Source: Bacteriovorax sp. Seq25_V
GTDB lineage: Bacteria; Bdellovibrionota; Bacteriovoracia; Bacteriovoracales; Bacteriovoracaceae
Length of the DNA stretch: 64,000 nt
Assembly (NCBI RefSeq): GCF_000447795.1
Contig: NZ_AUNI01000019.1
Coordinates: 124,001 to 188,000 of the forward strand
Direction of reading: 5' to 3'
Shown: in pieces, positions 1-64,000 of the stretch
Layout: every line of letters starts with the position of its first letter
Numbering within the stretch: position 1 is the first letter of the stretch
Made by a program: the position numbers and the translations under genes
The notes under the pieces: generated by a model
Seen by the model: the letters and a program-made list of their open reading frames with translations, nothing else
Databases searched by the model: none
What the model was told of the DNA's origin: nothing

Positions 1-1319
1 GTGATATAATCTTTTTCACAAGCTTCCTCTACTTCTTTTACTTCTTTTGGAATCATTGAAGATAGGTTCTCATGACCTTTGTCTGTAATCAAGATATTAT
101 CCTCAATTCTGATTCCAATTCCTTGTAAATGAGAAGGAATTTCGCCATCACCTTTTGGAAAGTAAAGTCCTGGCTCCACTGTAAAGATAACTCCTGGCTC
201 AAATTTCATTGGATTTCCAGTGCCATCCATATATGGATTTTGATCGTGTACATCAAGTCCTAGCCAGTGTCCCGTACCGTGTGGGAAGAATTTTCTAAAA
301 GTACCTTTTTCAAGGTTCTCTTCAACACTTCCTTTAAGAGCTCCAAGGTCGATGAGCCCCTGAGTGAGTACATTACAAACAGACTGATGTAGTTCTGGAG
401 CTGTTCTTCCTGGCCAGGCATGACTGATTGCAGTTTTTTGCGACTCAAGTACGATTTCGTAAACGTCTTTTTGAACATCTGTGAATTTTCCATTAACTGG
501 GAAAGTTCTTGTGATATCCGTTGCATAGTAGTTTAACTGGCTTCCTGCATCGATAAGAAAGAGATCGCCATCTTTCAGTTCTTGGTTATTTTCAATATAG
601 TGAAGAATATTTGCGTTATTTCCACCCGCTACAATATTGTCGTAGGCGTTTCCTTGGCTATCACCTTTTTCAAAGATAAATTGAATTAGAGCTGCAACTT
701 CTTTTTCGTTTCTTCCTGGTCTAGTGAAGGCCATGGCCGCACGGTGTGCTTTGTCTGTTGCGATCATTGCTTTTTTCATCGTAAGAATTTCGTTAGCATC
801 TTTTGTGTAACGTAATCTTTCAACGATTGCTCCAAGATTTTTAATTTCGCTTGGAGGTAGCTCAGTACTTTTTCTCTTCTTATTAAATAGATCACCTGAA
901 ATTCTTTGCGCAAGATCAAAGATATCTCTTCTCTCGTGGAAGTGCATATAAAGATTTCTGTGACCTAGAAGTAGGTGAGGGATTTCTTTTTCAAAGTCTT
1001 TGATGTCAAAGGCCTGGTCTGCATCCATAAGGTCTTGTGCTTTTTCAAGTCCAAGTCTTTTGCCTGCCCACATCTCTTCAAAAGCATCATTTTTTCTAAT
1101 GAAGATATATGTTTTATTTTCTCCACCTTTTTGAGTCATAACAAGAATTGAATCTGGCTCATTAATTCCAGTAAGGTATTTGAAATTTGAATTTTGTCTA
1201 AATGGATATTCCGTATCGTTACTTCTCGTTACGAATTTTGCAGAACCAAGGATCGCAATCCCATCTTCCATCATGTTGAAGACTTTCTCACGTCTTGCTT
1301 TAAAATCTGTATTTTGCAT
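1..1319 (-). CDS. pepP: Xaa-Pro aminopeptidase (aminopeptidase P, M24B), C-terminus beyond window
   Basis: The minus strand is open from an ATG at 1319 to the window edge, giving about 439 residues without a stop. An N-terminal aminopeptidase-P-like domain is followed by a creatinase-fold metallopeptidase domain. The dinuclear metal ligands expected in M24B enzymes are visible: Asp in LIDAGSQ, Asp in ATDITRTFP, His in FPHGTGHWLG, Glu in FTVEPGLY and Glu in IRIEDN. The enzyme removes N-terminal residues that precede proline and is normally cytoplasmic. An AAGGAAA ribosome site lies just before the ATG. It diverges from the gene at 1421. The far C-terminus lies outside the window, so completeness cannot be judged. 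Confidence 0.9.
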   Translation of the reverse strand, partial: MQNTDFKARREKVFNMMEDGIAILGSAKFVTRSNDTEYPFRQNSNFKYLTGINEPDSILVMTQKGGENKTYIFIRKNDAFEEMWAGKRLGLEKAQDLMDADQAFDIKDFEKEIPHLLLGHRNLYMHFHERRDIFDLAQRISGDLFNKKRKSTELPPSEIKNLGAIVERLRYTKDANEILTMKKAMIATDKAHRAAMAFTRPGRNEKEVAALIQFIFEKGDSQGNAYDNIVAGGNNANILHYIENNQELKDGDLFLIDAGSQLNYYATDITRTFPVNGKFTDVQKDVYEIVLESQKTAISHAWPGRTAPELHQSVCNVLTQGLIDLGALKGSVEENLEKGTFRKFFPHGTGHWLGLDVHDQNPYMDGTGNPMKFEPGVIFTVEPGLYFPKGDGEIPSHLQGIGIRIEDNILITDKGHENLSSMIPKEVKEVEEACEKDYI

Positions 1320-1420
1320 ATAGTTTCCTTTATTTTTTTCGTAAATTTTAACAAAAATTTAGTAGAAGATATATCAAAATTTCCTTAGACACTCGTTGTC
1401 GTATCAGTTATTTTGTTTAG

Positions 1421-2167
1421 ATGTGGAAAACTATATTATTTTCATCTCTTTTATCTAACTTCAGCTATGGGAGTGCTGGCAGAATCAAGTTTATCTATGA
1501 CAATTATTGTCCGTGGTCATGTTTAGTTAAAGATGGAGATCAGCATTCGGGATTTGCTGTTGATCTGGTAAAAATGATTTATGCTGGAGATTGGCAGATT
1601 GACTTTAGTTCTTCATCATTTCAAAGAGCGATTAAAGAAGTTGAGTCAGGGCGTAGTGATATTATCCCAGCTGTCTATAAGAATAATGATCGTAATTTAA
1701 TTTACTCTTTACCTATCAGTACTACAAATATTTCAGTTGCAATTAAGTCAGACAATATAAGGAAGCTTGACTTTTCAAAGGGGCTCCATCCTCTAAAGGT
1801 CGGGGTAGCAAAGGGCTTTGTATACTCTAAAGCTATTGCGGACTATCAGAAAAGATATCCTGATTTAACTTCCGTTGTCTCAACTACCTCAGCAGTTGGA
1901 CAACTTCTAAAGATGATTGATGCTGGACGTATCGATTTAATGACAGATAACCATGAAGTTTTGGTATTTTGGAGAGATTACTACAAATTAAAAGGAATAG
2001 AGATAGCCACAGCACCTAGTTACTTATCTTATCAGAAGGAAATATTTCTGGCGTTCACAAGTAGTGATAAGGGGCGAAAGTTGAGAGATAGGTTTAATGA
2101 GAAACTATTGAAAATGAAGGAAAATGGTGAGTTACAAAAATTAAAAGATCGTTATTCAATAAGATAA
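1421..2167 (+). CDS. Periplasmic amino-acid-binding-like protein (SBP_bac_3 family)
   Basis: The 248-residue product has a short signal peptide (about residues 1-19) and reads through as a family 3 extracellular solute-binding fold, with the typical GFAVDLVKMI segment near the start, a SGRSDIIPA segment and a hydrophobic hinge. Such proteins usually deliver polar amino acids to an ABC permease, but no permease gene is adjacent, so it may be an orphan binding protein or a sensor-like relative. No Shine-Dalgarno site is visible. A weak TTAGAC-N17-TTATTT lies seven bases before the ATG. The gene ends in a shared terminator with the convergent gene. Confidence 0.8.
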   Translation: MWKTILFSSLLSNFSYGSAGRIKFIYDNYCPWSCLVKDGDQHSGFAVDLVKMIYAGDWQIDFSSSSFQRAIKEVESGRSDIIPAVYKNNDRNLIYSLPISTTNISVAIKSDNIRKLDFSKGLHPLKVGVAKGFVYSKAIADYQKRYPDLTSVVSTTSAVGQLLKMIDAGRIDLMTDNHEVLVFWRDYYKLKGIEIATAPSYLSYQKEIFLAFTSSDKGRKLRDRFNEKLLKMKENGELQKLKDRYSIR

Positions 2168-2170
2168 AAA

Positions 2171-2192
2171 AAGGCCTACTTTCGTAGGCCTT
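2171..2192. terminator. Bidirectional terminator
   Basis: A 9-bp perfect stem (2171-2179 with 2184-2192) closes a TTTC loop. An A-run on the left and a T-rich stretch on the right let it serve both convergent genes (1421-2167 and 2199-2885). Confidence 0.8.
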
Positions 2193-2198
2193 AATTAT

Positions 2199-2885
2199 TT
2201 AGAATCCGTGGATTATAAAATCATCATCTCTATCATTTGGTGTTTCTCTTGCAACACAAGCGTCTGAACTTCTTGAGTTTCTTACCGCTCTCGCACACAT
2301 TGTCGCTGCTTCTTGGCAAGCTTGTCTCTTAAGGTCTTCTGATCTTCTACCTGTTGCAGATCCAGTGTGTACTCTTACAACACGACCCATTCTTCTATCT
2401 ACTTGTTCTACACGACAAGTTTTTGTTACTAGGTCTCTGTCATGTCCACCTCGTCTTGACATTGCACAGTATGCTCTTGGCATTCTTCCGTTTCTTTGTT
2501 GATCACGTAGTTCTCTCTCACACTGTCTTCTTGCATCATCACATGAATCGTACCCTCTTCCTCTGAAAACTTGAACAACGTTACCGTTTGCTCTTGTTAG
2601 TTCATACTCACAAGTTCTTGGTGTTGGTCTTGGTGGGTAAGGGTTTGGATTAGAAAATCTATCTACTTCACAGAATGCACCGTAGAAGTTCCTATCGTAT
2701 TCAAGTCTTACTTTTTCATAGTTACATGATCTAAGGGCCTCTCGGCATGCTTCTTGTTGGTTATATCCAAACTCTGAGAAGCTTCTTAGGTATCCACCAA
2801 ATCTATCTTTTAAAGTCGCTGAACAATAGTCTGCGCTTGCACTTAGTGATAAAAAAAGAACTACTAATGTTAATAAACCTTTCAT
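2199..2885 (-). CDS. Exported Cys-rich protein with three tandem repeats
   Basis: I do not recognise a named family. The 228-residue product has a clear signal peptide (about 1-18, ending SASA) and then three copies of a 55-65 residue unit. Each unit begins with Cys plus a short beta-like segment (SATLKDR, YELTRANG, RVEQVDRR), runs through a Gly/Arg stretch, and continues with an Ala/Cys helix of the type CxxA.xxC before a final Cys. Four Cys per unit suggest disulfides in the periplasm or outside the cell. It is Arg-rich and basic. A GGGAGGGAG ribosome site lies just upstream. It ends at the shared terminator. Confidence 0.75.
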   Translation of the reverse strand: MKGLLTLVVLFLSLSASADYCSATLKDRFGGYLRSFSEFGYNQQEACREALRSCNYEKVRLEYDRNFYGAFCEVDRFSNPNPYPPRPTPRTCEYELTRANGNVVQVFRGRGYDSCDDARRQCERELRDQQRNGRMPRAYCAMSRRGGHDRDLVTKTCRVEQVDRRMGRVVRVHTGSATGRRSEDLKRQACQEAATMCARAVRNSRSSDACVARETPNDRDDDFIIHGF

Positions 2886-3093
2886 AAAAAACTCCCTCCC
2901 AGAATGTATTTTTATTTCTTAATTCAGTTTTAAAAAACTCTCTTTAATTGTTCAATTTAGTTTTTTTTTATTGTTGAAAAAAACCATGAATGTAAGCTTT
3001 TGTAGGAAAACTTACACTTTGAGTGTGTAATACCTACATATCTCGTGGTTTTTGGTAACAATTTGCCCCTTAAATAAGATGATTTTTATAAGC

Positions 3094-3120
3094 TTTGGCC
3101 GGTTTTCTATATGCCGATAG
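3094..3120 (+). promoter_or_regulatory. Possible FliA-type promoter, leaderless start
   Basis: GCCGATAG occupies 3113-3120 with TTTG 15 bases upstream (3094-3097) and the ATG at 3128 seven bases downstream. The -10 matches the sigma-28 consensus; the -35 does not. Confidence 0.4.
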
Positions 3121-3127
3121 GGGAGAT

Positions 3128-3682
3128 ATGAATGGACCTTACGAAATCCCCATTGATTATGAACTTCTCTACAATATTGCCAAATCTCGCGAGTTTGAAA
3201 ACTTTACGGTCGATGGAAGTGGTGTTGTCTATCGTGGGATCGTGCCACAGATTGTGACACCTATTTCTAATTATGATGATTTTAAACTTATCAATGAGTC
3301 TTTTAAATATAACGGACTTATTCAAAGAGAATGTCTAATCGTCAAAGTGATTTGCGAAACGGGAGATCTCTTTTCGTCAAATATTATAACAGGCAAGAAG
3401 CGTTCTGTTTCAAGTTATGAAGAAATCAAAGCACTCATTGATAAACTAAGTCTTGAGGCAAAGCGAGTGGGTCACACGGTGACTGATGTGGAGCTTATTC
3501 ATACTCACTTAACAAAGCAGTTTGTTCTTATTTCTGCTGATGATCATATTGACAAGATTTCTATTAATCCACTTTCTGATAGTGATATTGATTTGGTGAT
3601 GAAGCTGAAGCAGTATATAAAGGCCCGCATTTCTATACGGGCCCTAACTAAAGATGGAATTTGTTTTACAGCAGTTGCTTAA
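3128..3682 (+). CDS. JAMM/RadC-like fold protein (tentative)
   Basis: The open frame begins with a TTG at 3095, but the ATG at 3128 is preferred because GCCGATAG ends seven bases before it. That gives 184 residues with no signal peptide. Around residues 120-150 it reads VELIHTHL followed about 20 residues later by PLSDSDIDL, resembling the HxH...SxxD zinc signature of JAB/MPN and RadC proteins, with a longer insert than usual. Function is unknown; the fold assignment is an inference from this motif alone. The stop codon interlocks with that of lysS on the other strand (four shared bases). A 6-bp all-G/C stem-loop (3622-3643) lies inside the coding region and may act as the terminator. Confidence 0.6.
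   Translation: MNGPYEIPIDYELLYNIAKSREFENFTVDGSGVVYRGIVPQIVTPISNYDDFKLINESFKYNGLIQRECLIVKVICETGDLFSSNIITGKKRSVSSYEEIKALIDKLSLEAKRVGHTVTDVELIHTHLTKQFVLISADDHIDKISINPLSDSDIDLVMKLKQYIKARISIRALTKDGICFTAVA
3622..3643. terminator. Stem-loop inside the 3' end of a CDS, possible terminator
   Basis: GGCCCG (3622-3627) pairs with CGGGCC (3638-3643) around a 10-base loop. There is no T-run. It lies about 40 bases before the interlocked stops of the convergent genes. Confidence 0.3.
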
Positions 3683-5262
3683 GAGAGAAGGTTTAAAACT
3701 CTTTCTTTTCCAATTGTTCTAATGAATCCAGCAAGCTTAGGTCCCTTCTCGCGAGAGATAAGAAGTTGATATATTGGAGAGAACACATCTGCCGGGTTTA
3801 GCTCTAGAGAGTGCATAATTTCATACATCTTCTCATGAAGAGCTGTATCGCTATCAATTGAATCCCAGTTTGCACTTAGGTAATCGTTTAGTTTGGCAAT
3901 ATAGTTTTTTGCATCATCAGAAATCTCAATTGAAGGTTTTTCTTTGTTGATAGCAAATTTAAAATCCTCTGGCGCATTATTTTCAAGCCAGTAAAGAGCA
4001 CATTCAGATCTCTCTTTGAATCTTCTTTCATCACGGTCATTTTTAATTTCACTCGCGTAAGCCTCACGCGCTTTAGATATATCACCGTCGTTAATTTGAA
4101 GAACATTACAAAGATGTCTAAATGATGGTTGAATTGGACATGTCGCAGGCATCTCACCAATTTGAGAAAGCTCAAGAACTCTCTTGGCCATGGCAACTTT
4201 CTTTTCATTACCTTCTTCAACACCAAAAGCTAGTCTCTCTTGGCGATCGTAGTCTTCATATGTTTTTAAAACATCAAGATCAAAGGATACTGCGAAGTCT
4301 ACGTTTGTCTTATAGCTTGCAAAAATCCAACGAATCATTTCTGGTTCGTATACTTTTAAAACATCGTTTACCGTTACAAGGTTACCTTTTGATGAAGACA
4401 TTTTCCCACCAAGACCTTTAATTGAAACGAAATCATATTGGAGATAAACAGGAGTTTTCCAATCAAAGATTTTTACGATTTCTTTTGCTGTCGTGTATGA
4501 CCCACCTTGTGAAGAGTGATCCTTTCCACCTGGTTCAAAATCTACTTTTTCAAATGCCCATCTCATTGGCCAGTCAACACGCCATGGAAGTTTCACAAGA
4601 CTTGTTGTCTCAAGATCAATTTCTCCCTCGTAACCAGTTGGGTTATGACGATACTTGATCATCTTTTCTCCATCCCAAGAAAGAATTGTCGTTTCATCAG
4701 TCTTATTTTTTTCGCAGTAAACAGAGATTGGGTAGTACTCATCCCCGTATGGAGTTGAGCGGTACTGATTAAGAATGTCTCTAATCTTGTCTCTGCTGTT
4801 TAGTGCGTGCTTGATTTGCGCTTTGTAATCACCTGCGCGATATTTTTTTGCTTGATAGATTGGCTCAACTTGCACGCCAACTTTAGCCAGCTGTGATTCA
4901 AAGCTGTGCTCATGGTGAGCAGCATAACTTTCATGCTCTTCGTATGGATCTGGTGTATCAACGATTGGTTGAAACATATATTTTTTTAGTTCATCTTGTT
5001 TTGGAAGGTTTGCCGGAACTTTTCTAAATGTATCGTAATCATCCCATGAGAAAATGAATCTCACTTTCTTTCCACGAGCTCTTAAACCTCTCGCTACAAG
5101 ATCAGTTGTAATAACTTCGCGGAAGTTTCCAAAGTGTACAGTTCCTGATGGAGTGATTCCACTTGCTACAACATACTCATCTTTATCACCAATCTGCTTG
5201 ATGATTCTGTCTGCTGTCATATCGGCCCAGTGGATAAGATTTGTTTGATTGTTATTTGACAT
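3679..5262 (-). CDS. lysS: Lysyl-tRNA synthetase, class I
   Basis: The 527-residue product charges tRNA-Lys. It is the class I enzyme rather than the more common class II form: the HIGH-equivalent HFGN sits at residues 43-46 after ASGITPSG, and the KMSKS loop reads KMSSSKGN near residue 285. Class I LysRS is found in archaea and scattered bacterial groups, so its presence is taxonomically informative. Length is normal for the family, and no second lysS is visible here. The 3' end overlaps the convergent gene by four bases. Confidence 0.93.
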   Translation of the reverse strand: MSNNNQTNLIHWADMTADRIIKQIGDKDEYVVASGITPSGTVHFGNFREVITTDLVARGLRARGKKVRFIFSWDDYDTFRKVPANLPKQDELKKYMFQPIVDTPDPYEEHESYAAHHEHSFESQLAKVGVQVEPIYQAKKYRAGDYKAQIKHALNSRDKIRDILNQYRSTPYGDEYYPISVYCEKNKTDETTILSWDGEKMIKYRHNPTGYEGEIDLETTSLVKLPWRVDWPMRWAFEKVDFEPGGKDHSSQGGSYTTAKEIVKIFDWKTPVYLQYDFVSIKGLGGKMSSSKGNLVTVNDVLKVYEPEMIRWIFASYKTNVDFAVSFDLDVLKTYEDYDRQERLAFGVEEGNEKKVAMAKRVLELSQIGEMPATCPIQPSFRHLCNVLQINDGDISKAREAYASEIKNDRDERRFKERSECALYWLENNAPEDFKFAINKEKPSIEISDDAKNYIAKLNDYLSANWDSIDSDTALHEKMYEIMHSLELNPADVFSPIYQLLISREKGPKLAGFIRTIGKERVLNLLS

Positions 5263-5406
5263 TTTGCATTACTCCATAACGACATAATTTGGGATATTTA
5301 GGAGCAAATAGTAGCAAAAGTTTTTCCCATGGTATAGGGCCTGACTTGACATTGATGATAAAAAAAACGAATTTATGACTGTGTTTTAAAACTTCGGAGA
5401 AAAACC

Positions 5407-5601
5407 ATGTTAGTTTCAGCAATCATCAAAGCTTTTCTGTTCTACTTTCTTTATCGCACGATTAAGAAATTACTAGCTTATTCTGAAACTTCTAAGGCCG
5501 CTGAAGGAGCACGCTATGAGTATTACCAAAAACAACAGGCCCAGAAAAAATCACAACAATCAGGTGATGTGATTGACGCCGAATTCAAAGTTATAAAATA
5601 G
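5407..5601 (+). CDS. Small membrane-anchored protein
   Basis: The 64-residue product has one N-terminal hydrophobic segment (about residues 3-18), a basic stretch (RTIKK), a Gln/Lys-rich linker and a C-terminal DVIDAEFKVI tail, a type of ending seen in several small inner-membrane proteins. A CGGAG ribosome site lies upstream, and a TTGACA at about 5348 could be part of its promoter. I assign no function. Confidence 0.6.
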   Translation: MLVSAIIKAFLFYFLYRTIKKLLAYSETSKAAEGARYEYYQKQQAQKKSQQSGDVIDAEFKVIK

Positions 5602-5653
5602 CTTTACAGTCAAGCGTTCGCCATAGTACAAAACGCCTCACATCTGAGGTTAT

Positions 5654-6025
5654 ATGTTCTTTAAATACATTTCTTTTATATTATTTTCTCTTGTCACAAT
5701 TACTAATTCTTTGGCCACTCCAATGGCATGCCTACATGATTGTCATGTCTTCACCATCGGCGAAAAAGAAAGTTCAATTGTTTTGTCTGCAAATGAATTT
5801 CGTGTCATGGCCCTAGGCCCGCTTGGAGAAAGACAGTTATGCATGGCCAAGAAAGAAGTCTCAGGCGATTTCATTGTAATTGAAATCAGTGATATCCTCT
5901 CTAGTGAAACCACAATCTCTGCACGTGTTGGCTCAAAGCTAATTGCAGCTTCAAGCTTCAGCGGCGACATGGGAACACTTTCAGTTTATTCAAAAAATAT
6001 TCGCATCACTTGCCAGCGTCGTTAA
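5654..6025 (+). CDS. Small exported protein
   Basis: The 123-residue product has a signal peptide (about 1-21, SLATP junction) and four cysteines (CLHDC, LCMA, TCQR), consistent with a small disulfide-bonded periplasmic beta-rich domain. A GAGG ribosome site lies about six bases before the ATG. I recognise no family. Confidence 0.6.
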   Translation: MFFKYISFILFSLVTITNSLATPMACLHDCHVFTIGEKESSIVLSANEFRVMALGPLGERQLCMAKKEVSGDFIVIEISDILSSETTISARVGSKLIAASSFSGDMGTLSVYSKNIRITCQRR

Positions 6026-6108
6026 GTAACGCAAGGCGCAGTGACCCTAAACCACTTGGGCCTTATCCTAAATAGAGACAAATTTTATTTCTATGGATGG
6101 AGATTCTC

Positions 6109-6789
6109 ATGACTAAGTTTCTAAAACTTATTCCACTAATTGTTCTATTTGCTTCTTGTGACCTTAAAGCCCCTGAAAAAAAATCTGATGATACTGAAGT
6201 TAGCGGGAACGAAGCTCTGAAAATTTCTGATAATCGTGTTTTAAATGATACTGAAATCTCGTACGCAAAGAAGATTTGCCAGGCCCTTGAAAATAAGACT
6301 GAATTTTTCAATCGTTTAGTAGGAGAATCTCGTCGTTATACTTTTATGAGACGTTCAAGTGATTGTGGAAGTACTGAGCGTAGACTCTCAGACCACAGCG
6401 TCTCTATAACTGCACCTGCGCGCTATGGTGACCCCTTAAATTTTGAGCCTGTCGGAAATAAAATTCCTAACTTCACTTACTCTGTTTATACGCATGAAGA
6501 TAGTTCAATCAAGGAAACTTGTGATCAGCTACTATCGGGCTCGACAGATATTCCAAAACTTATTCAACCCCTAGGCAATGATTATATCAAGTATCGCTTC
6601 TATGCCAATGACACTTTTGAGTACTTCATTTATTTAAAGAATGGAGATAAGTGGTACGCGAAGAGATTTGAGAGTATCAAGGTCATCCATTCCAATACTT
6701 CAGATAATAACGGGATTGTCTCACAACGTATTTTTGGTGGTTACTGCCCTAATGGCAAGCAGTCATACACTCTTCAACAACTCCTTTAA
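6109..6789 (+). CDS. Lipoprotein of unknown function
   Basis: An ATG occurs at 6097, but the one at 6109 has a GGATGGAG ribosome site six bases upstream and yields a proper lipoprotein signal (MTKFLKLIPLIVLFASC, lipidated Cys at residue 17). The 226-residue protein has further Cys residues and no recognised domain. Its stop codon TAA overlaps the first bases of an inverted-repeat element (6788-6955), so the present C-terminus may have been set by that insertion. Confidence 0.7.
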   Translation: MTKFLKLIPLIVLFASCDLKAPEKKSDDTEVSGNEALKISDNRVLNDTEISYAKKICQALENKTEFFNRLVGESRRYTFMRRSSDCGSTERRLSDHSVSITAPARYGDPLNFEPVGNKIPNFTYSVYTHEDSSIKETCDQLLSGSTDIPKLIQPLGNDYIKYRFYANDTFEYFIYLKNGDKWYAKRFESIKVIHSNTSDNNGIVSQRIFGGYCPNGKQSYTLQQLL

Positions 6790-6955
6790 AGTGATCCCTT
6801 TGAATGGTGTTACTAGCAGCTGAGCCCCTTAACTAGAGGGGGCTTAAGACAATCTATTGCGTAGTGCCGTCAATGCTATCTGTACGGAGTTGTCTAACTA
6901 GCTTAAATTAAATAGATATTGTAAATTTCCCAACACCATTGAACTGGAGCAGTTT
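6788..6955. mobile_element. MITE-like element A (168 bp)
   Basis: The ends form an imperfect 24-bp terminal inverted repeat (6788-6811 against 6932-6955, 19 of 24 positions matching). They share the AACTG(A/C)TCC core with element B and with the IS ends at 33.45 and 34.49 kb; TGATCCCTTT is identical between this left end and the IS right end. It carries no credible ORF. An internal AGCCCC/GGGGGCT stem is visible near 6823-6844. No target duplication is evident. Confidence 0.6.
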
Positions 6956-6984
6956 GTAGATTTTATTTAGTGCAATATAAACAT

Positions 6985-7014
6985 TTGACTTTGATTTCAG
7001 GCTGATTATATAAA
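6985..7014 (+). promoter_or_regulatory. Sigma-70 promoter, leaderless start
   Basis: TTGACT (6985-6990), an 18-base spacer and TATAAA (7009-7014), with the ATG six bases downstream at 7021. Confidence 0.6.
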
Positions 7015-7020
7015 TATATT

Positions 7021-7167
7021 ATGAAGAAATTAATTTTACTCTTTATCGCATCTATGAGGGCCCATTCGGCTCAAGTCTGTGTTCCAGCTCCAAGTGAGGC
7101 AACTTGTCTCGTACTTGGTGGTACTTACGATGCTTCGACTAGAATCTGTTGCATTAAAGCGAAGTAG
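7021..7167 (+). CDS. Small exported Cys-rich peptide (48 aa)
   Basis: An ATG placed exactly where a transcript should start opens 48 codons. The first ~18 residues form a signal peptide (KKLILLFIAS core, HSA junction), leaving a mature peptide of about 30 residues with four cysteines (VCV, TCL, ICC) and a PAPSEAT segment. The composition suggests a folded, disulfide-stabilised secreted peptide. There is no Shine-Dalgarno site; the promoter spacing supports leaderless translation. It has no recognised family. It lies between two inverted-repeat elements and upstream of a serine protease, but nothing proves a link. Confidence 0.5.
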   Translation: MKKLILLFIASMRAHSAQVCVPAPSEATCLVLGGTYDASTRICCIKAK

Positions 7168-7269
7168 TTCACTTTTTTGCTGTCATCGATAAACCATTGC
7201 TATTATTGACTGATTAAGGAAAGTAACCTGAATTAAGTAATCTTATACGTATGCTATAAAAAAATATGT

Positions 7270-7275
7270 CATAAT
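7270..7275 (+). promoter_or_regulatory. -10 element, leaderless start
   Basis: CATAAT at 7270-7275 lies seven bases before the ATG at 7283. The -35 is weak and there is no ribosome site. Confidence 0.4.
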
Positions 7276-7282
7276 TGATTTT

Positions 7283-7888
7283 ATGAAATTTTTTATATTC
7301 ACTCTAACATTAATGCTGGGAACTGCCTTATCGACTTCTGCTTTTGAGGGAAGTTTTGAAGAACCACGTCTTAAAAGCAATATCGTAGGAATTTATGAGG
7401 GGAGTGCTCTGCTTTGCACCGGTGTGATTCTCGACAATGATACGATTATCACTGCTAAGCATTGTCTTTCCTCTATAAAGTCGACAAAACGTCTGATGCG
7501 TCTGACTCTAAAGGGTCAACCTGGGGCCCGTGCGCTAGAGGTTTTTGAACATGGTCGTCTAGACATCGCGCTATTAAAAACTTCGACATTGAGTGTTCAA
7601 AGACCATACTCTGGAGTTTATACTTCTCCGCTAAAAAGTGGGGAGGATATCGTTATCGGTGGAATCGGGGATAACGGTGAGGTTGTCTTTGGTCACAGTC
7701 GCGTGAGGGCGTCAGTGGGATCCTTAAGTGAAATTGAAGAAGGCCCTCTATATCTTTGTCATGGTGATAGTGGTGCAGCGATTTTTGTTAAGCAAAATGA
7801 TAATTATTTGCTCGCTGGGATCGTCTTACGCGGTGAAGAAGGCTGTTATGGGAAAGGGACATTTCTCAATTTAAAAGAAGTCTTTTAA
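7283..7888 (+). CDS. Secreted trypsin-like serine protease, C-terminus altered by an insertion
   Basis: The 201-residue product has a signal peptide (about 1-20) and a chymotrypsin-fold domain with an intact triad: His in TAKHC, Asp in LDIALLK and Ser in CHGDSGAA. It should be an active exported endopeptidase. Relatives normally end with a helix containing a WI motif some 10-15 residues beyond the point reached here (GTFLNLKEVF). The stop codon TAA is supplied by the end of element B (7887-8041), so I infer that the insertion removed the native C-terminus. Promoter geometry suggests a leaderless mRNA. Confidence 0.85.
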   Translation: MKFFIFTLTLMLGTALSTSAFEGSFEEPRLKSNIVGIYEGSALLCTGVILDNDTIITAKHCLSSIKSTKRLMRLTLKGQPGARALEVFEHGRLDIALLKTSTLSVQRPYSGVYTSPLKSGEDIVIGGIGDNGEVVFGHSRVRASVGSLSEIEEGPLYLCHGDSGAAIFVKQNDNYLLAGIVLRGEEGCYGKGTFLNLKEVF

Positions 7889-8041
7889 ACTGATCCATTT
7901 AAATGGGGATAGGACTCTAAATTACTCAATGATTAAGTCGCGATAGACAAAGTTATTTCTGGCGGTTCGAATAATATGACAGTAAATATCTAATATAGCA
8001 GGGAAACTTTCAAAATTATCCCCATTTAAATGGAGCAGTTT
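7887..8041. mobile_element. MITE-like element B (155 bp)
   Basis: A nearly perfect 24-bp terminal inverted repeat (7887-7910 against 8018-8041, one mismatch) bounds about 107 bp of non-coding A+T-rich sequence. The ends match the IS at 33.45-34.49 kb in the AACTG(A/C)TCC and TGGGGA blocks. Its left end supplies the stop codon of the protease gene; its right end lies 12 bases before the queA -35 box. No target duplication is clear. Confidence 0.7.
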
Positions 8042-8052
8042 AGGAGTTTTTA

Positions 8053-8082
8053 TTGGACGCATAGCTCGCCTTTTTGTATTAT
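8053..8082 (+). promoter_or_regulatory. Promoter of the queA operon, leaderless start
   Basis: TTGGAC (8053-8058), an 18-base spacer and TATTAT (8077-8082), with the queA ATG seven bases downstream at 8090. Confidence 0.55.
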
Positions 8083-8089
8083 CCCGCCC

Positions 8090-9130
8090 ATGCATAAAGA
8101 TCAAAAAGATTACCAATTAGACTCATATGATTATGATCTTCCAGAGCACTTAATTGCCTCAAGGCCAGTGGAAGGGCGTCATCATTCAAAGTTACTCGTT
8201 TACAATGTGAGTAAGAATGAAGTGTCACATCACCAGTTTCATGAAATTGTCGATCTTTTACCGGAGGATTCAACGCTTGTTCTCAATCAGAGTAAGGTTT
8301 TTCCATGCCGTCTGATGGGAAACAAAGTCACTGGTGGTCAGGTCGAGGTTTTCTTTTTGACGATTAGACCAAGTGATAAAGGATGTCTTCACTGCCTCAT
8401 TAAGGCGCGTGGAAAGAAGAAGCTTGGGGATCGTTTTCTTTTCGACGATGGACTAGAGATTACAATTGCAGAAATTATAAATGGAACTTTTCACGTAACT
8501 GTAAATGTCGATGATATTGAAAACTATCTTAATACACATGCGACGATTCCAATTCCTCCTTATATTCGTGACGGGGTGGCCGACGAGAGAGATAAAGAAG
8601 ATTATCAGACTGTCTATGCTAAGGAAGTTGGGAGTGTGGCGGCACCGACGGCGGGTCTACATTTCACAGACGAGATTTTTGATAAGCTGGCAAAGCGTGG
8701 AATTGAGAGAAGCTTTGTAACCTTGCATGTGGGGATGGGGACATTTGCTCCTGTTAAGACAAATGATATTCGTGAGCATGAGATGCATAGTGAGTCTTAT
8801 CATATTGATTCAGCGAATTTTGAAAAAATTAAAAGTGCCAATAAGAGATTTGCTGTTGGAACGACCAGTCTTCGTGTGCTTGAGAGCGTTTGGCAGCGCG
8901 ATGATTTTGAAACAAATAAAACTTATGAAACAAATATCTTTTTACATCCAGGAAAGAATGTTCAAAGTATTGATGGGATGATCACTAATTTTCACTTACC
9001 AAAGTCGACACTTTTAATGTTAATTAGTTCATTGATGGGAAGAGAGAAGGCCTTAGAGCTTTATCGAATTGCAGTTGAAAAGGAATATCGTTTTTTCTCT
9101 TATGGAGATGCGATGTTAATTATAAGGTAA
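8090..9130 (+). CDS. queA: S-adenosylmethionine:tRNA ribosyltransferase-isomerase
   Basis: This enzyme transfers and isomerises the ribosyl moiety of SAM onto preQ1-tRNA to make epoxyqueuosine. An ATG at 8030 is in frame but lies inside the mobile element. The ATG at 8090 begins the conserved family sequence (DYDLPEHLIASRP) and gives 346 residues, the usual length. Conserved blocks SVAAPTAGLHFT, LHVGMGTF and GTTSLRVLE are present. It heads an operon with tgt four bases downstream, the standard bacterial pairing of consecutive queuosine steps. Confidence 0.95.
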   Translation: MHKDQKDYQLDSYDYDLPEHLIASRPVEGRHHSKLLVYNVSKNEVSHHQFHEIVDLLPEDSTLVLNQSKVFPCRLMGNKVTGGQVEVFFLTIRPSDKGCLHCLIKARGKKKLGDRFLFDDGLEITIAEIINGTFHVTVNVDDIENYLNTHATIPIPPYIRDGVADERDKEDYQTVYAKEVGSVAAPTAGLHFTDEIFDKLAKRGIERSFVTLHVGMGTFAPVKTNDIREHEMHSESYHIDSANFEKIKSANKRFAVGTTSLRVLESVWQRDDFETNKTYETNIFLHPGKNVQSIDGMITNFHLPKSTLLMLISSLMGREKALELYRIAVEKEYRFFSYGDAMLIIR

Positions 9131-9134
9131 ATAA

Positions 9135-10265
<1,131 letters not shown>

Positions 10266-10274
10266 GAGAATTAT

Positions 10275-10616
10275 ATGATGCAATTATTTATTTCAAGTGC
10301 TTTTGCTCAAGAAGCAGCAAGTGCAGCTAAGCAACCTGCGTTCATGCAATTTGCGCCTCTAGTACTAATTTTTGTAGTTTTCTATTTTTTAATGTTAAGA
10401 CCACAAAAAAAACAATTAGAAGAGGAACAAAAACTTTTAGATGCTCTTACAAAAGGTGATGAGATTTTTACTAAGTCAGGTCTTTTAGGAACTGTTGTTG
10501 GAATTACTGAAAAAGTAATAACGCTTGAAGTTTCTGAGGGTGTAAAACTAAAAGTTTTAAAATCTCAAATCGCAGGCCTTTCAAGTAAGCTATTTGAAAA
10601 AAAAGAGAGTAAATAA
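10275..10616 (+). CDS. yajC: Preprotein translocase auxiliary subunit YajC
   Basis: The 113-residue protein has one transmembrane helix (about residues 24-43), followed by the MLRPQKKQ motif and a small cytoplasmic domain with [14 protein letters not shown], all diagnostic for YajC. It binds SecDF in the inner membrane. It sits between tgt and tatA in the export operon. Confidence 0.95.
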
Positions 10617-10618
10617 AA

Positions 10619-10864
10619 ATGTTTGGTGGTCTTGGTGGTGGCGAAACACTATTAATTTTAGCGATAGCTTTAATTTTTATTGGTCCAAAAAAATTACCGG
10701 AGCTTGCAAAGGGCTTGGGTAAGGGCATTCGTGAATTCAACAAGGCCAAAAACGATCTCATGAACTCGTTAAATGAAACGCCTGAGGTCGAGTCAAAAAA
10801 ATCTGAAGAAAAAATCGAAGCAACGTCTACGCAAGAAGAAGTTGACAGAAAAGATCAGAATTAA
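10619..10864 (+). CDS. tatA: Sec-independent protein translocase subunit TatA
   Basis: The 81-residue protein starts with [11 protein letters not shown] and a single hydrophobic helix, then the hinge GPKKLPEL and an amphipathic helix ([10 protein letters not shown]), ending in a charged tail. That is TatA/E architecture; TatB usually has a longer tail and a Glu-Pro hinge. It forms the pore of the twin-arginine pathway with TatC, which is not in the window. Only two bases separate it from yajC, so Tat and Sec components are probably co-transcribed. Confidence 0.9.
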
Positions 10865-10883
10865 AAAAAGAAAATTTCGCTTC

Positions 10884-10913
10884 TTGCTTTTTCGACTTTA
10901 ATGCTCCTATAAT
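10884..10913 (+). promoter_or_regulatory. Promoter upstream of secD
   Basis: TTGCTT (10884-10889), 18 bases and TATAAT (10908-10913). A ~48-base leader ends in TTAGGAG before the secD ATG. It gives secDF an input separate from queA. Confidence 0.5.
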
Positions 10914-10967
10914 TTTAAGAGTTTATTTCATTACTGAGGGTTTTCCCCAAAGATTTAGGAGTTTTTA

Positions 10968-12680
10968 ATGAAAAGAAGCTGGTGGTATCGCTTTGTGTTC
11001 CTTCTTTTTGTCGTGGTTATATCAGGGATTTCGATTATTCCAACGGCATTCGATTTTAAAGAGACTGATAATTTCCCAATTAAGTCTAAGATTAATCTAG
11101 GTCTTGACCTTCAGGGTGGTCTTTACATGATTCTTGGAATTGACTTTAAGAAAGTCTACAAGGATGAGGTAAAGGGTTATGCGAGAAGAGTTGAGTACGC
11201 AATTAAAGACGATAAGGGTATTACTCTTACTGTTGGTGCACTTGATGAGTCAGATCAACTTGATCCGAAGATTAATTTAAATGTCACAAACGCTTCTGAC
11301 ATCGAAGCAGTTAAAACAATGGTTCATGATAACTATAATGGTTTCCTAAGAATCACTGGTGAGACAACTTCAACTGTTCAGTTAGCTCTAACAAAAAAAC
11401 TTAAGACAGATATTGAAGAACAATCTGTTAAAAGATCTATTGAAGTTATCAGAAACAGAATTGATGAGTTTGGTGTAACTGAACCAGAAATCGTTTCTCA
11501 AGGAACTGATAGAATCGTTGTTCAACTTCCAGGAGTTAAAGACATCGATAGAGCAAAAGAACTTATCGGAAAAACAGCTAAGCTTGAGTTTAGAATGGTT
11601 AACTCTGATGTTCCAATGACTCAAATTACAGCTTGGTTAGATAAAGTTAAAGCACAAGGAATTGAGTTTAAGAAAGGCGCAAGATTTTCTGATTATGTAA
11701 GATCAGTTAATGAAGCTTTAAAAACGGATCTTCCAGAGGGTTATACTTTAGCATTTGAAAGAGCTCGTAATGTTGTTGATCCAAATGCTGAAGTGCAAAT
11801 GGTTCCTTACGTTCTTGAGTCTAGTGCTCGCCTGACAGGTGATGATCTTGAGGATGCAAGAGTTCAGTTTAATAATCAGCAGAACCAACCAGAAGTTGGA
11901 ATGACTTTTAAAACTCGTGGAGCAAAGATTTTTGCTGATATCACGGGTGAAAATACTGGTAAATTGATGGCCATCGTTTTAGATGGTAATGTTTACTCAG
12001 CACCAAGAATCAACGGTAAAATTCCAAATGGTAGAGCTTCAATCACTCTTGGTGGTAGAAACTATAATGCACAACTTAAAGAGGCAAAAGACTTAGCTCT
12101 TGTCCTTAGAGCAGGGGCTCTTCCTGTTCAACTTGATTTTCAAGAGCAAAGAACTGTTGGTCCATCTCTAGGACATGATTCAATTGATCAAGCTCGATTT
12201 GCTGGGATGATTGGTTGTATCTTAGTATTTGCGTTTATCTTTGTTTACTACAGAGTTTCTGGTCTTTTTGCAATTGTTACTCTTGGTCTAAACGTTATGA
12301 TCATTTTAGCAATGCTCGTTGGTCTTGAGGCAACTCTAACTCTTCCTGGTATCGCAGGGATTGCTCTTACTGTTGGTATGGCGGTTGATGCGAATATCAT
12401 CATCTACGAGAGGATTCGAGAAGAGATACGAAGTGGGGTTGGATACTATAAGGCCGTTGAAGGTGGTTTTGAGTCAGCTTTCTGGACGATTGTTGATGCT
12501 AACATCACGACTGCGCTTGCAGGGATTTGTCTTCTAAACTTTGGTACTGGTCCAATTAGAGGTTTTGCAATTACTCTTTTAATCGGGATTTTTGCAACTG
12601 TTTACTCATCATACTTTGTTTCGAAATTATTCTTTGAATTCTATATGAACAAAGTTGAGGGACAAGATCTTAGTATCTAG
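10968..12680 (+). CDS. secD: Protein translocase subunit SecD
   Basis: The 570-residue inner-membrane protein belongs to the RND-like SecDF complex, which uses the proton gradient to pull proteins across the membrane after SecA. An N-terminal membrane helix is followed by LGLDLQGG, the periplasmic P1 domain with its RNRIDEFGV segment, and a five-helix C-terminal membrane bundle with GMAVDANIIIYERIREE. Length is in the normal range. It has an AGGAG site and is followed 20 bases later by secF. Confidence 0.97.
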   Translation: MKRSWWYRFVFLLFVVVISGISIIPTAFDFKETDNFPIKSKINLGLDLQGGLYMILGIDFKKVYKDEVKGYARRVEYAIKDDKGITLTVGALDESDQLDPKINLNVTNASDIEAVKTMVHDNYNGFLRITGETTSTVQLALTKKLKTDIEEQSVKRSIEVIRNRIDEFGVTEPEIVSQGTDRIVVQLPGVKDIDRAKELIGKTAKLEFRMVNSDVPMTQITAWLDKVKAQGIEFKKGARFSDYVRSVNEALKTDLPEGYTLAFERARNVVDPNAEVQMVPYVLESSARLTGDDLEDARVQFNNQQNQPEVGMTFKTRGAKIFADITGENTGKLMAIVLDGNVYSAPRINGKIPNGRASITLGGRNYNAQLKEAKDLALVLRAGALPVQLDFQEQRTVGPSLGHDSIDQARFAGMIGCILVFAFIFVYYRVSGLFAIVTLGLNVMIILAMLVGLEATLTLPGIAGIALTVGMAVDANIIIYERIREEIRSGVGYYKAVEGGFESAFWTIVDANITTALAGICLLNFGTGPIRGFAITLLIGIFATVYSSYFVSKLFFEFYMNKVEGQDLSI

Positions 12681-12700
12681 TTATAAATTTAGGAGAATAT

Positions 12701-13627
12701 ATGTTTCAGATAATTAAAAGTAATACAAAAATAAATTTTGCGGGTATGTTTAAGTACGCCGCAATTCTTTCTGCCATTCTCGTTACTGTTTCACTTGGTC
12801 TTATATTAACGAAGATGAAGTACGGAGTTGACTTTAGAGGGGGAGCGGAGCTTCAAACTAAATTCACTGAGAAAGTTGACTTAAATAAATTAAGAAGTGA
12901 ACTTTCAAGTGCTGGCTTCAATGGGATTACTGTTCAATCTATTGGTGAACTAGAATCTAATGAATACCTAATTAAAGTTCCAGGTAATGAAGAAAATTTA
13001 AATCAAGTAACTGAGCAGGTAACAACTGCACTAACTTCGCACTGGAAAGACGGTGTTGAGATCAGAAAAGTTGATATTGTAGGTCCAAAGGCCGGAGCAG
13101 AACTTAGACAGTCTGGTTTCCTTGCAATGCTTTGGGCACTTCTTGCTATCATGGTTTATATTGGTCTCCGTTTTGATTTTAAATATTCTCCAGGTGCTAT
13201 TATCGCTCTTTTCCATGACGTAACTATTGTTCTTGGTGTTTTTGCACTGACAGGAACAGAGTTTACGCTACAAACTGTTGCTGCGATCCTTGCGGTTATT
13301 GGTTACTCTGTAAACGACACGGTTATTGTTTACGATAGAGTACGTGAGCATGAGGCGAAATTTGTTGGAAAGAAACTTGTTGAGCATATTAACAATGCAA
13401 CAAATGAAACACTTTCTAGAACTATTCTAACTTCTGGAACAACACTATTTGTATCGATTGCGATGCTTGTAGCTGGTGGACTTGCAATTAGAGATTTCTT
13501 TATGGCGTTTACTCTTGGAGTTGTGATTGGTACTTACTCATCTGTTTTCGTTGCAGCTCCTATTACTCTTGTTTTTGATAAGTATAGAAAGAAATCAGAA
13601 GCAAGCACAGGAACGGTGAATGCATAA
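12701..13627 (+). CDS. secF: Protein translocase subunit SecF
   Basis: The 308-residue partner of SecD has the motif GVDFRGGAELQ after its first helix and the C-terminal RND-like block GYSVNDTVIVYDRVREH. It has six predicted membrane segments and typical length. The ribosome site is TTAGGAG. Its 3' end overlaps the next gene by eight bases. Confidence 0.97.
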   Translation: MFQIIKSNTKINFAGMFKYAAILSAILVTVSLGLILTKMKYGVDFRGGAELQTKFTEKVDLNKLRSELSSAGFNGITVQSIGELESNEYLIKVPGNEENLNQVTEQVTTALTSHWKDGVEIRKVDIVGPKAGAELRQSGFLAMLWALLAIMVYIGLRFDFKYSPGAIIALFHDVTIVLGVFALTGTEFTLQTVAAILAVIGYSVNDTVIVYDRVREHEAKFVGKKLVEHINNATNETLSRTILTSGTTLFVSIAMLVAGGLAIRDFFMAFTLGVVIGTYSSVFVAAPITLVFDKYRKKSEASTGTVNA

Positions 13628-14252
13628 GTTTGTTTTAACACTTCTTATATTTTTAAAGATGGGGCTACTTTGTAGTCCCTCTGTTTTTGCACAGTCTGAT
13701 ATTGTTGATGAGACTTACGAAGAGTTACAAGCACAGTCAGAAGAAATGGTTGATGCTGTAAAAGATCTACAAAAAAAATACGCCAATCCTGATGCCGTTA
13801 AAAAAAATCAGATTGATCCCAAGCAACTTGAAAAGACCTTTGCACTAATTCAGGAGCAATTTAGAGATAAGACTATTGAAGATATCGAAGCTGACATTCT
13901 TGATCAGACTAAGGGAAGTATGCTTCATGAGCTTCTTAAGACATTTCCAAAACTTCTGACTTTTGTGGCCACACTGATGAAAGATAAGGAAGCCTTGCCA
14001 CAGGCCTCAAAAATCCTTCATGACCGTGAGAAGCTAAAAGAAGCTGGTCTATGGATGCTTGGTACGTTCCTTTTAAGCTTTATTTTAAAGAAGCTTTTAA
14101 TTCAAAGTGGCCAAGGAATTCTTAAAAGACTGGGTCGCTACTTTTTAAAGAGTCTAATTCTTTGGGGAGTGCGAATAGGTATCCTGGTCCATTTCTATGG
14201 AGAATACCTAAATCCAATTTATAAGATTTTTAAGAAGGTTTTTCTTTCTTAG
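13620..14252 (+). CDS. Exported or membrane protein of unknown function after secF
   Basis: The 210-residue product has a signal peptide or anchor (about 1-24, VFAQ junction), a Gln/Glu/Lys-rich helical region (residues 30-125) and two hydrophobic segments near the C-terminus (about 143-157 and 175-190). I recognise no family. The eight-base overlap with secF implies translational coupling and perhaps a role near the translocon, but that is positional inference only. The stop interlocks with that of the convergent lipoprotein gene. Confidence 0.7.
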   Translation: MHKFVLTLLIFLKMGLLCSPSVFAQSDIVDETYEELQAQSEEMVDAVKDLQKKYANPDAVKKNQIDPKQLEKTFALIQEQFRDKTIEDIEADILDQTKGSMLHELLKTFPKLLTFVATLMKDKEALPQASKILHDREKLKEAGLWMLGTFLLSFILKKLLIQSGQGILKRLGRYFLKSLILWGVRIGILVHFYGEYLNPIYKIFKKVFLS

Positions 14253-15934
14253 TTAGACGTCGCTGGTACGCAATAAGCCTTTCTGTCATGTGGAATAAGT
14301 GTTGATGGAACTTGTGTTGTCCTACCATTTGTTCCGACCTCTGTTGGTCCCTTTACTGTATATAGCTTTTGGAAACCTTTTTGCTGAACGAAAGGTGTAT
14401 CGTAATTTGGTGGCCAGTAGAAGTAAGTGGCCTGTCTCTCTGTAGATGATGTTGGTTTGTATGGAACACCACTAGAGTTGAGATGGAACCAAATTTTCTT
14501 CAAGATATTTTCTCTAATAAGAAGTAAGTCTCTTTGAATTTCGGTTTCACTTGTTGAACCATCATTATTTGTAATAGAAACAACCTCTCTTTCGCCTTCT
14601 GCAAAATATAGTCCTTCTGTTGGGGTACCTACAATTTCACCGATTGCTACAAATTCAGGTTTTGTTTGATCATTATATTCATTCTCTCCTGGACAGAATG
14701 ATTTTCCTGTCGAGTCTGTAAAAGGCGTCATGACATACCCAAGAATATCTGGACCAACACAAATATTATCTGCGCTGTCAGGGGCAACACATGCACTGAT
14801 CGTTCCAAAGTAGCTCTTTAAAGTTGGATTTGAAATACCCATTTTTTGAAGTTTTTCTCTGATTAGAAAATCGACTGTAAGATTGTCCCCGTCTTTTAAG
14901 AAGCGTGGATCTTGAACATCCCAAACGGTGAAGTGTCCTGGAATTGTTTCAAGTCTCGCATATTGAACCTTGTCATTTGCATTTCCTTCTTTGACATAGT
15001 CGTGACAGAAGATTCTTGTCGCAGCTCCTGGAGCAAGTGGAAGGATTGCTGATGTTGCTTGTTGATAATAGTGATATCTTGCATAGTCCACATAGAAGTT
15101 TTGACTTGTGGCCTCGTTAACACTTGTTGTTCTTAAAATACATGTATACTGATTTATTAACGTTAAGTGTAGTTCATCATCAAGAACGATACCACTATCA
15201 TCCTCAGGTTCCTTCATGCGAAGTTGTTTGATATCACTGGTTGCAAATTCTACTTGCGTTCCGGTTTCTTGAATCTTAAATGAGTAGGTCTCTCCAAAAG
15301 AAGCATTTGTTAGCGGAACGCTAAATCTATTTGAACCAGAATTAACTTCAATATTAATTGGAATAGTTTCGTTATTTGTGTTTCTAAGAATTAACTGACA
15401 GCTTGGGTTATTCACTTGATTGTTATCAATTGAATTTGTACACCAGCCATAAAGGTTTTTGAAATTATCATTTCCTGAAACTAGTGGACCAACTGTCACT
15501 GAACCATAGAGTTTTGCAAAGTCATCTGTTTTTGTTGCACACGTTGAAGCACAGCTGGCATCGGCGTTAACACTAGCAACTTTACCGGCCTTGCAAACAC
15601 AGAAGTCTCCATTGATAAAAATTGAATTACTTGGTCTAGTTGGAATTGTCGCCTTTGGTAAGCAAACACCTTTTGATGTTTGAACAATTTCTTTGATATC
15701 ATCTGTAACGTCAGTGCTGTTGACGATCTCGGATATTTCTTCGTCTGTAGCTTCCTGTTGTGTTTCTGTGTCACAAGCACTTTGACATGTGTCGCCTGAT
15801 TCATAATCAAAGAATGAGTCATCACAAGTTGTGATGGCGTTACCTGTAGATATTGACGTCAGCCTTCTTCGTGTTCCATCAGGAATACAGGCCGCAAAAT
15901 TTAAAAGTAGTAGTGTTATAAAAATCTTTTTCAT
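14249..15934 (-). CDS. Large Cys-rich lipoprotein
   Basis: The 561-residue product starts with a lipoprotein signal (KKIFITLLLLNFAAC, Cys at about residue 16). The N-terminal ~150 residues carry regularly spaced cysteines (CDDSF, CQSACD, FCVCKAG, CASTCA), followed by beta-rich sequence. No known domain is recognised. It is probably an outer-membrane or surface lipoprotein. It ends tail-to-tail with the preceding plus-strand gene, sharing a four-base stop overlap. Confidence 0.75.
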   Translation of the reverse strand: MKKIFITLLLLNFAACIPDGTRRRLTSISTGNAITTCDDSFFDYESGDTCQSACDTETQQEATDEEISEIVNSTDVTDDIKEIVQTSKGVCLPKATIPTRPSNSIFINGDFCVCKAGKVASVNADASCASTCATKTDDFAKLYGSVTVGPLVSGNDNFKNLYGWCTNSIDNNQVNNPSCQLILRNTNNETIPINIEVNSGSNRFSVPLTNASFGETYSFKIQETGTQVEFATSDIKQLRMKEPEDDSGIVLDDELHLTLINQYTCILRTTSVNEATSQNFYVDYARYHYYQQATSAILPLAPGAATRIFCHDYVKEGNANDKVQYARLETIPGHFTVWDVQDPRFLKDGDNLTVDFLIREKLQKMGISNPTLKSYFGTISACVAPDSADNICVGPDILGYVMTPFTDSTGKSFCPGENEYNDQTKPEFVAIGEIVGTPTEGLYFAEGEREVVSITNNDGSTSETEIQRDLLLIRENILKKIWFHLNSSGVPYKPTSSTERQATYFYWPPNYDTPFVQQKGFQKLYTVKGPTEVGTNGRTTQVPSTLIPHDRKAYCVPATSN

Positions 15935-16111
15935 AATTTATCCTTACGAATTAGTTTCGTAAGATTATTAAGGTTTCTTTAATTTTAGGGCATCTTTATA
16001 TGTATCTAGACTTACTTTATTATGTTTCTTGTGAAATCAGTGGGTTAGGTGTTATTATCTTATTGTTAGCTGAACAGTTCTTGAGAAATTTAGTTGGCAT
16101 GAAGAAATAAT

Positions 16112-16138
16112 TAATGTTTTTAGCCGTTTAGCCGATAG
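16112..16138 (+). promoter_or_regulatory. FliA-type promoter upstream of the HU/IHF gene
   Basis: TAAT (16112-16115), exactly 15 bases, then GCCGATAG (16131-16138). A ~45-base leader leads to the gene. Confidence 0.5.
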
Positions 16139-16191
16139 GGCTTTAGTAACTACAACAAGTTAGAATTGATATTCCCTGAGGGAGGAGAGAT

Positions 16192-16497
16192 ATGACAAAA
16201 GCAGATCTAATCGCAGCACTAGAAAAACAAGCAAATGTAACTCACAAGCAAGCAGAGACAGTTGTTAACATCTGTTTTGATAGCATGATTAAAGCGCTAT
16301 TTGACGATGAGAGAATTGAGATCAGAGGTTTTGGTTCTTTTGCTAACAGAAATTACAAGGCGTATGAAGGGCGTAATCCTAAGACTGGTAAGGTTGTTAA
16401 GGTTCCACCTAAGAAAGTTCCATTCTTCAAAGTAGGTAAAGAACTTAGAGAAATGGTTGACGCTGGAAAAGATAAATACGTTATTAGAGAAGCATAA
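16192..16497 (+). CDS. HU/IHF family DNA-binding protein
   Basis: The 101-residue histone-like protein bends DNA as a dimer. The DNA-binding arm reads GRNPKTGKVVKVPPKK, preceded by the family signature IEIRGFGSFANRNYK. The proline and surroundings resemble IHF-beta as much as HU, so subtype is uncertain. GGGAGGAG lies upstream. A FliA-type promoter suggests that expression may follow motility or attack phase, which would be unusual for a nucleoid protein. Confidence 0.93.
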   Translation: MTKADLIAALEKQANVTHKQAETVVNICFDSMIKALFDDERIEIRGFGSFANRNYKAYEGRNPKTGKVVKVPPKKVPFFKVGKELREMVDAGKDKYVIREA

Positions 16498-16511
16498 TCT
16501 AATTATATTTG

Positions 16512-16536
16512 GGCCTAGTGCGAAAATCATTAGGCC
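16512..16536 (+). terminator. Terminator of the HU/IHF gene
   Basis: A 9-bp stem with one G-T pair (16512-16520 with 16528-16536) is followed by TAAATTTTC. Confidence 0.65.
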
Positions 16537-16556
16537 TAAATTTTCTTCTAATTTTC

Positions 16557-16584
16557 TTGACTTATCATCTTAAATAACTAGAAT
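16557..16584 (+). promoter_or_regulatory. Promoter of tRNA-Cys
   Basis: TTGACT (16557-16562), 16 bases and TAGAAT (16579-16584), about 22 bases before the mature tRNA. Confidence 0.5.
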
Positions 16585-16606
16585 CATTCTTACTTTGATA
16601 ATCTTT

Positions 16607-16685
16607 GGTCAGATGCCGGAGTGGTCTAACGGCGCAGTTTGCAAAACTGTTGTTTTCATCGGTTCAAATCCGATTCTGACCTCCA
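16607..16685 (+). tRNA. tRNA-Cys (GCA)
   Basis: A complete cloverleaf is visible. The acceptor stem GGTCAGA pairs with TCTGACC, the D arm has the GTGGTCTAA loop, the anticodon stem GCAGT/ACTGT frames the loop TTGCAAA (anticodon GCA at 16641-16643), and the T stem ATCGG/CCGAT carries TTCAAAT. TCCA is encoded at the 3' end. The variable loop is seven bases, slightly long. Confidence 0.95.
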
Positions 16686-16700
16686 AATTTTATTTTAAAA

Positions 16701-16722
16701 AAGCCAACCTTTGAGTTGGCTT
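16701..16722 (+). terminator. Rho-independent terminator after tRNA-Cys
   Basis: An 8-bp stem (16701-16708 with 16715-16722) with a six-base loop is flanked by an A-run and followed by a T-run of about nine. Confidence 0.9.
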
Positions 16723-16787
16723 TTTTTTTGTCGAAAAAGTAATTCAATAATTACTGTAGTTTTCTAGTTGTGTACCGAAAAGAAATA

Positions 16788-18032
16788 ATGGCCACGATAA
16801 AACAGATTTTAAAATTGTCCGACTTAGGGCTTTCTAAAGAGTTCATTCACGAATTGATTCTTAAAATGATTTATGTTCAAGGTGCAATTTCTGGAAAGGA
16901 AATTAGTAATCTTATGAAGGTAAGTTTTGGCATTCTTGAAGAAGAGTTTATTGATTTAAAAAAGAGGGATCTTGTTGGTGTCATTGGTTCTGTTTCAGGT
17001 ATTGGTGGCTATTCATCGATGATCTTTGACCTGACGCCAAAGGGGAGAGATAGGGCCGGTGAAATATTTAATGTTCGCCCTTATGTTGGTCCAACCCCTG
17101 TCTGTTTAACAGACTATATCGAGGTAATTGATCAGAAAAAAATCAATACACGAAAAATAGATGAACAAAAGCTAAAAAGTGTTTTCGGCGATATGATTCT
17201 TAATCAGAATTACTTTTCAAAGATCGGCCCAGCTATTAATTCCGGTGGGCCAATTCTCTTCTTTGGGGAGCCTGGGAATGGGAAAACTATGATTGCAGAA
17301 AAAGTCATAAACTCATTTGATGATTATATCTATGTTCCCTATTGCTTGATGATCGATGGACAATTTATCAAATATTTTGATGAGAAAGTTCATATTCCTA
17401 TCAGCTATGATACGACGGATCCAAGATGGATCAAGGTTCAGAGGCCTTTTGTTGTTGTTGGAGGGGAATTAACTCTACCAATGTTAGATCTTATTTATAA
17501 AAGTGAATTTAAATACTATGAAGCTCCGGCCCAGTTAAAAGCAAATGGCGGAGTGTTTTTAATTGATGATTTTGGACGTCAACTAGTTTCTCCAACGGAG
17601 CTATTAAATCGCTGGATTTACCCTCTAGAAAAGAAAACTGATTATTTGACATTGGTAACAGGTAAGAAAATTGAAGTTCCATTTAATCAAATGCTCTTGT
17701 TTTCCTCAAATCTTAAGCCACAGGATCTTGGAGATGATGCTTTCTTGAGAAGGATAAAATATAAAATTGAGATTACTTCACCTACAGTTAATGAATTCAA
17801 TGAATTATTTAAAGGTCAGTGTGTAAAGTTAAATATAAAGTACAATGATGAAGCATTTAAGTATCTAGTTCAACACTATTTTATAAAAGAGAAAAGGGAT
17901 GTTCGAGGTTGTCATGCAAGAGATCTCCTTTCTCACATTGTTGATTTTAATAGCTTTTATAACAAGCCAAATAAGCTCTCAAAAGAGAGCATCGACTTTG
18001 CTTGCAATAGCTACTTTTCGAAGTTTAAGTAG
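16788..18032 (+). CDS. AAA+ ATPase with N-terminal winged-helix-like domain
   Basis: A GTG at 16770 is also in frame; I prefer the ATG at 16788 (414 residues). Residues about 15-75 look like a winged helix (GAISGKEISNLM...LKKRDLVGVIG). The AAA+ core has Walker A GEPGNGKT and Walker B GVFLIDDFGR, and a C-terminal helical lid follows. Such proteins act as DNA-bound or chaperone-like ATPases; relatives are scattered among deltaproteobacteria-like genomes without a firm function. No ribosome site or partner gene is visible. Confidence 0.75.
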   Translation: MATIKQILKLSDLGLSKEFIHELILKMIYVQGAISGKEISNLMKVSFGILEEEFIDLKKRDLVGVIGSVSGIGGYSSMIFDLTPKGRDRAGEIFNVRPYVGPTPVCLTDYIEVIDQKKINTRKIDEQKLKSVFGDMILNQNYFSKIGPAINSGGPILFFGEPGNGKTMIAEKVINSFDDYIYVPYCLMIDGQFIKYFDEKVHIPISYDTTDPRWIKVQRPFVVVGGELTLPMLDLIYKSEFKYYEAPAQLKANGGVFLIDDFGRQLVSPTELLNRWIYPLEKKTDYLTLVTGKKIEVPFNQMLLFSSNLKPQDLGDDAFLRRIKYKIEITSPTVNEFNELFKGQCVKLNIKYNDEAFKYLVQHYFIKEKRDVRGCHARDLLSHIVDFNSFYNKPNKLSKESIDFACNSYFSKFK

Positions 18033-18048
18033 AACTTGAGCTTAGTGA

Positions 18049-18564
18049 TTACTTCTCATACTCTGCCCAGAAGTAGCCTCGGATATCTCCAGTCTTAAAA
18101 CCAGTGGCCTTGTCATTTGGATAGCGCTTGGTAATTTCTTTATAAAGATCCGCCTCGATATTATCACCATGACATTTAAGACACATTGGCATTGTCGCTA
18201 TTGGCATCAAAAGACCGCGATGTTTAGAATCGATATCAACTGCGATATAAGGACTTTTGATTTTCTTCGTCTGAAAATCACTAATATAATTTTCCATCCA
18301 TTTTTTAGGCATATTGTTAGGATTGCGATTCTTAGCACTCACACGACCAATTTTAATTTCTGCATTAGTGTGGGAGTTCGTTATAGTTGAAGCTTCAAGA
18401 TGGCAGGTTTCTAAGGCCTCAGTAGGGGATTTCTTCATTCCTGCGCTAAGTTTCGCCTTAAGCTCCATCCCAAGCTTTTTAACCGCCTGAAGGGCCTTGG
18501 CGTCTTCGATGGCCATGGTTGAGGTTGTGTGTATAAGAAGAGCGATAATTGTAATTTTTTTCAT
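18049..18564 (-). CDS. Exported c-type-heme protein, DUF3365/Tll0287-like
   Basis: An ATG at 18594 is in frame, but the ATG at 18564 has GGAGG five bases upstream and starts a normal signal peptide (about 1-19). The 171-residue protein carries one heme c site, CLKCH, near the C-terminus, and the fold resembles the DUF3365 heme-sensor-like domain (KRYPNDKATGF and DIRGYFWAEY are typical). It probably senses or transfers electrons in the periplasm. It lies tail-to-tail with the AAA+ gene. Confidence 0.75.
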   Translation of the reverse strand: MKKITIIALLIHTTSTMAIEDAKALQAVKKLGMELKAKLSAGMKKSPTEALETCHLEASTITNSHTNAEIKIGRVSAKNRNPNNMPKKWMENYISDFQTKKIKSPYIAVDIDSKHRGLLMPIATMPMCLKCHGDNIEADLYKEITKRYPNDKATGFKTGDIRGYFWAEYEK

Positions 18565-18700
18565 TAATCCTCCAAGATCCTTTAAGTTTATCACTCAAGC
18601 TAGACTCATTTCTATGATCATCGTCAATGTAAAGAAAAATTATCTATATGTGCCCGAATATCTATCCGATATTTACGTATAACTATAATAGGGACTGTTC

Positions 18701-20770
18701 ATGATTCGGTTATTTTTTCGTATAGCATTTTTCTTCTGTATATTACAGGCGTCTTTGATTCAGGCATGTCAGATAAGTACTATTGACTTCAAGCCTGATT
18801 CGTTTCTTCCCTGTTTAGGAGAAGATGTAAATAAAGCGCTAATTAAGGGTGATTTCGAAAAATTTAAATTTTATATAAAAGACATAAAAAATAATGCAAC
18901 AGACGAACCTGCAAGTGGTGACATTAAACGTTACCATTCTAGCTCTATTGGCTACCTGCCAATAAAATTTGAAAAGAATATGCTTGCTTTTTTTCTTCTA
19001 TACTCGTCCTTTAAAGAAGATGTTCTATTTTCAAATGCTTTATATTTTTCAATGCGAGAGAATAATCTTAATTTCTTTATGAAAATTTTTAAAATCATGA
19101 GATTGAGGTATCACGGAGAAAAATTAGATCGTCTTTATGAATTCATTTTTATGACTGGAAGACATTATAAGCGTTACGAATTTTTGAAGTATGCTTGGGA
19201 GAAAATTGAAGATAAATTAGATTTTATTTTTAAAATACCAACGGTGACTGACTTAATACATAAAAAAATAATTCCTTATAATTTTTTGTCTGATGATAGA
19301 GGTGTTGAATATATTTGTGAAGAAATATTTAAAAGGGATAATGGTTTCATTTTATATAGCTTTTTAAAACTAGGCCTAGATATATTCAATATTAAGTATC
19401 TTGATGATGAAACATTTTTTGACTACTTAATTAGGAAAAGAAGGTTTTTTATCTTCTCTGACTCATATTTGAATAATCTAATTACACTTGAAATGTATTC
19501 TGAAAAGAAGTTGAACTTTCTTGCGTCTGCTGATCATATTCTAAATCTTGAATCTTTCAATAGTCTCGGGCGCAATAAAAAAGGACATGTAGACTTCAAT
19601 GGTGATACTAGAGTTGAGAAATATGGCAAGTCGTTACGTGAGTATGCATGGCAAAGCCAGAACTATATTTTATATTTTCACCTTAGTAATAACAAACTCG
19701 ATATCTTAAATTCATATCAGGATAGAATCGATAATCCTATCCAAGCTACAGAAAATCTCTTATGGCTTGGTACCGAAATTGCTAAGTATTATCATGATGA
19801 AGATAGAGTGAAGCAATATAATACGTTAAACTCGTTAATTGGGTCATTGAAGATGTCTGATGGTCGTTTTAAGTATACTTATGATTTAATCACTTTAGGA
19901 CATCAACAAGATTTTCATGTTACACCAAGGGACACCGTAGAAAAAAGCCTTAATAATTCTGTTAGTATGGACATTGATAAAGCCTTAAACTCTTCGCCTT
20001 CTTTTCACGTTGAACAAAATAAAGTAACACCTAAAAATACAGATGTAATTGAACATAAATCTATTGATAGTAAAATAAAGGCCTTTGAACTCGGTGTCCC
20101 TCGATCTAAGGAGTTAATTGTAAAGGATTCCTTTCTTTATGCGGGGATTGGTGAAATTAAAATTTGGCCACAGATAGAAAAAGGGAAGTTATTGATTGAT
20201 AACTTATTATGTTTAGATCAGTATTTTAATATTGTTGATCTCGTGAAGGTTAGTTCTATTAAAATTGGTGAAGCAAATAATTCTATTCCGGCAAAACGAT
20301 ATGACTTCTTTGCAGACAATCCATTATCTAAGAAAGTGATAGATTGTGAATTTGCCATTAACCTCGAACTTAATCCACATCTCAAATTACCTTTTGTTTA
20401 TAATCCTGATGCTAAGATTCATGTTCTTGAAAACATCAAAGAAGATGAGTTATTCACTAAAGACTCTGAATTGTTAAATATAAACTTTATGAATAATGAT
20501 TATAATATACAAAGACATCCTGGCACTGGTAACTTTAGCATTAACACAAGTTCAGGTCGTTTTTATTTTGGTGCTTATATTTGTGACCCCAATGGTACTC
20601 CTGGGTCCAGCATGTTATGTGATTCTTATACTGCTATATATCGTATGGGTGACTTCAATGGAGATGGTGTTCTGGACTTCCTCGTTACTGCCAAGAATGG
20701 ATACGATTTAATTCTTTCGGATCCTGATACACAATACTTTGTACTTAATTTTAACAGTCCTCCATGTTAA
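18701..20770 (+). CDS. Large exported protein with a C-terminal Ca-binding-like loop
   Basis: The 689-residue product has a signal peptide (about 1-22) and is unusually rich in Phe, Tyr, Lys and Asn. The first ~330 residues look helical and loosely ankyrin-like (pairs of short helices such as LIKGDFEKFKFYI), without certainty. Near residue 650 it reads GDFNGDGVLDFLV, a DxNxDGxxD loop like those of FG-GAP/VCBS repeats. A TATAAT lies about 15 bases upstream of the ATG, so any leader is very short. The function is unknown. Confidence 0.65.
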   Translation: MIRLFFRIAFFFCILQASLIQACQISTIDFKPDSFLPCLGEDVNKALIKGDFEKFKFYIKDIKNNATDEPASGDIKRYHSSSIGYLPIKFEKNMLAFFLLYSSFKEDVLFSNALYFSMRENNLNFFMKIFKIMRLRYHGEKLDRLYEFIFMTGRHYKRYEFLKYAWEKIEDKLDFIFKIPTVTDLIHKKIIPYNFLSDDRGVEYICEEIFKRDNGFILYSFLKLGLDIFNIKYLDDETFFDYLIRKRRFFIFSDSYLNNLITLEMYSEKKLNFLASADHILNLESFNSLGRNKKGHVDFNGDTRVEKYGKSLREYAWQSQNYILYFHLSNNKLDILNSYQDRIDNPIQATENLLWLGTEIAKYYHDEDRVKQYNTLNSLIGSLKMSDGRFKYTYDLITLGHQQDFHVTPRDTVEKSLNNSVSMDIDKALNSSPSFHVEQNKVTPKNTDVIEHKSIDSKIKAFELGVPRSKELIVKDSFLYAGIGEIKIWPQIEKGKLLIDNLLCLDQYFNIVDLVKVSSIKIGEANNSIPAKRYDFFADNPLSKKVIDCEFAINLELNPHLKLPFVYNPDAKIHVLENIKEDELFTKDSELLNINFMNNDYNIQRHPGTGNFSINTSSGRFYFGAYICDPNGTPGSSMLCDSYTAIYRMGDFNGDGVLDFLVTAKNGYDLILSDPDTQYFVLNFNSPPC

Positions 20771-20775
20771 TGGAG

Positions 20776-21020
20776 TCAGACGGTTGATGTCGGCCCAGGC
20801 AGGTTATGGCAAGTATAGTAAAGGCCAAGATTGTTAGTGAGCTTAGGACAGTGGCCTTGGGCGATGTTCCAAACTTCAGTACTCCATAGATTATCTGCTC
20901 TCGCACATTGGATATAAACACAGTTCTATCTTTTAAGCAAAGAGTGTCACAAATTCTTGTTAAGCAATTTTCATTAAAAAAAAGGATGCCATTACGAAAT
21001 TGGGTATTATTTAGTTCATT
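20776..21020 (-). pseudogene. Decayed Cys-rich exported-protein fragment
   Basis: No gene runs through this gap. On the minus strand, one frame encodes ...NCLTRICDTLCLKDRT and a second frame continues YIQCARADNLWSTEVWNIAQ... to a stop at 20776-20778. Together they read like one Cys- and Trp-containing extracellular domain joined by a single frameshift near 20890, with no start codon. The first frame also stays open downstream, so the case rests on residue composition only. The remaining sequence holds the radD promoter. Confidence 0.3.
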
Positions 21021-21024
21021 TCAA

Positions 21025-21053
21025 ATGACACCTCAGAATCACAAAGCTATAAT
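21025..21053 (+). promoter_or_regulatory. Promoter of radD, leaderless start
   Basis: ATGACA (21025-21030), 17 bases and TATAAT (21048-21053), with the ATG seven bases downstream at 21061. There is no ribosome site. Confidence 0.65.
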
Positions 21054-21060
21054 TTAAGCT

Positions 21061-22833
21061 ATGTATACGCTTCGAAATTATCAACAGGAAGCCGTTGATA
21101 ATACAATTAATTACTTCAAGAAAAGACGTGAGCCTGCAGTTATTGTACTTCCTACTGGAGCAGGAAAAAGTCTCGTCATTGCAGAGCTTGCACGTGTCGC
21201 CAAAGGTCGAGTCTTGGTCCTTGCACACGTTAAAGAACTCGTTGAGCAAAACTACCAAAAGTATATTAGTTACGATCTTGAGGCCGGGATATTTTCAGCA
21301 GGGCTTAATCGAAAGGAAGTAAATCAAAAAGTTATTTTTGGAAGTATTCAATCTGTTGCCAGAGCGGAGAAAGATTTTTTTAAAGATTTTACTCTACTTG
21401 TAATCGATGAGTGCCATCGTGTAGGTCTTGATCAAGATAGTCAGTATGGACAAGTTATTCGTGAAATTAAAAAGGACAACCCAAGTGTTTGTATTCTGGG
21501 TCTGACTGCAACGCCATATCGTTTAGGACTTGGATGGATTTACAATTACAGTCACCTTGGTATTATCCAAACTGAAGAACAGCGCTTTTTTAAACAGTGT
21601 GTTTACGAGCTTTCTCTGAAGTACATGATTCACAATAAATTTCTGACTCCGCCAGTCAAAGTTGACATACCTGTGACCTCTTATGACTTTTCTGAGTTAG
21701 GTGAATCAGACCGTCCTTACTCTGTTGCCCAAATTGAGAATATCTTAAAAGGGCAAAGGAGATTAACTCCACTTATCATAAAAAATATTATCGATATCAC
21801 TGAACACTACGATCGTAAGGGAGTGATGATTTTTAGTAGTACTGTGAATCATGCAAAAGAGATTCTTGATTATCTGCCATCAGGCGAGGCGAAAATTATT
21901 CTTGGTGACACTGACGATGCCCAGCGAGATGTGATTATTGAGGAATTTAAGGCCCGTAAATTTAAGTATCTTGTTAATGTTTCTGTTCTAACAACTGGCT
22001 TTGATGCTCCCCATGTCGACGTTATTGCAATTTTGCGCCCCACCGAATCGGTGAGTCTATATCAACAAATTATTGGACGTGGTTTACGCTTAGATGAGAA
22101 AAAGAAGGATTGCTTTATTCTCGATTATACCGGTATGGGACATAATATTTATACCCCGCAGATTCGCGATAAGAGACCATCTAAAGAGACCGTTCCTGTC
22201 GTTGTTGAATGCCCTAAATGTGCACACCAAAATGATTTTTGGGGCGTTGTTGATCTTGATGGTGAAGTCATCGAGCATTTTGGTCGAAAGTGTAAAGGAG
22301 GAAGTCACGACCCTCGTACTTATGACTTCATTCCGTGTGGTTATAAGTTTCGTTTTAAAATTTGTAATCAATGTGGTTATGAGAACGATGTGACGGCCAG
22401 AGATTGCAAGAAGTGCAAGACGATTCTTATTGATGCTGATTCAAAATTAAAGCAAGCGAAACTTTCTAAGAATGCCCATGTCTTACGTCCCGATACTGTT
22501 ACAATGGCAGAGCGTGTGGATAAGAATGGAAATAGTTTTCTGGAAGTGCGCTATTATGATTGTGATGCAGAGTCTTTAAGTGAACATCATTATTTAAAAG
22601 GTGAGTCAAACTTAAAGAAATTTAATATCAACTTCCTTCGCACTCATCTCAAACGGCCTGAAATGAATCTTGGAATTAAGAGTGTCGAGGAAGTCATTAG
22701 TCAACAGTCTCGATTTAGAATGCCTGCTTTTGTTATCGCTCGCAAGCAGGACAAGTTTTGGAAGATTACAGAGAAAGTATTTATTGAAGAGCTATCGCAG
22801 GCGATGATTAATCGTCATACTCCTCAAGATTAA
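21061..22833 (+). CDS. radD: RadD-like DEAD/DEAH helicase
   Basis: The 590-residue protein matches E. coli RadD (YejH) along its length: LRxYQQEAVDxT at the start, Walker A PTGAGKS, box VIDECHR, [14 protein letters not shown], [34 protein letters not shown], and C-terminal zinc-binding pairs CPKC and CNQC...CKKC. RadD acts with RecA/SSB in recombinational repair after irradiation. It is transcribed from a strong sigma-70 promoter and apparently leaderless. Its 3' end overlaps the convergent small gene by 26 bases. Confidence 0.93.
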
Positions 22834-23143
22834 CATCATCTTCTTGTTCTACTTCAAAGTCTTTTTCAATTTTGTTACTCATTCCAGAGTCATATGTTGT
22901 TGAATCTCCTTCTGACTCGTAATCCTCATCATCGTCGCTATTTTCACTATTATTGATCGAGTTAAAGGCCTTTGCTGGATCTTGAGTTTCTTTTGTTGCT
23001 GCTTTTTGATCTACAGGGTCTTCATTTGGTGTTTCATAAGAATTAGAGTAGCTATCTTGAGGTTCTTCGTTATATTCACCATCTTCAGCACGTACTACTG
23101 GAGAATAAATAAGTAGGGTGATTATTAAAAGTAAATTCTTCAT
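22808..23143 (-). CDS. Small acidic exported protein
   Basis: The 111-residue product has a signal peptide (about 1-19, VRAED junction) followed by a low-complexity Asp/Glu/Ser/Asn/Pro region without a fold signature. A GGAGAG site precedes the ATG. It is downstream of the SIMPL-domain gene on the same strand and may be co-transcribed. Acidic disordered periplasmic proteins can bind cations or cell-wall polymers; that is speculation. Confidence 0.6.
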
Positions 23144-23157
23144 TCTCTCTCCATCAA

Positions 23158-23817
23158 TTAATCTGTCTTAAATGTTACACTAATATTAGCATTAACAGTG
23201 ATGTCTCCACTTTCAATTGTTGGTCTCGCCATCATTTTCGCTTCCATACGAAGAGGTGTAGGACCTTGATAAGTTGAAACATTTTCTGATATGGCCTTTA
23301 CATTATTAATAGATAGTTTCGCTTGTTTTGCTAGAACTTCTGCTTTCTCTTTAGCATCTTTGAAAGCATGTCTCAAAGCTTCTTTTTCAAGTGCTGATTT
23401 ATCTTTGATTTGAAATTGAATAGAGCCAATTTCACTAACTTCTTTTGCGCTGAGAAAATTGATTATATCTGGGATTTTTCCAAGCTCATCAATTGTGATA
23501 GTCATCTCATTGACGACTTCCATTCCAATAAGTTTCGGTGGCTGATTTTGTAGGTATTGATAGCGTGGGTTCAGTGAATAATGTGTGGTTTTCAAGTCTT
23601 GTGTCTCAAGGGAGAATTTAGATTTTAAATCCTCGATAACCTTATTCATTTTCTTGGTATTTTTTTCTTGTGACTTCTTGGCATCAGCTTCTTTTGTAAT
23701 TACTTTGAAGGTTAGTTTAGACAAATCTGGAGCAGCACTAACGGCACCATTTCCTACGACTGAAATATCTGCTTGGCAATTAATCATTATAGCGAGAGTG
23801 ATTAGGCACTTTTTCAT
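23158..23817 (-). CDS. SIMPL-domain (DUF541) exported protein
   Basis: The ATG at 23817 follows a GGAG site and starts a signal peptide (KKCLITLAIMINCQA); an in-frame ATG at 23832 is less likely. The 219-residue protein shows the SIMPL pattern: VVGNGAVSAAPDLSKLTFKV at the N-terminus, a central ETQDLKTTHYSLNPRYQY segment, and VNANISVTF at the C-terminus. Family members form periplasmic oligomers with poorly known roles, some linked to oxidative stress. It has 14 bases to the next gene. Confidence 0.88.
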   Translation of the reverse strand: MKKCLITLAIMINCQADISVVGNGAVSAAPDLSKLTFKVITKEADAKKSQEKNTKKMNKVIEDLKSKFSLETQDLKTTHYSLNPRYQYLQNQPPKLIGMEVVNEMTITIDELGKIPDIINFLSAKEVSEIGSIQFQIKDKSALEKEALRHAFKDAKEKAEVLAKQAKLSINNVKAISENVSTYQGPTPLRMEAKMMARPTIESGDITVNANISVTFKTD

Positions 23818-23880
23818 ACTAAAATACTCCATTAAAGTAGAGGTCTACAGATCTATTTTAGTATTGATATGTAATCTTGT

Positions 23881-24135
23881 CTATTCGGAATAATCTCTAA
23901 GCATTTCACTTCGACTTTCAACAATATCGTGAACTTTCATTGCATCTTCTTGTGCAGGTGTACGAGCTTCTGGGATGATATTGATAACATCTGCTTGGGT
24001 AACCGGCGAGTCATAATCTGTCTCGATTTGCATTTCAATTTCTTTTTTATAGTCCAAGTCACCGTGTGCTTGATAATAATCAACTGCAGCAAATGTCCTT
24101 AAACTGAATAAAATTGTTAAATATACTTTAGACAT
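23881..24135 (-). CDS. Small exported protein after the DUF2254-like gene
   Basis: The 84-residue product starts at the ATG at 24135, which has AAGGAG upstream; a TTG start at 24150 would overlap the previous stop. It has a signal peptide (about 1-18) and a short acidic mature part. No family is recognised. Its position directly behind the membrane-protein gene suggests one operon. Confidence 0.55.
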   Translation of the reverse strand: MSKVYLTILFSLRTFAAVDYYQAHGDLDYKKEIEMQIETDYDSPVTQADVINIIPEARTPAQEDAMKVHDIVESRSEMLRDYSE

Positions 24136-24146
24136 AATTATCTCCT

Positions 24147-25652
24147 TCAACCCAATTCTTGTAATTGTGATGGTAAATCAACAGGAAAATCACTAAGAAA
24201 GTCTTTCGCTAATGATTTTGGCATACCTGATAGCGTCTCAACACTTACTAGTGTATCGTTAAACTCCTTATCGAGAGGATCGTCATTCCTCAATAAATTC
24301 TTTAGTATTATAGCATGCTCAAGGTTATTAGAGAGAAAGTCATTTTTAATCTTTGCTGTTAAGTAGTAGTAATTTTGGGAGTATAGAATCCAAAATGTCT
24401 TCACAATCGATTTTAGGGTATGCAGACGTATTCTTTCGTTAGAATTAAGAAAAGCCTTCCATGTTTCTTTAATATCACTCTCATAAAGCTCAAGTGACAT
24501 TTTTTCGTCGTCAAATGATAGGTAATGAATAATACGCCCAAGATCATAGAGAAAACTCTTTGCAAAACGATGATTGCCACTTTCTCTTGCCAAAAGTCCA
24601 TAGTGAAGAAAAGAATGAATTGCCTGGCGGCAAAGATCCTCCTCTTCAATAAGTAGTTCAATATTCATTCTGTAGTAGTAGGAGATATAATTAAACTTAG
24701 TTGGACTTTTAGACTCAAGTGCATCTTTTAGCATTGAATTTAGAGTGGAAATGATCAGCCTACTAATTTTCTTTTCGTGAAGATTAATGCACATGTCATT
24801 AGTCGTTGTCATTTCACGACATATTAATGGAAGGAGATCTGATTCATTCTTCCCAAGTGTTTTAGTCTGCTCAAGAACTTTTGAAATTATATAGGCTTCT
24901 GGCCACATTTTCTCTTTTTTGAGATGATATTTCCCCTCCTCTGAAAGTCCATTGGAGAAATGAAAGTTCTTATTGCGCCAGCTTCTTTCATTGATTTTAC
25001 TCTTTTCCTCAATAAGTTCTCGTAACAAATTAAATTGCTCATTAATAACTAGGCGAATAACTGACTTGTCTTTTCTTTGAATAGCGGTTGAGGCCATATT
25101 TGAAATCACATCAATATATGAAAAAAAATTTTTAGTTCTTTTTACATATTTATCTGTGTACTTCTCAATCGACAGTTTATTAAGTTCTTTTAATGCGTAT
25201 TGACCTGTTAAGGGAATAAAAAATGATGGTCGAATAAACTTTGAAATTAAATAGAGCACAGGAATGATTGAAAAGGTCGCCACTATTGTAAGGGTGAAAG
25301 AAATAAAAGAAATAAGTTGAAACCATCGATGATCACTACTTATCAAGTGTGATATTGTAATAAAATAATTTGTAATAAGCATGAAGCATATAGACCCAAT
25401 TGCCAGAGGATGTGAAACAAATAACCGAGCAAGATGGGGGCTGTAGAGATTAGAGGTTAGAGTTACAATAAGTGCCATGACTGTAATGATGGCGCCAAAG
25501 TAAGAGTTTATCGACCTATTTGTCGCCGCTAATGATGACATCTCTTTTATTGTAAAATTATCACCTGTCCAAATCACCAGACCAAGAACTCCAATAAGAA
25601 CAAATAGGAGAGTGCTAAAAATTATAATTCCATTTGTGGGATTTGATCTCAT
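24147..25652 (-). CDS. Multispanning membrane protein, DUF2254-like
   Basis: The 501-residue product has four predicted N-terminal membrane helices (about 8-28, 48-70, 82-102 and 112-140) and a ~350-residue helical cytoplasmic region. The segment SNLYSPHLARLFVSHPLAIGS is reminiscent of DUF2254. Its start overlaps the stop of the response-regulator gene by four bases (ATGA), implying translational coupling, so it may be an output or partner of that regulator. The biochemical role is unknown. Confidence 0.65.
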   Translation of the reverse strand: MRSNPTNGIIIFSTLLFVLIGVLGLVIWTGDNFTIKEMSSLAATNRSINSYFGAIITVMALIVTLTSNLYSPHLARLFVSHPLAIGSICFMLITNYFITISHLISSDHRWFQLISFISFTLTIVATFSIIPVLYLISKFIRPSFFIPLTGQYALKELNKLSIEKYTDKYVKRTKNFFSYIDVISNMASTAIQRKDKSVIRLVINEQFNLLRELIEEKSKINERSWRNKNFHFSNGLSEEGKYHLKKEKMWPEAYIISKVLEQTKTLGKNESDLLPLICREMTTTNDMCINLHEKKISRLIISTLNSMLKDALESKSPTKFNYISYYYRMNIELLIEEEDLCRQAIHSFLHYGLLARESGNHRFAKSFLYDLGRIIHYLSFDDEKMSLELYESDIKETWKAFLNSNERIRLHTLKSIVKTFWILYSQNYYYLTAKIKNDFLSNNLEHAIILKNLLRNDDPLDKEFNDTLVSVETLSGMPKSLAKDFLSDFPVDLPSQLQELG

Positions 25653-26035
25653 GCTGCGCTTCCAATTATTGTTCGCAGTCTTTTATCTAGTACTCCTCCT
25701 TTTATCGGTTTTTTTATAACGTCGACCACTCCAATTGAACGTAGGTCAGTCTCAATATCCTCATCATAATGAGCGGTGATACAAACTATCTTTATGTTTC
25801 TTCCCTCATACCTCTCTTTTATAATTTGTATGAGTTTAGGGCCAGAAATTTTAGGCATCATAACATCGAGGAGAATGATTTCTATTTCCTTGTCATAATC
25901 TTCCTCAATAATACTAAGTGCATCGTGACCATCGACAGCTTCTAAAACTTCGAAACCTAAGTTTTGTAACCTCAATGAGAGTAAGAAGCGTACATCTTCA
26001 CAATCGTCTACAACGAGAACGTGGTGTTTTGTCAT
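25649..26035 (-). CDS. Single-domain response regulator (CheY-like)
   Basis: The 128-residue receiver domain has the acidic pair DD in VVDDCED, the phosphoacceptor Asp in IILLDVMMP, a Thr in CITAHYD and the Lys in IKKPIKGG. There is no output domain, and no histidine kinase gene is adjacent. It is coupled to the downstream DUF2254-like gene by a four-base overlap. A GAGGT site lies before the ATG. Confidence 0.92.
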   Translation of the reverse strand: MTKHHVLVVDDCEDVRFLLSLRLQNLGFEVLEAVDGHDALSIIEEDYDKEIEIILLDVMMPKISGPKLIQIIKERYEGRNIKIVCITAHYDEDIETDLRSIGVVDVIKKPIKGGVLDKRLRTIIGSAA

Positions 26036-26143
26036 AATTACCTCTATTAGGATAATTATTGTTCACAAGTATGAATATTCTATGAAGAGTATTTGAGGAT
26101 TTGTTCGCTCTCTCGCTTCTAATTACAAAAGACATTGAAATTA

Positions 26144-26896
26144 TTAATGAATTTCTTGCTCTATAGCGACCTTTGTCGTCCCTATATCATTCTCATCATG
26201 TGGATAGATTGGATCATTTAGCAATTCTTCTTTGCCAAGTTTTTTTGCCCATAGAATATGGTCATTATCAAGTTTCCATAGCACAAAATTTTCAGATAAA
26301 ACTTCAGGACGTTTATTTAGACCATATGTTTTCACCAAGCTCGTAACTACTTCTTTAAATGATTTTTCTCCCGGACGATATTCAAAAGACACGTGTTGTA
26401 TGAATTCCTTCCCGTTATCATTAAATACCTGAGCATGAAAGTAGCGTAGTCCTGGAATGGAACTTGTCGAGCTTAAAACCTTCATTGCGCCAGTGTCGGA
26501 GTTTTCACTTTTTGTTATTTTTGGCGATAACCCCAGATCCTTTAGGCTTAGGGCCATTGCTGTAAGATCAACCTGTGAAAGATTTACTTCAGCAAGAAGA
26601 TTAACTGTTGAAGAAAGACTCTGAGTCTGAGCATTATCTTCGATTTCAATAATAAAGTCATCAAGCTGTAGTTCATTATTATCAACTGATTGTTCTTTAT
26701 TATGTTGATGATCATCAGACATTTCTTTGGCAATGATAGCAATTTTATTTTGATCACCTACATCTAGGCCATCGATACCTTTCAAGTGAGTTTCAACTTT
26801 TTCATGATCGGCCTTAATCCTTTGATCATTTGTACGACCGAGAAGTACGTAGGCTACTAAAGCTATTGCAAGGGAGAGTAGTATTTTTCTTTTCAT
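26144..26896 (-). CDS. Membrane-anchored or exported protein after the M23-like gene
   Basis: The ATG at 26896 overlaps the TAA of the upstream gene by one base (TAATG) and begins KRKILLSLAIALVAYVLLG, a single N-terminal helix. An upstream in-frame ATG at 26917 would lie inside that gene. The 250-residue product has an acidic linker (about 40-100) and a C-terminal alpha/beta region with FHAQVFNDNGKE and VLWKLDNDHILWAKK, weakly like PepSY-type folds. It is probably translated with, and acts alongside, the M23-like protein. Confidence 0.65.
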   Translation of the reverse strand: MKRKILLSLAIALVAYVLLGRTNDQRIKADHEKVETHLKGIDGLDVGDQNKIAIIAKEMSDDHQHNKEQSVDNNELQLDDFIIEIEDNAQTQSLSSTVNLLAEVNLSQVDLTAMALSLKDLGLSPKITKSENSDTGAMKVLSSTSSIPGLRYFHAQVFNDNGKEFIQHVSFEYRPGEKSFKEVVTSLVKTYGLNKRPEVLSENFVLWKLDNDHILWAKKLGKEELLNDPIYPHDENDIGTTKVAIEQEIH

Positions 26897-28521
26897 TAGA
26901 AATTCATTCCTTCCCATTTTAGTAGATAATATGTTGGGTCGATTAAATCGCCTCTTCTTCTATACTTATTACCTGTCGTCGATAGAGGTCCTTTGTGGTC
27001 ACCTTTAAATAGCTCAAAGTGAAGCATCGGACGACAGCAGTTAGAGTTAACAACTCCCATATATCCAATTCTTTGGCCCATCTTTACAGTCGCTCCTGCA
27101 CGAATTCCACTTGGTACATCGCCGGTTAGCTCTCCATACCTTACAACAAATCCACCACTATGTTTAACTTCAAGGGCGTACGTTCCCTGATAGAAGTAAT
27201 AAAGGTTTTGTATTACTTTTCCTGGAGCTACTGCTAATATCGGCTCATCTTTAAAGCGATAAAGGTCACACGCTGCATGCGTTCTCGTTCCACTACCTCT
27301 TCCGGCACCAAATCTTCTCATCCCTGATGTAAATGAGTGAGTTACTTTTTCCACAGTAGGGAAGTTACAACATTTCTCATCATCAATTCCAGTTATTGAA
27401 ATATCTTTCTCTAAATCATTCTTTGGTTTTTCTCCAATGTAGCGACACTTCTTCGCTGGTAGCACAAACTTCTTTGCGACCCAACCAATTGTCTGATCTT
27501 TTTCAGATCTTGTTGAAAATTTTACTTTTATAAATTCATAACTCACGCCATTGATTTCTTTTTCTTGCGTATCTTGAGAAGGATCAAAACTTTGAAATCT
27601 TTGTACCTCTTCTCCTTTTGATGCTGTAAATAACACACGCTCAAGAGAATCATCTCTGACATTTAGAACATCATTTGGAAGACAAATCACATCGTAGTCG
27701 ACAGTTTCTTCAGGAACTTCAAGTATCGTTTCTTGTTTTGCAAGCACTGCAGTTGGATTAAAATCTAGTATTTCATCAATTTTAATTTCCATTTCTTCGT
27801 TTATTGCTGCAGTCTCTTCTAATGATGATGCTGTACTCGCGCGCATAGATTCCGATATCACATCGTCCTCGTGTAGTGAAGAGTTCTTAAGATGATCATT
27901 ATTTGAATCTTCAATGGGTAGAGTTTTTACTTCTGCTAGAAAATCATTTTCCTCAGGCGAAATCCCTACTAAAAGATTATGTGATTTACTTGTAATACTT
28001 TCGTAGTTTTTAAAGACAAAATATTTTCGTTCATTACCACAATTGAGATATTGGTAATTACTATTATTAAGAACGATAAGATTCTGTATTCTCTCCTGAT
28101 TTGGTACACTGATAATAAAATCTTCCACTGGCCTAATACTTCGATTGTAGAGATAACCTTTATCGCCGCGTTCTGAAAACCAGCGTGTATATTTTAGGTT
28201 GTCAATTCTATTGCGACCGACGATTTGAATATTCTTATAATTACTCTTCGCGTAGCCATCAATCTCTTTAATCAATGATCCAATTACGAGATGTGATTGT
28301 CTGACGTTATTATAATTTCTAAGGTTTTCAGTTTGTGAAGATTTCTTTCCCGAATAGCTTGAGATAGCAAATGGTATACTTTGAGCCTCTTCAATGTGAC
28401 AGTGGCGAGCATCAATTAGTCCCTGTTGATTATCCCATATATAGATAGGAGCTCCATCATTTGCATTGGAGGTGATTGCCATTAAAGTTACTAATGTAGT
28501 TATTGCTATTTTATTTTTCAT
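26896..28521 (-). CDS. Exported M23 (LytM-like) protein with SH3-like region
   Basis: The ATG at 28521 starts a signal peptide (about 1-23); 28551 is an alternative. The 541-residue protein has an N-terminal domain of unknown type, an SH3-like stretch (about 270-370, PNDVLNVRDD) and a C-terminal M23 domain. The zinc ligands are present: His and Asp in THAACDLY and the second His of MLHFEL. However, the first His of the HxH motif is Met, and the usual His of the YxHL segment is Glu (YGEL). This suggests reduced or absent peptidoglycan hydrolysis and perhaps an activator role. Confidence 0.8.
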   Translation of the reverse strand: MKNKIAITTLVTLMAITSNANDGAPIYIWDNQQGLIDARHCHIEEAQSIPFAISSYSGKKSSQTENLRNYNNVRQSHLVIGSLIKEIDGYAKSNYKNIQIVGRNRIDNLKYTRWFSERGDKGYLYNRSIRPVEDFIISVPNQERIQNLIVLNNSNYQYLNCGNERKYFVFKNYESITSKSHNLLVGISPEENDFLAEVKTLPIEDSNNDHLKNSSLHEDDVISESMRASTASSLEETAAINEEMEIKIDEILDFNPTAVLAKQETILEVPEETVDYDVICLPNDVLNVRDDSLERVLFTASKGEEVQRFQSFDPSQDTQEKEINGVSYEFIKVKFSTRSEKDQTIGWVAKKFVLPAKKCRYIGEKPKNDLEKDISITGIDDEKCCNFPTVEKVTHSFTSGMRRFGAGRGSGTRTHAACDLYRFKDEPILAVAPGKVIQNLYYFYQGTYALEVKHSGGFVVRYGELTGDVPSGIRAGATVKMGQRIGYMGVVNSNCCRPMLHFELFKGDHKGPLSTTGNKYRRRGDLIDPTYYLLKWEGMNF

Positions 28522-28645
28522 AATATCCGAATGATGCAATAAGTAAGCCATCTTGGTTCACATAATATTAGTCATTTATATCCTTATTTATGTTAAACTT
28601 TTAGACACTTCTTCTCCTTCATTGACGCTTTTTCAAGTACCTAAA

Positions 28646-28674
28646 TTGACACTGATTTAAATTCAAGGTATTTA
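28646..28674 (+). promoter_or_regulatory. Promoter of the RRM gene
   Basis: TTGACA (28646-28651), 17 bases and TATTTA (28669-28674). Predicted transcription start near 28681, giving a ~67-base leader. Confidence 0.55.
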
Positions 28675-28710
28675 GGAGCATCGAATTTATTATTTTTTGG
28701 CGAATCAAGG

Positions 28711-28746
28711 CAAGCCTCCTTTTTTCGTTTTTCACTTGGAGGTTTG
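28711..28746 (+). promoter_or_regulatory. Ribosome-site-masking hairpin in the RRM leader
   Basis: CAAGCCTCC (28711-28719) pairs over nine positions, with one G-U pair, with GGAGGTTTG (28738-28746). The loop is a U-rich 18 bases. The 3' arm contains the whole Shine-Dalgarno GGAGG (28738-28742), five bases from the GTG start. This looks like a thermosensor or autoregulatory site. Confidence 0.6.
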
Positions 28747-28747
28747 A

Positions 28748-29023
28748 GTGGGATCACAACTTTACGTAGGCAACATTTCTTTCAACACTAAAGAAGAAGA
28801 TCTTAAAAACTTTTTCTCTGCAGCTGGAACAGTAAACTCTGCTAAAATCATCATGGACAGAGAAACTGGAAGAAGCCGTGGATTTGGATTTGTTGAAATG
28901 TCTTCAGCTGAAGAAGCTGAACAAGCTGTAGCTACTTTAAACGGTAAAGAGCTAGGCGGAAGAGACCTAAGAGTAAATATCGCGGAAGAAAAGAAAGATC
29001 GCGGACCAAGAAGAAGATTCTAG
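28748..29023 (+). CDS. RRM-type RNA-binding protein
   Basis: The 91-residue protein is essentially a single RNA-recognition motif, with RNP2 LYVGNI at the start and RNP1 RGFGFVEM in the middle, followed by a short basic tail (DRGPRRRF). Bacterial proteins of this type are often cold- or stress-induced RNA chaperones. Translation starts at GTG with GGAGG five bases upstream, and that site is buried in a leader hairpin. The next gene starts four bases after the stop. Confidence 0.93.
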   Translation: MGSQLYVGNISFNTKEEDLKNFFSAAGTVNSAKIIMDRETGRSRGFGFVEMSSAEEAEQAVATLNGKELGGRDLRVNIAEEKKDRGPRRRF

Positions 29024-29026
29024 TCC

Positions 29027-29764
29027 TTGTTAGAAAATAAAAAGTACTCAAAAACGGAGCTCGTTGAACTTGTAAAACAACGAGCTTTTTTTAAAAATAA
29101 AGAAAAGTATCCTCCCCGTGAGCATTCTAAAAAGATTGATCGACTACTTGGTATAAAGGTTTCCAAGATTGAACAATCGCTACTAAAGAAATATCCCCCA
29201 TATTATAAGACAGATAATAGCGGTAGAAAGAAACACAATCTCGACACACAACTTTGGATCGGACTACATCCACAGGTCTTACAGACACCATATGTTGATA
29301 TTGTAAACTTTCTTGAACAACTTGAAGACTTCAAGCTTGAACGTTTTGTTGACCTTGGTGCTGGTTATGGCCGCATTGGCGTAGTACTTGGAAGTATATT
29401 TCCTGCAGCTTCATTCATTGGTTATGAACTCCTAGATAAGCGCATTCAGGAAGGCATTAGAAGTTTTGATCGCTTTGAACTGAGTGACCGCTGTACAATG
29501 GCCGGACAAGATATTCTTGCTCGCGACTTTGAAATACCACAAGCCGATGTTTATTTTATCTACGATTTCAGTAACAAGGACGACTTGAGAGTTATTCTTA
29601 ATCAGTTATGTCAAATTGGTCGGGAAAGAGATATTTTTCTGGTAACGAAAGGGAAGTGGTCAACAAGCCTAATCCAAAATAGCTACTCAAACTTTACCCA
29701 AGGATTTAATCCATTGATCACCGAGCGTTGGTCAATTTTTTCAAATTTTGTATCGTTTAGTTAA
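29027..29764 (+). CDS. Putative class I SAM-dependent methyltransferase
   Basis: The 245-residue product begins at a TTG immediately after the RRM stop, with no ribosome site, so it may be translated by re-initiation. A methyltransferase motif I is visible (FVDLGAGYGRIGVVLG, about residues 104-119), with a possible acidic motif II at FIGYELLDKR and a motif-IV-like region YFIYDFSN. The substrate is unknown; the downstream position after an RNA-binding protein hints at RNA, without proof. It lies tail-to-tail with the barstar-like gene. Confidence 0.7.
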   Translation: MLENKKYSKTELVELVKQRAFFKNKEKYPPREHSKKIDRLLGIKVSKIEQSLLKKYPPYYKTDNSGRKKHNLDTQLWIGLHPQVLQTPYVDIVNFLEQLEDFKLERFVDLGAGYGRIGVVLGSIFPAASFIGYELLDKRIQEGIRSFDRFELSDRCTMAGQDILARDFEIPQADVYFIYDFSNKDDLRVILNQLCQIGRERDIFLVTKGKWSTSLIQNSYSNFTQGFNPLITERWSIFSNFVSFS

Positions 29765-29768
29765 CTTG

Positions 29769-30044
29769 TTAGTTGAGATAATATTCAAAAGAAGAGTATT
29801 CATTCTTTACGCGATCAAAGACTTCAATAATTTGATCAAATTGATTTTCAAGATTTTTTTGGCTGATCTTACTATTTAGCCAGTAGATAGAGATATTAGG
29901 GTCAATATAACTTAGTAGGCAGTCAAGCAGGTCATCAAGATTATTTCCGTAGTAGCTAGGAAAGCTTAGCATCATAGATATTTCTTGATGGAACTCTTCC
30001 ATTGTTGTGATAAATGAACCTGATATTTGAATTTCTCTTCTCAT
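29769..30044 (-). CDS. Barstar-like ribonuclease inhibitor
   Basis: The 91-residue acidic protein has the barstar core: a helix ending FPSYYGNNLDDLLDCLL (about residues 28-44), with the YYGxN and D..DCL positions expected for a barnase-binding face. Known barstars neutralise secreted RNases. No barnase-like gene lies within the window, so it may be an immunity protein or an inhibitor of a self or prey RNase. It has its own sigma-70 promoter within the end of the upstream gene and no ribosome site. Confidence 0.75.
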   Translation of the reverse strand: MRREIQISGSFITTMEEFHQEISMMLSFPSYYGNNLDDLLDCLLSYIDPNISIYWLNSKISQKNLENQFDQIIEVFDRVKNEYSSFEYYLN

Positions 30045-30050
30045 TGAGAT

Positions 30051-30079
30051 CTTATATTATTTATTACACTATAATTCAA
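30051..30079 (-). promoter_or_regulatory. Promoter of the barstar-like gene, leaderless start
   Basis: Reading on the minus strand: TTGAAT (30079-30074), 17 bases and TATAAG (30056-30051), with the ATG six bases on at 30044. It overlaps the last codons of the lipoprotein gene. Confidence 0.5.
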
Positions 30080-31706
30080 ATAATTGTTTGGTCTTAATGT
30101 CCTTATCTGATTCCTCTTCCATTGGAGTGAATTCGGGAATAATTGAACTCGGTCCTTCCTCTAGCGTAGTAGGTGCAGCACTATTTTCTGTTGCTGATGC
30201 GCTTTCGGGCATAGGGCCAGATTTTGTAACAATTTCTATTTTCTTTTGCTGCTCCTCAAGATCTTTTTGAAGTTGTTCGATCATCTCTTGTTGCTTGATT
30301 AAGTCAAGGCCAGTTACATCTTCTATCTCTTCAACTCCATCGATAAATGCTTCATAACCAGTATAAGAAACCGCAGTTAAAAAAACTGAGTCAATTAAGA
30401 ACCTCATTGCACTAGTCGACTCTGGCGCATGCCACTTAGGAAGGCTTCCACGATTATTTGCCTCAACCCATGCCTTGTCCATTTTCTCTAATAGCATCGC
30501 ATTCTGATGAAGCTTATTGTCTGGAACATTTGCCTTTAGCCATTTGTAAACTTCATTCCACCTGTCATGGGCATCAACTCTTCTTGCAAAAGTAATAAGA
30601 AACTCAGAATCTCCAGTTTTACTTTCAATATTTAAAATTAACTTCACAAGATCCTCTGCACTCGCTTCGGAAAAAAGCACGCGATCAATATTAGGGAAGT
30701 GTTTAGTGATATCTCTCATATCAATCATCTTCGAACGGAAAAATTTTCTAACAGATGAGTTGTTAAGCTTTGGTATCTTCGCTAATGTAATATCGATCAA
30801 CTGGTACATTAATTTATTTGGTAGCCTTGAAGATAATGACACCCACATTTCTGTCCAGCGCTGTCTTTCCAAATACATAATACGTGAAATTCTACTCTCT
30901 CTTAAAAGATGTTCTATACTTGCAAGAGAAGGCCTGACGAGGCTCGTTCCATTTTGACATAACTTACATGTTGCGAGAATTTCCTCTGTTGCAAGTTTTT
31001 CTAATATTTTACTTGCTTTTTCTTTGCTTGCATCATTCGTAGTTAATCTTTTTTCCAAAAACTCAATTGCTACTTTGTATTGTTCATAACTTTTTTGAAG
31101 ACGAAAGCTTTCACTAATTGCAAGATCGTTAAGTTTGGTGACCTCTTCTTGGAGTAGGGTTCTTAATGCCTTGATCTCTATGCTAATATCGATAGTATTA
31201 TAGATATGATTTACATTATAGTCTTCGATAAGATTTTTAATTTGCGAGTCAATCTCACCAGAGATATCAAGTTTCTCCAATGCTTGTTTTAGATTATTAA
31301 CATATTTCATACTTCTAAGAGTTATGAAGTAGCTTGATTCAATTTCCTTAAATAATGGTTCGAAGCTCGTTGCTATTGCATATGGACTATCAAGATCAAA
31401 TGCGGATTTTATTTTCGCAAATGCACCATGATGTCTCATTTGCTCAATCGTGATATTTCGCTCACCAATTTCCATCCAATTTTTAATTGAACTTTCTAAT
31501 CTTCTTTCACGATGTGTGTAATTTAAATCATTCAGGTACTGATTGTATTTCTGATATTTCTTACTCTCGATATTTTTAAAATTATTTTTGAAGTTAAAAA
31601 TTTCTACATTACAAGAATCGAAACTTTCTTGTTTCGAACTGGGATATCTTCCAGGGAATTGTGAGCAACTTGTGATAAATAATAAGTATATAGCAGCTTT
31701 TTTCAT
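30069..31706 (-). CDS. Large helical lipoprotein
   Basis: The 545-residue product has a lipoprotein signal (KKAAIYLLFITSC, Cys at about 14), a long helical and coiled-coil-like body with several Cys residues (TCKLCQNG near 300), a hydrophobic stretch near 435-450 and a Pro/Glu-rich tail after a Gln/Glu/Lys coiled coil. No family is recognised. It follows the LETM1-like gene by 14 bases but also has its own strong FliA-type promoter, and it appears leaderless. Confidence 0.7.
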   Translation of the reverse strand: MKKAAIYLLFITSCSQFPGRYPSSKQESFDSCNVEIFNFKNNFKNIESKKYQKYNQYLNDLNYTHRERRLESSIKNWMEIGERNITIEQMRHHGAFAKIKSAFDLDSPYAIATSFEPLFKEIESSYFITLRSMKYVNNLKQALEKLDISGEIDSQIKNLIEDYNVNHIYNTIDISIEIKALRTLLQEEVTKLNDLAISESFRLQKSYEQYKVAIEFLEKRLTTNDASKEKASKILEKLATEEILATCKLCQNGTSLVRPSLASIEHLLRESRISRIMYLERQRWTEMWVSLSSRLPNKLMYQLIDITLAKIPKLNNSSVRKFFRSKMIDMRDITKHFPNIDRVLFSEASAEDLVKLILNIESKTGDSEFLITFARRVDAHDRWNEVYKWLKANVPDNKLHQNAMLLEKMDKAWVEANNRGSLPKWHAPESTSAMRFLIDSVFLTAVSYTGYEAFIDGVEEIEDVTGLDLIKQQEMIEQLQKDLEEQQKKIEIVTKSGPMPESASATENSAAPTTLEEGPSSIIPEFTPMEEESDKDIKTKQLFEL

Positions 31707-31712
31707 AATTTA

Positions 31713-31739
31713 TTATCGGATTATTTTTCTTTTATTTTA
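31713..31739 (-). promoter_or_regulatory. FliA-type promoter, leaderless start (lipoprotein)
   Basis: Minus strand: TAAA (31739-31736), exactly 15 bases, TCCGATAA (31720-31713), then six bases to the ATG at 31706. Confidence 0.65.
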
Positions 31740-32071
31740 TTATTAAATGAGCTCGGCAGAATATTAAACCCGATTCTTTTACTTAGTTTTATGAAAAATG
31801 GGAGAGTTACAGGAGCAAATGGAAGTAATAATAGTGCCCCAAGGCCTACCGTTCTAAGAACATCACGAAACTGTTCATTCGCCCATTTGACTTCATCATC
31901 TGTTGCTCGCTTTTTGAGCATTCTTTGGTAAATCTCTAGCATCTGTGCACTTTCCGTGCTTTCTTCATGAAGAATACGCTTCATTTCTTTAAGTCCTATA
32001 ACAAATTTTGAGCGCAGAAGCCGTGAGTGACCCACAATATAGAGTATGACAACAAGATATATTTTCTTCAT
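31721..32071 (-). CDS. Small LETM1-like domain protein
   Basis: The 116-residue product has a signal-peptide-like N-terminus (about 1-16) and a C-terminal segment that reads as a LETM1-type ribosome-binding-like motif: RTVGLGALLLLPFAPVTLPFFIKLSKR followed by the hallmark ILPSSF. In mitochondria LETM1 is an inner-membrane cation/proton exchanger; bacterial single-domain versions are uncharacterised. The domain call is from pattern recognition only. GCCGATAC lies eight bases before the ATG. Confidence 0.65.
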   Translation of the reverse strand: MKKIYLVVILYIVGHSRLLRSKFVIGLKEMKRILHEESTESAQMLEIYQRMLKKRATDDEVKWANEQFRDVLRTVGLGALLLLPFAPVTLPFFIKLSKRIGFNILPSSFNNKIKEK

Positions 32072-32079
32072 AATTTAGA

Positions 32080-32087
32080 GTATCGGC
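32080..32087 (-). promoter_or_regulatory. FliA-type -10 element, leaderless start (LETM1-like gene)
   Basis: GCCGATAC on the minus strand (32087-32080), eight bases from the ATG at 32071. The -35 (TACG, spacer 16) is weak. Confidence 0.45.
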
Positions 32088-32115
32088 ATAAATAGCTAAT
32101 ATTCGTAATATAAAA

Positions 32116-32142
32116 TAAGAATTTTTTTCACTCTGCCGATAT
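32116..32142 (+). promoter_or_regulatory. FliA-type promoter of mltF, leaderless start
   Basis: TAAG (32116-32119), exactly 15 bases, GCCGATAT (32135-32142), then six bases to the ATG at 32149. Confidence 0.65.
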
Positions 32143-32148
32143 TTCACC

Positions 32149-33456
32149 ATGAAAAATTTTATAATCTTATTTTGCTTAACTTTTTCGCATCTTGCAGTTG
32201 CTCGCTCTATTGCTGATATTCAAAAATCAAAGACTCTCGAGATATTAACTCGTAATGCACCCACAACATTTTATCTTGATAAGGATGGCAAGCCCGCAGG
32301 CCTCGACTTCGAACTAGGCACTCTCATCGCAAGAGAACTTGGCGTTCTTCCTAAATTCATTTTAAAGGATTCAATATCCGACATTATCGCATCATTATCT
32401 ACTGGCTATGGTGACCTTGCCCTCGCTGGCCTTTCTGAAACAAAGGAGAGAGAGAAGTTATTTATCTTTTCAGATCCTTATCAAAAAATACAAGAACAAC
32501 TTATTTGCGATAAGAAGTTTGTTATAAAAGACCTTTCTAAACTTTCTGAACTTAAAACAACTGTCGTTAAGGACTCTAGCTATGAGCAAACACTAAAAGA
32601 ACTGAATATCAAATTTAAAGCGACAAAAGAGTTCAACACCGAGGAGCTTTTGGGTAAGGTCTTCAATAAAGAGATAGATTGTACAGTAGCCGATTCTAAT
32701 ATTGTCTCAATTATATTGCGTTCATATCCAGAACTTAAGATACAGAAGTCATTCAAAGAAGAAGGAATTGTTGGTGTACTTCGAAAATCCAACACTGATA
32801 TTGTGACTGTGATAAACAAAGTTATTAAGGATAATCAAAAGAATGGAATACTTCCTAAACTAATTGATAAATACTATGGTCACATCAATGACTTCGATTA
32901 CTACGACCTTAAAGTATTTAAAAAGCGAATCAATCAACGTCTAAAAAAGTATCGAAAGTATTTTGAAAAGGCCGGTGCTAAGTATGGCCTTGACTGGCGA
33001 TTGCTCGCGGCCATTTCGTACCAAGAGAGTCACTGGAATCGTCTAGCTAAAAGCTATACCGGAGTGAGAGGACTGATGATGCTAACAAACGACACTGCTA
33101 AAGAGATGAAGGTTAGAAATCGTCTCAATGCTGCGGAGTCTATTTACGGTGGAGCTGCTTATCTCACAAAACTCATCGACCGTGTCCCTGCCTACATACA
33201 CTCAACAGACCGTCTGTGGATGGCCGTTGCTTCATATAATGTCGGTTACTATCATATGAGAGATGCTCGAAGTATTGCTGTTTGGAAAGATAAGAATCCT
33301 AATTTTTGGAAGGATGTTCGTGAGGTACTTCCGTTGCTTTCTGATAAGAAGTACTACAGAAAAGTCCCGTATGGCTATGCTCGTGGGGTTGAGCCGGTTC
33401 TCTATGTAAAGCGAATTAGGCATTACTACGATATTTTGAAGAGCGAATTCCCATAA
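32149..33456 (+). CDS. mltF: Membrane-bound lytic murein transglycosylase F-like
   Basis: The 435-residue product has a signal peptide (about 1-19), a family 3 solute-binding domain (about 25-240; PAGLDFELGTLIA, DLALAGLSETKERE) and a C-terminal SLT lytic transglycosylase domain (about 270-430). The catalytic Glu lies in ISYQESHWN, and GVRGLMML and ASYNVGYYHM are typical. This is the MltF architecture; it cleaves peptidoglycan glycan strands and the binding domain regulates activity. The stop TAA is part of the terminal repeat of the adjacent IS, so the C-terminus may be slightly altered. The FliA-type promoter fits a motility or invasion role. Confidence 0.92.
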   Translation: MKNFIILFCLTFSHLAVARSIADIQKSKTLEILTRNAPTTFYLDKDGKPAGLDFELGTLIARELGVLPKFILKDSISDIIASLSTGYGDLALAGLSETKEREKLFIFSDPYQKIQEQLICDKKFVIKDLSKLSELKTTVVKDSSYEQTLKELNIKFKATKEFNTEELLGKVFNKEIDCTVADSNIVSIILRSYPELKIQKSFKEEGIVGVLRKSNTDIVTVINKVIKDNQKNGILPKLIDKYYGHINDFDYYDLKVFKKRINQRLKKYRKYFEKAGAKYGLDWRLLAAISYQESHWNRLAKSYTGVRGLMMLTNDTAKEMKVRNRLNAAESIYGGAAYLTKLIDRVPAYIHSTDRLWMAVASYNVGYYHMRDARSIAVWKDKNPNFWKDVREVLPLLSDKKYYRKVPYGYARGVEPVLYVKRIRHYYDILKSEFP

Positions 33457-34493
33457 CTGCTCCATCATAGTGGGGAAGCCATTAATCTAAGGTAATGAAA
33501 ATTGTGAAATGCGATGTAGATATCGATGTGCTTTTGAAGCATGTCTGCCTTCTTTGTCGTGCACCAAGTCTTTCTAACTAATCTATTTATATTCCCCCTT
33601 AGCATCGCATGAGTATGGTTGATTGTTCTTATAGGGTCGAACTTTGTCTTCTTTAATTCGCCCTGTCCTCCATGACTACTTCTTATGCTTTTATAAGTTC
33701 TGTAATCAGATATTGGAAAGTATCGCCTTACTACTTTTGGATAGAATTTGTGCTCATCGGACTCAATTAAAGCGCTTTCAGCTACAGATTTTGAGATACT
33801 TTTAAATAAAATATTTAATCCTTCTCGATGTTTACTCCTTCTATATCCATACTTGCTACGTGATTTTTCAGCAAGTGGACCGGATGCAGGAATTCTTGAA
33901 ACCTTTGCCCCGAGGATCATTCTCGTCTTTTTGTCTACGGCGACAGAAACGGATAAAGGTTTCATTTTTGTATGTTCAAATGTAATAAGATCGTCAAATT
34001 GCATCGCAAGAACTTGTTTTCTCTCAAGAGATTTTAAGTATCTTTTTTGCATCCTCTGAGATTTTAATGATAGGTATTCCATTTTTCTTTGAACGGTTTT
34101 GTAGTTGATATTTAGAATAAAGGCGGTTCTTCGCATTGATGTGAGAGAACTCAGTAGACAGAATATTTTATCATTTATTCTTCGCTTCTTTTGATTCTTT
34201 TCGGGGGAGAACGTCGCTCGTGAAAATTTTTTTCCACAGGTTTTACAAACGAAACGCTGAATTTTTCTTGAGTCATCACGTCTGAAGTAAAAACCATCTT
34301 TTGAAACGTAGCCATTTTTAGTTGAGGATTTACATGTTGAAATAGGGCAGTTATATATCATGAATATATAAATGCAAGTAGTTTACTCTTTGTGGTTTTG
34401 TAAGTGTCTGTAAATACTAGTGGTTTTATTCGTAGATTTCAAGTTTTGAATTGCGCCCTTGCAAATAATATCCCCACCAAAAGGGATCAGTTA
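33454..34493. mobile_element. Insertion sequence (~1.04 kb) with IS1-like transposase
   Basis: Imperfect 22-bp terminal inverted repeats (33455-33476 and 34471-34492; 17 of 22 match) flank one transposase gene. The bases outside them (CCCAT left, ATGGG right) are also inverted copies, and TA occurs at both junctions. The ends share AACTG(A/C)TCC...TGGGGA with elements A and B, so this element or a relative is a plausible source of transposase for them. The left end overlaps the mltF stop; the right end lies about 60 bases before the next gene. Confidence 0.75.
33465..34361 (-). CDS. Transposase, IS1-like with N-terminal zinc finger
   Basis: The 298-residue product begins with a C4 zinc ribbon (CPISTC...CKTCGKKF, about residues 4-46), then a helix-turn-helix (INYKTVQRKM), and a DDE-like core with Asp in LAMQFDDLITF and ESDEHKFYPKVVRRYFP. 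This arrangement resembles IS1-family enzymes; I cannot place the third acidic residue with confidence. The reading frame is intact, and its stop lies within the left terminal repeat, so the element could be active. Confidence 0.8.
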   Translation of the reverse strand: MIYNCPISTCKSSTKNGYVSKDGFYFRRDDSRKIQRFVCKTCGKKFSRATFSPEKNQKKRRINDKIFCLLSSLTSMRRTAFILNINYKTVQRKMEYLSLKSQRMQKRYLKSLERKQVLAMQFDDLITFEHTKMKPLSVSVAVDKKTRMILGAKVSRIPASGPLAEKSRSKYGYRRSKHREGLNILFKSISKSVAESALIESDEHKFYPKVVRRYFPISDYRTYKSIRSSHGGQGELKKTKFDPIRTINHTHAMLRGNINRLVRKTWCTTKKADMLQKHIDIYIAFHNFHYLRLMASPL

Positions 34494-34554
34494 TGGGTAG
34501 ACCACTTGATTTTTTTATACTACAAAGCATTATATAAAAATTAAGTGAGGATAT

Positions 34555-34755
34555 ATGAAAGATTTTTCAGATATGAGTACATGGTCACCAAAGCGACTAA
34601 GAACCCTAAGAAATAACTTAAACAACAGAATTTCTGCGTTCTCAGCAGGATCACCAAAAGAACTTCAAAAAAGTCATGCTCTTTTTGGGCTAGAAGAAGT
34701 TGAATGCAAGGAATTGCTTGAGAAAGTAAAAAAGCTGCTTGTAAGCGCTAAGTAG
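34555..34755 (+). CDS. Small hypothetical protein
   Basis: The 66-residue, soluble, basic, helical product (SPKRLRTLRNNLNNRISAF...ELQKSHALFGL) has a GTGAGGAT ribosome site. I do not recognise it, but the regular composition supports a real gene. It lies just beyond the IS right end, so its native promoter may have been displaced. Confidence 0.55.
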   Translation: MKDFSDMSTWSPKRLRTLRNNLNNRISAFSAGSPKELQKSHALFGLEEVECKELLEKVKKLLVSAK

Positions 34756-34773
34756 TTTAATAGGGGATAGTCA

Positions 34774-37700
34774 CTAAAGTGATTTTATCCCCTCGACTAT
34801 ATTCTCCTGGACTTGGTCTGATAGCTCTTCAAGTCTACTCTTATACTTCTTACTATTTTTTGCTTTCATGGTACCTAGCGATTCTCCGGCGACAAGGGGA
34901 GCAAAGATATCATTTGCAAAAATCTCTCGGGCCTTTCGACCTTCTTTTGTGTTTCTGATCTTGTTCCAGTCGAAGTCTTTTCCTTCAACGATACCAAAAA
35001 GACGGCCTAGGGTTACTTTCGGATTTCTAAAAATTCCAAGTGCGCCATTACTTGTGCTCTTTTCTTTTTTCACTACTGGTTGGACAATTCCATACATAAG
35101 TTTATCGATGAAACTATCATTACTGTGGTTATCAATTAGGGCCTTTGCGAATTCTTTTCGAAAGCTTGTGTTTTCCATTATTTTGTCAATATTCCCATTT
35201 TTGATTGCGGCGATAATCTCATTTTTTACTTTCTTTCCTTGTGAAGAAGAGAGAAGTTTAGATATTGAATCATGAGAAGTAATATTTGCAAGTGCACCTT
35301 TTAAAATTCCTTCTCTGTCCATGTAGGAGTCCATTGCTGTTGTCAGTTCCTTGCTTAAGGATGTACCAATCTCTGATTTGATAATAAGTGACATTAGTTC
35401 AGTTTCATAAAACTTATCAAGAATCTCGTCACTTGTAGCATCGGGATTGTTGGCTTTATAAGAGCTAATTTCTAGTAGCGTATTCTTGCTTGCTTCTTTA
35501 CAGGCGTCTTTGTCATACTTGCAAGCTGCTTCAAATTTATCGCCGACAAGGTGCATTTGATCGAAGGTTTCACTTAGCGGTGCTACTTTATCATCTGCTT
35601 TCTTTTCATTACTGGTTAGTTGAATGAGTGTGCTCGCAACATTGTGTAGTTCAGGTCTAAGAGATGAGTCGCTGAGGTGTTTTTGTACAAATATTTGAAC
35701 AATACCATTTTTTATATTTCTCTCGACATTATCAGTGCATCGAGAGTATTCCTTTTGTACTTTGTTCATATCTGTTTCATTACGCTTTTTTAGCTCATAT
35801 CGAACTGAGGCAATACAACTCATATGAGAGATGTGGGAATCGATTATAAAGTCGTCTGTACGCTCCGGTAGACTACGAGTTTTAAGTAAATAGAAGTTTT
35901 CATATGATAAAAGTTTTTCTCTTAGTTCATTTTTTGGTTTATCAAGTCCAGCTGCTGGGGCGTATAGGACAATCGCTTCACGAGGTAATTCAATACTTAA
36001 TGAAGCAATTTCATCGATCATGCATAGGTTAATAGTTTCTTTATACTTGTCGCTTGCTACATTTGTGTCTATTTTTGAGATACATAGTTGGAGGCGGTCA
36101 GCTGATTGAGAGATGAGCTTGTCGTTAATGACTTTATCTGGAGCCAATACATTTGTGATATTTTGAGCAATGATAATGCCGCCAATCTTTTCATATCCTA
36201 GTGCTGTTGATTCATTCACACATTGTTCAGTGTTGGAGTTTCTTAGAACACAAGATTTTAACTCAGATAACAATAGTCGTGTTGTTTCTTCTTTTAGGTT
36301 TTGCTCTCTGTCTGTCAGCATCTCATCTACTAGTTTTGGAATCAGGTATTTTGCACCTTCAATCGTTAGATCTTTAGTGATGTCATCTGTGATTTTTGTT
36401 AGTTCAGCTTTGGTCTTTGTTTTATTAATTCTGGCAGTGAGACCAGTTCTTCCGTTGATATAGGTGTCTGCTATCTCCTGCGCCCTTTTTCCATTTTCAA
36501 GGGCATCTGTTAGCTTGCTAAGAATTATCATTGGTGCAATTGTTGCTGTTGCTTCTTTCTCGGCGGTGAGTTGGCACTTTTCTTTTGTGCTGTCGACAGC
36601 ATTTGTAAATTCATCGATTGACTCGGTTTTTGCCAATTCTGTTTGAAAGCATTCTTGTACCTTGGCAGGAAGTGCAATAATTTTCTGCTCTTTAATTATT
36701 TGTTCTTTGTAATCGGAGAGTAGTGGATTAGAGTCAAACTCTTTAGTAAGAGTTTCATGTGTAATTTGATTTGCTATCTCACCAACTGCTAGATTCAAAC
36801 AATTAACTGTTTCTCTTTCGCTAGGATGTGTTCCACCCTTCTCTATTGAGATGAGATGTTTTTTTCTAAGTTCAGCTGAACAGCTTCCAATAATTGCATT
36901 TACGTCATTTGTTAGTTTGTTTTGTAGCTCATAACGACCTTCCGCCATTTCTTCAATGGTTTTTGCCATAACATTCTTTGCCACGTGTAAGCTTGTCATT
37001 GCGGTGATTATATCACGACAGTTATTAGGATCTTGTTTTGTGAATTTTGATTGGGCGTCAATACACTCATCATAATCTTTTATCACTATTGTATCGATGA
37101 CTTTTTGAAGTTCTTGACTGTTTGAGATTGATGAACGTATCTGTGGATGGTTGAGGACTGTTTGGCTTGTCACAACACGTCCAGCAGTTAATGTTAGTCG
37201 ATTAATACATCCATCAAGATTTTCTTTAAACTTTTCAGTTGTTAATTTCTTTATTCCATTAAATTCAGCTCTACTGATTTTTCCTTCATTATTTATAATA
37301 TTACCAAGTGTACACTGAGTGCTATTAGCTTTTATTGATTTCAATAAATCTGGGATTTCTATTTTGTTGGTATTTGTATCAACGAGGTAATCTGTAATGA
37401 TCCGATCTTTAGTTAGATTATAGGCAGTGAGGATTGCTTCGAAGACGCAACCTTTGGCGACCTCAGATGATTCAATTTTTTCTTTGAACATATTATTTGA
37501 TATACATCGATAATATGTATCTTTCGAGGCTAATTTGAGTTTTTCATATTCTTGTGTATCATCTTTGAAGTAGTTTTCAAAGTTATCGATTATCTGATTG
37601 TCTAATTCAATATCTGAAATTTTAATAGCTGCTTTTGTTGAGATTTTATCCGCACACTCAAGTACTTTGCCTTTGGAGTTTGCTATCTCTAAACATTTGT

Positions 37701-38919
37701 CGAAGTCTTTTAGGAGATTATTTACGTAGTCGCGGTAATTTATCTCGTTATGTCGCAAGATTCCCATGTCGCTTGCAATTTTTATGATGATTTTTTCAGT
37801 TACATCTCTTGTGACATTTTTTATTTTGTCCAACGGGGAGAGGTCTGGATTATTTTTTTCGATGGAGTTCATTATCTTCTTTAGTTCTTCACTAGATAAA
37901 TTTTCACTGATAATTGGGACATTTTGAAACTGGTTGAAGAGGAAGTCGTCGCCAATTCCAAAGACCGAAGAGAATGATTCAATACTTGATATCGCTGCAC
38001 TTTCAATTGTTCCCATTGTTGCTGAGAGTATGCCTGTATCAACAAAGTCTGTATTCAGTTGACCGAGTTGAATATTAAGTTGATTACAACGAAGTCTTAT
38101 CTCGAGATATTCTCTTTCAAGCTGGTCAATTTCTGAAACGCTTTTGACCCCTTCGAGTTGACCTTGGAGCTCATGTAAAATCTTAAGCATATCGGATGTT
38201 AGGCTAGATGCTTCTTTTGTGATTGTCTCAATACAGTTAACACCTTCTGTACAAACCTGGTTTATACTTTCTTTATCAATGAGTGCAAATTTAAGATCAT
38301 TTTCTGTAATACTTTGCTTATTAGTGCTTTCTATTTGTGCAAGGTTTTGAATATTAAAATGCACATCAAGTACTCCAACGAGTACATCTTTATCATTTTC
38401 ATCAATGCAGTAAACTCCGGCACCCATATCACTTTTTGTTAGTAATTTAGAAAGTACACGGTTTCCTTCAATGCGGATATTTTGATCTTTTGGTAGGATG
38501 TTCAAATACTTTGTTGAACTTTTCACGAAACATTTTTTGTAATCAGTTTCTTCTAATTTGAATTCTCGATTGGCCCTGATTGGCACAATCGGCAATCGCT
38601 TATCAAGTGTAATGATATTATTACCACTTATTTTTGAACCTACTATCTTAACAGGTGTAGTGATTACTCCTCCACCACAGTGAAGAGAATGGCTTCCAGG
38701 TATTCGAGAGTTTTTAAGTTTTGAAATACATTCAGAATTTGCGATTATTTGAGTCTGCGAGACAACTTGGGCCGTACATAATTTGAAGCGGTTTTGATTT
38801 CTGGCATTGGCCCGTTCGTATAAGGCACAAGATTGTACACCAAGGTCAGGAAGTGAACTTTGATCTTCTTTTGTATGAAAGACTGCACTAAAGGAAAATG
38901 AACTCCAGCAGTAAAGCAT
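34774..38919 (-). CDS. Giant exported protein: degenerate trypsin-like domain plus Cys-paired helical repeats
   Basis: The 1381-residue product has a short signal (MLYCWSSFSFSA). Residues about 25-190 resemble a chymotrypsin-fold protease without its triad: the TAAHC-like site reads NSEC (61-64), the Asp region is ITLDK (D106) and the GDSGG-like site reads SDMGAG (163-168). After a coiled coil (about 240-290) come some eight or nine helical repeats of about 80-100 residues (to about 1150), most with two Cys, as in CADKISTKAAIKI, CVFEAILTAY, CRDIITAMTS, CLNLAVGEIA and CVNESTALGY. A distinct basic C-terminal domain follows. The function is unknown. Confidence 0.7.
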   Translation of the reverse strand: MLYCWSSFSFSAVFHTKEDQSSLPDLGVQSCALYERANARNQNRFKLCTAQVVSQTQIIANSECISKLKNSRIPGSHSLHCGGGVITTPVKIVGSKISGNNIITLDKRLPIVPIRANREFKLEETDYKKCFVKSSTKYLNILPKDQNIRIEGNRVLSKLLTKSDMGAGVYCIDENDKDVLVGVLDVHFNIQNLAQIESTNKQSITENDLKFALIDKESINQVCTEGVNCIETITKEASSLTSDMLKILHELQGQLEGVKSVSEIDQLEREYLEIRLRCNQLNIQLGQLNTDFVDTGILSATMGTIESAAISSIESFSSVFGIGDDFLFNQFQNVPIISENLSSEELKKIMNSIEKNNPDLSPLDKIKNVTRDVTEKIIIKIASDMGILRHNEINYRDYVNNLLKDFDKCLEIANSKGKVLECADKISTKAAIKISDIELDNQIIDNFENYFKDDTQEYEKLKLASKDTYYRCISNNMFKEKIESSEVAKGCVFEAILTAYNLTKDRIITDYLVDTNTNKIEIPDLLKSIKANSTQCTLGNIINNEGKISRAEFNGIKKLTTEKFKENLDGCINRLTLTAGRVVTSQTVLNHPQIRSSISNSQELQKVIDTIVIKDYDECIDAQSKFTKQDPNNCRDIITAMTSLHVAKNVMAKTIEEMAEGRYELQNKLTNDVNAIIGSCSAELRKKHLISIEKGGTHPSERETVNCLNLAVGEIANQITHETLTKEFDSNPLLSDYKEQIIKEQKIIALPAKVQECFQTELAKTESIDEFTNAVDSTKEKCQLTAEKEATATIAPMIILSKLTDALENGKRAQEIADTYINGRTGLTARINKTKTKAELTKITDDITKDLTIEGAKYLIPKLVDEMLTDREQNLKEETTRLLLSELKSCVLRNSNTEQCVNESTALGYEKIGGIIIAQNITNVLAPDKVINDKLISQSADRLQLCISKIDTNVASDKYKETINLCMIDEIASLSIELPREAIVLYAPAAGLDKPKNELREKLLSYENFYLLKTRSLPERTDDFIIDSHISHMSCIASVRYELKKRNETDMNKVQKEYSRCTDNVERNIKNGIVQIFVQKHLSDSSLRPELHNVASTLIQLTSNEKKADDKVAPLSETFDQMHLVGDKFEAACKYDKDACKEASKNTLLEISSYKANNPDATSDEILDKFYETELMSLIIKSEIGTSLSKELTTAMDSYMDREGILKGALANITSHDSISKLLSSSQGKKVKNEIIAAIKNGNIDKIMENTSFRKEFAKALIDNHSNDSFIDKLMYGIVQPVVKKEKSTSNGALGIFRNPKVTLGRLFGIVEGKDFDWNKIRNTKEGRKAREIFANDIFAPLVAGESLGTMKAKNSKKYKSRLEELSDQVQENIVEGIKSL

Positions 38920-39022
38920 ACCTAGTAAATATTTAAAGCTCTTATTTTTAATAATAGAAATCTCACTTCTGTTATCACTACAATTTCTTTTCGGATAACC
39001 GACTAAAAAGCTTTAATAATCA

Positions 39023-39781
39023 CTAGAATAGATTTGGTTCGGAGTTTTTATCGAGAAAAGCTAGTATACCATCAGCGACAGATTTGGCGAATTGATCTTG
39101 AAATTTTCCTGATATCGTTAGCTTAGCTTCATTCTCATTCGTAAGAAATCCAACTTCAATTAAGATTGCTGGTCGTTTTGAAAGAGCAAGTACATAAAAC
39201 ATACCTGGTTTGAGGCCGCGGTCTGACATCTTGTACTTTTTCGGTAAGATACTTGTTAATTTTGAGTGTACGGCCTGTCCTAACTCTTTAGATTTTGGTG
39301 CAACTCTCTCGATAATAAGATCTGTGAGTATATTATTAACGATCATTTCTTGGCCATTGCTGCCATTTCTGTTTTCTGCTCTTTCGACTTTCTTGATCAC
39401 TTCGTCTTTGTGGTTATCAAGATAATAAGTTTCAAAACCATTTGACGACTTAATAGTTGCAGCATTGAGGTGAATCGAGACGAATATGTCGGCTTTTATT
39501 GTGTCTGCAAGTTTACTTCTTTTATCAAGGTCTAGTTCTTTGTCGATGGTACGAGTCAAGTATGCTGTATGACGATTTGACTTATTTACTAAGGTTTTAA
39601 CTTTCTTAGCAATCGCAAGAGCGATATCTTTCTCACAGATTACTACGAGGCGCTTATTCTGCCATAGCTTCGCTTTTGCGCCACAGTCTTCTCCACCATG
39701 TCCTGGATCGATGAGAACACGTTTTGCACTAACGCTAAACGAGAGGATGAAAGTGAAAATTAGGATATAAGTTTTTGACAT
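39023..39781 (-). CDS. N-acetylmuramoyl-L-alanine amidase (Amidase_3)
   Basis: The ATG at 39781 lies seven bases after a promoter -10 and starts a normal signal peptide (SKTYILIFTFILSFSVSA); the longer frame from 39808 is less likely. The 252-residue zinc amidase has the metal ligands His in DPGHGGED, Glu in CEKDIAL and His in VSIHLNA, and the catalytic Glu in LIEVGFLTN. It cleaves the bond between muramic acid and the peptide stem. There are no AMIN or SPOR domains, so it is the minimal secreted form. Confidence 0.92.
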   Translation of the reverse strand: MSKTYILIFTFILSFSVSAKRVLIDPGHGGEDCGAKAKLWQNKRLVVICEKDIALAIAKKVKTLVNKSNRHTAYLTRTIDKELDLDKRSKLADTIKADIFVSIHLNAATIKSSNGFETYYLDNHKDEVIKKVERAENRNGSNGQEMIVNNILTDLIIERVAPKSKELGQAVHSKLTSILPKKYKMSDRGLKPGMFYVLALSKRPAILIEVGFLTNENEAKLTISGKFQDQFAKSVADGILAFLDKNSEPNLF

Positions 39782-39788
39782 TACAAAT

Positions 39789-39817
39789 ATTATGCAAAAA
39801 AGTTTCACTTATATCAA
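39789..39817 (-). promoter_or_regulatory. Promoter of the amidase gene, leaderless start
   Basis: Minus strand: TTGATA (39817-39812), 17 bases and CATAAT (39794-39789), with the ATG seven bases on. There is no ribosome site. Confidence 0.6.
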
Positions 39818-39874
39818 TGGAAGATATAATTTTATTTATACAAGAATCATTTTTTATAATAAAATATTGTTTAA

Positions 39875-41224
39875 ATGAAATTTTTAGTCGTTGACGATGA
39901 AGCTTTGATCAGACAATTTATCACTCTTGTCTTAGAAAACAACTTCGAGAGTCCATCAATATTTGAGGCCACTAACTCCAAGGATGCAATTGATCTTTGT
40001 ATGCAGCATCGCGACTTTGATGGTGTTATCACTGACTTTGAGATGCCAGGTGGAAATGGTGATCTGCTTCTAAATCATCTCTATGATTCGATGTTTAAAG
40101 GAAAAGTAGTTCTACATACATCGAGAGATCTCAATGAGCTAGGTGAGGCCACAAAGAATTACTCGGGTTCAAATAGACTTCATTATATTCAAAAGCCAAC
40201 TTTGTTTAAGGAATTTACTAAACTTCTTTGCGATTTATTTACAAGTGTTAATGATGAAGAGTATCGCCGAGTTAAGATTGCATATTTCTATCGCTACAAT
40301 AAGGCTCTTTGTGATGTTTATCTAAAAATAAATGATGAAAAGTATCTAAAGATTATTCATGCCTCGGATCATTATACTAAAGCAGATATTTCTAAGTACA
40401 TCGATCGTAACCTCGATTATCTCTATGTGAAAGATCAAGACCTAGAGGCCTTTGCAAATCAAGTTGGTTCAACACCATTTTTAAAATTCATTGCTACTAA
40501 TGAGGGACTTGAAGATAAAGAAGAGTCCTTTGTTAGAATACATACAATTTTGAAAGAGCTAATTTCATCAGTAGGGGTGGATAAGACTGTTATTGAAACA
40601 GCTGAAGTCTATGTCAAGACAGTTGATGAAGTGATGGCCGATAACAAGAATCTCACTAATCTTCTTTTCAAGTTAAGACATCGTAGAGACTACTTATATG
40701 ATCATAGTTTTTTAACCGCGTGTCTCGCCTCATTTCTTGTGAAGAAAATGAGTTGGTATAATCCAAAAATGTTAGAAAAGTTATGCTTCAGTGCCCTCTT
40801 TCACGATATAACTCTTGTTGACCCTGAGATTGCGCTTGTTCATGATATTAGAAGCTCTGAGATTAGAAAATTTTCAATTGAAGAAATTACAGCATTTAAA
40901 AACCATCCGCTTCAGGTCGCTAAGCTTTTAGAAAATCTACCAATTTTTGATCAGGATGTTGAAAATATTATTTCTGCTCATCACGAGCTAGAAGATGGCC
41001 AAGGATTTCCAAAAAAGTTGCAGGGGAGAAGTCTTCGCCCTCTTACTTGTATTTTTATTCTTGCCCATGAGTTTGTGAGATTAATGTATATTCAAAATTT
41101 TGATGAGAGATCTCATAAAGATATACTAACTTATCTTTTCAATACGTATAATTCTGGTAACTTTCGAGATGTGCTCGATGCTCTTTATCAGACATTACAG
41201 CTTAATCCTCTGACAGAGGACTAA
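39875..41224 (+). CDS. Response regulator with HD-GYP-like output domain
   Basis: The 449-residue protein has a receiver domain (1-125; VVDDEA, phosphoacceptor Asp in VITDFEMP, Lys in YIQKPT), a linker of unknown type and a C-terminal HD-GYP-like domain (about 260-440). HD lies in ALFHDITLVD, the second His motif in KNHPLQVAK, and the GYP loop reads AHHELEDGQGFP. The usual HDxGK is HDITL, so the metal site is partly divergent. HD-GYP enzymes degrade cyclic-di-GMP; this one may be active or only a sensor. TATAAT at 39855-39860 lies upstream. The stop interlocks with the convergent rlmK stop. Confidence 0.85.
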   Translation: MKFLVVDDEALIRQFITLVLENNFESPSIFEATNSKDAIDLCMQHRDFDGVITDFEMPGGNGDLLLNHLYDSMFKGKVVLHTSRDLNELGEATKNYSGSNRLHYIQKPTLFKEFTKLLCDLFTSVNDEEYRRVKIAYFYRYNKALCDVYLKINDEKYLKIIHASDHYTKADISKYIDRNLDYLYVKDQDLEAFANQVGSTPFLKFIATNEGLEDKEESFVRIHTILKELISSVGVDKTVIETAEVYVKTVDEVMADNKNLTNLLFKLRHRRDYLYDHSFLTACLASFLVKKMSWYNPKMLEKLCFSALFHDITLVDPEIALVHDIRSSEIRKFSIEEITAFKNHPLQVAKLLENLPIFDQDVENIISAHHELEDGQGFPKKLQGRSLRPLTCIFILAHEFVRLMYIQNFDERSHKDILTYLFNTYNSGNFRDVLDALYQTLQLNPLTED

Positions 41225-42159
41225 ACTGTGTCTTTTTTCATAATTTCATAGAGACAATGAATTTTCATATCCTTGAAGTCTTCAGGGATACTCCACTTCG
41301 TTAGTTCTTTGATGTTGTAGTGTCTAAATAACTCATCATCTAACTTAAAAGAGCGAAGGTTGTTACTAAAGTAAAGTTTTCCGCCCTTCTTCAAGATCTG
41401 AGTACACTTCTTGATAAGTTCGATATGATCTCTTTGAATATCAAGTGTTCCTTCCATTTTCTTTGATTGAGAAAACGTTGGAGGATCCATAATGATAAGA
41501 TCGTAGAATTCATTATTTTTTTCTTTGTTCTTTTCAAAGAATTTAAATACGTCTTCACGGTAGAAGAAATGATTTTCGAGATTTAGGTTGTTAAGTTTGA
41601 AATTCTCTTCGGCCCAGTCAAGATAGGTATTAGACATATCAATACTTGTCACAGAACTTGCGCCCATCGCACTTGCGACAGATAGTGATCCTGTATAGCA
41701 AAAGAGATTGAGTACTTTTTTTCCTTCAGCTTCTTTAATTAGCTTTTGACGAAGAGGGCGGTGGTCAAGAAATAGACCTGTGTCAATATACTTTGTGAGA
41801 TTAACGATGAACTTCAAATCTCCTTCGTTAATAACAAATTCAATTCCTTTTTCATTGCTTTTGGCATATTTGAATTCATCATCTTGCTGTCTTCTTTCTT
41901 TGTAGATGATATTATCTTTCGGTATTTCACAAACCTCTTCAATAGCATCAAGAAGAAGTTGATCATGTCCTTTAACCTCATCAATTTCTTTTTTTCCCTT
42001 GAAGTGTACTACAGCATAGTTCTTGTAAATATCAACAAGGAATGGAAAGTCGGGGAGGTCTTTTTCGTAAACACGATAGGCCTCAAAACCATTGCGGCGG
42101 GCCCATTTCGCTCTATGTTTAAAATTCTTTTTTAATCGATTGATTATTTGCTCTTTCAT
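41221..42159 (-). CDS. rlmK: 23S rRNA (guanine-N7) methyltransferase RlmK-like
   Basis: The 312-residue product corresponds to the C-terminal (RlmK) half of E. coli RlmKL, which methylates G2069: NRLKKNFKHRAKWARR at the start, VNLTKYIDTGLFLDHRPLR, motif I LNLFCYTGSLSV, motif IV IIMDPPTFSQSKKMEG, then DIQRDH and FSNNLRSF. Here it is a stand-alone gene without the RlmL half. It overlaps the upstream papain-like gene by four bases (ATGA), a curious coupling between an rRNA enzyme and a secreted protease. Confidence 0.9.
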   Translation of the reverse strand: MKEQIINRLKKNFKHRAKWARRNGFEAYRVYEKDLPDFPFLVDIYKNYAVVHFKGKKEIDEVKGHDQLLLDAIEEVCEIPKDNIIYKERRQQDDEFKYAKSNEKGIEFVINEGDLKFIVNLTKYIDTGLFLDHRPLRQKLIKEAEGKKVLNLFCYTGSLSVASAMGASSVTSIDMSNTYLDWAEENFKLNNLNLENHFFYREDVFKFFEKNKEKNNEFYDLIIMDPPTFSQSKKMEGTLDIQRDHIELIKKCTQILKKGGKLYFSNNLRSFKLDDELFRHYNIKELTKWSIPEDFKDMKIHCLYEIMKKDTV

Positions 42160-43298
42160 TTAATCGCTTTTATTTGGTAGGCATGATTACCTGTTGTTTC
42201 AAACCACTGATATTCTCTAAAAATAACTTCTGGGTTTAAGTGTGACTCTTCCCCTGTTTGTGAGAGGTCATAATCATATATTGGCATTGACTCATCTGGA
42301 TTGATTGAATCTCTTACATAGAAAACACCTTTTTCTGCACATCCACCTTGCTCTTCAAATAGTGTTTGTACAGTTGTTGCCTTCTTACGGGCCATTCTTG
42401 CTTTTGAGAGAAGACTATTTTTCTTTTTAAGATCTTCTTCTGTTGCAGCTTCTTCTTCATATTTTTGCGCTTTTTCGTTCATAAAAGGAGCGTATCCAGT
42501 TGTGTACGGACAGCCTTTAGTTGGCGCATGATCATTGAATCCAACAATAATTACAGCATGCCAAAAGCCGTGGTGCGTGTAGATAACATTGACAGGGGCC
42601 TTATTAGTCACAAGGGCATGCTTGATTTGTGAAACAATATCTTTTGGTGCTGATGCCACTGCCCATTGATTTTTATTTGGGTCTGCGTAGATAACATCAC
42701 GGTTGAATTTTGGCAGAGTAACGAGCTCATGATCAAATTTGGCATCGACTTCTTTTTTGTAGCTAATCCAGTTATAGCTAGTACCATAATCTGCTTTTTC
42801 ATCATCTTTTGATGTGTGGATGCGATCCCCATCATCATTGTATTTGAAATAACTTTTTGTATAGGGATATTGCTTATTAAGTGCAAGTTTTGAGTACTCA
42901 TTTACTCTTTCAATATTATCTGTTCTCCAGTTTGAGATACGACTTTGGCCAATGCTTTCTTTCATGAGGGCCATGTAGTAGCGCTCACTAAGGTCTTGTC
43001 TTTGATCTCCTGTTAAGTCATTTAGATAGTTATTCCACCATTCCATTGTTCCAGTGAGTGACATATAGAGACATGAACCTGCATCTTCTTGATCAGGTAC
43101 TGGCATAATATATGGAAGAAGATCGTTAAATCCTCCTGCGAACATTTCGTAGTCTGTACTTTCACTTGATGTACTAAAGGACGGGATAGATGATTTGGAT
43201 ATGGCATCGATTTTAATTGATTGTCTTCTTATATCTGACTCAGAAGCGAAGGTCATATTAGCAAATATAGCTATTAGAAACATCCATATCTTGTTCAT
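42156..43298 (-). CDS. Secreted papain-like (C1) cysteine protease
   Basis: The ATG at 43298 has AGGAG six bases upstream. The 380-residue product has a signal peptide (about 1-18) and a papain-type fold: Gln and catalytic Cys in PVPDQEDAGSCLYMS (compare PVKDQGxCGSC), catalytic His in FWHAVIIVGFND and an Asp/Asn-position residue in FYVRDSI. It should be an exported endopeptidase or peptidase-like amidase. It is transcribed divergently from the two-gene amidoligase unit at 43431-47443 and is coupled to rlmK downstream. Confidence 0.8.
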   Translation of the reverse strand: MNKIWMFLIAIFANMTFASESDIRRQSIKIDAISKSSIPSFSTSSESTDYEMFAGGFNDLLPYIMPVPDQEDAGSCLYMSLTGTMEWWNNYLNDLTGDQRQDLSERYYMALMKESIGQSRISNWRTDNIERVNEYSKLALNKQYPYTKSYFKYNDDGDRIHTSKDDEKADYGTSYNWISYKKEVDAKFDHELVTLPKFNRDVIYADPNKNQWAVASAPKDIVSQIKHALVTNKAPVNVIYTHHGFWHAVIIVGFNDHAPTKGCPYTTGYAPFMNEKAQKYEEEAATEEDLKKKNSLLSKARMARKKATTVQTLFEEQGGCAEKGVFYVRDSINPDESMPIYDYDLSQTGEESHLNPEVIFREYQWFETTGNHAYQIKAIK

Positions 43299-43430
43299 TA
43301 AAACTCCTTTTTTAGTCATCTAAATATCTGAATATACTCTAATAGTTGATTCGTTTTGTCAAAATACTAAAGACTTGAGGGGGGAATACCGAATAGTTTT
43401 TGTCAAATATCGAGAAATGTAGGAGTTACA

Positions 43431-44351
43431 ATGAAATTTTCGCGAAGCGTACTCGTTGCGTGCACATTCCTGGCACTCAGCGTAAATTCGTCTGTGATCA
43501 AAATAGCAGATGCACTCTTTGAGCACTCAAATCTCAAATCAAAGTTGGTTAGTTCCGGCATAACAGGAGAAGGTCTGACGAGAATGGTTAACGTTGTCGA
43601 CATTAGTGTTAATTCTCTGATTAGGCCAGGTGAGCAAGCGAACTTCATTCAGATCGTGAAGGGGTTACCTGTTGCTTCTGAAGATCTTGGAAAGAAGAAT
43701 AGACTTCTTAAAACTTTAAGTTCTCCAATGGACAAAGTTGGAAGTGATGAGTTTATTGAGTCCCTGAATGATTTAATTTTTATTGCGAATCGCTATAATA
43801 TTTCTGGCTCTCAGACACTTTCGTGTTCGGTATGTGTTTCTGATGAACTTGCAAGAATCGGAATTCGAAATACTCTCTCATTTGTTTCAGACAGGAAGGT
43901 GGCAAAAATTCTTGAACGTATACCACAAGAGCCGAGAAAACTTTCTGTTTACCTCAAGCGTAGAATCACGAAACTTGGAATTAAAGATGTTACACAGTTT
44001 CTTTCGAAAGAAGATGAGCGAGCATTTGCTCTATTTCTCGAACTAAAATCTAGTGGTGATGAAGTTTTCTCAAGCTTTGTTGATGCAGTTATTAGTTTTA
44101 ATAGAAGTTCTAAAAACTCAGTAAGCCTTGCTGGCCCTGAATCAATTGGTCAACTTTGGCGTGTGATCAACTCTGATCTTTCTGCAGATAAAATGAAATC
44201 TCTAACAAAAGTTTTAAATGAAGCTTCTAAGGAGAGGCCTGAAAAGAGAGTTGATGCTTTCTTCGAAGCTCTCACTAAAAGTGCAGATGGTGATAGTGAG
44301 AAAATTTCAAATATCGAAGAACTTAGAACTAAGAACTGTTTTTTTAACTAA
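43431..44351 (+). CDS. Exported protein encoded ahead of the tandem amidoligase
   Basis: The 306-residue product has a signal peptide (about 1-19) and a wholly helical mature region with a CSVC pair (about residue 128) and a Cys near the C-terminus. I recognise no family. It has an AGGAG site and is followed 20 bases later by the amidoligase-like gene, so the two products are probably made together and may form a complex. Confidence 0.7.
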   Translation: MKFSRSVLVACTFLALSVNSSVIKIADALFEHSNLKSKLVSSGITGEGLTRMVNVVDISVNSLIRPGEQANFIQIVKGLPVASEDLGKKNRLLKTLSSPMDKVGSDEFIESLNDLIFIANRYNISGSQTLSCSVCVSDELARIGIRNTLSFVSDRKVAKILERIPQEPRKLSVYLKRRITKLGIKDVTQFLSKEDERAFALFLELKSSGDEVFSSFVDAVISFNRSSKNSVSLAGPESIGQLWRVINSDLSADKMKSLTKVLNEASKERPEKRVDAFFEALTKSADGDSEKISNIEELRTKNCFFN

Positions 44352-44371
44352 TCAAACTAAAGGTTATACTT

Positions 44372-47300
44372 ATGAGTAAAAATAAAGTTTCAAAATTAGC
44401 AGCATATCTCTCTCTCTCTGGGATGATGTATAACTGCTCTCACATTCCAGGTCTTGGTAGGGATGTTTCAAGTGAAGGCTTTGTCCCTCAAACAGCCTAT
44501 GAAGCATGGGGTACTCTTAATCATTCGGCGACCAGTTATCAGGCGACAGCTCTTTTTGTTGAAGAGGGTGTTGAAGTTCCTGGGATGGGATCTGGTGTTT
44601 CATGGGGGGCCGAGAAAGAAGCTTCATCGAGTTTAGTTACTCGTGTAATGGGGCCACCTCCTGAAGTATTTAAGGGACGACTCGAAACTCTAACTCCTGA
44701 TAATCAAGAGTTATTTTTAAGAGACTTTTTAGGTAATTATAAGAAAGATGCCAATGGGTATAGAACATTTAAAAACGAACAAGGTCTAAAAGTCGACCTT
44801 GCTCGTGATGTGGTGGATGCAGAGGGTAATCCTAAACTTATTGATCTTTCAAAGCTTAAAGCTCTCGATGTGGAAAATGCATCACTTGAAGAGTTAACTG
44901 CTGTATTCGATGATTTCCTAGCACAGACTGATGGAAGACCAATGTCTTTTATCAAGCCACAAATTAGAATGAAGATGTTTAACGGAAATCTTCCTGGTCT
45001 TGACGGAAAGTTCTTTGCGACAACAAGAAATTATCGTGGAGCTTATCAGCCAAATTATAATTTATGGGTGCCAAATTTTGGAAAGGCACAAAAATATCTC
45101 ATCAACGCTCACGGCCACAATGGTGGTGTAGGTGGTGGTTGGGAAATGAACTTTGTACCACTGTCTACTTATGGAGAGTTTGAAGAAATGGTTTCATGGT
45201 TTAGAAATGAGCTAAGCCAAGTGATTAAAGACCCATATGAGCTCGAAAGAAAAGTTAAGTTATTCCAGGCCCCTGGTCACCAGAGGATGGTTTTTACAAA
45301 ACACTCGAATCTTCCAGCAGATAAGCTTGCTGAACTATATAGGATGGTTCAAACCTATATTGTACTTAGTGGGGTTCAAGGAAACACTGGTATCGAGTTC
45401 GCTAACTTTAAAAAGATTGTGCCGGATAGTGACCTAAAGTCTCTCGATGCTCGTTATGATCGTGGTGTTATTAGGGTTGAAGGGGACCGCTGGGCACCGA
45501 ATACACTTGGTATTGAGTTTAGGGCCGGAACAAAAGATCTCGATGTCGCAAGGTTTTATCAAACAGTATTAGCGGCTCGTGTAACAGCAAATGATTATGA
45601 TGGGCTTGCTGGAATTGATGACTATTCACTCTATAATAATAAAGTGATGGATACGAAGTATATTTCTCAAAAAACTGGTGCTCTTATGACGGATGTCGCG
45701 AAGGCGAAAGCTGTTCTTGATGCGGTCGGTATCAAAGAGGGGTATCGTATTCAGCTTTGGGATTGGACTCACAAAAAAGTTCCATATCTTTCAAGTACGA
45801 AGAAATCACTTCTTCGAACGCTGACAAAAGATTATATCGAGCGAGTGGCAAAGATCGATCCTAATTCTCCAAATGCAAAAGAAAGTGTTCGTGCACTTGG
45901 TAGGGAATGGACTCGAGCTTCAAGACTTACAGCAGACATTGAAAACTATATGAGACCGAAGAGAAAGTTTACGTATAGCAAAGATGTCTTAAACTTCAAA
46001 GTTCCTGAAGGAAGACAGCTGGTATCTGAAATTACTGATGTCAACAAGATCGATCTCGGTATTGAATACTCAGGAAAATTTCCATTAGCTGTAAGAGGAG
46101 ACTTTTCTAAAGATCGCCTTGAAGATGGAAAGAGAGCGTGGATTCAAACGAAAGTTGACCTTTCAAGTGAAGAGCGTGAGGCCATCATTAAGAAAGTTGC
46201 TATGGACTTAAAGCGAGAGTTAAAAGGTGTCGAGGGACCAACGAAAGTAGATTCTGATGGTCACGGTCACGGTCTTGATGTTTCATATACAATTCGCGAT
46301 TCTAAAAATAGAAAATGGATTGTTGAGTGGGACGGTATAGGACGTAGTTATACTCCTGAAGGGGAAATTATTGAAGGCTCTTCAAGGGGGGGATCAATTG
46401 AGCTTGTAACTCCTAAGTTTACTCCTGAGCTTAATGAGATGAATGCTGTATACAAAGCATTTGAGGCCAATAATATTCTTCCTCAACTGACTTCAGGTGG
46501 GGGACATATTAATATTGACCTTGCGGCCTTTGATGGAAAACCAAAAGAACTTGCAAGATTTCTTTCTGTCTTCCATGAGCACCGTAGTGTGATCTCATTA
46601 ATGTTCCAGCATGTGGCAAGGTCTCATACTTCAGAACAACTTGATCTGAGTAATAACCTTGTACAGGCACTTAAAAACTTTGATGGGACTGAAGATGAGT
46701 TAAAAAAGCTTCTCTATAATGAAAGATATTTTAATACACGCTTTGGAAGAAAGTCTCGTTATGTACAGCTTGATTTATCAGCTTACTATCAAGATATAAT
46801 ACCAGAAGAATTTATTACAGATGACTTTGATATTTCTAATCCTACGACACCATGGAGAAGACAATTTAGAGTTGATCCAAAAATTAGAAAGGCCGAGTTT
46901 AGAATGTTTAATGCTCCTCGTGACGCAATGGAATCTGCACTACAAGTGAAGCTTGTAAGGGCGATGTTATCAAAAGCACTTAATGAAACAGAACCAGTAG
47001 GTGGTAAAGTTGCTATGATGACACATAAAACGTACTTAGCAGATCAGAACAAGGCCTTTAGTGATCTAGAGAAAATGTGTAATGATCTCGGTCTTGATAT
47101 TAATGAGTATCGACCTGCTGTTGCGGAAGGGTTAGCAGAAACAGAGAAAACATTACGTTCACCATTCTATGTCCCTCTTAACGAGAGATTGAAAAATAAC
47201 CCGCATCAAAAAGGTTGGGGGAATGCTTCAGATGCTCGACCTGCAGATCAGTCATTAGCTTCCGAGGGAAGAGCTTGGGAACCTGGTCCAGCAGATCAGT

Positions 47301-47443
47301 ACAATACAATGACCAATGAGCATAGAGTTGAGGCCGCAAGAAAAGGGCAACAAATGAGAAATGGAATTGTTCCGGCAAGAGAGCTACCATACGAGTTTGT
47401 TAAGACTCAAAATTGCACCCAGCTTATTAATTCGATTCTTTAA
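44372..47443 (+). CDS. Exported protein with two amidoligase-like domains
   Basis: The 1023-residue product has a basic, then hydrophobic N-terminus ending YNC-SH, probably a signal peptide with an atypical lipobox. The C-terminal half (about 555-875) follows the Amidoligase_2 pattern: GIEYSG, VEWDG, GSIELVTP (675-681), GGGHINID (709-716) and AEFRMF (841-846). The N-terminal half repeats the order with weaker residues: WGAEKE (78-83), GWEMNFVP, GHQRMVF and GIEFRAG (380-386). These ATP-dependent ligases, of the glutamine-synthetase-like superfamily, join a carboxyl to an amine. Export of one is unexpected. Domain assignment is by motif reading. Confidence 0.7.
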   Translation: MSKNKVSKLAAYLSLSGMMYNCSHIPGLGRDVSSEGFVPQTAYEAWGTLNHSATSYQATALFVEEGVEVPGMGSGVSWGAEKEASSSLVTRVMGPPPEVFKGRLETLTPDNQELFLRDFLGNYKKDANGYRTFKNEQGLKVDLARDVVDAEGNPKLIDLSKLKALDVENASLEELTAVFDDFLAQTDGRPMSFIKPQIRMKMFNGNLPGLDGKFFATTRNYRGAYQPNYNLWVPNFGKAQKYLINAHGHNGGVGGGWEMNFVPLSTYGEFEEMVSWFRNELSQVIKDPYELERKVKLFQAPGHQRMVFTKHSNLPADKLAELYRMVQTYIVLSGVQGNTGIEFANFKKIVPDSDLKSLDARYDRGVIRVEGDRWAPNTLGIEFRAGTKDLDVARFYQTVLAARVTANDYDGLAGIDDYSLYNNKVMDTKYISQKTGALMTDVAKAKAVLDAVGIKEGYRIQLWDWTHKKVPYLSSTKKSLLRTLTKDYIERVAKIDPNSPNAKESVRALGREWTRASRLTADIENYMRPKRKFTYSKDVLNFKVPEGRQLVSEITDVNKIDLGIEYSGKFPLAVRGDFSKDRLEDGKRAWIQTKVDLSSEEREAIIKKVAMDLKRELKGVEGPTKVDSDGHGHGLDVSYTIRDSKNRKWIVEWDGIGRSYTPEGEIIEGSSRGGSIELVTPKFTPELNEMNAVYKAFEANNILPQLTSGGGHINIDLAAFDGKPKELARFLSVFHEHRSVISLMFQHVARSHTSEQLDLSNNLVQALKNFDGTEDELKKLLYNERYFNTRFGRKSRYVQLDLSAYYQDIIPEEFITDDFDISNPTTPWRRQFRVDPKIRKAEFRMFNAPRDAMESALQVKLVRAMLSKALNETEPVGGKVAMMTHKTYLADQNKAFSDLEKMCNDLGLDINEYRPAVAEGLAETEKTLRSPFYVPLNERLKNNPHQKGWGNASDARPADQSLASEGRAWEPGPADQYNTMTNEHRVEAARKGQQMRNGIVPARELPYEFVKTQNCTQLINSIL

Positions 47444-47449
47444 AAGAAA

Positions 47450-47472
47450 AGGCGTCTGTTATAGACGCCTTT
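47450..47472. terminator. Bidirectional terminator
   Basis: A 9-bp stem (47450-47458 with 47464-47472) with a GTTAT loop has an A-run before it and a T-run after it. It serves both the amidoligase-like gene and the convergent response regulator. Confidence 0.85.
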
Positions 47473-47473
47473 T

Positions 47474-47836
47474 TTATTTTGAATCACCAAGTAACTCTTC
47501 GATATATAATTTTAATTTCTTATGGGGCAGTGGTTTATAGAGAATATCACTTGCACCTTTTGATGATGCCTCCTCGCGAGAGACATCGACATTGGCCGTG
47601 ATGAAGACGAAGGACTTGACTGAGATCTCTTTATTTTGAATGGCCTGAAGAAGTTCAAAGCCATCCATATTGGGCATTCTAATATCAGAGAAGATATAAT
47701 CGTATTTATCTTTAGCAAGGAGTTCGAGGGCCTCGAGACCATCTTTAGCTAGGCTATAGTTAACATTCATATCATCCAAGAATATTTCATATAGTTCTAG
47801 TAGTTCAATTTCGTCTTCAACAAATAAGAATTTCAT
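47474..47836 (-). CDS. Single-domain response regulator
   Basis: The 120-residue CheY-like receiver has acidic residues in FVEDEIE, the phosphoacceptor Asp in YIFSDIRMP, a Thr in FITANVD and the Lys in LYKPLPHK. There is no output domain, and no kinase is adjacent. It is read convergently with the amidoligase-like gene. Confidence 0.92.
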   Translation of the reverse strand: MKFLFVEDEIELLELYEIFLDDMNVNYSLAKDGLEALELLAKDKYDYIFSDIRMPNMDGFELLQAIQNKEISVKSFVFITANVDVSREEASSKGASDILYKPLPHKKLKLYIEELLGDSK

Positions 47837-47924
47837 GCGACCCCAATTCTGAACGTGTCCGTTCGTTAATTATATCGCATAAAAGCTTATTTGATAAAAA
47901 ACAATTGTTAATATTTATTCATGA

Positions 47925-49520
47925 TTATTTAAAATCACTATTCTTAAAGAACTGAACATCTGGGAACTTCTCTTGAACAAGCTTGAGGTCCCATTCACTT
48001 CTTACAATAAAACATGGTCTCTCTTTATTATCGTAAGCAATATTTGAGGAGTTCTTACTTAAAAAGGTGTCCATTTCGCGTTCATTTGTAAATTTAAGCC
48101 ACCTTACGGCCTGGAAAGGGAAAGGCTCATATTCCCCACGAACCCCATATTCATCTTCAAGTCTTCTTTTAACAACTTCAAACTGAAGCATACCAACAGC
48201 ACCAAGAATTTTCTCATTTGTTGAGCTTCTTTTAAAGAGCTGAACTGTTCCCTCTTCTGAAAGTTGTTGAAGGCCTTTATCAAGTTGCTTAGCTTTCATT
48301 GGGTCTTTTAATAAAACCTTTTGAAAGATCTCAGGAGCAAAACACGGAATTCCTGTGAAAGTAATTTTTTCCCCCTCTGAGAAAGTGTCACCAATTTGAA
48401 ATTTTCCAGTGTCATGAATACCGATAATATCCCCCGGAAGAGCATACTCTGTAATTTCTCTGTCCTGTGCTTGGAAGATTAGTGGTGAGGCGACTTTAAT
48501 TTCTTTTTCTGTTCTTGTGTGAAAGATCTTTTGTCCTCTTTCAAATCGGCCAGAACAAACACGCATGAAAGCTACACGGTCACGGTGTTTCTTGTCCATA
48601 TTCGCTTGTATCTTAAAGATAAAGCCTGTGAATTTATCTTCAGTTGGTAGAAGTTTTCTGGTCTGCGCATCTTCGTTGTATGGATAAAGCCTTACTTCCC
48701 TCGATGCTGGTCCCGGAGCCGCTTTGGCAAACATATCCAGTGTTTCTTTAACGCCAAAATTGTTAAGAGCTGAACCAAAGTAGACAGGAGTCATAATTCC
48801 CGCAAGAAATTCCTCTTCGTCAAACTCAGGCATAAGCTCAGCGATCATATCAAGATCATTTCTAAGCTTTTCCATTAAAGCAGGGCCAATATACTTATTA
48901 AGTTTTTCATCATCGAGGTTAGAAGCATCAATAATAGTTGGTTTGAAAGGATCATTTGTTTCTTTAAAAGACATGATCTTCTTTGTTTTAAGATCATAAA
49001 CACCTTTGAAGTCAACTCCACTTCCAATTGGCCATGTCATCGGAACGCACTGAATTGAGAGAATACTCTCAATATTATCGATGAGCTCAAATGGATCAAG
49101 AGCATCACGGTCGTACTTGTTCATAAATGTGATAATTGGAGTATCACGCATACGACAAACTTCCATAAGTTTAATTGTTTGTTCCTCAACACCCTTGGCC
49201 GAGTCGATCATCATGAGTACACTTTCAACAGCTGTAAGTGTTCGGTAAGTATCTTCAGAGAAGTCCTTGTGTCCCGGAGTGTCGAGAAGGTGCATTGCTC
49301 TTTCTTCGTAAGGAAAAGACATAACTGAAGATGAAATCGAGATTCCTCTCTCTTTTTCCATTTCCATCCAGTCAGATTTAGCATAGTTTCCATGCTTACT
49401 TTTAACCATCCCGGTTTCTCTAATAACCTGTCCAAACCACAGGAGCTTTTCTGTCATTGTTGTCTTACCAGCATCCGGGTGGGAGATGATCGCAAATGTT
49501 GCGCGTTTTGCATTATCCAT
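47925..49520 (-). CDS. prfC: Peptide chain release factor 3
   Basis: The 531-residue GTPase recycles RF1/RF2 after termination. G1 is SHPDAGKTT, G3 DTPGHKDF and G4 NKYD; domains II and III follow with the RF3-specific segments PMTWPIGSG and FGSALNNFGV. Length is typical. An AAGGA ribosome site lies upstream. Confidence 0.96.
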   Translation of the reverse strand: MDNAKRATFAIISHPDAGKTTMTEKLLWFGQVIRETGMVKSKHGNYAKSDWMEMEKERGISISSSVMSFPYEERAMHLLDTPGHKDFSEDTYRTLTAVESVLMMIDSAKGVEEQTIKLMEVCRMRDTPIITFMNKYDRDALDPFELIDNIESILSIQCVPMTWPIGSGVDFKGVYDLKTKKIMSFKETNDPFKPTIIDASNLDDEKLNKYIGPALMEKLRNDLDMIAELMPEFDEEEFLAGIMTPVYFGSALNNFGVKETLDMFAKAAPGPASREVRLYPYNEDAQTRKLLPTEDKFTGFIFKIQANMDKKHRDRVAFMRVCSGRFERGQKIFHTRTEKEIKVASPLIFQAQDREITEYALPGDIIGIHDTGKFQIGDTFSEGEKITFTGIPCFAPEIFQKVLLKDPMKAKQLDKGLQQLSEEGTVQLFKRSSTNEKILGAVGMLQFEVVKRRLEDEYGVRGEYEPFPFQAVRWLKFTNEREMDTFLSKNSSNIAYDNKERPCFIVRSEWDLKLVQEKFPDVQFFKNSDFK

Positions 49521-49590
49521 ATCTAAATCCTTATTTTTAACTTTGAAAAAAAATACTCTATGTAAAATTTACGGCCCAAATAAACTATTG

Positions 49591-49619
49591 TTGTCACCTT
49601 ATTTGAGCAGTTATATAAA
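49591..49619 (+). promoter_or_regulatory. Sigma-70 promoter of a candidate small RNA
   Basis: TTGTCA (49591-49596), 17 bases and TATAAA (49614-49619), predicting a start at about 49627. No plus-strand coding region follows. Confidence 0.65.
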
Positions 49620-49626
49620 TCGCTAA

Positions 49627-49757
49627 ATTCGTAGTTCGGAATGGGAAAGGCAGTACAAGTTGTTGTTGTGTTTGTTCTTTGTTCCCCGATTTCGTGTTAG
49701 TTTGTGTTGTGATTTCCTCGGACGTTTTTGTACGTTTCTCATTCCTAACTACGTCTC
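49627..49757 (+). ncRNA. Candidate structured small RNA, 6S-like rod
   Basis: Directly after a good promoter, 49630-49648 pairs with 49735-49753 (17 Watson-Crick pairs, one G-U, one mismatch), followed after a small internal bulge by GTAC/GTAC. The interior is G/U-rich and has a possible CCGA/TCGG closing pair. A long rod with an open centre resembles 6S RNA in outline, although ~130 bases is short for that family. The 3' end reaches within a few bases of the gcvP stop. No clear terminator T-run is seen. Confidence 0.5.
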
Positions 49758-49760
49758 TTC

Positions 49761-52760
49761 TTACAATCCTTTATTTGCCTCTAAAATCTTTGCCATAATT
49801 TCCTTGTTAGATAATCCTCTCAGTTGTTTTGGAGAAATAATATCTGCTGGAAGCTTTGGAAGTTCATTAATCTTACTAGCAAAACATAGGTTTTTATTGG
49901 CCCAAACTTCATCAACTTTTTTAATTGGTGTGAAGTGAGGAGTTGTTGTACAAACCTGTGGCATTTCGAAAATAATGTCTCTAATTGTCTCAACGACTTC
50001 TGCGAAATCATCAAGCTCTGCTTTTGAGAATGATTCAGTTGGTTCAATCATTAGACCAAATACTTCTGGGAATGCAACTGTTGGAGCGTGAAGGCCAAAA
50101 TCAAGGAATAACTTTCCAAGTTTTGCTACTGCCTGAGCCTTTGGAGTTCCACCTTTTGCAAGTGACTCAAACATCTCATTACTTGGAGTAATGATAAATT
50201 CGTGCATTCTTGGAGTCTCATCCGCACCAGCTGGAAGAGTTGGAAAAGATTTTCTAAGTCTTTGGTAGAGGTATCTTGCACTAAGTACAGATACTGCCGA
50301 CATTTTCTTAACGCCTTCTTCTCCAAGTGCCTTGATATAAGTATAAGCTCTTACTTTGTGAGCAAAGTTACCACCATGACGGTGAAATTCTCCAATTGAT
50401 TTCTCTGCTTTGTAAGTTTTAAAAGTTCCATTGTTATCTTTCTCAATCAGAACACCCGGTAGGAAAGGAATAAGTTTTGCACTTACTGCAACGATCGCGT
50501 CACCCGGACCACCTCCACCGTGTGGAATAGTCCAAGTCTTGTGAAGATTGTTATGAACGGCATCAACACCAAGTTTTCCAAGATCAATATGGCCAGCAAT
50601 TGCATTCATATTGGCCCCATCCATGTAAACGAGTCCGTCTACACTATGGATAAGCTCAGCGATATATTGAAACTTTTCTTCAAATACACCTGATGTATTT
50701 GGATTTGTAATCATGATACCTGCTACACGCTCACCATCTTCTTTGATTACTTTTTCAAGTTGCTCAAGATTTACTTGTCCTCTTTCGTCAGCATCAATTG
50801 TGACAATACCAACAAGTTTTCCATCAACTTTCTTCGTCTCATATCCTGCAGTCGTTGCCGTCGCAGGGTTTGTTCCGTGAGCTGATCTTGGGATAATGAT
50901 AAGGTTCTTCGTCGCCGCATTACCTTTATCTTCGTGATAGGCCTGAAATAATTTAAGACCAACAAGTTCGCCTTGCGCTCCTGCTACTGGTTGTCCTGTT
51001 ACACCTGGAAGGCCTGTGATCTTTTTAAAGTCTTCTTGGATTTCATAAAGAACTTCTAATGATCCTTGGACATACTTCTCTGGTAGATCTGGGTGCGCCA
51101 TTGTGAACTTAGGAAGACCTGCTGCCCAGTCATTGATGTATGGATTGTATTTCATTGTACATGAACCAAGCGGGTAGATCGCATCATCAGGTGATACGTT
51201 TAGTTCGCTAAGTTTTGTGTAGAATGCTTTTAGTTCATCAAAAGAAAATTTCTTAAGCCCACTTGCTGTGTGCTGAACAAATACTTCTGGAAGTTCTGGA
51301 ATATCAAACTCAGAATCATTTGCTTTGAAGTTATTTCTAAAAAGATCAATAAGCTTAGAAAGATCTTCGTCTGAGTGAATATCAGAGAAAGAAATCTTAA
51401 GAAGATTCTTATCAATACCATAGCGATTAGAGATATTTTTTCCTGCAACAAGATTAAAATTATTATTAATTAAAAGTTCGATATTGTTTTTAACTTCAAG
51501 AACAACTTCATTATAAAAAGGAGCTTCAAAAGCAAGAGTTACACCTTCAAGGCCTTGGATATTTTCAAGGAATTTAATTGCAAATTCTCTTGATGTTTTA
51601 ATCTTTGAACTGAGGCCTTCATCTCCGTGAGCAAGAAGTGATGCTCCAGCTGCTGTCGCAATAAATGATTGGTTAGAGCAGATATTTGATGTCGCTTTCT
51701 CTCTTCTTATATGTTGCTCACGAGTAGAAAGAACGATTGCTAAGCACTCTTTTCCGTCAGCGTCGATTGCCTTCCCAATATATCTTCCGGCCGTTGCTCT
51801 GATATCTGTTTTATTTGTTTCGTTGAATCTAATTCCAAAGATACCAAGCCCTGGTCCCCCAAAGTTAGCATCAAGACAAAGGTGTTGTCCTTCAGCTACA
51901 AACATTGTTGTACCTGTTTTATTAGAACCAAATTCACTTGGTCTTTGGAGACCATCTTTTGCCATCAGGATAGGATCGATAACAGCAATTGAACTTAGTG
52001 CATATTTATTAGCGATATCTGTTAGTTCATTGACGTCTTCCAGAAGTCCAAGTCCGTTTACCTGGTTAAATGCTAGCGCACAAACGCCCTCTGTTGCTGA
52101 AAGAAGCGCTTCAAGAGCATCGATATCTGTGAGACCACTTTCTTTACAAATTGGAGCGTAAATCACCTCAAGGTCAGTGTGCTTAACCATTGTATTTAAA
52201 ACGGCCTTGTCGCTTGGGTAAATTGAATCACAAACAACAACTTTATTTTTATTCTTATGTAGTCTTTGTGCTGTTTTAAGAGCTTCAAAAAGACAAGTTG
52301 ATCTTTCATATAAAGAAGCATTGATGGCCTCAAAACCAGTTAGTGCAGAGATACTACTTGCGTAGATCCAAAGTGTATGGAGAGTTCCTTGTGATCTTTC
52401 TGGTTGATATGGCGTATAAGCCGTTGTCAGTCCACGTAAGTTACATACAAATGGAACGATTGGGTCTTGCTTAAATTGTGGCAGACCATCCCCCAAGAAA
52501 TTTAGTGGGATATTATTTTTGTCAGCAGTTTTTTCTACTAGGGCAATTAGTTCATCATATGAAGGAGAATTATCTAATCCTAACTTTCCATTGAATCGTA
52601 CATTACTATCAATATGATCAAATAATTGATCGAGTGAATCTAGTTTAATTGTTTCGAGCATAGAAGAAATATCTTTGTCATCTGCCGCGATATAGAATTG
52701 ATTTAACTCACGTGGTAAATCTTTTGGATTATATCCAAGTTTTGATTGATAATCTGTCAT
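49761..52760 (-). CDS. gcvP: Glycine dehydrogenase (decarboxylating), P protein
   Basis: The 999-residue single-chain P protein carries both halves: an N-terminal catalytically dead PLP domain and a C-terminal domain with the PLP lysine in HNNLHKTWTIPHGGGGPG. It decarboxylates glycine and passes the aminomethyl group to GcvH. Length is slightly over the usual 950. The gcvT and gcvH genes are not adjacent here. The ribosome site is CGGAG. Confidence 0.95.
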   Translation of the reverse strand: MTDYQSKLGYNPKDLPRELNQFYIAADDKDISSMLETIKLDSLDQLFDHIDSNVRFNGKLGLDNSPSYDELIALVEKTADKNNIPLNFLGDGLPQFKQDPIVPFVCNLRGLTTAYTPYQPERSQGTLHTLWIYASSISALTGFEAINASLYERSTCLFEALKTAQRLHKNKNKVVVCDSIYPSDKAVLNTMVKHTDLEVIYAPICKESGLTDIDALEALLSATEGVCALAFNQVNGLGLLEDVNELTDIANKYALSSIAVIDPILMAKDGLQRPSEFGSNKTGTTMFVAEGQHLCLDANFGGPGLGIFGIRFNETNKTDIRATAGRYIGKAIDADGKECLAIVLSTREQHIRREKATSNICSNQSFIATAAGASLLAHGDEGLSSKIKTSREFAIKFLENIQGLEGVTLAFEAPFYNEVVLEVKNNIELLINNNFNLVAGKNISNRYGIDKNLLKISFSDIHSDEDLSKLIDLFRNNFKANDSEFDIPELPEVFVQHTASGLKKFSFDELKAFYTKLSELNVSPDDAIYPLGSCTMKYNPYINDWAAGLPKFTMAHPDLPEKYVQGSLEVLYEIQEDFKKITGLPGVTGQPVAGAQGELVGLKLFQAYHEDKGNAATKNLIIIPRSAHGTNPATATTAGYETKKVDGKLVGIVTIDADERGQVNLEQLEKVIKEDGERVAGIMITNPNTSGVFEEKFQYIAELIHSVDGLVYMDGANMNAIAGHIDLGKLGVDAVHNNLHKTWTIPHGGGGPGDAIVAVSAKLIPFLPGVLIEKDNNGTFKTYKAEKSIGEFHRHGGNFAHKVRAYTYIKALGEEGVKKMSAVSVLSARYLYQRLRKSFPTLPAGADETPRMHEFIITPSNEMFESLAKGGTPKAQAVAKLGKLFLDFGLHAPTVAFPEVFGLMIEPTESFSKAELDDFAEVVETIRDIIFEMPQVCTTTPHFTPIKKVDEVWANKNLCFASKINELPKLPADIISPKQLRGLSNKEIMAKILEANKGL

Positions 52761-52835
52761 TTAAGTCTCCGTAATAATTTAAAAAGAATTGCCAAAACTT
52801 ATCACGATTGATAGTTCTTATCTACTGGAATTAAC

Positions 52836-53594
52836 ATGACACAACGACCAAATACTATATTTCTTAAAAATGCTGATGATTTGTCTAGCAAGGACTTTGA
52901 GGAGCTTGCTTCACTTGGTCGTGAACATGGTGTTGATTTAGAAATATCTTCTGACGCAAAACTCTATTTTAAAGATGGCCTACTCTACTTACAGGAAGGT
53001 GGTGCAAGCTTCACTCTAAAATGGGAGGAGGAGCTTCAGGATCATCTAAAACGCAAGTATGCAATAACAAAAGAACCGCTGGCCAAGGCACTCGGGATTA
53101 AAGGTGGAAGTGAGAGAGTCGTGTGTGACTGCTCTTTGGGCACTGGAAAAGACGCAATGCTAATCCTTTCTTTTGGCGCAAAAATTATAGCGTTTGAAAG
53201 AAATCCTCTTGTTTTCATGCTGGCCCTTGATGCGTTAAGACGTGCCAAGAATCATACCGAGCTATGTACATATTTCAATAAAATTGAGTTGCGCTACGGA
53301 GTCGCTGCTAATAATTTCAGTGAACTTGAAAAGGTCGAGACATTTTATTTTGATCCGATGTATCCAGAAAAGAAGAAGAGCTCATCGCTACCGCGCAAAG
53401 AAATGCAAGTTTTTAAAAAGGTTGTTGGTGCCGATGATGACTTTCAGCTTCAGTTAGAAAGTCTGTGTAAGACAGGAAAGAAGGTTGTGTTGAAGAGACC
53501 TTTAAAGTCTGAAGTGATCCTTAGGCCATCTGCGAGTTTTCCTGGTAAGACAACTCGCTATGATCTCTATTTTATGCCGCTTTCTTGTCGCTAG
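52836..53594 (+). CDS. rsmJ: 16S rRNA (guanine-1516-N2) methyltransferase RsmJ-like
   Basis: The 252-residue product matches the RsmJ (YhiQ) pattern: AITKEPLAKALGIKGG, motif I CDCSLGTGKDAMLILSFG, then AFERNPLVFMLA, and the catalytic-type block YFDPMYPEKKKSS with RKEMQVFKKVVGADDD. It methylates the 2-amino group of G1516. Its 3' end overlaps the convergent PilZ gene by 23 bases. Confidence 0.9.
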   Translation: MTQRPNTIFLKNADDLSSKDFEELASLGREHGVDLEISSDAKLYFKDGLLYLQEGGASFTLKWEEELQDHLKRKYAITKEPLAKALGIKGGSERVVCDCSLGTGKDAMLILSFGAKIIAFERNPLVFMLALDALRRAKNHTELCTYFNKIELRYGVAANNFSELEKVETFYFDPMYPEKKKSSSLPRKEMQVFKKVVGADDDFQLQLESLCKTGKKVVLKRPLKSEVILRPSASFPGKTTRYDLYFMPLSCR

Positions 53595-54336
53595 TATAGT
53601 CACTGTATTTAATACTTTTAGCGTCATTCAGAAGATTTCGTATTTGTACAAATTGCCAAAGATGGCGGTGGTGAAATTGAGCACCATAAAGAGTTTGGCC
53701 ATCTTTGTTTATTGTTCTGACAATTTGAATTGGAATGCTAATTTCATTTTCTCCAAGGGAGAGATTCGCAGTAATCTTTGTTTGCTTTTCAAGGTCTCCA
53801 TGGTTTCCAGAAATTGTAAAAAGTAGCCCAGAAGTGGACATATCGATGGTTTGGCAGTCGATTATCATTTGAGAGTGTCTCACTTTTAAGCTAAACGGTA
53901 GACTCACGTGGTGTCTTGTTGCCCAGTCCCAAGTTCTCTTTGAAGAGTCAAAATATAGATTTCTAATACTTTTTTGAGTGAAGTAAGCGATTGATAAAAA
54001 CGAACATAATTGTAAAAGATAAGTGATAAATGTTGTCTCTTGTGAGAGTTCAGGAATTATTAAATTTTTTGCCATGAAAGGAATAGCAAGCATAAGAACT
54101 TGTGCAACCATAAAAGCGTAGTAACTATACTTTCTCATTTTGATGATACTCATCGTGATACAAAGAGGCAGTAGCCAGTGATATATAATGTACGGAGGTT
54201 TTAGAGATGTTAAAAAAACTGCGAAGGACCAGTTTATTGGTAGATCCTTTGTTAGTGTAACGTAGGTAATTGCCATGACTGTCATTGCGGCATAAAAAAT
54301 TGAAAGTAAGGTAAAAGAAATCGGTCTTTTGGTCAT
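53572..54336 (-). CDS. Membrane protein with C-terminal PilZ domain
   Basis: The 254-residue product has four predicted membrane helices (about 8-26, 48-66, 72-90 and 102-120) and a cytoplasmic PilZ domain (about 138-240). The cyclic-di-GMP contacts expected in PilZ are partly visible: Arg in WATRHHVS and the DMSTSGLLF variant of (D/N)xSxxG. It may report cyclic-di-GMP levels to the envelope or to motility. Confidence 0.8.
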   Translation of the reverse strand: MTKRPISFTLLSIFYAAMTVMAITYVTLTKDLPINWSFAVFLTSLKPPYIIYHWLLPLCITMSIIKMRKYSYYAFMVAQVLMLAIPFMAKNLIIPELSQETTFITYLLQLCSFLSIAYFTQKSIRNLYFDSSKRTWDWATRHHVSLPFSLKVRHSQMIIDCQTIDMSTSGLLFTISGNHGDLEKQTKITANLSLGENEISIPIQIVRTINKDGQTLYGAQFHHRHLWQFVQIRNLLNDAKSIKYSDYTSDKKAA

Positions 54337-54455
54337 AACTCTTCCTGAGTAAGTTTGGTATCTTTCTTCTTGAAAGACAGAGCTATTTTAGCATGAGATT
54401 TTTCATGATAAGTAATATTTTTTGTTTTTTTTAAATGCGTTTTCATCATATTGTT

Positions 54456-54482
54456 TTTGCACAATTGATGCATTGCCGATAG
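54456..54482 (+). promoter_or_regulatory. Possible FliA-type promoter upstream of yaaA
   Basis: GCCGATAG (54475-54482) with TTTG 15 bases upstream (54456-54459), 70 bases before the yaaA ATG. The -35 match is poor. Confidence 0.3.
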
Positions 54483-54552
54483 GCTAATATTTCATGCATT
54501 TCTGGCACTTTTATGATAGAGTTCTTGAGTAAAATTATCTGACGGAGCACCA

Positions 54553-55296
54553 ATGAAGGCGATTCTTTCACCTGCAAAGAAATTAAATTTTGATGATTCA
54601 CATGAAGTGAAGATGACCAAACCACTACTTTTAAAAAAGACTGATATTCTTGTTAAAGTGATGAAGGAAAAATCTGTTACTGATATCAAAAAGCTAATGA
54701 AGCTCTCTGATGATTTATCTGAGCTAAATTATAACCGTTACCAGAAATATGAGTCTTCAAAAAAAGCTCCGGCGGCCTTTGCATTTGTTGGAGATACTTA
54801 TCAGGGGCTCGATTTTAGGGGACTTAGTAAGAAGCAGCAAGAATATGCTAATGGTACAGTTTATATCCTCTCAGGTCTTTACGGTCTTCTTAACGTTTTT
54901 GATGAGATCAGTCCATACCGCCTTGAAATGGGAACTGGGCTAAAGTTTGATAGTTATAAAAACCTTTATGATTTTTGGAAAAATGATATCGCAAAGACTA
55001 TAAATAAGTATAATAGTCAAAATGAGCCAATCGTTAACCTCGCCAGCGAAGAGTACTTTAAAAGCGTTAAACGTGAAGAAGTCGCTGCACCAATTATTGA
55101 TGTTAAATTTCTTGAAAACAAAAACGGAGAATTTAAAACAATTGGCATCATGGCAAAAAGGGCCCGTGGAATGATGGCACGTTTTATTGTTGAAAATAAA
55201 GTACAAACAGTGGAAGAGCTTCAAAATTTTAATGTGGATAATTATAAATTTGATAAGAAATCTTCGACAGAAAATCTATTAGTTTTTAAAAGATAA
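54553..55296 (+). CDS. yaaA: Peroxide stress resistance protein YaaA (UPF0246)
   Basis: The 247-residue product starts with ILSPAKKL and contains YQGLDFRGLS, LSGLYGLLNVFDEISPYRLEMG and AKRARGMMARFI, all hallmarks of YaaA. In E. coli this protein limits free iron and DNA damage during peroxide stress. A CGGAG-like site lies upstream. A GCCGATAG box 70 bases before the start hints at FliA control. The PfkB kinase gene follows after 19 bases. Confidence 0.93.
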   Translation: MKAILSPAKKLNFDDSHEVKMTKPLLLKKTDILVKVMKEKSVTDIKKLMKLSDDLSELNYNRYQKYESSKKAPAAFAFVGDTYQGLDFRGLSKKQQEYANGTVYILSGLYGLLNVFDEISPYRLEMGTGLKFDSYKNLYDFWKNDIAKTINKYNSQNEPIVNLASEEYFKSVKREEVAAPIIDVKFLENKNGEFKTIGIMAKRARGMMARFIVENKVQTVEELQNFNVDNYKFDKKSSTENLLVFKR

Positions 55297-55315
55297 TATA
55301 TATTAGGAGAGTTTT

Positions 55316-56308
55316 ATGAGTAATTACCATGTCTATGGAATTGGAAATGCATTAGTTGATATGGAGTTTGAAGTTTCTCCTGATTTTCTATTAAAAAATA
55401 ACGTTGAAAAAGGTCTTATGACTTTAGTTGAAGAAGATAGACAGACTGAACTTCTTCAAAACTTAAAAGGTTTTCAACATAAGCGTGGATGTGGTGGTTC
55501 TGCTGCTAATACAATCATTGCTGCTACTCAATTAGGAGCAAAGTCATTTTATTCTTGTAAGGTATCTGGTGATGAAGCAGGTGAGTTTTATAAGAAAGAT
55601 CTACTTTCAAAAGGTGTGAAATCCAATCTTGAAAATAACGAGTACGACGGTACGACTGGAAAGTGTATGGTTTTTGTTACTCCTGATGCTGATAGAACAA
55701 TGAATACATATCTTGGAACGACAGCTACTTTCTCGAATGATCAAATTGACTATGATCAATTGAAAAATTCTGAGTGGCTATATATTGAGGGTTATCTTGT
55801 AACTGGAGAGACTGGAATTAATGCGGCCATTGAGGCAAGAAAGTTTGCTCAAGCTAATGGAATTAAAACTTCACTCACATTTTCAGATCCTGGGATTGTT
55901 GGATTCTTTAAAGATGGGTTCAAAAAAATAATTGGCGATAAGAAAATTGATCTTATTTTTTGTAATGAATCTGAAGCGATGAGCTTTACAGATACTGATA
56001 ATGTTGAAGCTGCTTATGAGAAAATGAAAGAAGTTGCTAATACATTTGCTATTACAACTGGACCAAAAGGCGCTCTTTTATTCGATGGAAAGGATAAGAT
56101 TTATGTTATGGCCCAAAAGGTAGCTGCTGTTGACACAAACGGTGCCGGCGATATTTTTGCAGGAAGCTTCCTTTACGCCATTACACATGGGAAAACATTT
56201 GGAGAAGCGGGACTACTTGCTTGCAACTGTGCTTCCAAGCTTGTGACAAAGTTTGGTGCTCGTTTAGAAACAGAAGAAATTTTAGAAGTTAAGAAAACTA
56301 TATTTTAG
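55316..56308 (+). CDS. PfkB-family sugar or nucleoside kinase, adenosine-kinase-like
   Basis: The 330-residue kinase has the N-terminal GGSAANTI motif, DTNGAGDIFAGSF with the catalytic Asp and anion hole, and TGPKGALL. The overall pattern (GIGNALVDMEFEV) is closest to adenosine-kinase-like members, but substrate cannot be fixed from sequence. An AGGAG site is present. It is followed nine bases later by asnS. Confidence 0.9.
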   Translation: MSNYHVYGIGNALVDMEFEVSPDFLLKNNVEKGLMTLVEEDRQTELLQNLKGFQHKRGCGGSAANTIIAATQLGAKSFYSCKVSGDEAGEFYKKDLLSKGVKSNLENNEYDGTTGKCMVFVTPDADRTMNTYLGTTATFSNDQIDYDQLKNSEWLYIEGYLVTGETGINAAIEARKFAQANGIKTSLTFSDPGIVGFFKDGFKKIIGDKKIDLIFCNESEAMSFTDTDNVEAAYEKMKEVANTFAITTGPKGALLFDGKDKIYVMAQKVAAVDTNGAGDIFAGSFLYAITHGKTFGEAGLLACNCASKLVTKFGARLETEEILEVKKTIF

Positions 56309-56317
56309 GAGTTATTA

Positions 56318-57724
56318 ATGTCAGGAAGAGTTTTACTTAAAGAGTTATTTAACAATGCTCAAAGTTATATTGATCAGGAAGTCGTAGTTAAGGGATGGGT
56401 TCGTTCTGTACGTAACTCTAAGGCATTTTCTTTTATCGTAGTAAATGATGGAACTTGCCAAGATTCATTGCAAATTGTTGCAGATGCAAATCTTCCAAAT
56501 TATAGTGCTCTTTCTTCAATGCTTACTGGGGCATCAGTTTCGATTTCTGGAAAAGTGGTTCCTTCGCAAGGAAAGGGGCAAACTATCGAGCTTCAAGCAA
56601 TTAATGGTGAAGTTATCGGTAATGTAGATGATTCTTACCCTCTACAAAAGAAAGGTACTTCTCTTGAACATTTAAGAGACATTGCTCACTTAAGAGTTAG
56701 AACAAATCTTTTTGGAGCAATTTTTAGAGTTCGCCACGCTCTTGCTCAAGCAACTCACCGTTTCTTCGATGAGAAAGGTTTCTTCTATCTTAATTCACCA
56801 ATCATCACAGCTGTAGACGGTGAGGGTGCAGGGGAGATGTTTAAAGTTTCAACTTTAGACCCAAATAAACTTCCAAAAAATGACAAAGGTGAAGTTGACT
56901 TCACAAAAGATTATTATGGGAAAGAAGTTTCTCTTGCTGTTACAGGACAGCTCGAGGCCGAATGTCATGCTCTTGGTCTTGGTGCTGTATATACTTTTGG
57001 GCCAACTTTTAGATCTGAGAACTCGAATACAAAAAGACACTTGTCTGAGTTTTGGATGATCGAGCCAGAAGTTTCTTTTGCTACTCTTGAGGATGTTGCT
57101 GATCTTGCTGCTGATTATGTGAAGTATATGATTGATTACGCACTTACAAACTGTCAGAAGGAATTAGACTTCTTATTTAATATGCCTTTTACAGATGTTG
57201 ATAAGACGCACTTTGAAACGCTAAAGCATGTTAGAGATTCAAAGTTTATTAAGATCACTTACACTGAAGCTGTTGAGATTTTAAACAATTGTGGAGAGAA
57301 GTTTGAATTCCCTACTGCATGGGGTAATGAACTTCAAACAGAGCATGAGAAGTATTTAACAGATAAGCACTTTAAGGCACCTGTTATCGTAACGGACTAT
57401 CCTAAAGACGTTAAGGCCTTCTACATGAAACTTAATGATGATGGTAAGACAGTTCGTGCTATGGACGTTCTTGTTCCTGGTATTGGAGAGCTTATTGGTG
57501 GTTCTCAAAGAGAAGAAGATCTTACTAAACTAGAGAATAGAATGGATCAAATGGGAATGGATAAGTCTGGATACTGGTGGTACTTAGAGCTTCGTAAATT
57601 TGGTTCAGTTCCTCACGCTGGTTTTGGTCTTGGGTTTGAAAGAGCAATTATGTATATCACAGGTATGTCTAATATTCGTGATGTTATTGCTTTTCCAAGA
57701 ACTCCAAACAACTGTGATTTCTAA
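56318..57724 (+). CDS. asnS: Asparaginyl-tRNA synthetase
   Basis: The 468-residue class IIb synthetase has an N-terminal OB-fold anticodon-binding domain (VVKGWVRSVRNSK) and a catalytic core with motif 2 TFGPTFRSENSNTKRHLSEFWMIEPE and motif 3 GFGLGFERAIMYI. AsnRS-type residues replace the AspRS ones. The end overlaps the next gene. Confidence 0.97.
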   Translation: MSGRVLLKELFNNAQSYIDQEVVVKGWVRSVRNSKAFSFIVVNDGTCQDSLQIVADANLPNYSALSSMLTGASVSISGKVVPSQGKGQTIELQAINGEVIGNVDDSYPLQKKGTSLEHLRDIAHLRVRTNLFGAIFRVRHALAQATHRFFDEKGFFYLNSPIITAVDGEGAGEMFKVSTLDPNKLPKNDKGEVDFTKDYYGKEVSLAVTGQLEAECHALGLGAVYTFGPTFRSENSNTKRHLSEFWMIEPEVSFATLEDVADLAADYVKYMIDYALTNCQKELDFLFNMPFTDVDKTHFETLKHVRDSKFIKITYTEAVEILNNCGEKFEFPTAWGNELQTEHEKYLTDKHFKAPVIVTDYPKDVKAFYMKLNDDGKTVRAMDVLVPGIGELIGGSQREEDLTKLENRMDQMGMDKSGYWWYLELRKFGSVPHAGFGLGFERAIMYITGMSNIRDVIAFPRTPNNCDF

Positions 57725-58307
57725 AAAAAATAAATTTCTAATTCTTCCTGGGATGAATCAGTCTCAGGAAGTATTTAATTCTCTTCTATCGCAGTCATTT
57801 TTTATTTCCTATTACAAAGACAGTGAGCACTTACCATTTCGAGAAATTTTTTATCAAGTTGATGAGGCCCTAAGCTTGATGGCCGAGGATGGGATTATCA
57901 TTGCTCATTCTTATGGTGCACTAATCCTAATCGATTATTTTAAAAAGAGGGGAGAGGTAAGTAACTCTTTCCGTACAATTCTTATAGGCCCTGCATTTAA
58001 AGCGAGATTCTCGACAACTTTTTTAAGATTTTTACCATCTCGTCTACGTCTTCCCAGTCTTAACTCAAGACGGTTTCGTGTTCGAAGTTTTTGCTATGTA
58101 GAAGATTACCAAAGGCTAGCAAACTTACAGAACGCTTTTGCTGTCGCTGATTTAGAATTTCTTGGAATTGATTTTTCTATTGTCTATGACCCAAGAGATG
58201 AGTTAGTAGACACATCATTCTTAGAGTCCTTACCTTTTGCAAAAGAGATATTTTCAAAAGATTTTCCAAGACATTTGTATTTTGATTTTATTGAGAAATT
58301 GAAATAA
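57714..58307 (+). CDS. Small alpha/beta-hydrolase-like protein
   Basis: The frame stays open far upstream inside asnS, but the credible start is the GTG at 57714, which overlaps the asnS end by 11 bases and gives 197 residues. The sequence shows a beta strand FLILPGMNQS, the nucleophile elbow IIAHSYGAL (Ser in HSYGA), a possible acid in VYDPRDELVD and a His in RHLYF. It resembles a compact alpha/beta hydrolase; the substrate is unknown. Confidence 0.7.
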   Translation: MISKKNKFLILPGMNQSQEVFNSLLSQSFFISYYKDSEHLPFREIFYQVDEALSLMAEDGIIIAHSYGALILIDYFKKRGEVSNSFRTILIGPAFKARFSTTFLRFLPSRLRLPSLNSRRFRVRSFCYVEDYQRLANLQNAFAVADLEFLGIDFSIVYDPRDELVDTSFLESLPFAKEIFSKDFPRHLYFDFIEKLK

Positions 58308-58310
58308 GAA

Positions 58311-58329
58311 AAGCGACACATGGTCGCTT
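58311..58329. terminator. Bidirectional terminator
   Basis: A 7-bp stem (58311-58317 with 58323-58329) with a five-base loop is followed by ATTTTATT and preceded by an A-rich stretch. It serves the hydrolase-like gene and ricT. Confidence 0.75.
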
Positions 58330-58332
58330 ATT

Positions 58333-59775
58333 TTATTCAGTCTTAGGTTTTTGCTTATTGTTTCTGTTCTTGTTAAACGGTCTACGGTTTCTTGGTCTTT
58401 TGTTACCACCTTCTCCGTTATTACTGCCTTCTTCTCCACCTTGTTTCGAGGCGTGCTGCTTTGGTTTGTTATTATTCTGGTTTTGAGCTTGAGGGGCTTG
58501 GTTGTTTTCGCCAGAGTTATTTCTATTGTTATTTCTATTTCTGTTTCTGTTGTTGTTACGATTGCGATTATTGTTTCTTGGTCTCGCTTCTCTTTCATCA
58601 GATGATTCTGTGTCATCATTTTTGAAGTTACTTTCAATTGGAGTGTTATCAATTGCTAATGTATCTCCATCGTCATCTAGAATAATCTCTGCTGATTGTC
58701 CATCGTCATCATCACTATCGATTTCTGTCACATAACGTCCGAGAATCTTTTCTTCTTCATCACTGACTCCAATAACTGTTGAAGTTTCTTGAACAATAGA
58801 TCTAAACTGAGTAGGGAATTCCCATCCTTTTGGAGGCATTGATTTTCTATCTTCAAACTGATTCTTGGCATATCTTCTGATATAGCCTTTATCTGTTAGC
58901 ATATCGAATTGTTCTTGCATTAAATGTAATTTTATTACCTTTCCGGTATCTCCATTCTTTGCACGGATAAAGCTCTGCTCATGCGGAAGAAGTTTACGCT
59001 TTTCTGTGTAAACGTCATCCTCGTATTTGATACAGCATTTAACTTGACCACAAACTCCATTGATTTTTGATGGAATAAGCGCAAGATTTTGGTTCTTTGC
59101 CATCTTGATTGAAACATTTCCGTAATTTGATAGAAATGATGAACAACAAGTTTGTAGTCCACAGGCACCGATAGCTCCAAGAGCTGCAGCCCTGTCTCTA
59201 ACAGAGATTTGACGAAGCTCAATTCTCATCTTAAGGTCGCCTACGAGATCTTTTACAAGACCTCTGAAGTCAACTCTCTCTGGAGCGTTGAAATAGAATA
59301 CGGCCTTCTTTCCAAACTGAATGAACTCAACGTGTGTAACATTCATATCAAGATTATGTTTTTCAATAAGACGGATGCAAAGGACTTCAGCTTCTTTTTC
59401 TTTTTGCATGAAGCTTTTTTGTTCTTGAATATCTTCGTCAGTAGCAACTTTAGCAATTGTACGAATAGGGAGCATGCTTTTATCAAAATTAACCGTGTAA
59501 GGAAAAGAGTTGATATAACCAACTGTCATCCCACGGTCACTCATTGCAAGTACCTTTTGGCCGTAGACGAATTTTCTCTTTCCTAGTAAGAAAGGTTGGC
59601 TACGAGCATTTCCAGGGAAGCGAACGCGAATAAAAGTTAGTTCCTGACCGTCTTGATATTTGTCATCACTATCACTTCTTTCTGATTCATTTGTTTTTGA
59701 AGCAGTGTTGGCCTCTGTGTTGCTCTTTGTATTTTCTGTATTTTCTGTCTGTTCTATATGTTCAGTATTTGTCAT
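58333..59775 (-). CDS. ricT: PSP1-domain protein, RicT/YaaT-like
   Basis: The 480-residue protein has an N-terminal acidic region, a PSP1 domain (about 90-260) with the Cys cluster GLQTCCSSFL and GVCGQVKCCIKYE typical of RicT, and a long Arg/Asn-rich tail (about 390-460, RNN and NRN repeats). In Bacillus RicT is part of the iron-sulfur Y-complex that guides RNase Y. The gene follows holB and tmk, the same neighbourhood as in Firmicutes. The basic low-complexity tail suggests RNA binding or condensate formation and is not part of the core family. Confidence 0.88.
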   Translation of the reverse strand: MTNTEHIEQTENTENTKSNTEANTASKTNESERSDSDDKYQDGQELTFIRVRFPGNARSQPFLLGKRKFVYGQKVLAMSDRGMTVGYINSFPYTVNFDKSMLPIRTIAKVATDEDIQEQKSFMQKEKEAEVLCIRLIEKHNLDMNVTHVEFIQFGKKAVFYFNAPERVDFRGLVKDLVGDLKMRIELRQISVRDRAAALGAIGACGLQTCCSSFLSNYGNVSIKMAKNQNLALIPSKINGVCGQVKCCIKYEDDVYTEKRKLLPHEQSFIRAKNGDTGKVIKLHLMQEQFDMLTDKGYIRRYAKNQFEDRKSMPPKGWEFPTQFRSIVQETSTVIGVSDEEEKILGRYVTEIDSDDDDGQSAEIILDDDGDTLAIDNTPIESNFKNDDTESSDEREARPRNNNRNRNNNRNRNRNNNRNNSGENNQAPQAQNQNNNKPKQHASKQGGEEGSNNGEGGNKRPRNRRPFNKNRNNKQKPKTE

Positions 59776-59858
59776 TTTTTGCCATCTAGTGTTTTAAAAT
59801 AAGATTCTCACAGTAAATCAGTGAAATGTCTAGTTATGATGCGTGATGAAAAGCTTGC

Positions 59859-60620
59859 TTAAAGGATTTTATTTGCAAGTGACGTGACTCTGTGGGCTAA
59901 GGAATTATTAAACTCACGTTGTTGTTCAAAGTCTTTTAAGTCATTGATGATTGTTGGAATCTTCGCTTTATTCTCGCTGAAGTGAGTTGTAATTTGCGTC
60001 ATAAGCTTGATGAACTCATTCTCATTAAAGTTTGAGTCTTTTACGGCCTGAGTCAGCTCAACTGTGGATCTTGTTTGAATAAAGCTGGCAATTGCTCTTG
60101 CCGTAAAGTCATCTTTTGAAGAGAGATAATCAAAGACCGATTTAAAGCGCGTAAAGTCAAGAAGTTCACCCTCAGAGCTCAGCGTAAGATTTATGGCCCT
60201 CGAGGTAATCGTTGGCATAATTTGCTGTCTTTCAGAGTTTATAAGAAATATCGAGGCCTCAACTTCGGGCTCTTCTAAAGTTTTTAAAAGTTTATTAGCA
60301 ATCGTATCTGAGATCTTATGAGCATCTTTAATGACAATGATTTTACGAGTGAGTTCGATTGGTCTTGTGCCTAAGAAAGAGAAGAAGTCTCTAAACTCAT
60401 TATTTTTAAGTGTGTAATTCTTTTCATCTGTCTCAATGAAGAGTATATCCTGGTGTTCACGCGGACTTTTTTTCTCTGTTATTGACCTTAGAAATTCGTT
60501 GATCCACTCAAGGCCCTCATCAAGATTACATATCATCGTCAATGTATAAAAATGGGCCATTGTCCCATTCTTATACTTTGCAACTAAAATTTCTTTGAGT
60601 TTTTGAAGTTCGCTGGCCAT
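59859..60620 (-). CDS. holB: DNA polymerase III delta-prime-like subunit
   Basis: The 253-residue product lies between tmk and ricT. It has an AAA+-like fold with ISDTIANKLLKTLEEPEVEASIFLIN and TITSRAINLTL, typical of the clamp-loader delta-prime subunit. A Walker A is absent, as often in delta-prime, which does not hydrolyse ATP. Only three bases separate it from tmk. Confidence 0.88.
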   Translation of the reverse strand: MASELQKLKEILVAKYKNGTMAHFYTLTMICNLDEGLEWINEFLRSITEKKSPREHQDILFIETDEKNYTLKNNEFRDFFSFLGTRPIELTRKIIVIKDAHKISDTIANKLLKTLEEPEVEASIFLINSERQQIMPTITSRAINLTLSSEGELLDFTRFKSVFDYLSSKDDFTARAIASFIQTRSTVELTQAVKDSNFNENEFIKLMTQITTHFSENKAKIPTIINDLKDFEQQREFNNSLAHRVTSLANKIL

Positions 60621-60623
60621 GAT

Positions 60624-61301
60624 CTAATTGAAAATTAGTTCATCAATTTCAGATTTAAGTTTAAGATAAACTTCATCCGCAGATTTTGAACCATCTATTA
60701 CTTTGATTCTATCTGTGAATAATTCAGCACAAGCATCGTAACCTTCAATTAGTTTTGAATGGAATGAATCATCACGAGACTCGAAATAATCTTTTGGAAG
60801 ATTTCTCATTCTTTGTCTTTCAAGAGAAGTTTCAAGATCAATTCTAATATAGAAAGTTTTATGTGGTACTAAGTTAAGAGGGAAGATGGTATGCATTTTT
60901 AAAACGCTCTCTATCCCAAGTCCTCTCGCTACACCTTGATAAGCAATAGTACTATCAAGGAAACGATCACAAATGATGATTGTGTTTGGTTCATTAAGTT
61001 CTTGAAGAACAACTTCAGTAAGAAGTTGCGCTCTGGCCGAACAAAAAAGATATGCCTCAGTTGTCGGGTGTAGATCTTTTTCTGAGTTTAGAATTGCTTG
61101 TCGAAGCCTTTCTCCGAAAGAAGTTCCGCCTGGCTCTCTTAAGACAATAACATTAAAATTACGATCTTCGAGATATTCTTTAATTCTTACAATTTGTGTT
61201 GATTTTCCTGCGCCTTCAATTCCTTCAAAGCTCATGAAGAATGAACCAGGAAAAGCCGGGCTTCTAAAATTATTGAGTAGTGTAGGATCTATATTTTTCA
61301 T
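60624..61301 (-). CDS. tmk: Thymidylate kinase
   Basis: The 225-residue kinase phosphorylates dTMP. The P-loop is FEGIEGAGKST, the DR(Y/F) motif lies in IICDRFLDSTIAYQG, and LREPGGTSFGERLR is the dTMP-binding region. Length is slightly above average because of about 20 extra residues at the N-terminus. It heads the tmk-holB-ricT group. Confidence 0.96.
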   Translation of the reverse strand: MKNIDPTLLNNFRSPAFPGSFFMSFEGIEGAGKSTQIVRIKEYLEDRNFNVIVLREPGGTSFGERLRQAILNSEKDLHPTTEAYLFCSARAQLLTEVVLQELNEPNTIIICDRFLDSTIAYQGVARGLGIESVLKMHTIFPLNLVPHKTFYIRIDLETSLERQRMRNLPKDYFESRDDSFHSKLIEGYDACAELFTDRIKVIDGSKSADEVYLKLKSEIDELIFN

Positions 61302-61367
61302 GCTTTAGTTTTATCATACTAAAACATTTGATGACTAGTATTTCTTAGTAAATTAAAGAACTTCGCT

Positions 61368-62606
61368 CTATTCTATTAGTTCGCCCTCTGCGTTAATTGT
61401 ATCTCCAATTGGATTTCCATCTTCATCAATTGGCCCTAGGTTTCTTGAAATATCTTCTAATTCATCAAGAGGCATATTCTCATCAAATTGATTTGTTAAC
61501 TCTGGATCGATTGTATCTTTTGATACTCTCTGTCTAATTGGATCTAGCTCAACAGCTTCTGTTGCATCGTCAAAAATTGCTTCTGGTGGAACTTCTACAA
61601 GTACACTTTCATCTTGCATTTCTTTCTTTGCAAATTCCGCATCACGAATACTTTCAGAACTTCTTGTGACAGTTCTTCCTTGAGTTACTTCAAGTGCAGG
61701 CCTCTTTTCAGCACGTGCCGGAGCACGAGTCGGTTTCGATTTTCTTGCTGTTGGTTGTGGTTTGGTCGCTTTGGTTTGAGTAAATTCTTTTTTAGAGACA
61801 GGTGTTGCGGTCTTCGTGACCACTTCTGGTTTTCCAGACATCGTCTGATAAAAATAATAAATACCAGCGAATGCAACCAGAGCGAAAAGGAAAGTAATCA
61901 TTGTTGATGAGCTTTCTCCTTCACTTTCAGTTTGTGTTACATTCTTATGTGCGTTCATTTCTTCGATGTGATGTTTTTTCTTACCTTCGTTAAGGTGTCC
62001 AACATAAGCAAGACCAACAAGGGCATCTTTCTCGCTCGCATTGTGAACGGCCTTGGTTATGGCCCTGTCAGCATCGTAGATACTATTTGTAAAAATATGT
62101 CCATCTGGTCTGAATGGTAAGTTCTGATGAGTCTTTTCACGTCGATCAAAGCCTTCTATATCATGAATTTTTCCCCAGCTCGAACCATTATCAATTGAGA
62201 TAAAATCAATTGGTAAGATCTTATGAGTTGCAAGCATTGCTTTGATTTGATCAGTTGTATAAGGACCTTCTTTCTTACCTTCTATAAGTAGGTAATAATC
62301 CTCTTTAGCTTCAGCGAGATTTTGTGTTGAAACGAGGGCCGGTCGACGACGTTGAAAATATGGGTGCGAATAGACAGAAGTCCATTCTGCTTCAGTTACA
62401 TTTTTAACTTTTGTTTCTTCACTATAAAGATTTGCATCTGCAAGAAAATCTTTTAAATCAATATTCCAAAAGGGACCAATAACTTTTCCCTCCACAAGAA
62501 TTTCGTAGATTTCTTCACTCGGGTATTGATGATGATCAATCTGCTCTTGAGTGAGTAGATAGTCTTCAATTGATTTTCTTTGATCATTTTTTAAGGCATT
62601 ACCCAT
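61368..62606 (-). CDS. Tandem GYF_2-domain membrane protein
   Basis: A GTG at 62651 is in frame but overlaps the promoter -10. The ATG at 62606 has GGGGGA six bases upstream and gives 412 residues. Two GYF_2-like domains are visible: about 28-90 (YEILVEGKVIGPFWNIDLKD) and 105-165 (YYLLIEGKKEGPYTTDQIKAML...GSSWGKI). A membrane helix (about 238-258) is followed by a Lys/Pro/Arg and then an acidic tail. GYF domains bind proline-rich peptides, so this may be a cytoplasm-facing adaptor. Transcription is from a strong FliA-type promoter. Confidence 0.78.
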   Translation of the reverse strand: MGNALKNDQRKSIEDYLLTQEQIDHHQYPSEEIYEILVEGKVIGPFWNIDLKDFLADANLYSEETKVKNVTEAEWTSVYSHPYFQRRRPALVSTQNLAEAKEDYYLLIEGKKEGPYTTDQIKAMLATHKILPIDFISIDNGSSWGKIHDIEGFDRREKTHQNLPFRPDGHIFTNSIYDADRAITKAVHNASEKDALVGLAYVGHLNEGKKKHHIEEMNAHKNVTQTESEGESSSTMITFLFALVAFAGIYYFYQTMSGKPEVVTKTATPVSKKEFTQTKATKPQPTARKSKPTRAPARAEKRPALEVTQGRTVTRSSESIRDAEFAKKEMQDESVLVEVPPEAIFDDATEAVELDPIRQRVSKDTIDPELTNQFDENMPLDELEDISRNLGPIDEDGNPIGDTINAEGELIE

Positions 62607-62641
62607 ACGATGTCCCCCATAGACATTAGAATCTAAGAGGC

Positions 62642-62668
62642 GTATCGGCACTTTTTACCACTATTTTA
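62642..62668 (-). promoter_or_regulatory. FliA-type promoter of the GYF protein gene
   Basis: Minus strand: TAAA (62668-62665), exactly 15 bases, GCCGATAC (62649-62642). The best match to the sigma-28 consensus in the window. Confidence 0.7.
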
Positions 62669-62700
62669 GGAAAACTTGATAAAAATGATTTTAAACAAAA

Positions 62701-62724
62701 AAAGGAGACTCGAAAGTCTCCTTT
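62701..62724 (-). terminator. Terminator of the outer-membrane barrel gene
   Basis: A 10-bp stem (62701-62710 with 62715-62724) with a CGAA loop is followed on the minus strand by a T-run. Confidence 0.85.
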
Positions 62725-62753
62725 TCATTATAAATTAAATACTTAGATGGTAC

Positions 62754-63599
62754 TTAGAATAGTGTGTAGTAAAGAGTTGTCCCTACAGCACCTTTGTTCC
62801 ACCACTGGTGTACACCTGTTGCGTAGCCGTCATTTGATTGAACAATCCATGATTCAAAGTATAGAGATACTGAAAGAGCACCGATTGAGTAGTCTGCAGA
62901 GGCAGATAGAAGAATATTGTCGCTTCCTTGAGTGTTAGAAGCAGCATCCTTAACATTGTCTTTGTAGCTATACCAAATGAATGATGGAGTTACAGAGAAG
63001 TTATCAGTGAATGAATAAGTTGGAACAACACCGATTGAAAGAAGCTTATCTCTCTTGAAGTCACCAGAGTTTCTATTGTACTGAAGAATATATGGATTAG
63101 ATCCAAGAGTAAATTTTCCCCAAGTTTTAGAGAATGAAGTATATAGGTAGTGGTAACTATCGTAACCTGTCTTTCTTGCTTCATCATTAACAAAGTAGTT
63201 TCTCAAAAGGAAACTCATGTTCACGCCATGCTTTTCTTCTGTAAGAATTTTCGATCTTGTAAATCTAAACTCAGTGTTGCTTAGTTCTGTATGGTAGTCA
63301 CCTTGACCTTTTTGAGTTTTGTCATGTGAAGTTCTAAACATAGGCTTAAGAGTCAGTTTATGATATTTGTCGATTTTGTAGTTTAGGTAAACATAGTTAT
63401 CTGAAGTAAAACCATCAGCACCTTTTGAATCAATATAAGTATCATTTAACCAGCTTACTGAAACTGGAGATTCTTTAATTTTGTTCCAAAGATTTGATAA
63501 TGTCGTCGTTGATGTCGACGGGCTTGTTGTCGTTGCAGTATCAGCTGCTGTCGCGCCTACTGCTGCTACTAGTGAAAGTGCTAGTAAAAGTCTCTTCAT
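62754..63599 (-). CDS. Outer-membrane beta-barrel protein
   Basis: The 281-residue product has a signal peptide (about 1-19, GATAAD junction), a Thr/Ser-rich linker and then alternating hydrophobic/polar strands rich in Tyr, Phe and Trp. It ends in LYYTLF, with the C-terminal Phe expected for BAM substrates. About 12 strands are plausible. It could be a porin-like or adhesion protein; no specific family is recognised. The AAGGGG/AAGGA leader and the strong terminator suggest high expression. Confidence 0.8.
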   Translation of the reverse strand: MKRLLLALSLVAAVGATAADTATTTSPSTSTTTLSNLWNKIKESPVSVSWLNDTYIDSKGADGFTSDNYVYLNYKIDKYHKLTLKPMFRTSHDKTQKGQGDYHTELSNTEFRFTRSKILTEEKHGVNMSFLLRNYFVNDEARKTGYDSYHYLYTSFSKTWGKFTLGSNPYILQYNRNSGDFKRDKLLSIGVVPTYSFTDNFSVTPSFIWYSYKDNVKDAASNTQGSDNILLSASADYSIGALSVSLYFESWIVQSNDGYATGVHQWWNKGAVGTTLYYTLF

Positions 63600-63824
63600 T
63601 CCTTGTCCCCTTCGTGTGTTATATGCCTAATCAAGTTAACTTTTTATTAATCGTGTTACCTAAAATGACAATTTCCTGACAAAAAGACAACAATTTTAAC
63701 AAAGACCTATACCATTTCTTGCTAAATGTAAGAAAAAGTAATTTTTTGAACAAAACCATAAATAAATTTACATATTCCTCAGTGTCGCAATGTCTTTTTG
63801 ACACCAAAATGTCGCGATAAAGTG

Positions 63825-63853
63825 TTGAATAAAGGTAAAGTGATACCTATACT
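63825..63853 (+). promoter_or_regulatory. Sigma-70 promoter, leaderless start
   Basis: TTGAAT (63825-63830), 17 bases and TATACT (63848-63853), with an ATG seven bases downstream at 63861. Confidence 0.6.
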
Positions 63854-63860
63854 TTAACTA

Positions 63861-64000
63861 ATGCTTATCCTAATGAATATCGCACTCATTCTTCGAACGG
63901 TTTTTTTTCCTTTAATAAGGTTACTTTCTTTAATTGTGCCGGCCTTAAAAGACAGGGCCCAATTCGAGTATGAGAATCAACTATCTCCTTATAGTGAAAG
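63861..64000 (+). CDS. 5' end of a membrane-associated gene, cut by the window
   Basis: The frame is open from the ATG at 63861 to the window end. The first residues form a hydrophobic segment (ALILRTVFFPLIRLLSLIVPAL) followed by KDRAQFEYENQ. This could be an N-terminally anchored glycosyltransferase such as a Kdo transferase, but 46 residues are too few to decide. The next in-frame ATG is at 63873. Confidence 0.55.
   Translation, partial: MLILMNIALILRTVFFPLIRLLSLIVPALKDRAQFEYENQLSPYSE

Follow-up and report, generated by a model that had tools for sequence, protein, structure and literature searches.

We analyzed a 64,000-nucleotide stretch of contig NZ_AUNI01000019.1 from Bacteriovorax sp. 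Seq25_V, hereafter the window, and focused on an open reading frame that encodes a 1,023-residue protein. The analysis supports this reading frame as real and places the following features around it:

42156–43319, − strand: exported papain-like peptidase, 387 amino acids, divergently transcribed, with Q..GSC, GFWHA and YVRDS motifs
43431–44351, + strand: exported partner, 306 amino acids, with a signal peptide, a CxxC pair and a C-terminal cysteine (CFFN)
44372–47443, + strand: exported tandem ligase-like protein, 1,023 amino acids, from the open reading frame call
47445–47475, + strand: strong, 14-pair terminator-like hairpin directly 3′ of the ligase gene

The stop of the partner gene and the start of the ligase gene are separated by 20 bp, with an AAAGG-type ribosome site between the two genes. 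The + strand between them carries no convincing terminator, a weak 6-pair match on this strand being located inside the partner gene, and the strong hairpin directly follows the ligase gene. The partner and ligase genes likely form one operon, in agreement with a first-pass annotation of this DNA that had described the 306-residue partner as co-transcribed. Elsewhere in the window (39023–39808, − strand) is a gene for an exported protein with VLIDPGHGGEDCGAK that by eye resembles an N-acetylmuramoyl-L-alanine amidase.

Of 369 genomes examined in the phylum Bdellovibrionota, 65 contain a match to the tandem family, and a small number of these matches are weak or partial. The family is absent from most of the genomes, so predation as such does not depend on it. 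The nearest named relatives are in Bacteriovorax sp. DB6_IX (69% identity) and Halobacteriovorax, and a genome-wide scan, which reaches close relatives only, recovered nine Bacteriovoracaceae loci. All conservation counts given below refer to 53 full-length homologs, among which identity falls to 26%. A mobile or viral origin of the tandem ligase was rejected because viral contigs, plasmids and phages yielded no relatives, and assignment to a defense or phage family was rejected with no family matches. Sequence searches found no relative of known structure for the protein, and the literature searched contained no description of the system, in keeping with its earlier designation as a candidate undescribed system. 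Long relatives of about 1,800–2,130 amino acids (L031 4818–10352, L032 4674–10736, L091 2010–8237, L125 4916–11272 and L130 3640–10023) have helical or HEAT-like extensions beyond the two ligase-like halves, and two tandem copies (G061:C3:70045–72153 and G068:C89:7547–9637) contain one in-frame stop each (TAA, TAG) and are possibly decaying.

The tandem ligase-like protein begins with a putative export signal:

44372–44437, + strand: N-terminal export segment, residues 1–22, with a lipoprotein-like start and Cys22 (MSKNKVSKLAAYLSLSGMMYNC)

The lipobox of the window protein is atypical (MMYNC); among near relatives this site reads YNC or ASC, or is a clearer lipobox, for example TGC. Using hydrophobicity and motif rules together with N-termini read by eye, and not SignalP, we assigned an export-type N-terminus, of signal peptide or lipoprotein type, to all 51 homologs with an intact start; two further homologs that lost their N-termini at contig ends fall outside this count. 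Several homologs have a classical signal peptide in place of the lipobox, with ends such as FSALAQ or ATLVHAQ, and other homologs have the lipoboxes LITGCS or FLISCS. The N-terminal sequences thus support the earlier prediction that the signal-like segment directs export, atypical as the lipobox of the window protein itself is. It is very unlikely that the hydrophobic segment instead anchors an ordinary ATP-dependent ligase facing the cytoplasm: the segment is short in the window protein and MYNC is non-canonical, but homologs carry textbook signal peptides or lipoboxes, and the partner and the papain-like peptidase have signal peptides as well. Among 30 other Amidoligase_2 (PF12224) proteins of the phylum, 20 have export-type N-termini and 10, mostly short and high-scoring, do not.

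The C-terminal half of the protein is a divergent Amidoligase_2 domain, with the following features:

46004–47161, + strand: C-terminal half, residues about 545–930, divergent Amidoligase_2 domain with a glutamine synthetase (GS) fold, from the PF12224 and structure matches
46064–46072, + strand: E565-Y-S567, altered ExE motif, from the alignment of 53 homologs
46262–46270, + strand: H631-G-H633, invariant and peculiar to the tandem family
46325–46333, + strand: E652-W-D654, invariant
46400–46402, + strand: E677 in SIELVTP, invariant (53/53)
46505–46507, + strand: H712 in GGGHINID, 52/53 with one gap
46895–46903, + strand: E842-F-R844, E and R each 52/53 with one gap
47414–47416, + strand: Cys1015, close to the C-terminus and conserved within the core clade

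PF12224 is the sole Pfam match of the whole protein (hmmscan, E ≤ 1), with 27.2 bits (cut-off 22) over residues 636–807. The same model matches 20 of 21 family members scanned and has no other match in the Bacteriovorax sp. Seq25_V genome. We compared an AlphaFold2 model (m98b20cba2fcb; pLDDT 57.6 overall, moderate confidence) with known structures; the structure models are modest because the alignments held 10 sequences. The C-terminal half aligned with glutamine synthetase with a VIA-align Z of 12.2 (262 residues, rmsd 5.3), followed by plant glutamate-cysteine ligase (Z 11.6), YbdK (10.9) and the depupylase Dop (10.5), with matches spanning residues about 533–944 and the best unrelated entry at Z 7.1. 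By these modeled structure matches and the PF12224 score, the C-terminal half belongs to the GS superfamily, as its earlier description as Amidoligase_2-type had implied. We take E565, E652/D654, E677, H712, E842 and R844 to occupy metal- and substrate-ligand positions, as judged from GS and GshA.

Comparison with described enzymes reveals both shared and divergent features. With Amidoligase_2 domains the C-terminal half shares the GS fold, the E..P strand motif, the GGxH motif and the ExR motif. It differs in the ExE motif, where E565 is kept in all 53 homologs but the second glutamate is replaced throughout by serine (40) or threonine (13); GxExE with both glutamates is thus missing, whereas the comparison Amidoligase_2 domains that cover the site keep both. 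This substitution makes the metal site non-standard. The tandem family further differs from Amidoligase_2 proteins in its invariant HGHG and EWDG motifs, in its export and in the joining of the domain to a second conserved half, and contrasts with the short, high-scoring members of the same phylum that lack an export signal. The fold of residues 533–944 is shared with the GS, glutamate-cysteine ligase and YbdK superfamily at Z of 10.8–12.2, but identity is only ~10%, and the export and gene neighbors of the window protein are out of place in nitrogen or glutathione metabolism. As a side observation, a PF12224 domain also lies behind a helicase-like N-terminus with a GAGKT/GSGKT-type motif in two apparently cytoplasmic proteins (L087 2584–4923 and L088 2660–5521).

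The N-terminal half repeats several of these elements in more diverged form:

44549–45691, + strand: N-terminal half, residues 60–440, probable second GS-like domain, from invariant residues, spacing and weak structure hints
44612–44620, + strand: E81-K82-E83, ExE-type motif, invariant (53/53)
45140–45145, + strand: W257-E258, in 43 of the 43 sequences aligned there, the other 10 being gapped
45278–45280, + strand: H303, invariant (53/53)
45515–45535, + strand: E382-x-R384-x-G386-x-K388, with E, R and G in 53/53 and K in 52/53

Few positions of this half are kept in at least 48 of the 53 homologs, and those that never vary also include G302 and R403. The succession ExE, E, H, ExR is the GS-type order, a likeness of order and conservation only, and the ExE pair is intact with both glutamates, unlike that of the C-terminal half. 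A spacing of 35 separates E258 from H303 in 37 of 43 sequences and, in the C-terminal half, E677 from H712 in 42 of 52. Because of these invariant residues and the common spacing, the N-terminal half is probably a second GS-like domain, and we take E81, E83, E258, H303, E382 and R384, by analogy with GS and GshA, as its candidate active site. Family models gave no match to the N-terminal half, PF12224 matched none of 10 N-terminal halves at E ≤ 1, and profile–profile comparisons with the C-terminal half, other Amidoligase_2 domains and the tandem L095 domains were not significant. Modeled alone, the N-terminal half gave a poor model (pLDDT 56) with a best structure match of Z 4.5, and its matches longer than 150 residues were all to GS family enzymes, PafA or arginine kinase. 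The first-pass annotation had named two amidoligase-like domains and proposed a fold comparison of both halves: the comparison bears out the C-terminal domain, and a GS-like N-terminal domain is probable, with structure matches up to Z 4.5 and no family-model or significant profile match. The motifs it had quoted are all present, most of them on residues invariant in the 53 homologs. Two GS-like segments (GFESEF, GFEAEF) also occur in an independent exported protein that is distant from the window family and is encoded in L095 (4818–8054) and L092 (4123–6537); in L095 HEAT repeats follow these segments.

Either half, or both, could have lost catalysis and act as a scaffold for binding, a role that the altered metal site of the C-terminal half and the repeats added in the long relatives, with their HEAT-like extensions, would fit. 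We regard this as improbable, since a dead scaffold would not need the glutamate, histidine and arginine residues that are invariant at catalytic-type positions in both halves.

We surveyed gene neighborhoods across the phylum and found the exported partner gene upstream of the ligase gene in all 13 core-clade loci that have long flanks, the window locus among them, which upholds the view that the partner belongs to the system. A papain-like exported peptidase lies beside the ligase in 11 of these 13 loci, and a further exported papain-like gene follows downstream in five loci. The window peptidase scores 17.5 bits against PF00112, below the cut-off of 20.7, and its glutamine, cysteine and histidine motifs are conserved; the papain asparagine position is an aspartate (YVRDS), aligned with clear C1 neighbors. 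In a divergent clade, the gene immediately downstream of the ligase and on the same strand encodes an exported subtilase (PF00082, E about 1e-43) in five loci, and a sixth has an exported subtilase nearby; a seventh, more distant locus has a homolog of the papain-like gene directly downstream. The long-repeat relatives have no conserved peptidase neighbor. Two unrelated exported peptidases adjoining one ligase family provide the best clue to function, and these linked peptidases, papain-like in one clade and subtilase in another, extend the first-pass annotation, as do the Amidoligase_2–ATP-grasp fusions described below.

Both the partner (window 44339–44351) and the ligase (window 47414–47443) have a cysteine followed by hydrophobic residues near the C-terminus, and a similar cysteine near the C-terminus or mature N-terminus is seen in other exported amidoligase-type proteins (L076, L079, L083, L072, L081, L090 and L095). 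A C-terminal cysteine at first appeared enriched in the surveyed loci, at 35% against 6% expected. Among exported proteins in about 0.7 Mb of the window's own genome, however, the frequency was 18.7% against 13.5% expected, and hardly any proteins other than amidoligase-type ones carry the strict motif; a general sorting signal was rejected on this basis.

PafA and Dop offer a further comparison. Dop is a GS-fold hydrolase, turned to hydrolysis relative to PafA, and the GS fold is shared with the window protein, through Dop for the C-terminal half and through PafA among the weak matches of the N-terminal half. Enzymes of this kind work on a small protein whose C-terminus is conserved, which makes a comparison with the window partner tempting; however, the window ligase is exported and its partner, exported and 306 amino acids long, is not Pup-like. 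The Pup ligase family model did not match the window protein (hmmscan, E ≤ 1), and no Pup match was found in the partner.

GS-superfamily amide ligases are normally cytoplasmic, ATP-using enzymes, and the first-pass annotation had accordingly called an extracytoplasmic one odd. Five exported Amidoligase_2 proteins of Bdellovibrionota (L076 838–3156, L079 1565–3847, L082 3820–6219, L083 4143–6605 and L086 3924–7454) also contain an ATP-grasp region of R2K type, marked by an IESNPxxNS-type motif, and each of these exported chains combines two ligase folds that use ATP. Two of the five (L083 and L086) pass the Pfam R2K cut-off and the other three fall below it. Like the window protein they are exported and amidoligase-type, some with a terminal cysteine, but they pair one GS-like domain with an ATP-grasp instead of having two halves, their PF12224 scores are clearer and their ExE pair is intact. 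Because two unrelated ATP-using ligase folds are exported in the phylum, ATP at the site of action is the easiest account, and the fusions suggest the presence of ATP at that site, perhaps in prey, rather than lost ATP dependence. Uptake of ATP by Bdellovibrio bacteriovorus has been reported (Ruby and McCabe 1986, listed among the references of PMC4834554), which implies the presence of ATP inside prey. The oddity is thereby partly answered. R2K ATP-grasp enzymes are predicted peptide ligases that have been proposed as effectors in conflicts between organisms (PMC4431377), a clade that differs from the window protein in fold and for which the proposal invokes type IV/VI delivery, not signal peptides. 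For other folds, predictions of effectors secreted by predatory bacteria have been published (PMC12419801).

The enzyme might instead modify or protect the peptidoglycan peptides or lipoproteins of the predator's own envelope, prey not being involved, and the lipoprotein-like N-terminus would then be a tether to the predator membrane. We judge this unlikely: the family is patchy across the phylum, several homologs have a classical signal peptide and not a lipobox, and a normal periplasm is not known to contain ATP. A Dop-like turn to hydrolysis is a weightier alternative that we nonetheless consider doubtful. The protein would then be an exported amidase or isopeptidase that, with the linked peptidase, opens amide bonds in peptides or peptidoglycan of the prey, for example γ-glutamyl bonds or cross-links. 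The presence of Dop among the structure matches of the C-terminal half and the loss of the second ExE glutamate there are consistent with hydrolysis, which would need no ATP turnover outside the cell, and the peptidase linkage suits degradation; the exported ATP-grasp fusions, which suggest ATP-using chemistry outside the cytoplasm, and the intact ExE pair of the N-terminal half argue against it.

We place ahead of hydrolysis the tentative reading, to which we assign a probability of about 0.4, that the window protein is an extracytoplasmic amide-bond ligase acting on peptides with prey ATP, together with a linked exported peptidase and a bound partner. This reading draws on the catalytic-type residues unchanged in the 53 homologs and on the PF12224 match, the fold, the export, the conserved partner, the peptidase linkage, the exported ATP-grasp fusions and the reported uptake of ATP. 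Counting against it are the serine or threonine in place of the second ExE glutamate of the C-terminal half, the merely probable fold of the N-terminal half, the absence of the family from most genomes of the phylum and the long-repeat relatives that have no conserved peptidase neighbor. The computational basis consists of the GS fold of the C-terminal half, conservation, export-type N-termini and gene linkage, from which we infer the direction of ligation, the source of ATP, prey as the site of action and the roles of peptidase and partner. In this model, the Sec route would carry the tandem protein, probably a lipoprotein, out of the predator cytoplasm, and the protein would work outside that compartment. 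Its C-terminal half would act as a GS-superfamily enzyme that retains most residues at metal- and substrate-ligand positions, and its N-terminal half would probably provide a second, further diverged GS-like active site. The enzyme would join a carboxylate to an amine of peptide substrates in amide bonds, powered by ATP that prey release during intraperiplasmic growth. The linked exported peptidase may cut or trim the same substrates or mature the enzyme, and the small exported cysteine protein of the same operon would be a likely binding partner.

A broader proposal is that predatory Bdellovibrionota export a set of ATP-dependent peptide ligases, tandem GS-like enzymes in the window family and GS-like–ATP-grasp fusions in other proteins, along with peptidases. 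Acting beyond the predator cytoplasm and driven by ATP from the prey, these ligases would tag, cap or cross-link proteins or peptidoglycan peptides of the prey. This proposal is at present more speculative than the ligase reading itself and in our estimate rather unlikely. Among the sequence, structure-model and neighborhood results, none ties the window protein specifically to peptidoglycan. The family offers a subject for structural work, with an N-terminal half that matches no described family, and its members are candidate agents of unknown changes to the walls or proteins of prey. With exported amide ligases that always have two conserved halves and often adjoin exported peptidases, ATP-dependent bond formation inside prey becomes a testable question.

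Follow-up and report, generated by a model that had tools for sequence, protein, structure and literature searches.

A probable small RNA gene with a covarying stem and a conserved loop in one genus of marine predatory bacteria

What does the gap between prfC and gcvP in Bacteriovorax sp. Seq25_V encode, if anything? The window analysed here is a stretch of 64,000 nucleotides from this genome, and an earlier sequence-only reading of it had placed a plus-strand small RNA gene in that gap, driven by its own promoter, closed by an inverted repeat and perhaps related to 6S RNA. Comparison with relatives in the same genus (Halobacteriovorax/Bacteriovorax) makes it very probable that a real, previously unlisted small RNA gene lies there (Table 1). 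The best reading of the whole, to which we give a probability of about one half, is that of an Hfq-independent, activator-controlled regulatory RNA that acts via its loop, most likely by pairing with mRNAs. Small RNAs of marine predatory bacteria appear to be close to unstudied: a full-text literature search for Halobacteriovorax together with “small RNA” gave no match, and further literature listings, in their titles and beginnings of abstracts, likewise held none on the subject.

Table 1. Features of the locus, its neighbours and a possible target, with positions in the window
Feature	Position	Strand	Basis or remark
prfC	47925-49520	−	divergent neighbour, restricted to the window, G004 and G005
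Candidate activator site, imperfect palindrome TGTAA-N3-TTACg	49561-49573	+	centre spacing and perfect forms elsewhere
−35 element TTGTCA	49591-49596	+	sequence
−10 element TATAAA	49614-49619	+	sequence; TATAA kept in five of five genomes
Small RNA rod, 124 nt	49630-49753	+	blastn relatives, fold z −3.65, covariation, covariance model; predicted transcript start ~49626
5′ arm of 19-bp closing stem	49630-49648	+	covariation
G/U-rich loop block 1, GTTGTGTTTGTTCTTTGTTCCCCGATTTCGTGT	49665-49697	+	GTTCTTTGTTCCCC invariant in five of five sequences
Loop block 2, TTTGTGTTGTGATTTCC	49701-49717	+	five-sequence alignment
3′ arm of 19-bp closing stem	49735-49753	+	covariation
gcvP	49761-52760	−	convergent neighbour; gene name from the sequence-only reading; neighbour conserved in relatives
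Possible target, 281-aa exported beta-barrel-like protein, CACGAAGGGGACAA just before start codon	62754-63599	−	best duplex of 199 start regions

The rod, its strand and its promoter

The sequence-only reading had described a 19-position imperfect inverted repeat, and its two arms do form standard pairs at 18 of 19 positions in the window, the exception being a C-T. Folded alone, the rod reaches −32.8 kcal/mol, where shuffles average −22.15 and 0 of 200 are as good. Alignment of the five sequences, that of the window and those of its four relatives in the genus, leaves 93.7% of the closing-stem cells paired, compared with 42-47% when one arm is slid by 1-3 columns. Because the stem was drawn from these same five, the paired percentage looks better beside the slid control than it should; the count of double changes is less affected, with 13 of the 19 pairs changed on both sides and 0-2 in the slid controls. 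The covariation score of the closing stem is 0.605 versus 0.299 for shuffles, and none of 500 shuffles reaches it. The ends of the RNA are predicted to form a stem of at least 19 bp, whose sequence changes while its pairing is kept.

Which strand is transcribed? Five stem cells pair as G-U or U-G when read on the plus strand but would mismatch as A-C on the other. An A-C that minus-strand pairing could mend appears in none of the six unpaired stem cells. The five G-U and U-G cells thus identify the plus strand as the one that is read. They contradict a minus-strand RNA, whose fold is also less stable overall (one of the five is not significant, z −1.78), and this candidate was rejected. So was a coding gene, since no reading frame runs through all five species without stops or frame shifts, and there are indels of 1-2 bases between the loop blocks. 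The long inverted repeat between genes might instead suggest a DNA element that is not transcribed at all, such as mobile-element ends, an attachment site or a REP-like repeat, but the G-U pairs favour one RNA strand, the −10, −35 and palindrome keep a fixed spacing, and the sequence is found at the same place in five species. It is also single-copy in its own genome (the next best blastn match is 21 bases), on which ground a mobile or repeated element was rejected, and this helps to make a DNA element of any of these kinds extremely improbable.

The proposed promoter, TTGTCA-N17-TATAAA, is borne out by the positions of its elements, with a spacer of 17 and the predicted start given in Table 1. 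The −35 element reads TTGTCA in the window, G004 and G001, TTGTAA in G003 and TTACAC in G005, and the −10 and −35 region is conserved by sequence in all five genomes. A consensus promoter scan left this promoter off its list because it demands T as the final −10 base. The RNA is predicted to have its own conserved sigma-70-type promoter. At the other end, G003 carries a hairpin with a T run directly 3′ of the rod, and G005 a 3′-side hairpin terminator that was read by eye and not listed by the terminator scan; no hairpin terminator is seen after the rod in the window, G004 or G001. Together, the covariation, the conserved promoter and the terminators of these two relatives support the plus-strand small RNA gene that had been proposed.

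Distribution and neighbouring genes

A blastn search of 38 genomes clearly detects the sequence in four genomes besides its own (E 1.5e-30 to 1.4e-7; next best E 0.02), every one of them from this genus. The window sequence and its four relatives were made into a covariance model, which on 129 family genomes returns five matches at 114-139 bits, with noise from 27 bits down. All lie within the genus, in five of its six genomes, which places relatives in four of the five other genus genomes; the remaining 123 family genomes give none above noise (next best 27 bits). The sixth genus genome, G002, is an 87% complete assembly with neither the RNA nor a match to gcvP. Scanning a sequence collection with the loop pattern recovered three contigs, from Halobacteriovorax ARS37, Bacteriovorax DB6_IX and Bacteriovorax MedPE-SWde, and no viral contigs; of these, DB6_IX is an isolate. 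A 14-mer match in G124 was rejected as a relative, being unrelated sequence without the rod. Covariation across Bacteriovoracales had been put forward as a check; the stem covaries at the 13 of 19 pairs in five sequences noted above, and the RNA is found in one genus only. To judge by sequence comparison, the five form a new RNA family that spans the genus and is of a known kind, the structured bacterial small RNA.

The rod ends 7 bases short of the gcvP stop codon (49761-49763), close against it as the sequence-only reading had it, and gcvP also adjoins the RNA in G001, G003 and G004. This proximity, along with the joint absence of gcvP and the RNA from the incomplete G002, is what would be expected of a cis element, either antisense to the gcvP 3′ end or a bidirectional end-of-gene structure. 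Against such an element, the rod has its own conserved promoter, pointing toward gcvP; its loop is the most conserved part, not the gcvP side; terminators separate gcvP from the rod in G003 and G005; and in G005 a whole 144-aa exported-protein gene comes between the two. A cis element is very unlikely, there is no sign of the RNA serving gcvP, and the effect on gcvP mRNA that had been raised as a possibility is not supported. The intervening gene of G005 (L004:972-1406, plus strand) occurs in this species only. In the window, gcvP also adjoins a gene for a putative SAM-dependent methyltransferase (52836-53594, plus strand; PF04445). On the promoter side of the RNA the neighbour differs in G001 and G003, where prfC is not found, and the RNA can therefore be regarded as an independent unit.

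Upstream palindrome, conserved loop and possible partners

An imperfect palindrome stands upstream of the promoter, with its centre exactly 47 bases ahead of the first −10 base in all five genomes, a fixed place ~59 bases upstream of the predicted start. TGTAA-N3-TTACA is its best form, and G001 and G003 have the perfect palindrome TTGTAA-N3-TTACA. The RNA is probably regulated through this site. The motif TTGTAANNNTTACA recurs in the genus, where 18 of its 25 distinct sites avoid long ORFs; the reversed pattern, used as control, does so at 3 of 22 (Fisher p 9e-5). These counts reduce 38 matches to 30 loci and then to the 25 distinct sites, and the 18 include the site of the RNA gene itself in G003 (L087), another read as 23S rRNA (L076) and a third beside sequence read as a transposase (L064). 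At 9 of 17 promoters, which we picked by hand from the motif sites, a −10-like hexamer begins 36 or 37 bases past the motif centre, a distance one helical turn shorter than at the RNA gene. A motif that is mostly non-genic and has a hexamer at 36-37 bases fits an activator site, and TTGTAA-N3-TTACA(A) appears to be where an unnamed activator binds.

Across the genus, TTGTAA-N3-TTACA(A) often lies 50-75 bases upstream of the start codons of exported proteins. By a crude rule, exported proteins make up 10 of 19 beside the motif against 175 of 547, an excess that is not significant (p 0.08). Pfam named few of the neighbouring genes: a trypsin-like peptidase and an endonuclease I, which are among the exported proteins, and an alanine-dehydrogenase-like enzyme. 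The motif stands upstream of orthologues of this alanine-dehydrogenase/PNT-like enzyme in three species (L059 in G003, L066 in G004 and L074 in G001). Sites in the RNA's own genome are at G000:C9:171543, C9:363921, C9:452020, C10:149227, C15:4370, C15:50993 and C21:153198.

Sequence conservation within the rod is highest in the G/U-rich loop, not in the stem. The segment GTTCTTTGTTCCCC is identical in all five sequences, and the surrounding block is mostly so too; the second block reads TTCGTGTTGTGATTCCC in G001, G004 and G005 and similarly in the window and G003. A stem free to vary as long as it pairs, next to a loop that is fixed, suggests that the loop is the working part. In the mechanism we propose, an activator shared with other genes would turn the RNA on, and the stem would protect the RNA ends and hold out the G/U-rich loop with its two nearly unchanging blocks. 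The loop would act in trans without Hfq, a protein that was not found in this genome (PF17209; 5 of 14 control genomes positive). The balance of evidence leans toward action in trans through the loop.

Could the partners be mRNAs? Within the loop, UUGUUCCCC would most likely base-pair with purine-rich ribosome-binding sites. Among 199 start regions of the same genome, one predicted duplex is the best by far (−36.8 kcal/mol; mean −17.8). It joins the loop to the start codon and ribosome site of the exported beta-barrel-like protein in Table 1, which is encoded 13 kb from the RNA in the same window. The protein ends in phenylalanine, and neither Pfam nor solved-structure searches named a family for it; it has distant syntenic relatives in G001 (L159) and G003 (L170). 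The pairing is not kept in these relatives, which rank 6 of 180 and 38 of 219. Shuffled loop cores equal or beat the best partner in 15 of 200 cases by energy in its own genome (8 of 200 by z), in 166 of 200 in G001 and in 154 of 200 in G003, so that in the latter two genomes the best loop partners amount to nothing beyond those of shuffled cores. A test fixed beforehand on 1.2 Mb of fresh sequence covered three genomes and showed strong duplexes to be in excess in none of them, and near-complements of the loop in its own genome are slightly more numerous than those of the reversed pattern (51 versus 38). In G003, a 431-aa exported protein (L179:16436-17731, minus strand) has CCACGGAAGGGGACAA just before its start codon. 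This element, found after the fact, nearly matches the one ahead of the 62754-63599 protein, and distant homologues of the L179 protein are without it.

The absence of a conserved mRNA partner would also suit an RNA whose loop is a platform for an RNA-binding protein, which it would sequester or scaffold in the manner of a Csr/Rsm sponge or of a second RNA-polymerase decoy. A long contiguous invariant sequence in an unpaired loop, and the similarity of the two loop blocks to each other (GUUGUG...UUCCC(C)), speak for this platform. On the other side, any such partner would be hypothetical, the genome has no TROVE/Ro protein, and repeated GGA is absent by eye from the loop of all five sequences, so it is not an obvious Csr sponge. 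Such a protein-holding RNA is possible, at clearly less than even odds. Since the pairing is not conserved, shuffled cores do as well at times in the RNA's own genome and mostly in G001 and G003, and the fresh-sequence test was negative, the 62754-63599 protein as target is a lead only, and pairing is favoured by a small margin, with protein-holding close behind. That the loop pairs with mRNAs rather than holding a protein is accordingly a tentative preference, a little short of an even bet.

Taking mRNA pairing further, one could imagine a genus-specific family in which a rod-displayed, Hfq-free loop, co-activated with exported enzymes by the unnamed activator, silences outer-membrane proteins at the level of the ribosome site during prey digestion, with the RNA and the 62754-63599 protein as the candidate pair. 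This full scenario is unlikely. If it were true, the RNA would be the founding member of such a family. The locus offers a concrete RNA gene shared across species, with a promoter that can be measured and a candidate activator motif. Through this one gene, control of the predator's switch between hunting and digesting becomes testable, and the conserved control region makes a role in predation testable as well.

Relation to known small RNAs

The rod has several features in common with 6S RNA (RF00013): it is an independent RNA gene with its own promoter, its ends pair to close a rod, its centre is open and its size is of the same order. Features of this sort would suit an RNA that captures RNA polymerase by imitating an open promoter, whether 6S itself or a paralogue of it, and a short 6S-like RNA is what had been suggested for this gap. 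But Rfam gives no match in the window at gathering score and none in 49400-49900 even at E up to 10, RF00013 included, and the genome's canonical 6S RNA is elsewhere (G000:C21:357272-357445, minus strand; L022:1501-1674; RF00013, 74 bits), on which grounds membership of the 6S family was rejected. The rod differs, too, in having a conserved G/U-rich loop sequence and no conserved apical stem: the five-sequence alignment has no covarying helix beyond the rod's closed end, and so no bubble of defined size, and it lends no support to inner helices, as the pairs added in the loop by RNAalifold vary little or hardly. The 6S-like suggestion does not stand up to these results, and an RNA that works as 6S does has only a slim chance of being what this locus encodes.

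A second comparison is with the Hfq-independent small RNAs that act through a loop, such as Helicobacter RepG and the staphylococcal UCCC-motif RNAs. They share with the present RNA a C/U-rich loop sequence able to meet G-rich ribosome sites, and here too no Hfq was found. The likeness is one of description, the target being a candidate only, and the loop here is much longer, G/U-rich and set on a long rod. Y RNAs and YrlA, which associate with Ro60/Rsr, resemble it in their paired ends and large pyrimidine-rich loop. They differ in that the stem sequence is not conserved here and no TROVE-domain protein (PF05731) was found in this genome (1 of 14 control genomes positive), for want of which a Ro/Y RNA was rejected.

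A comparison by lifestyle is with Bdellovibrio bacteriovorus HD100. Its merRNA, one of the attack-phase small RNAs described in PMC3627812, is 445 nt long and holds a c-di-GMP riboswitch; compared by that description, the present RNA is unlike it, with a rod of 124 nt and no Rfam riboswitch in the window. The same source describes attack-phase small RNAs of HD100 that are intergenic, structured and 98-655 nt long (PMC3627812), and to these, on that description, the RNA reported here is alike in being an intergenic, structured small RNA of a predatory bacterium from the same broad group.
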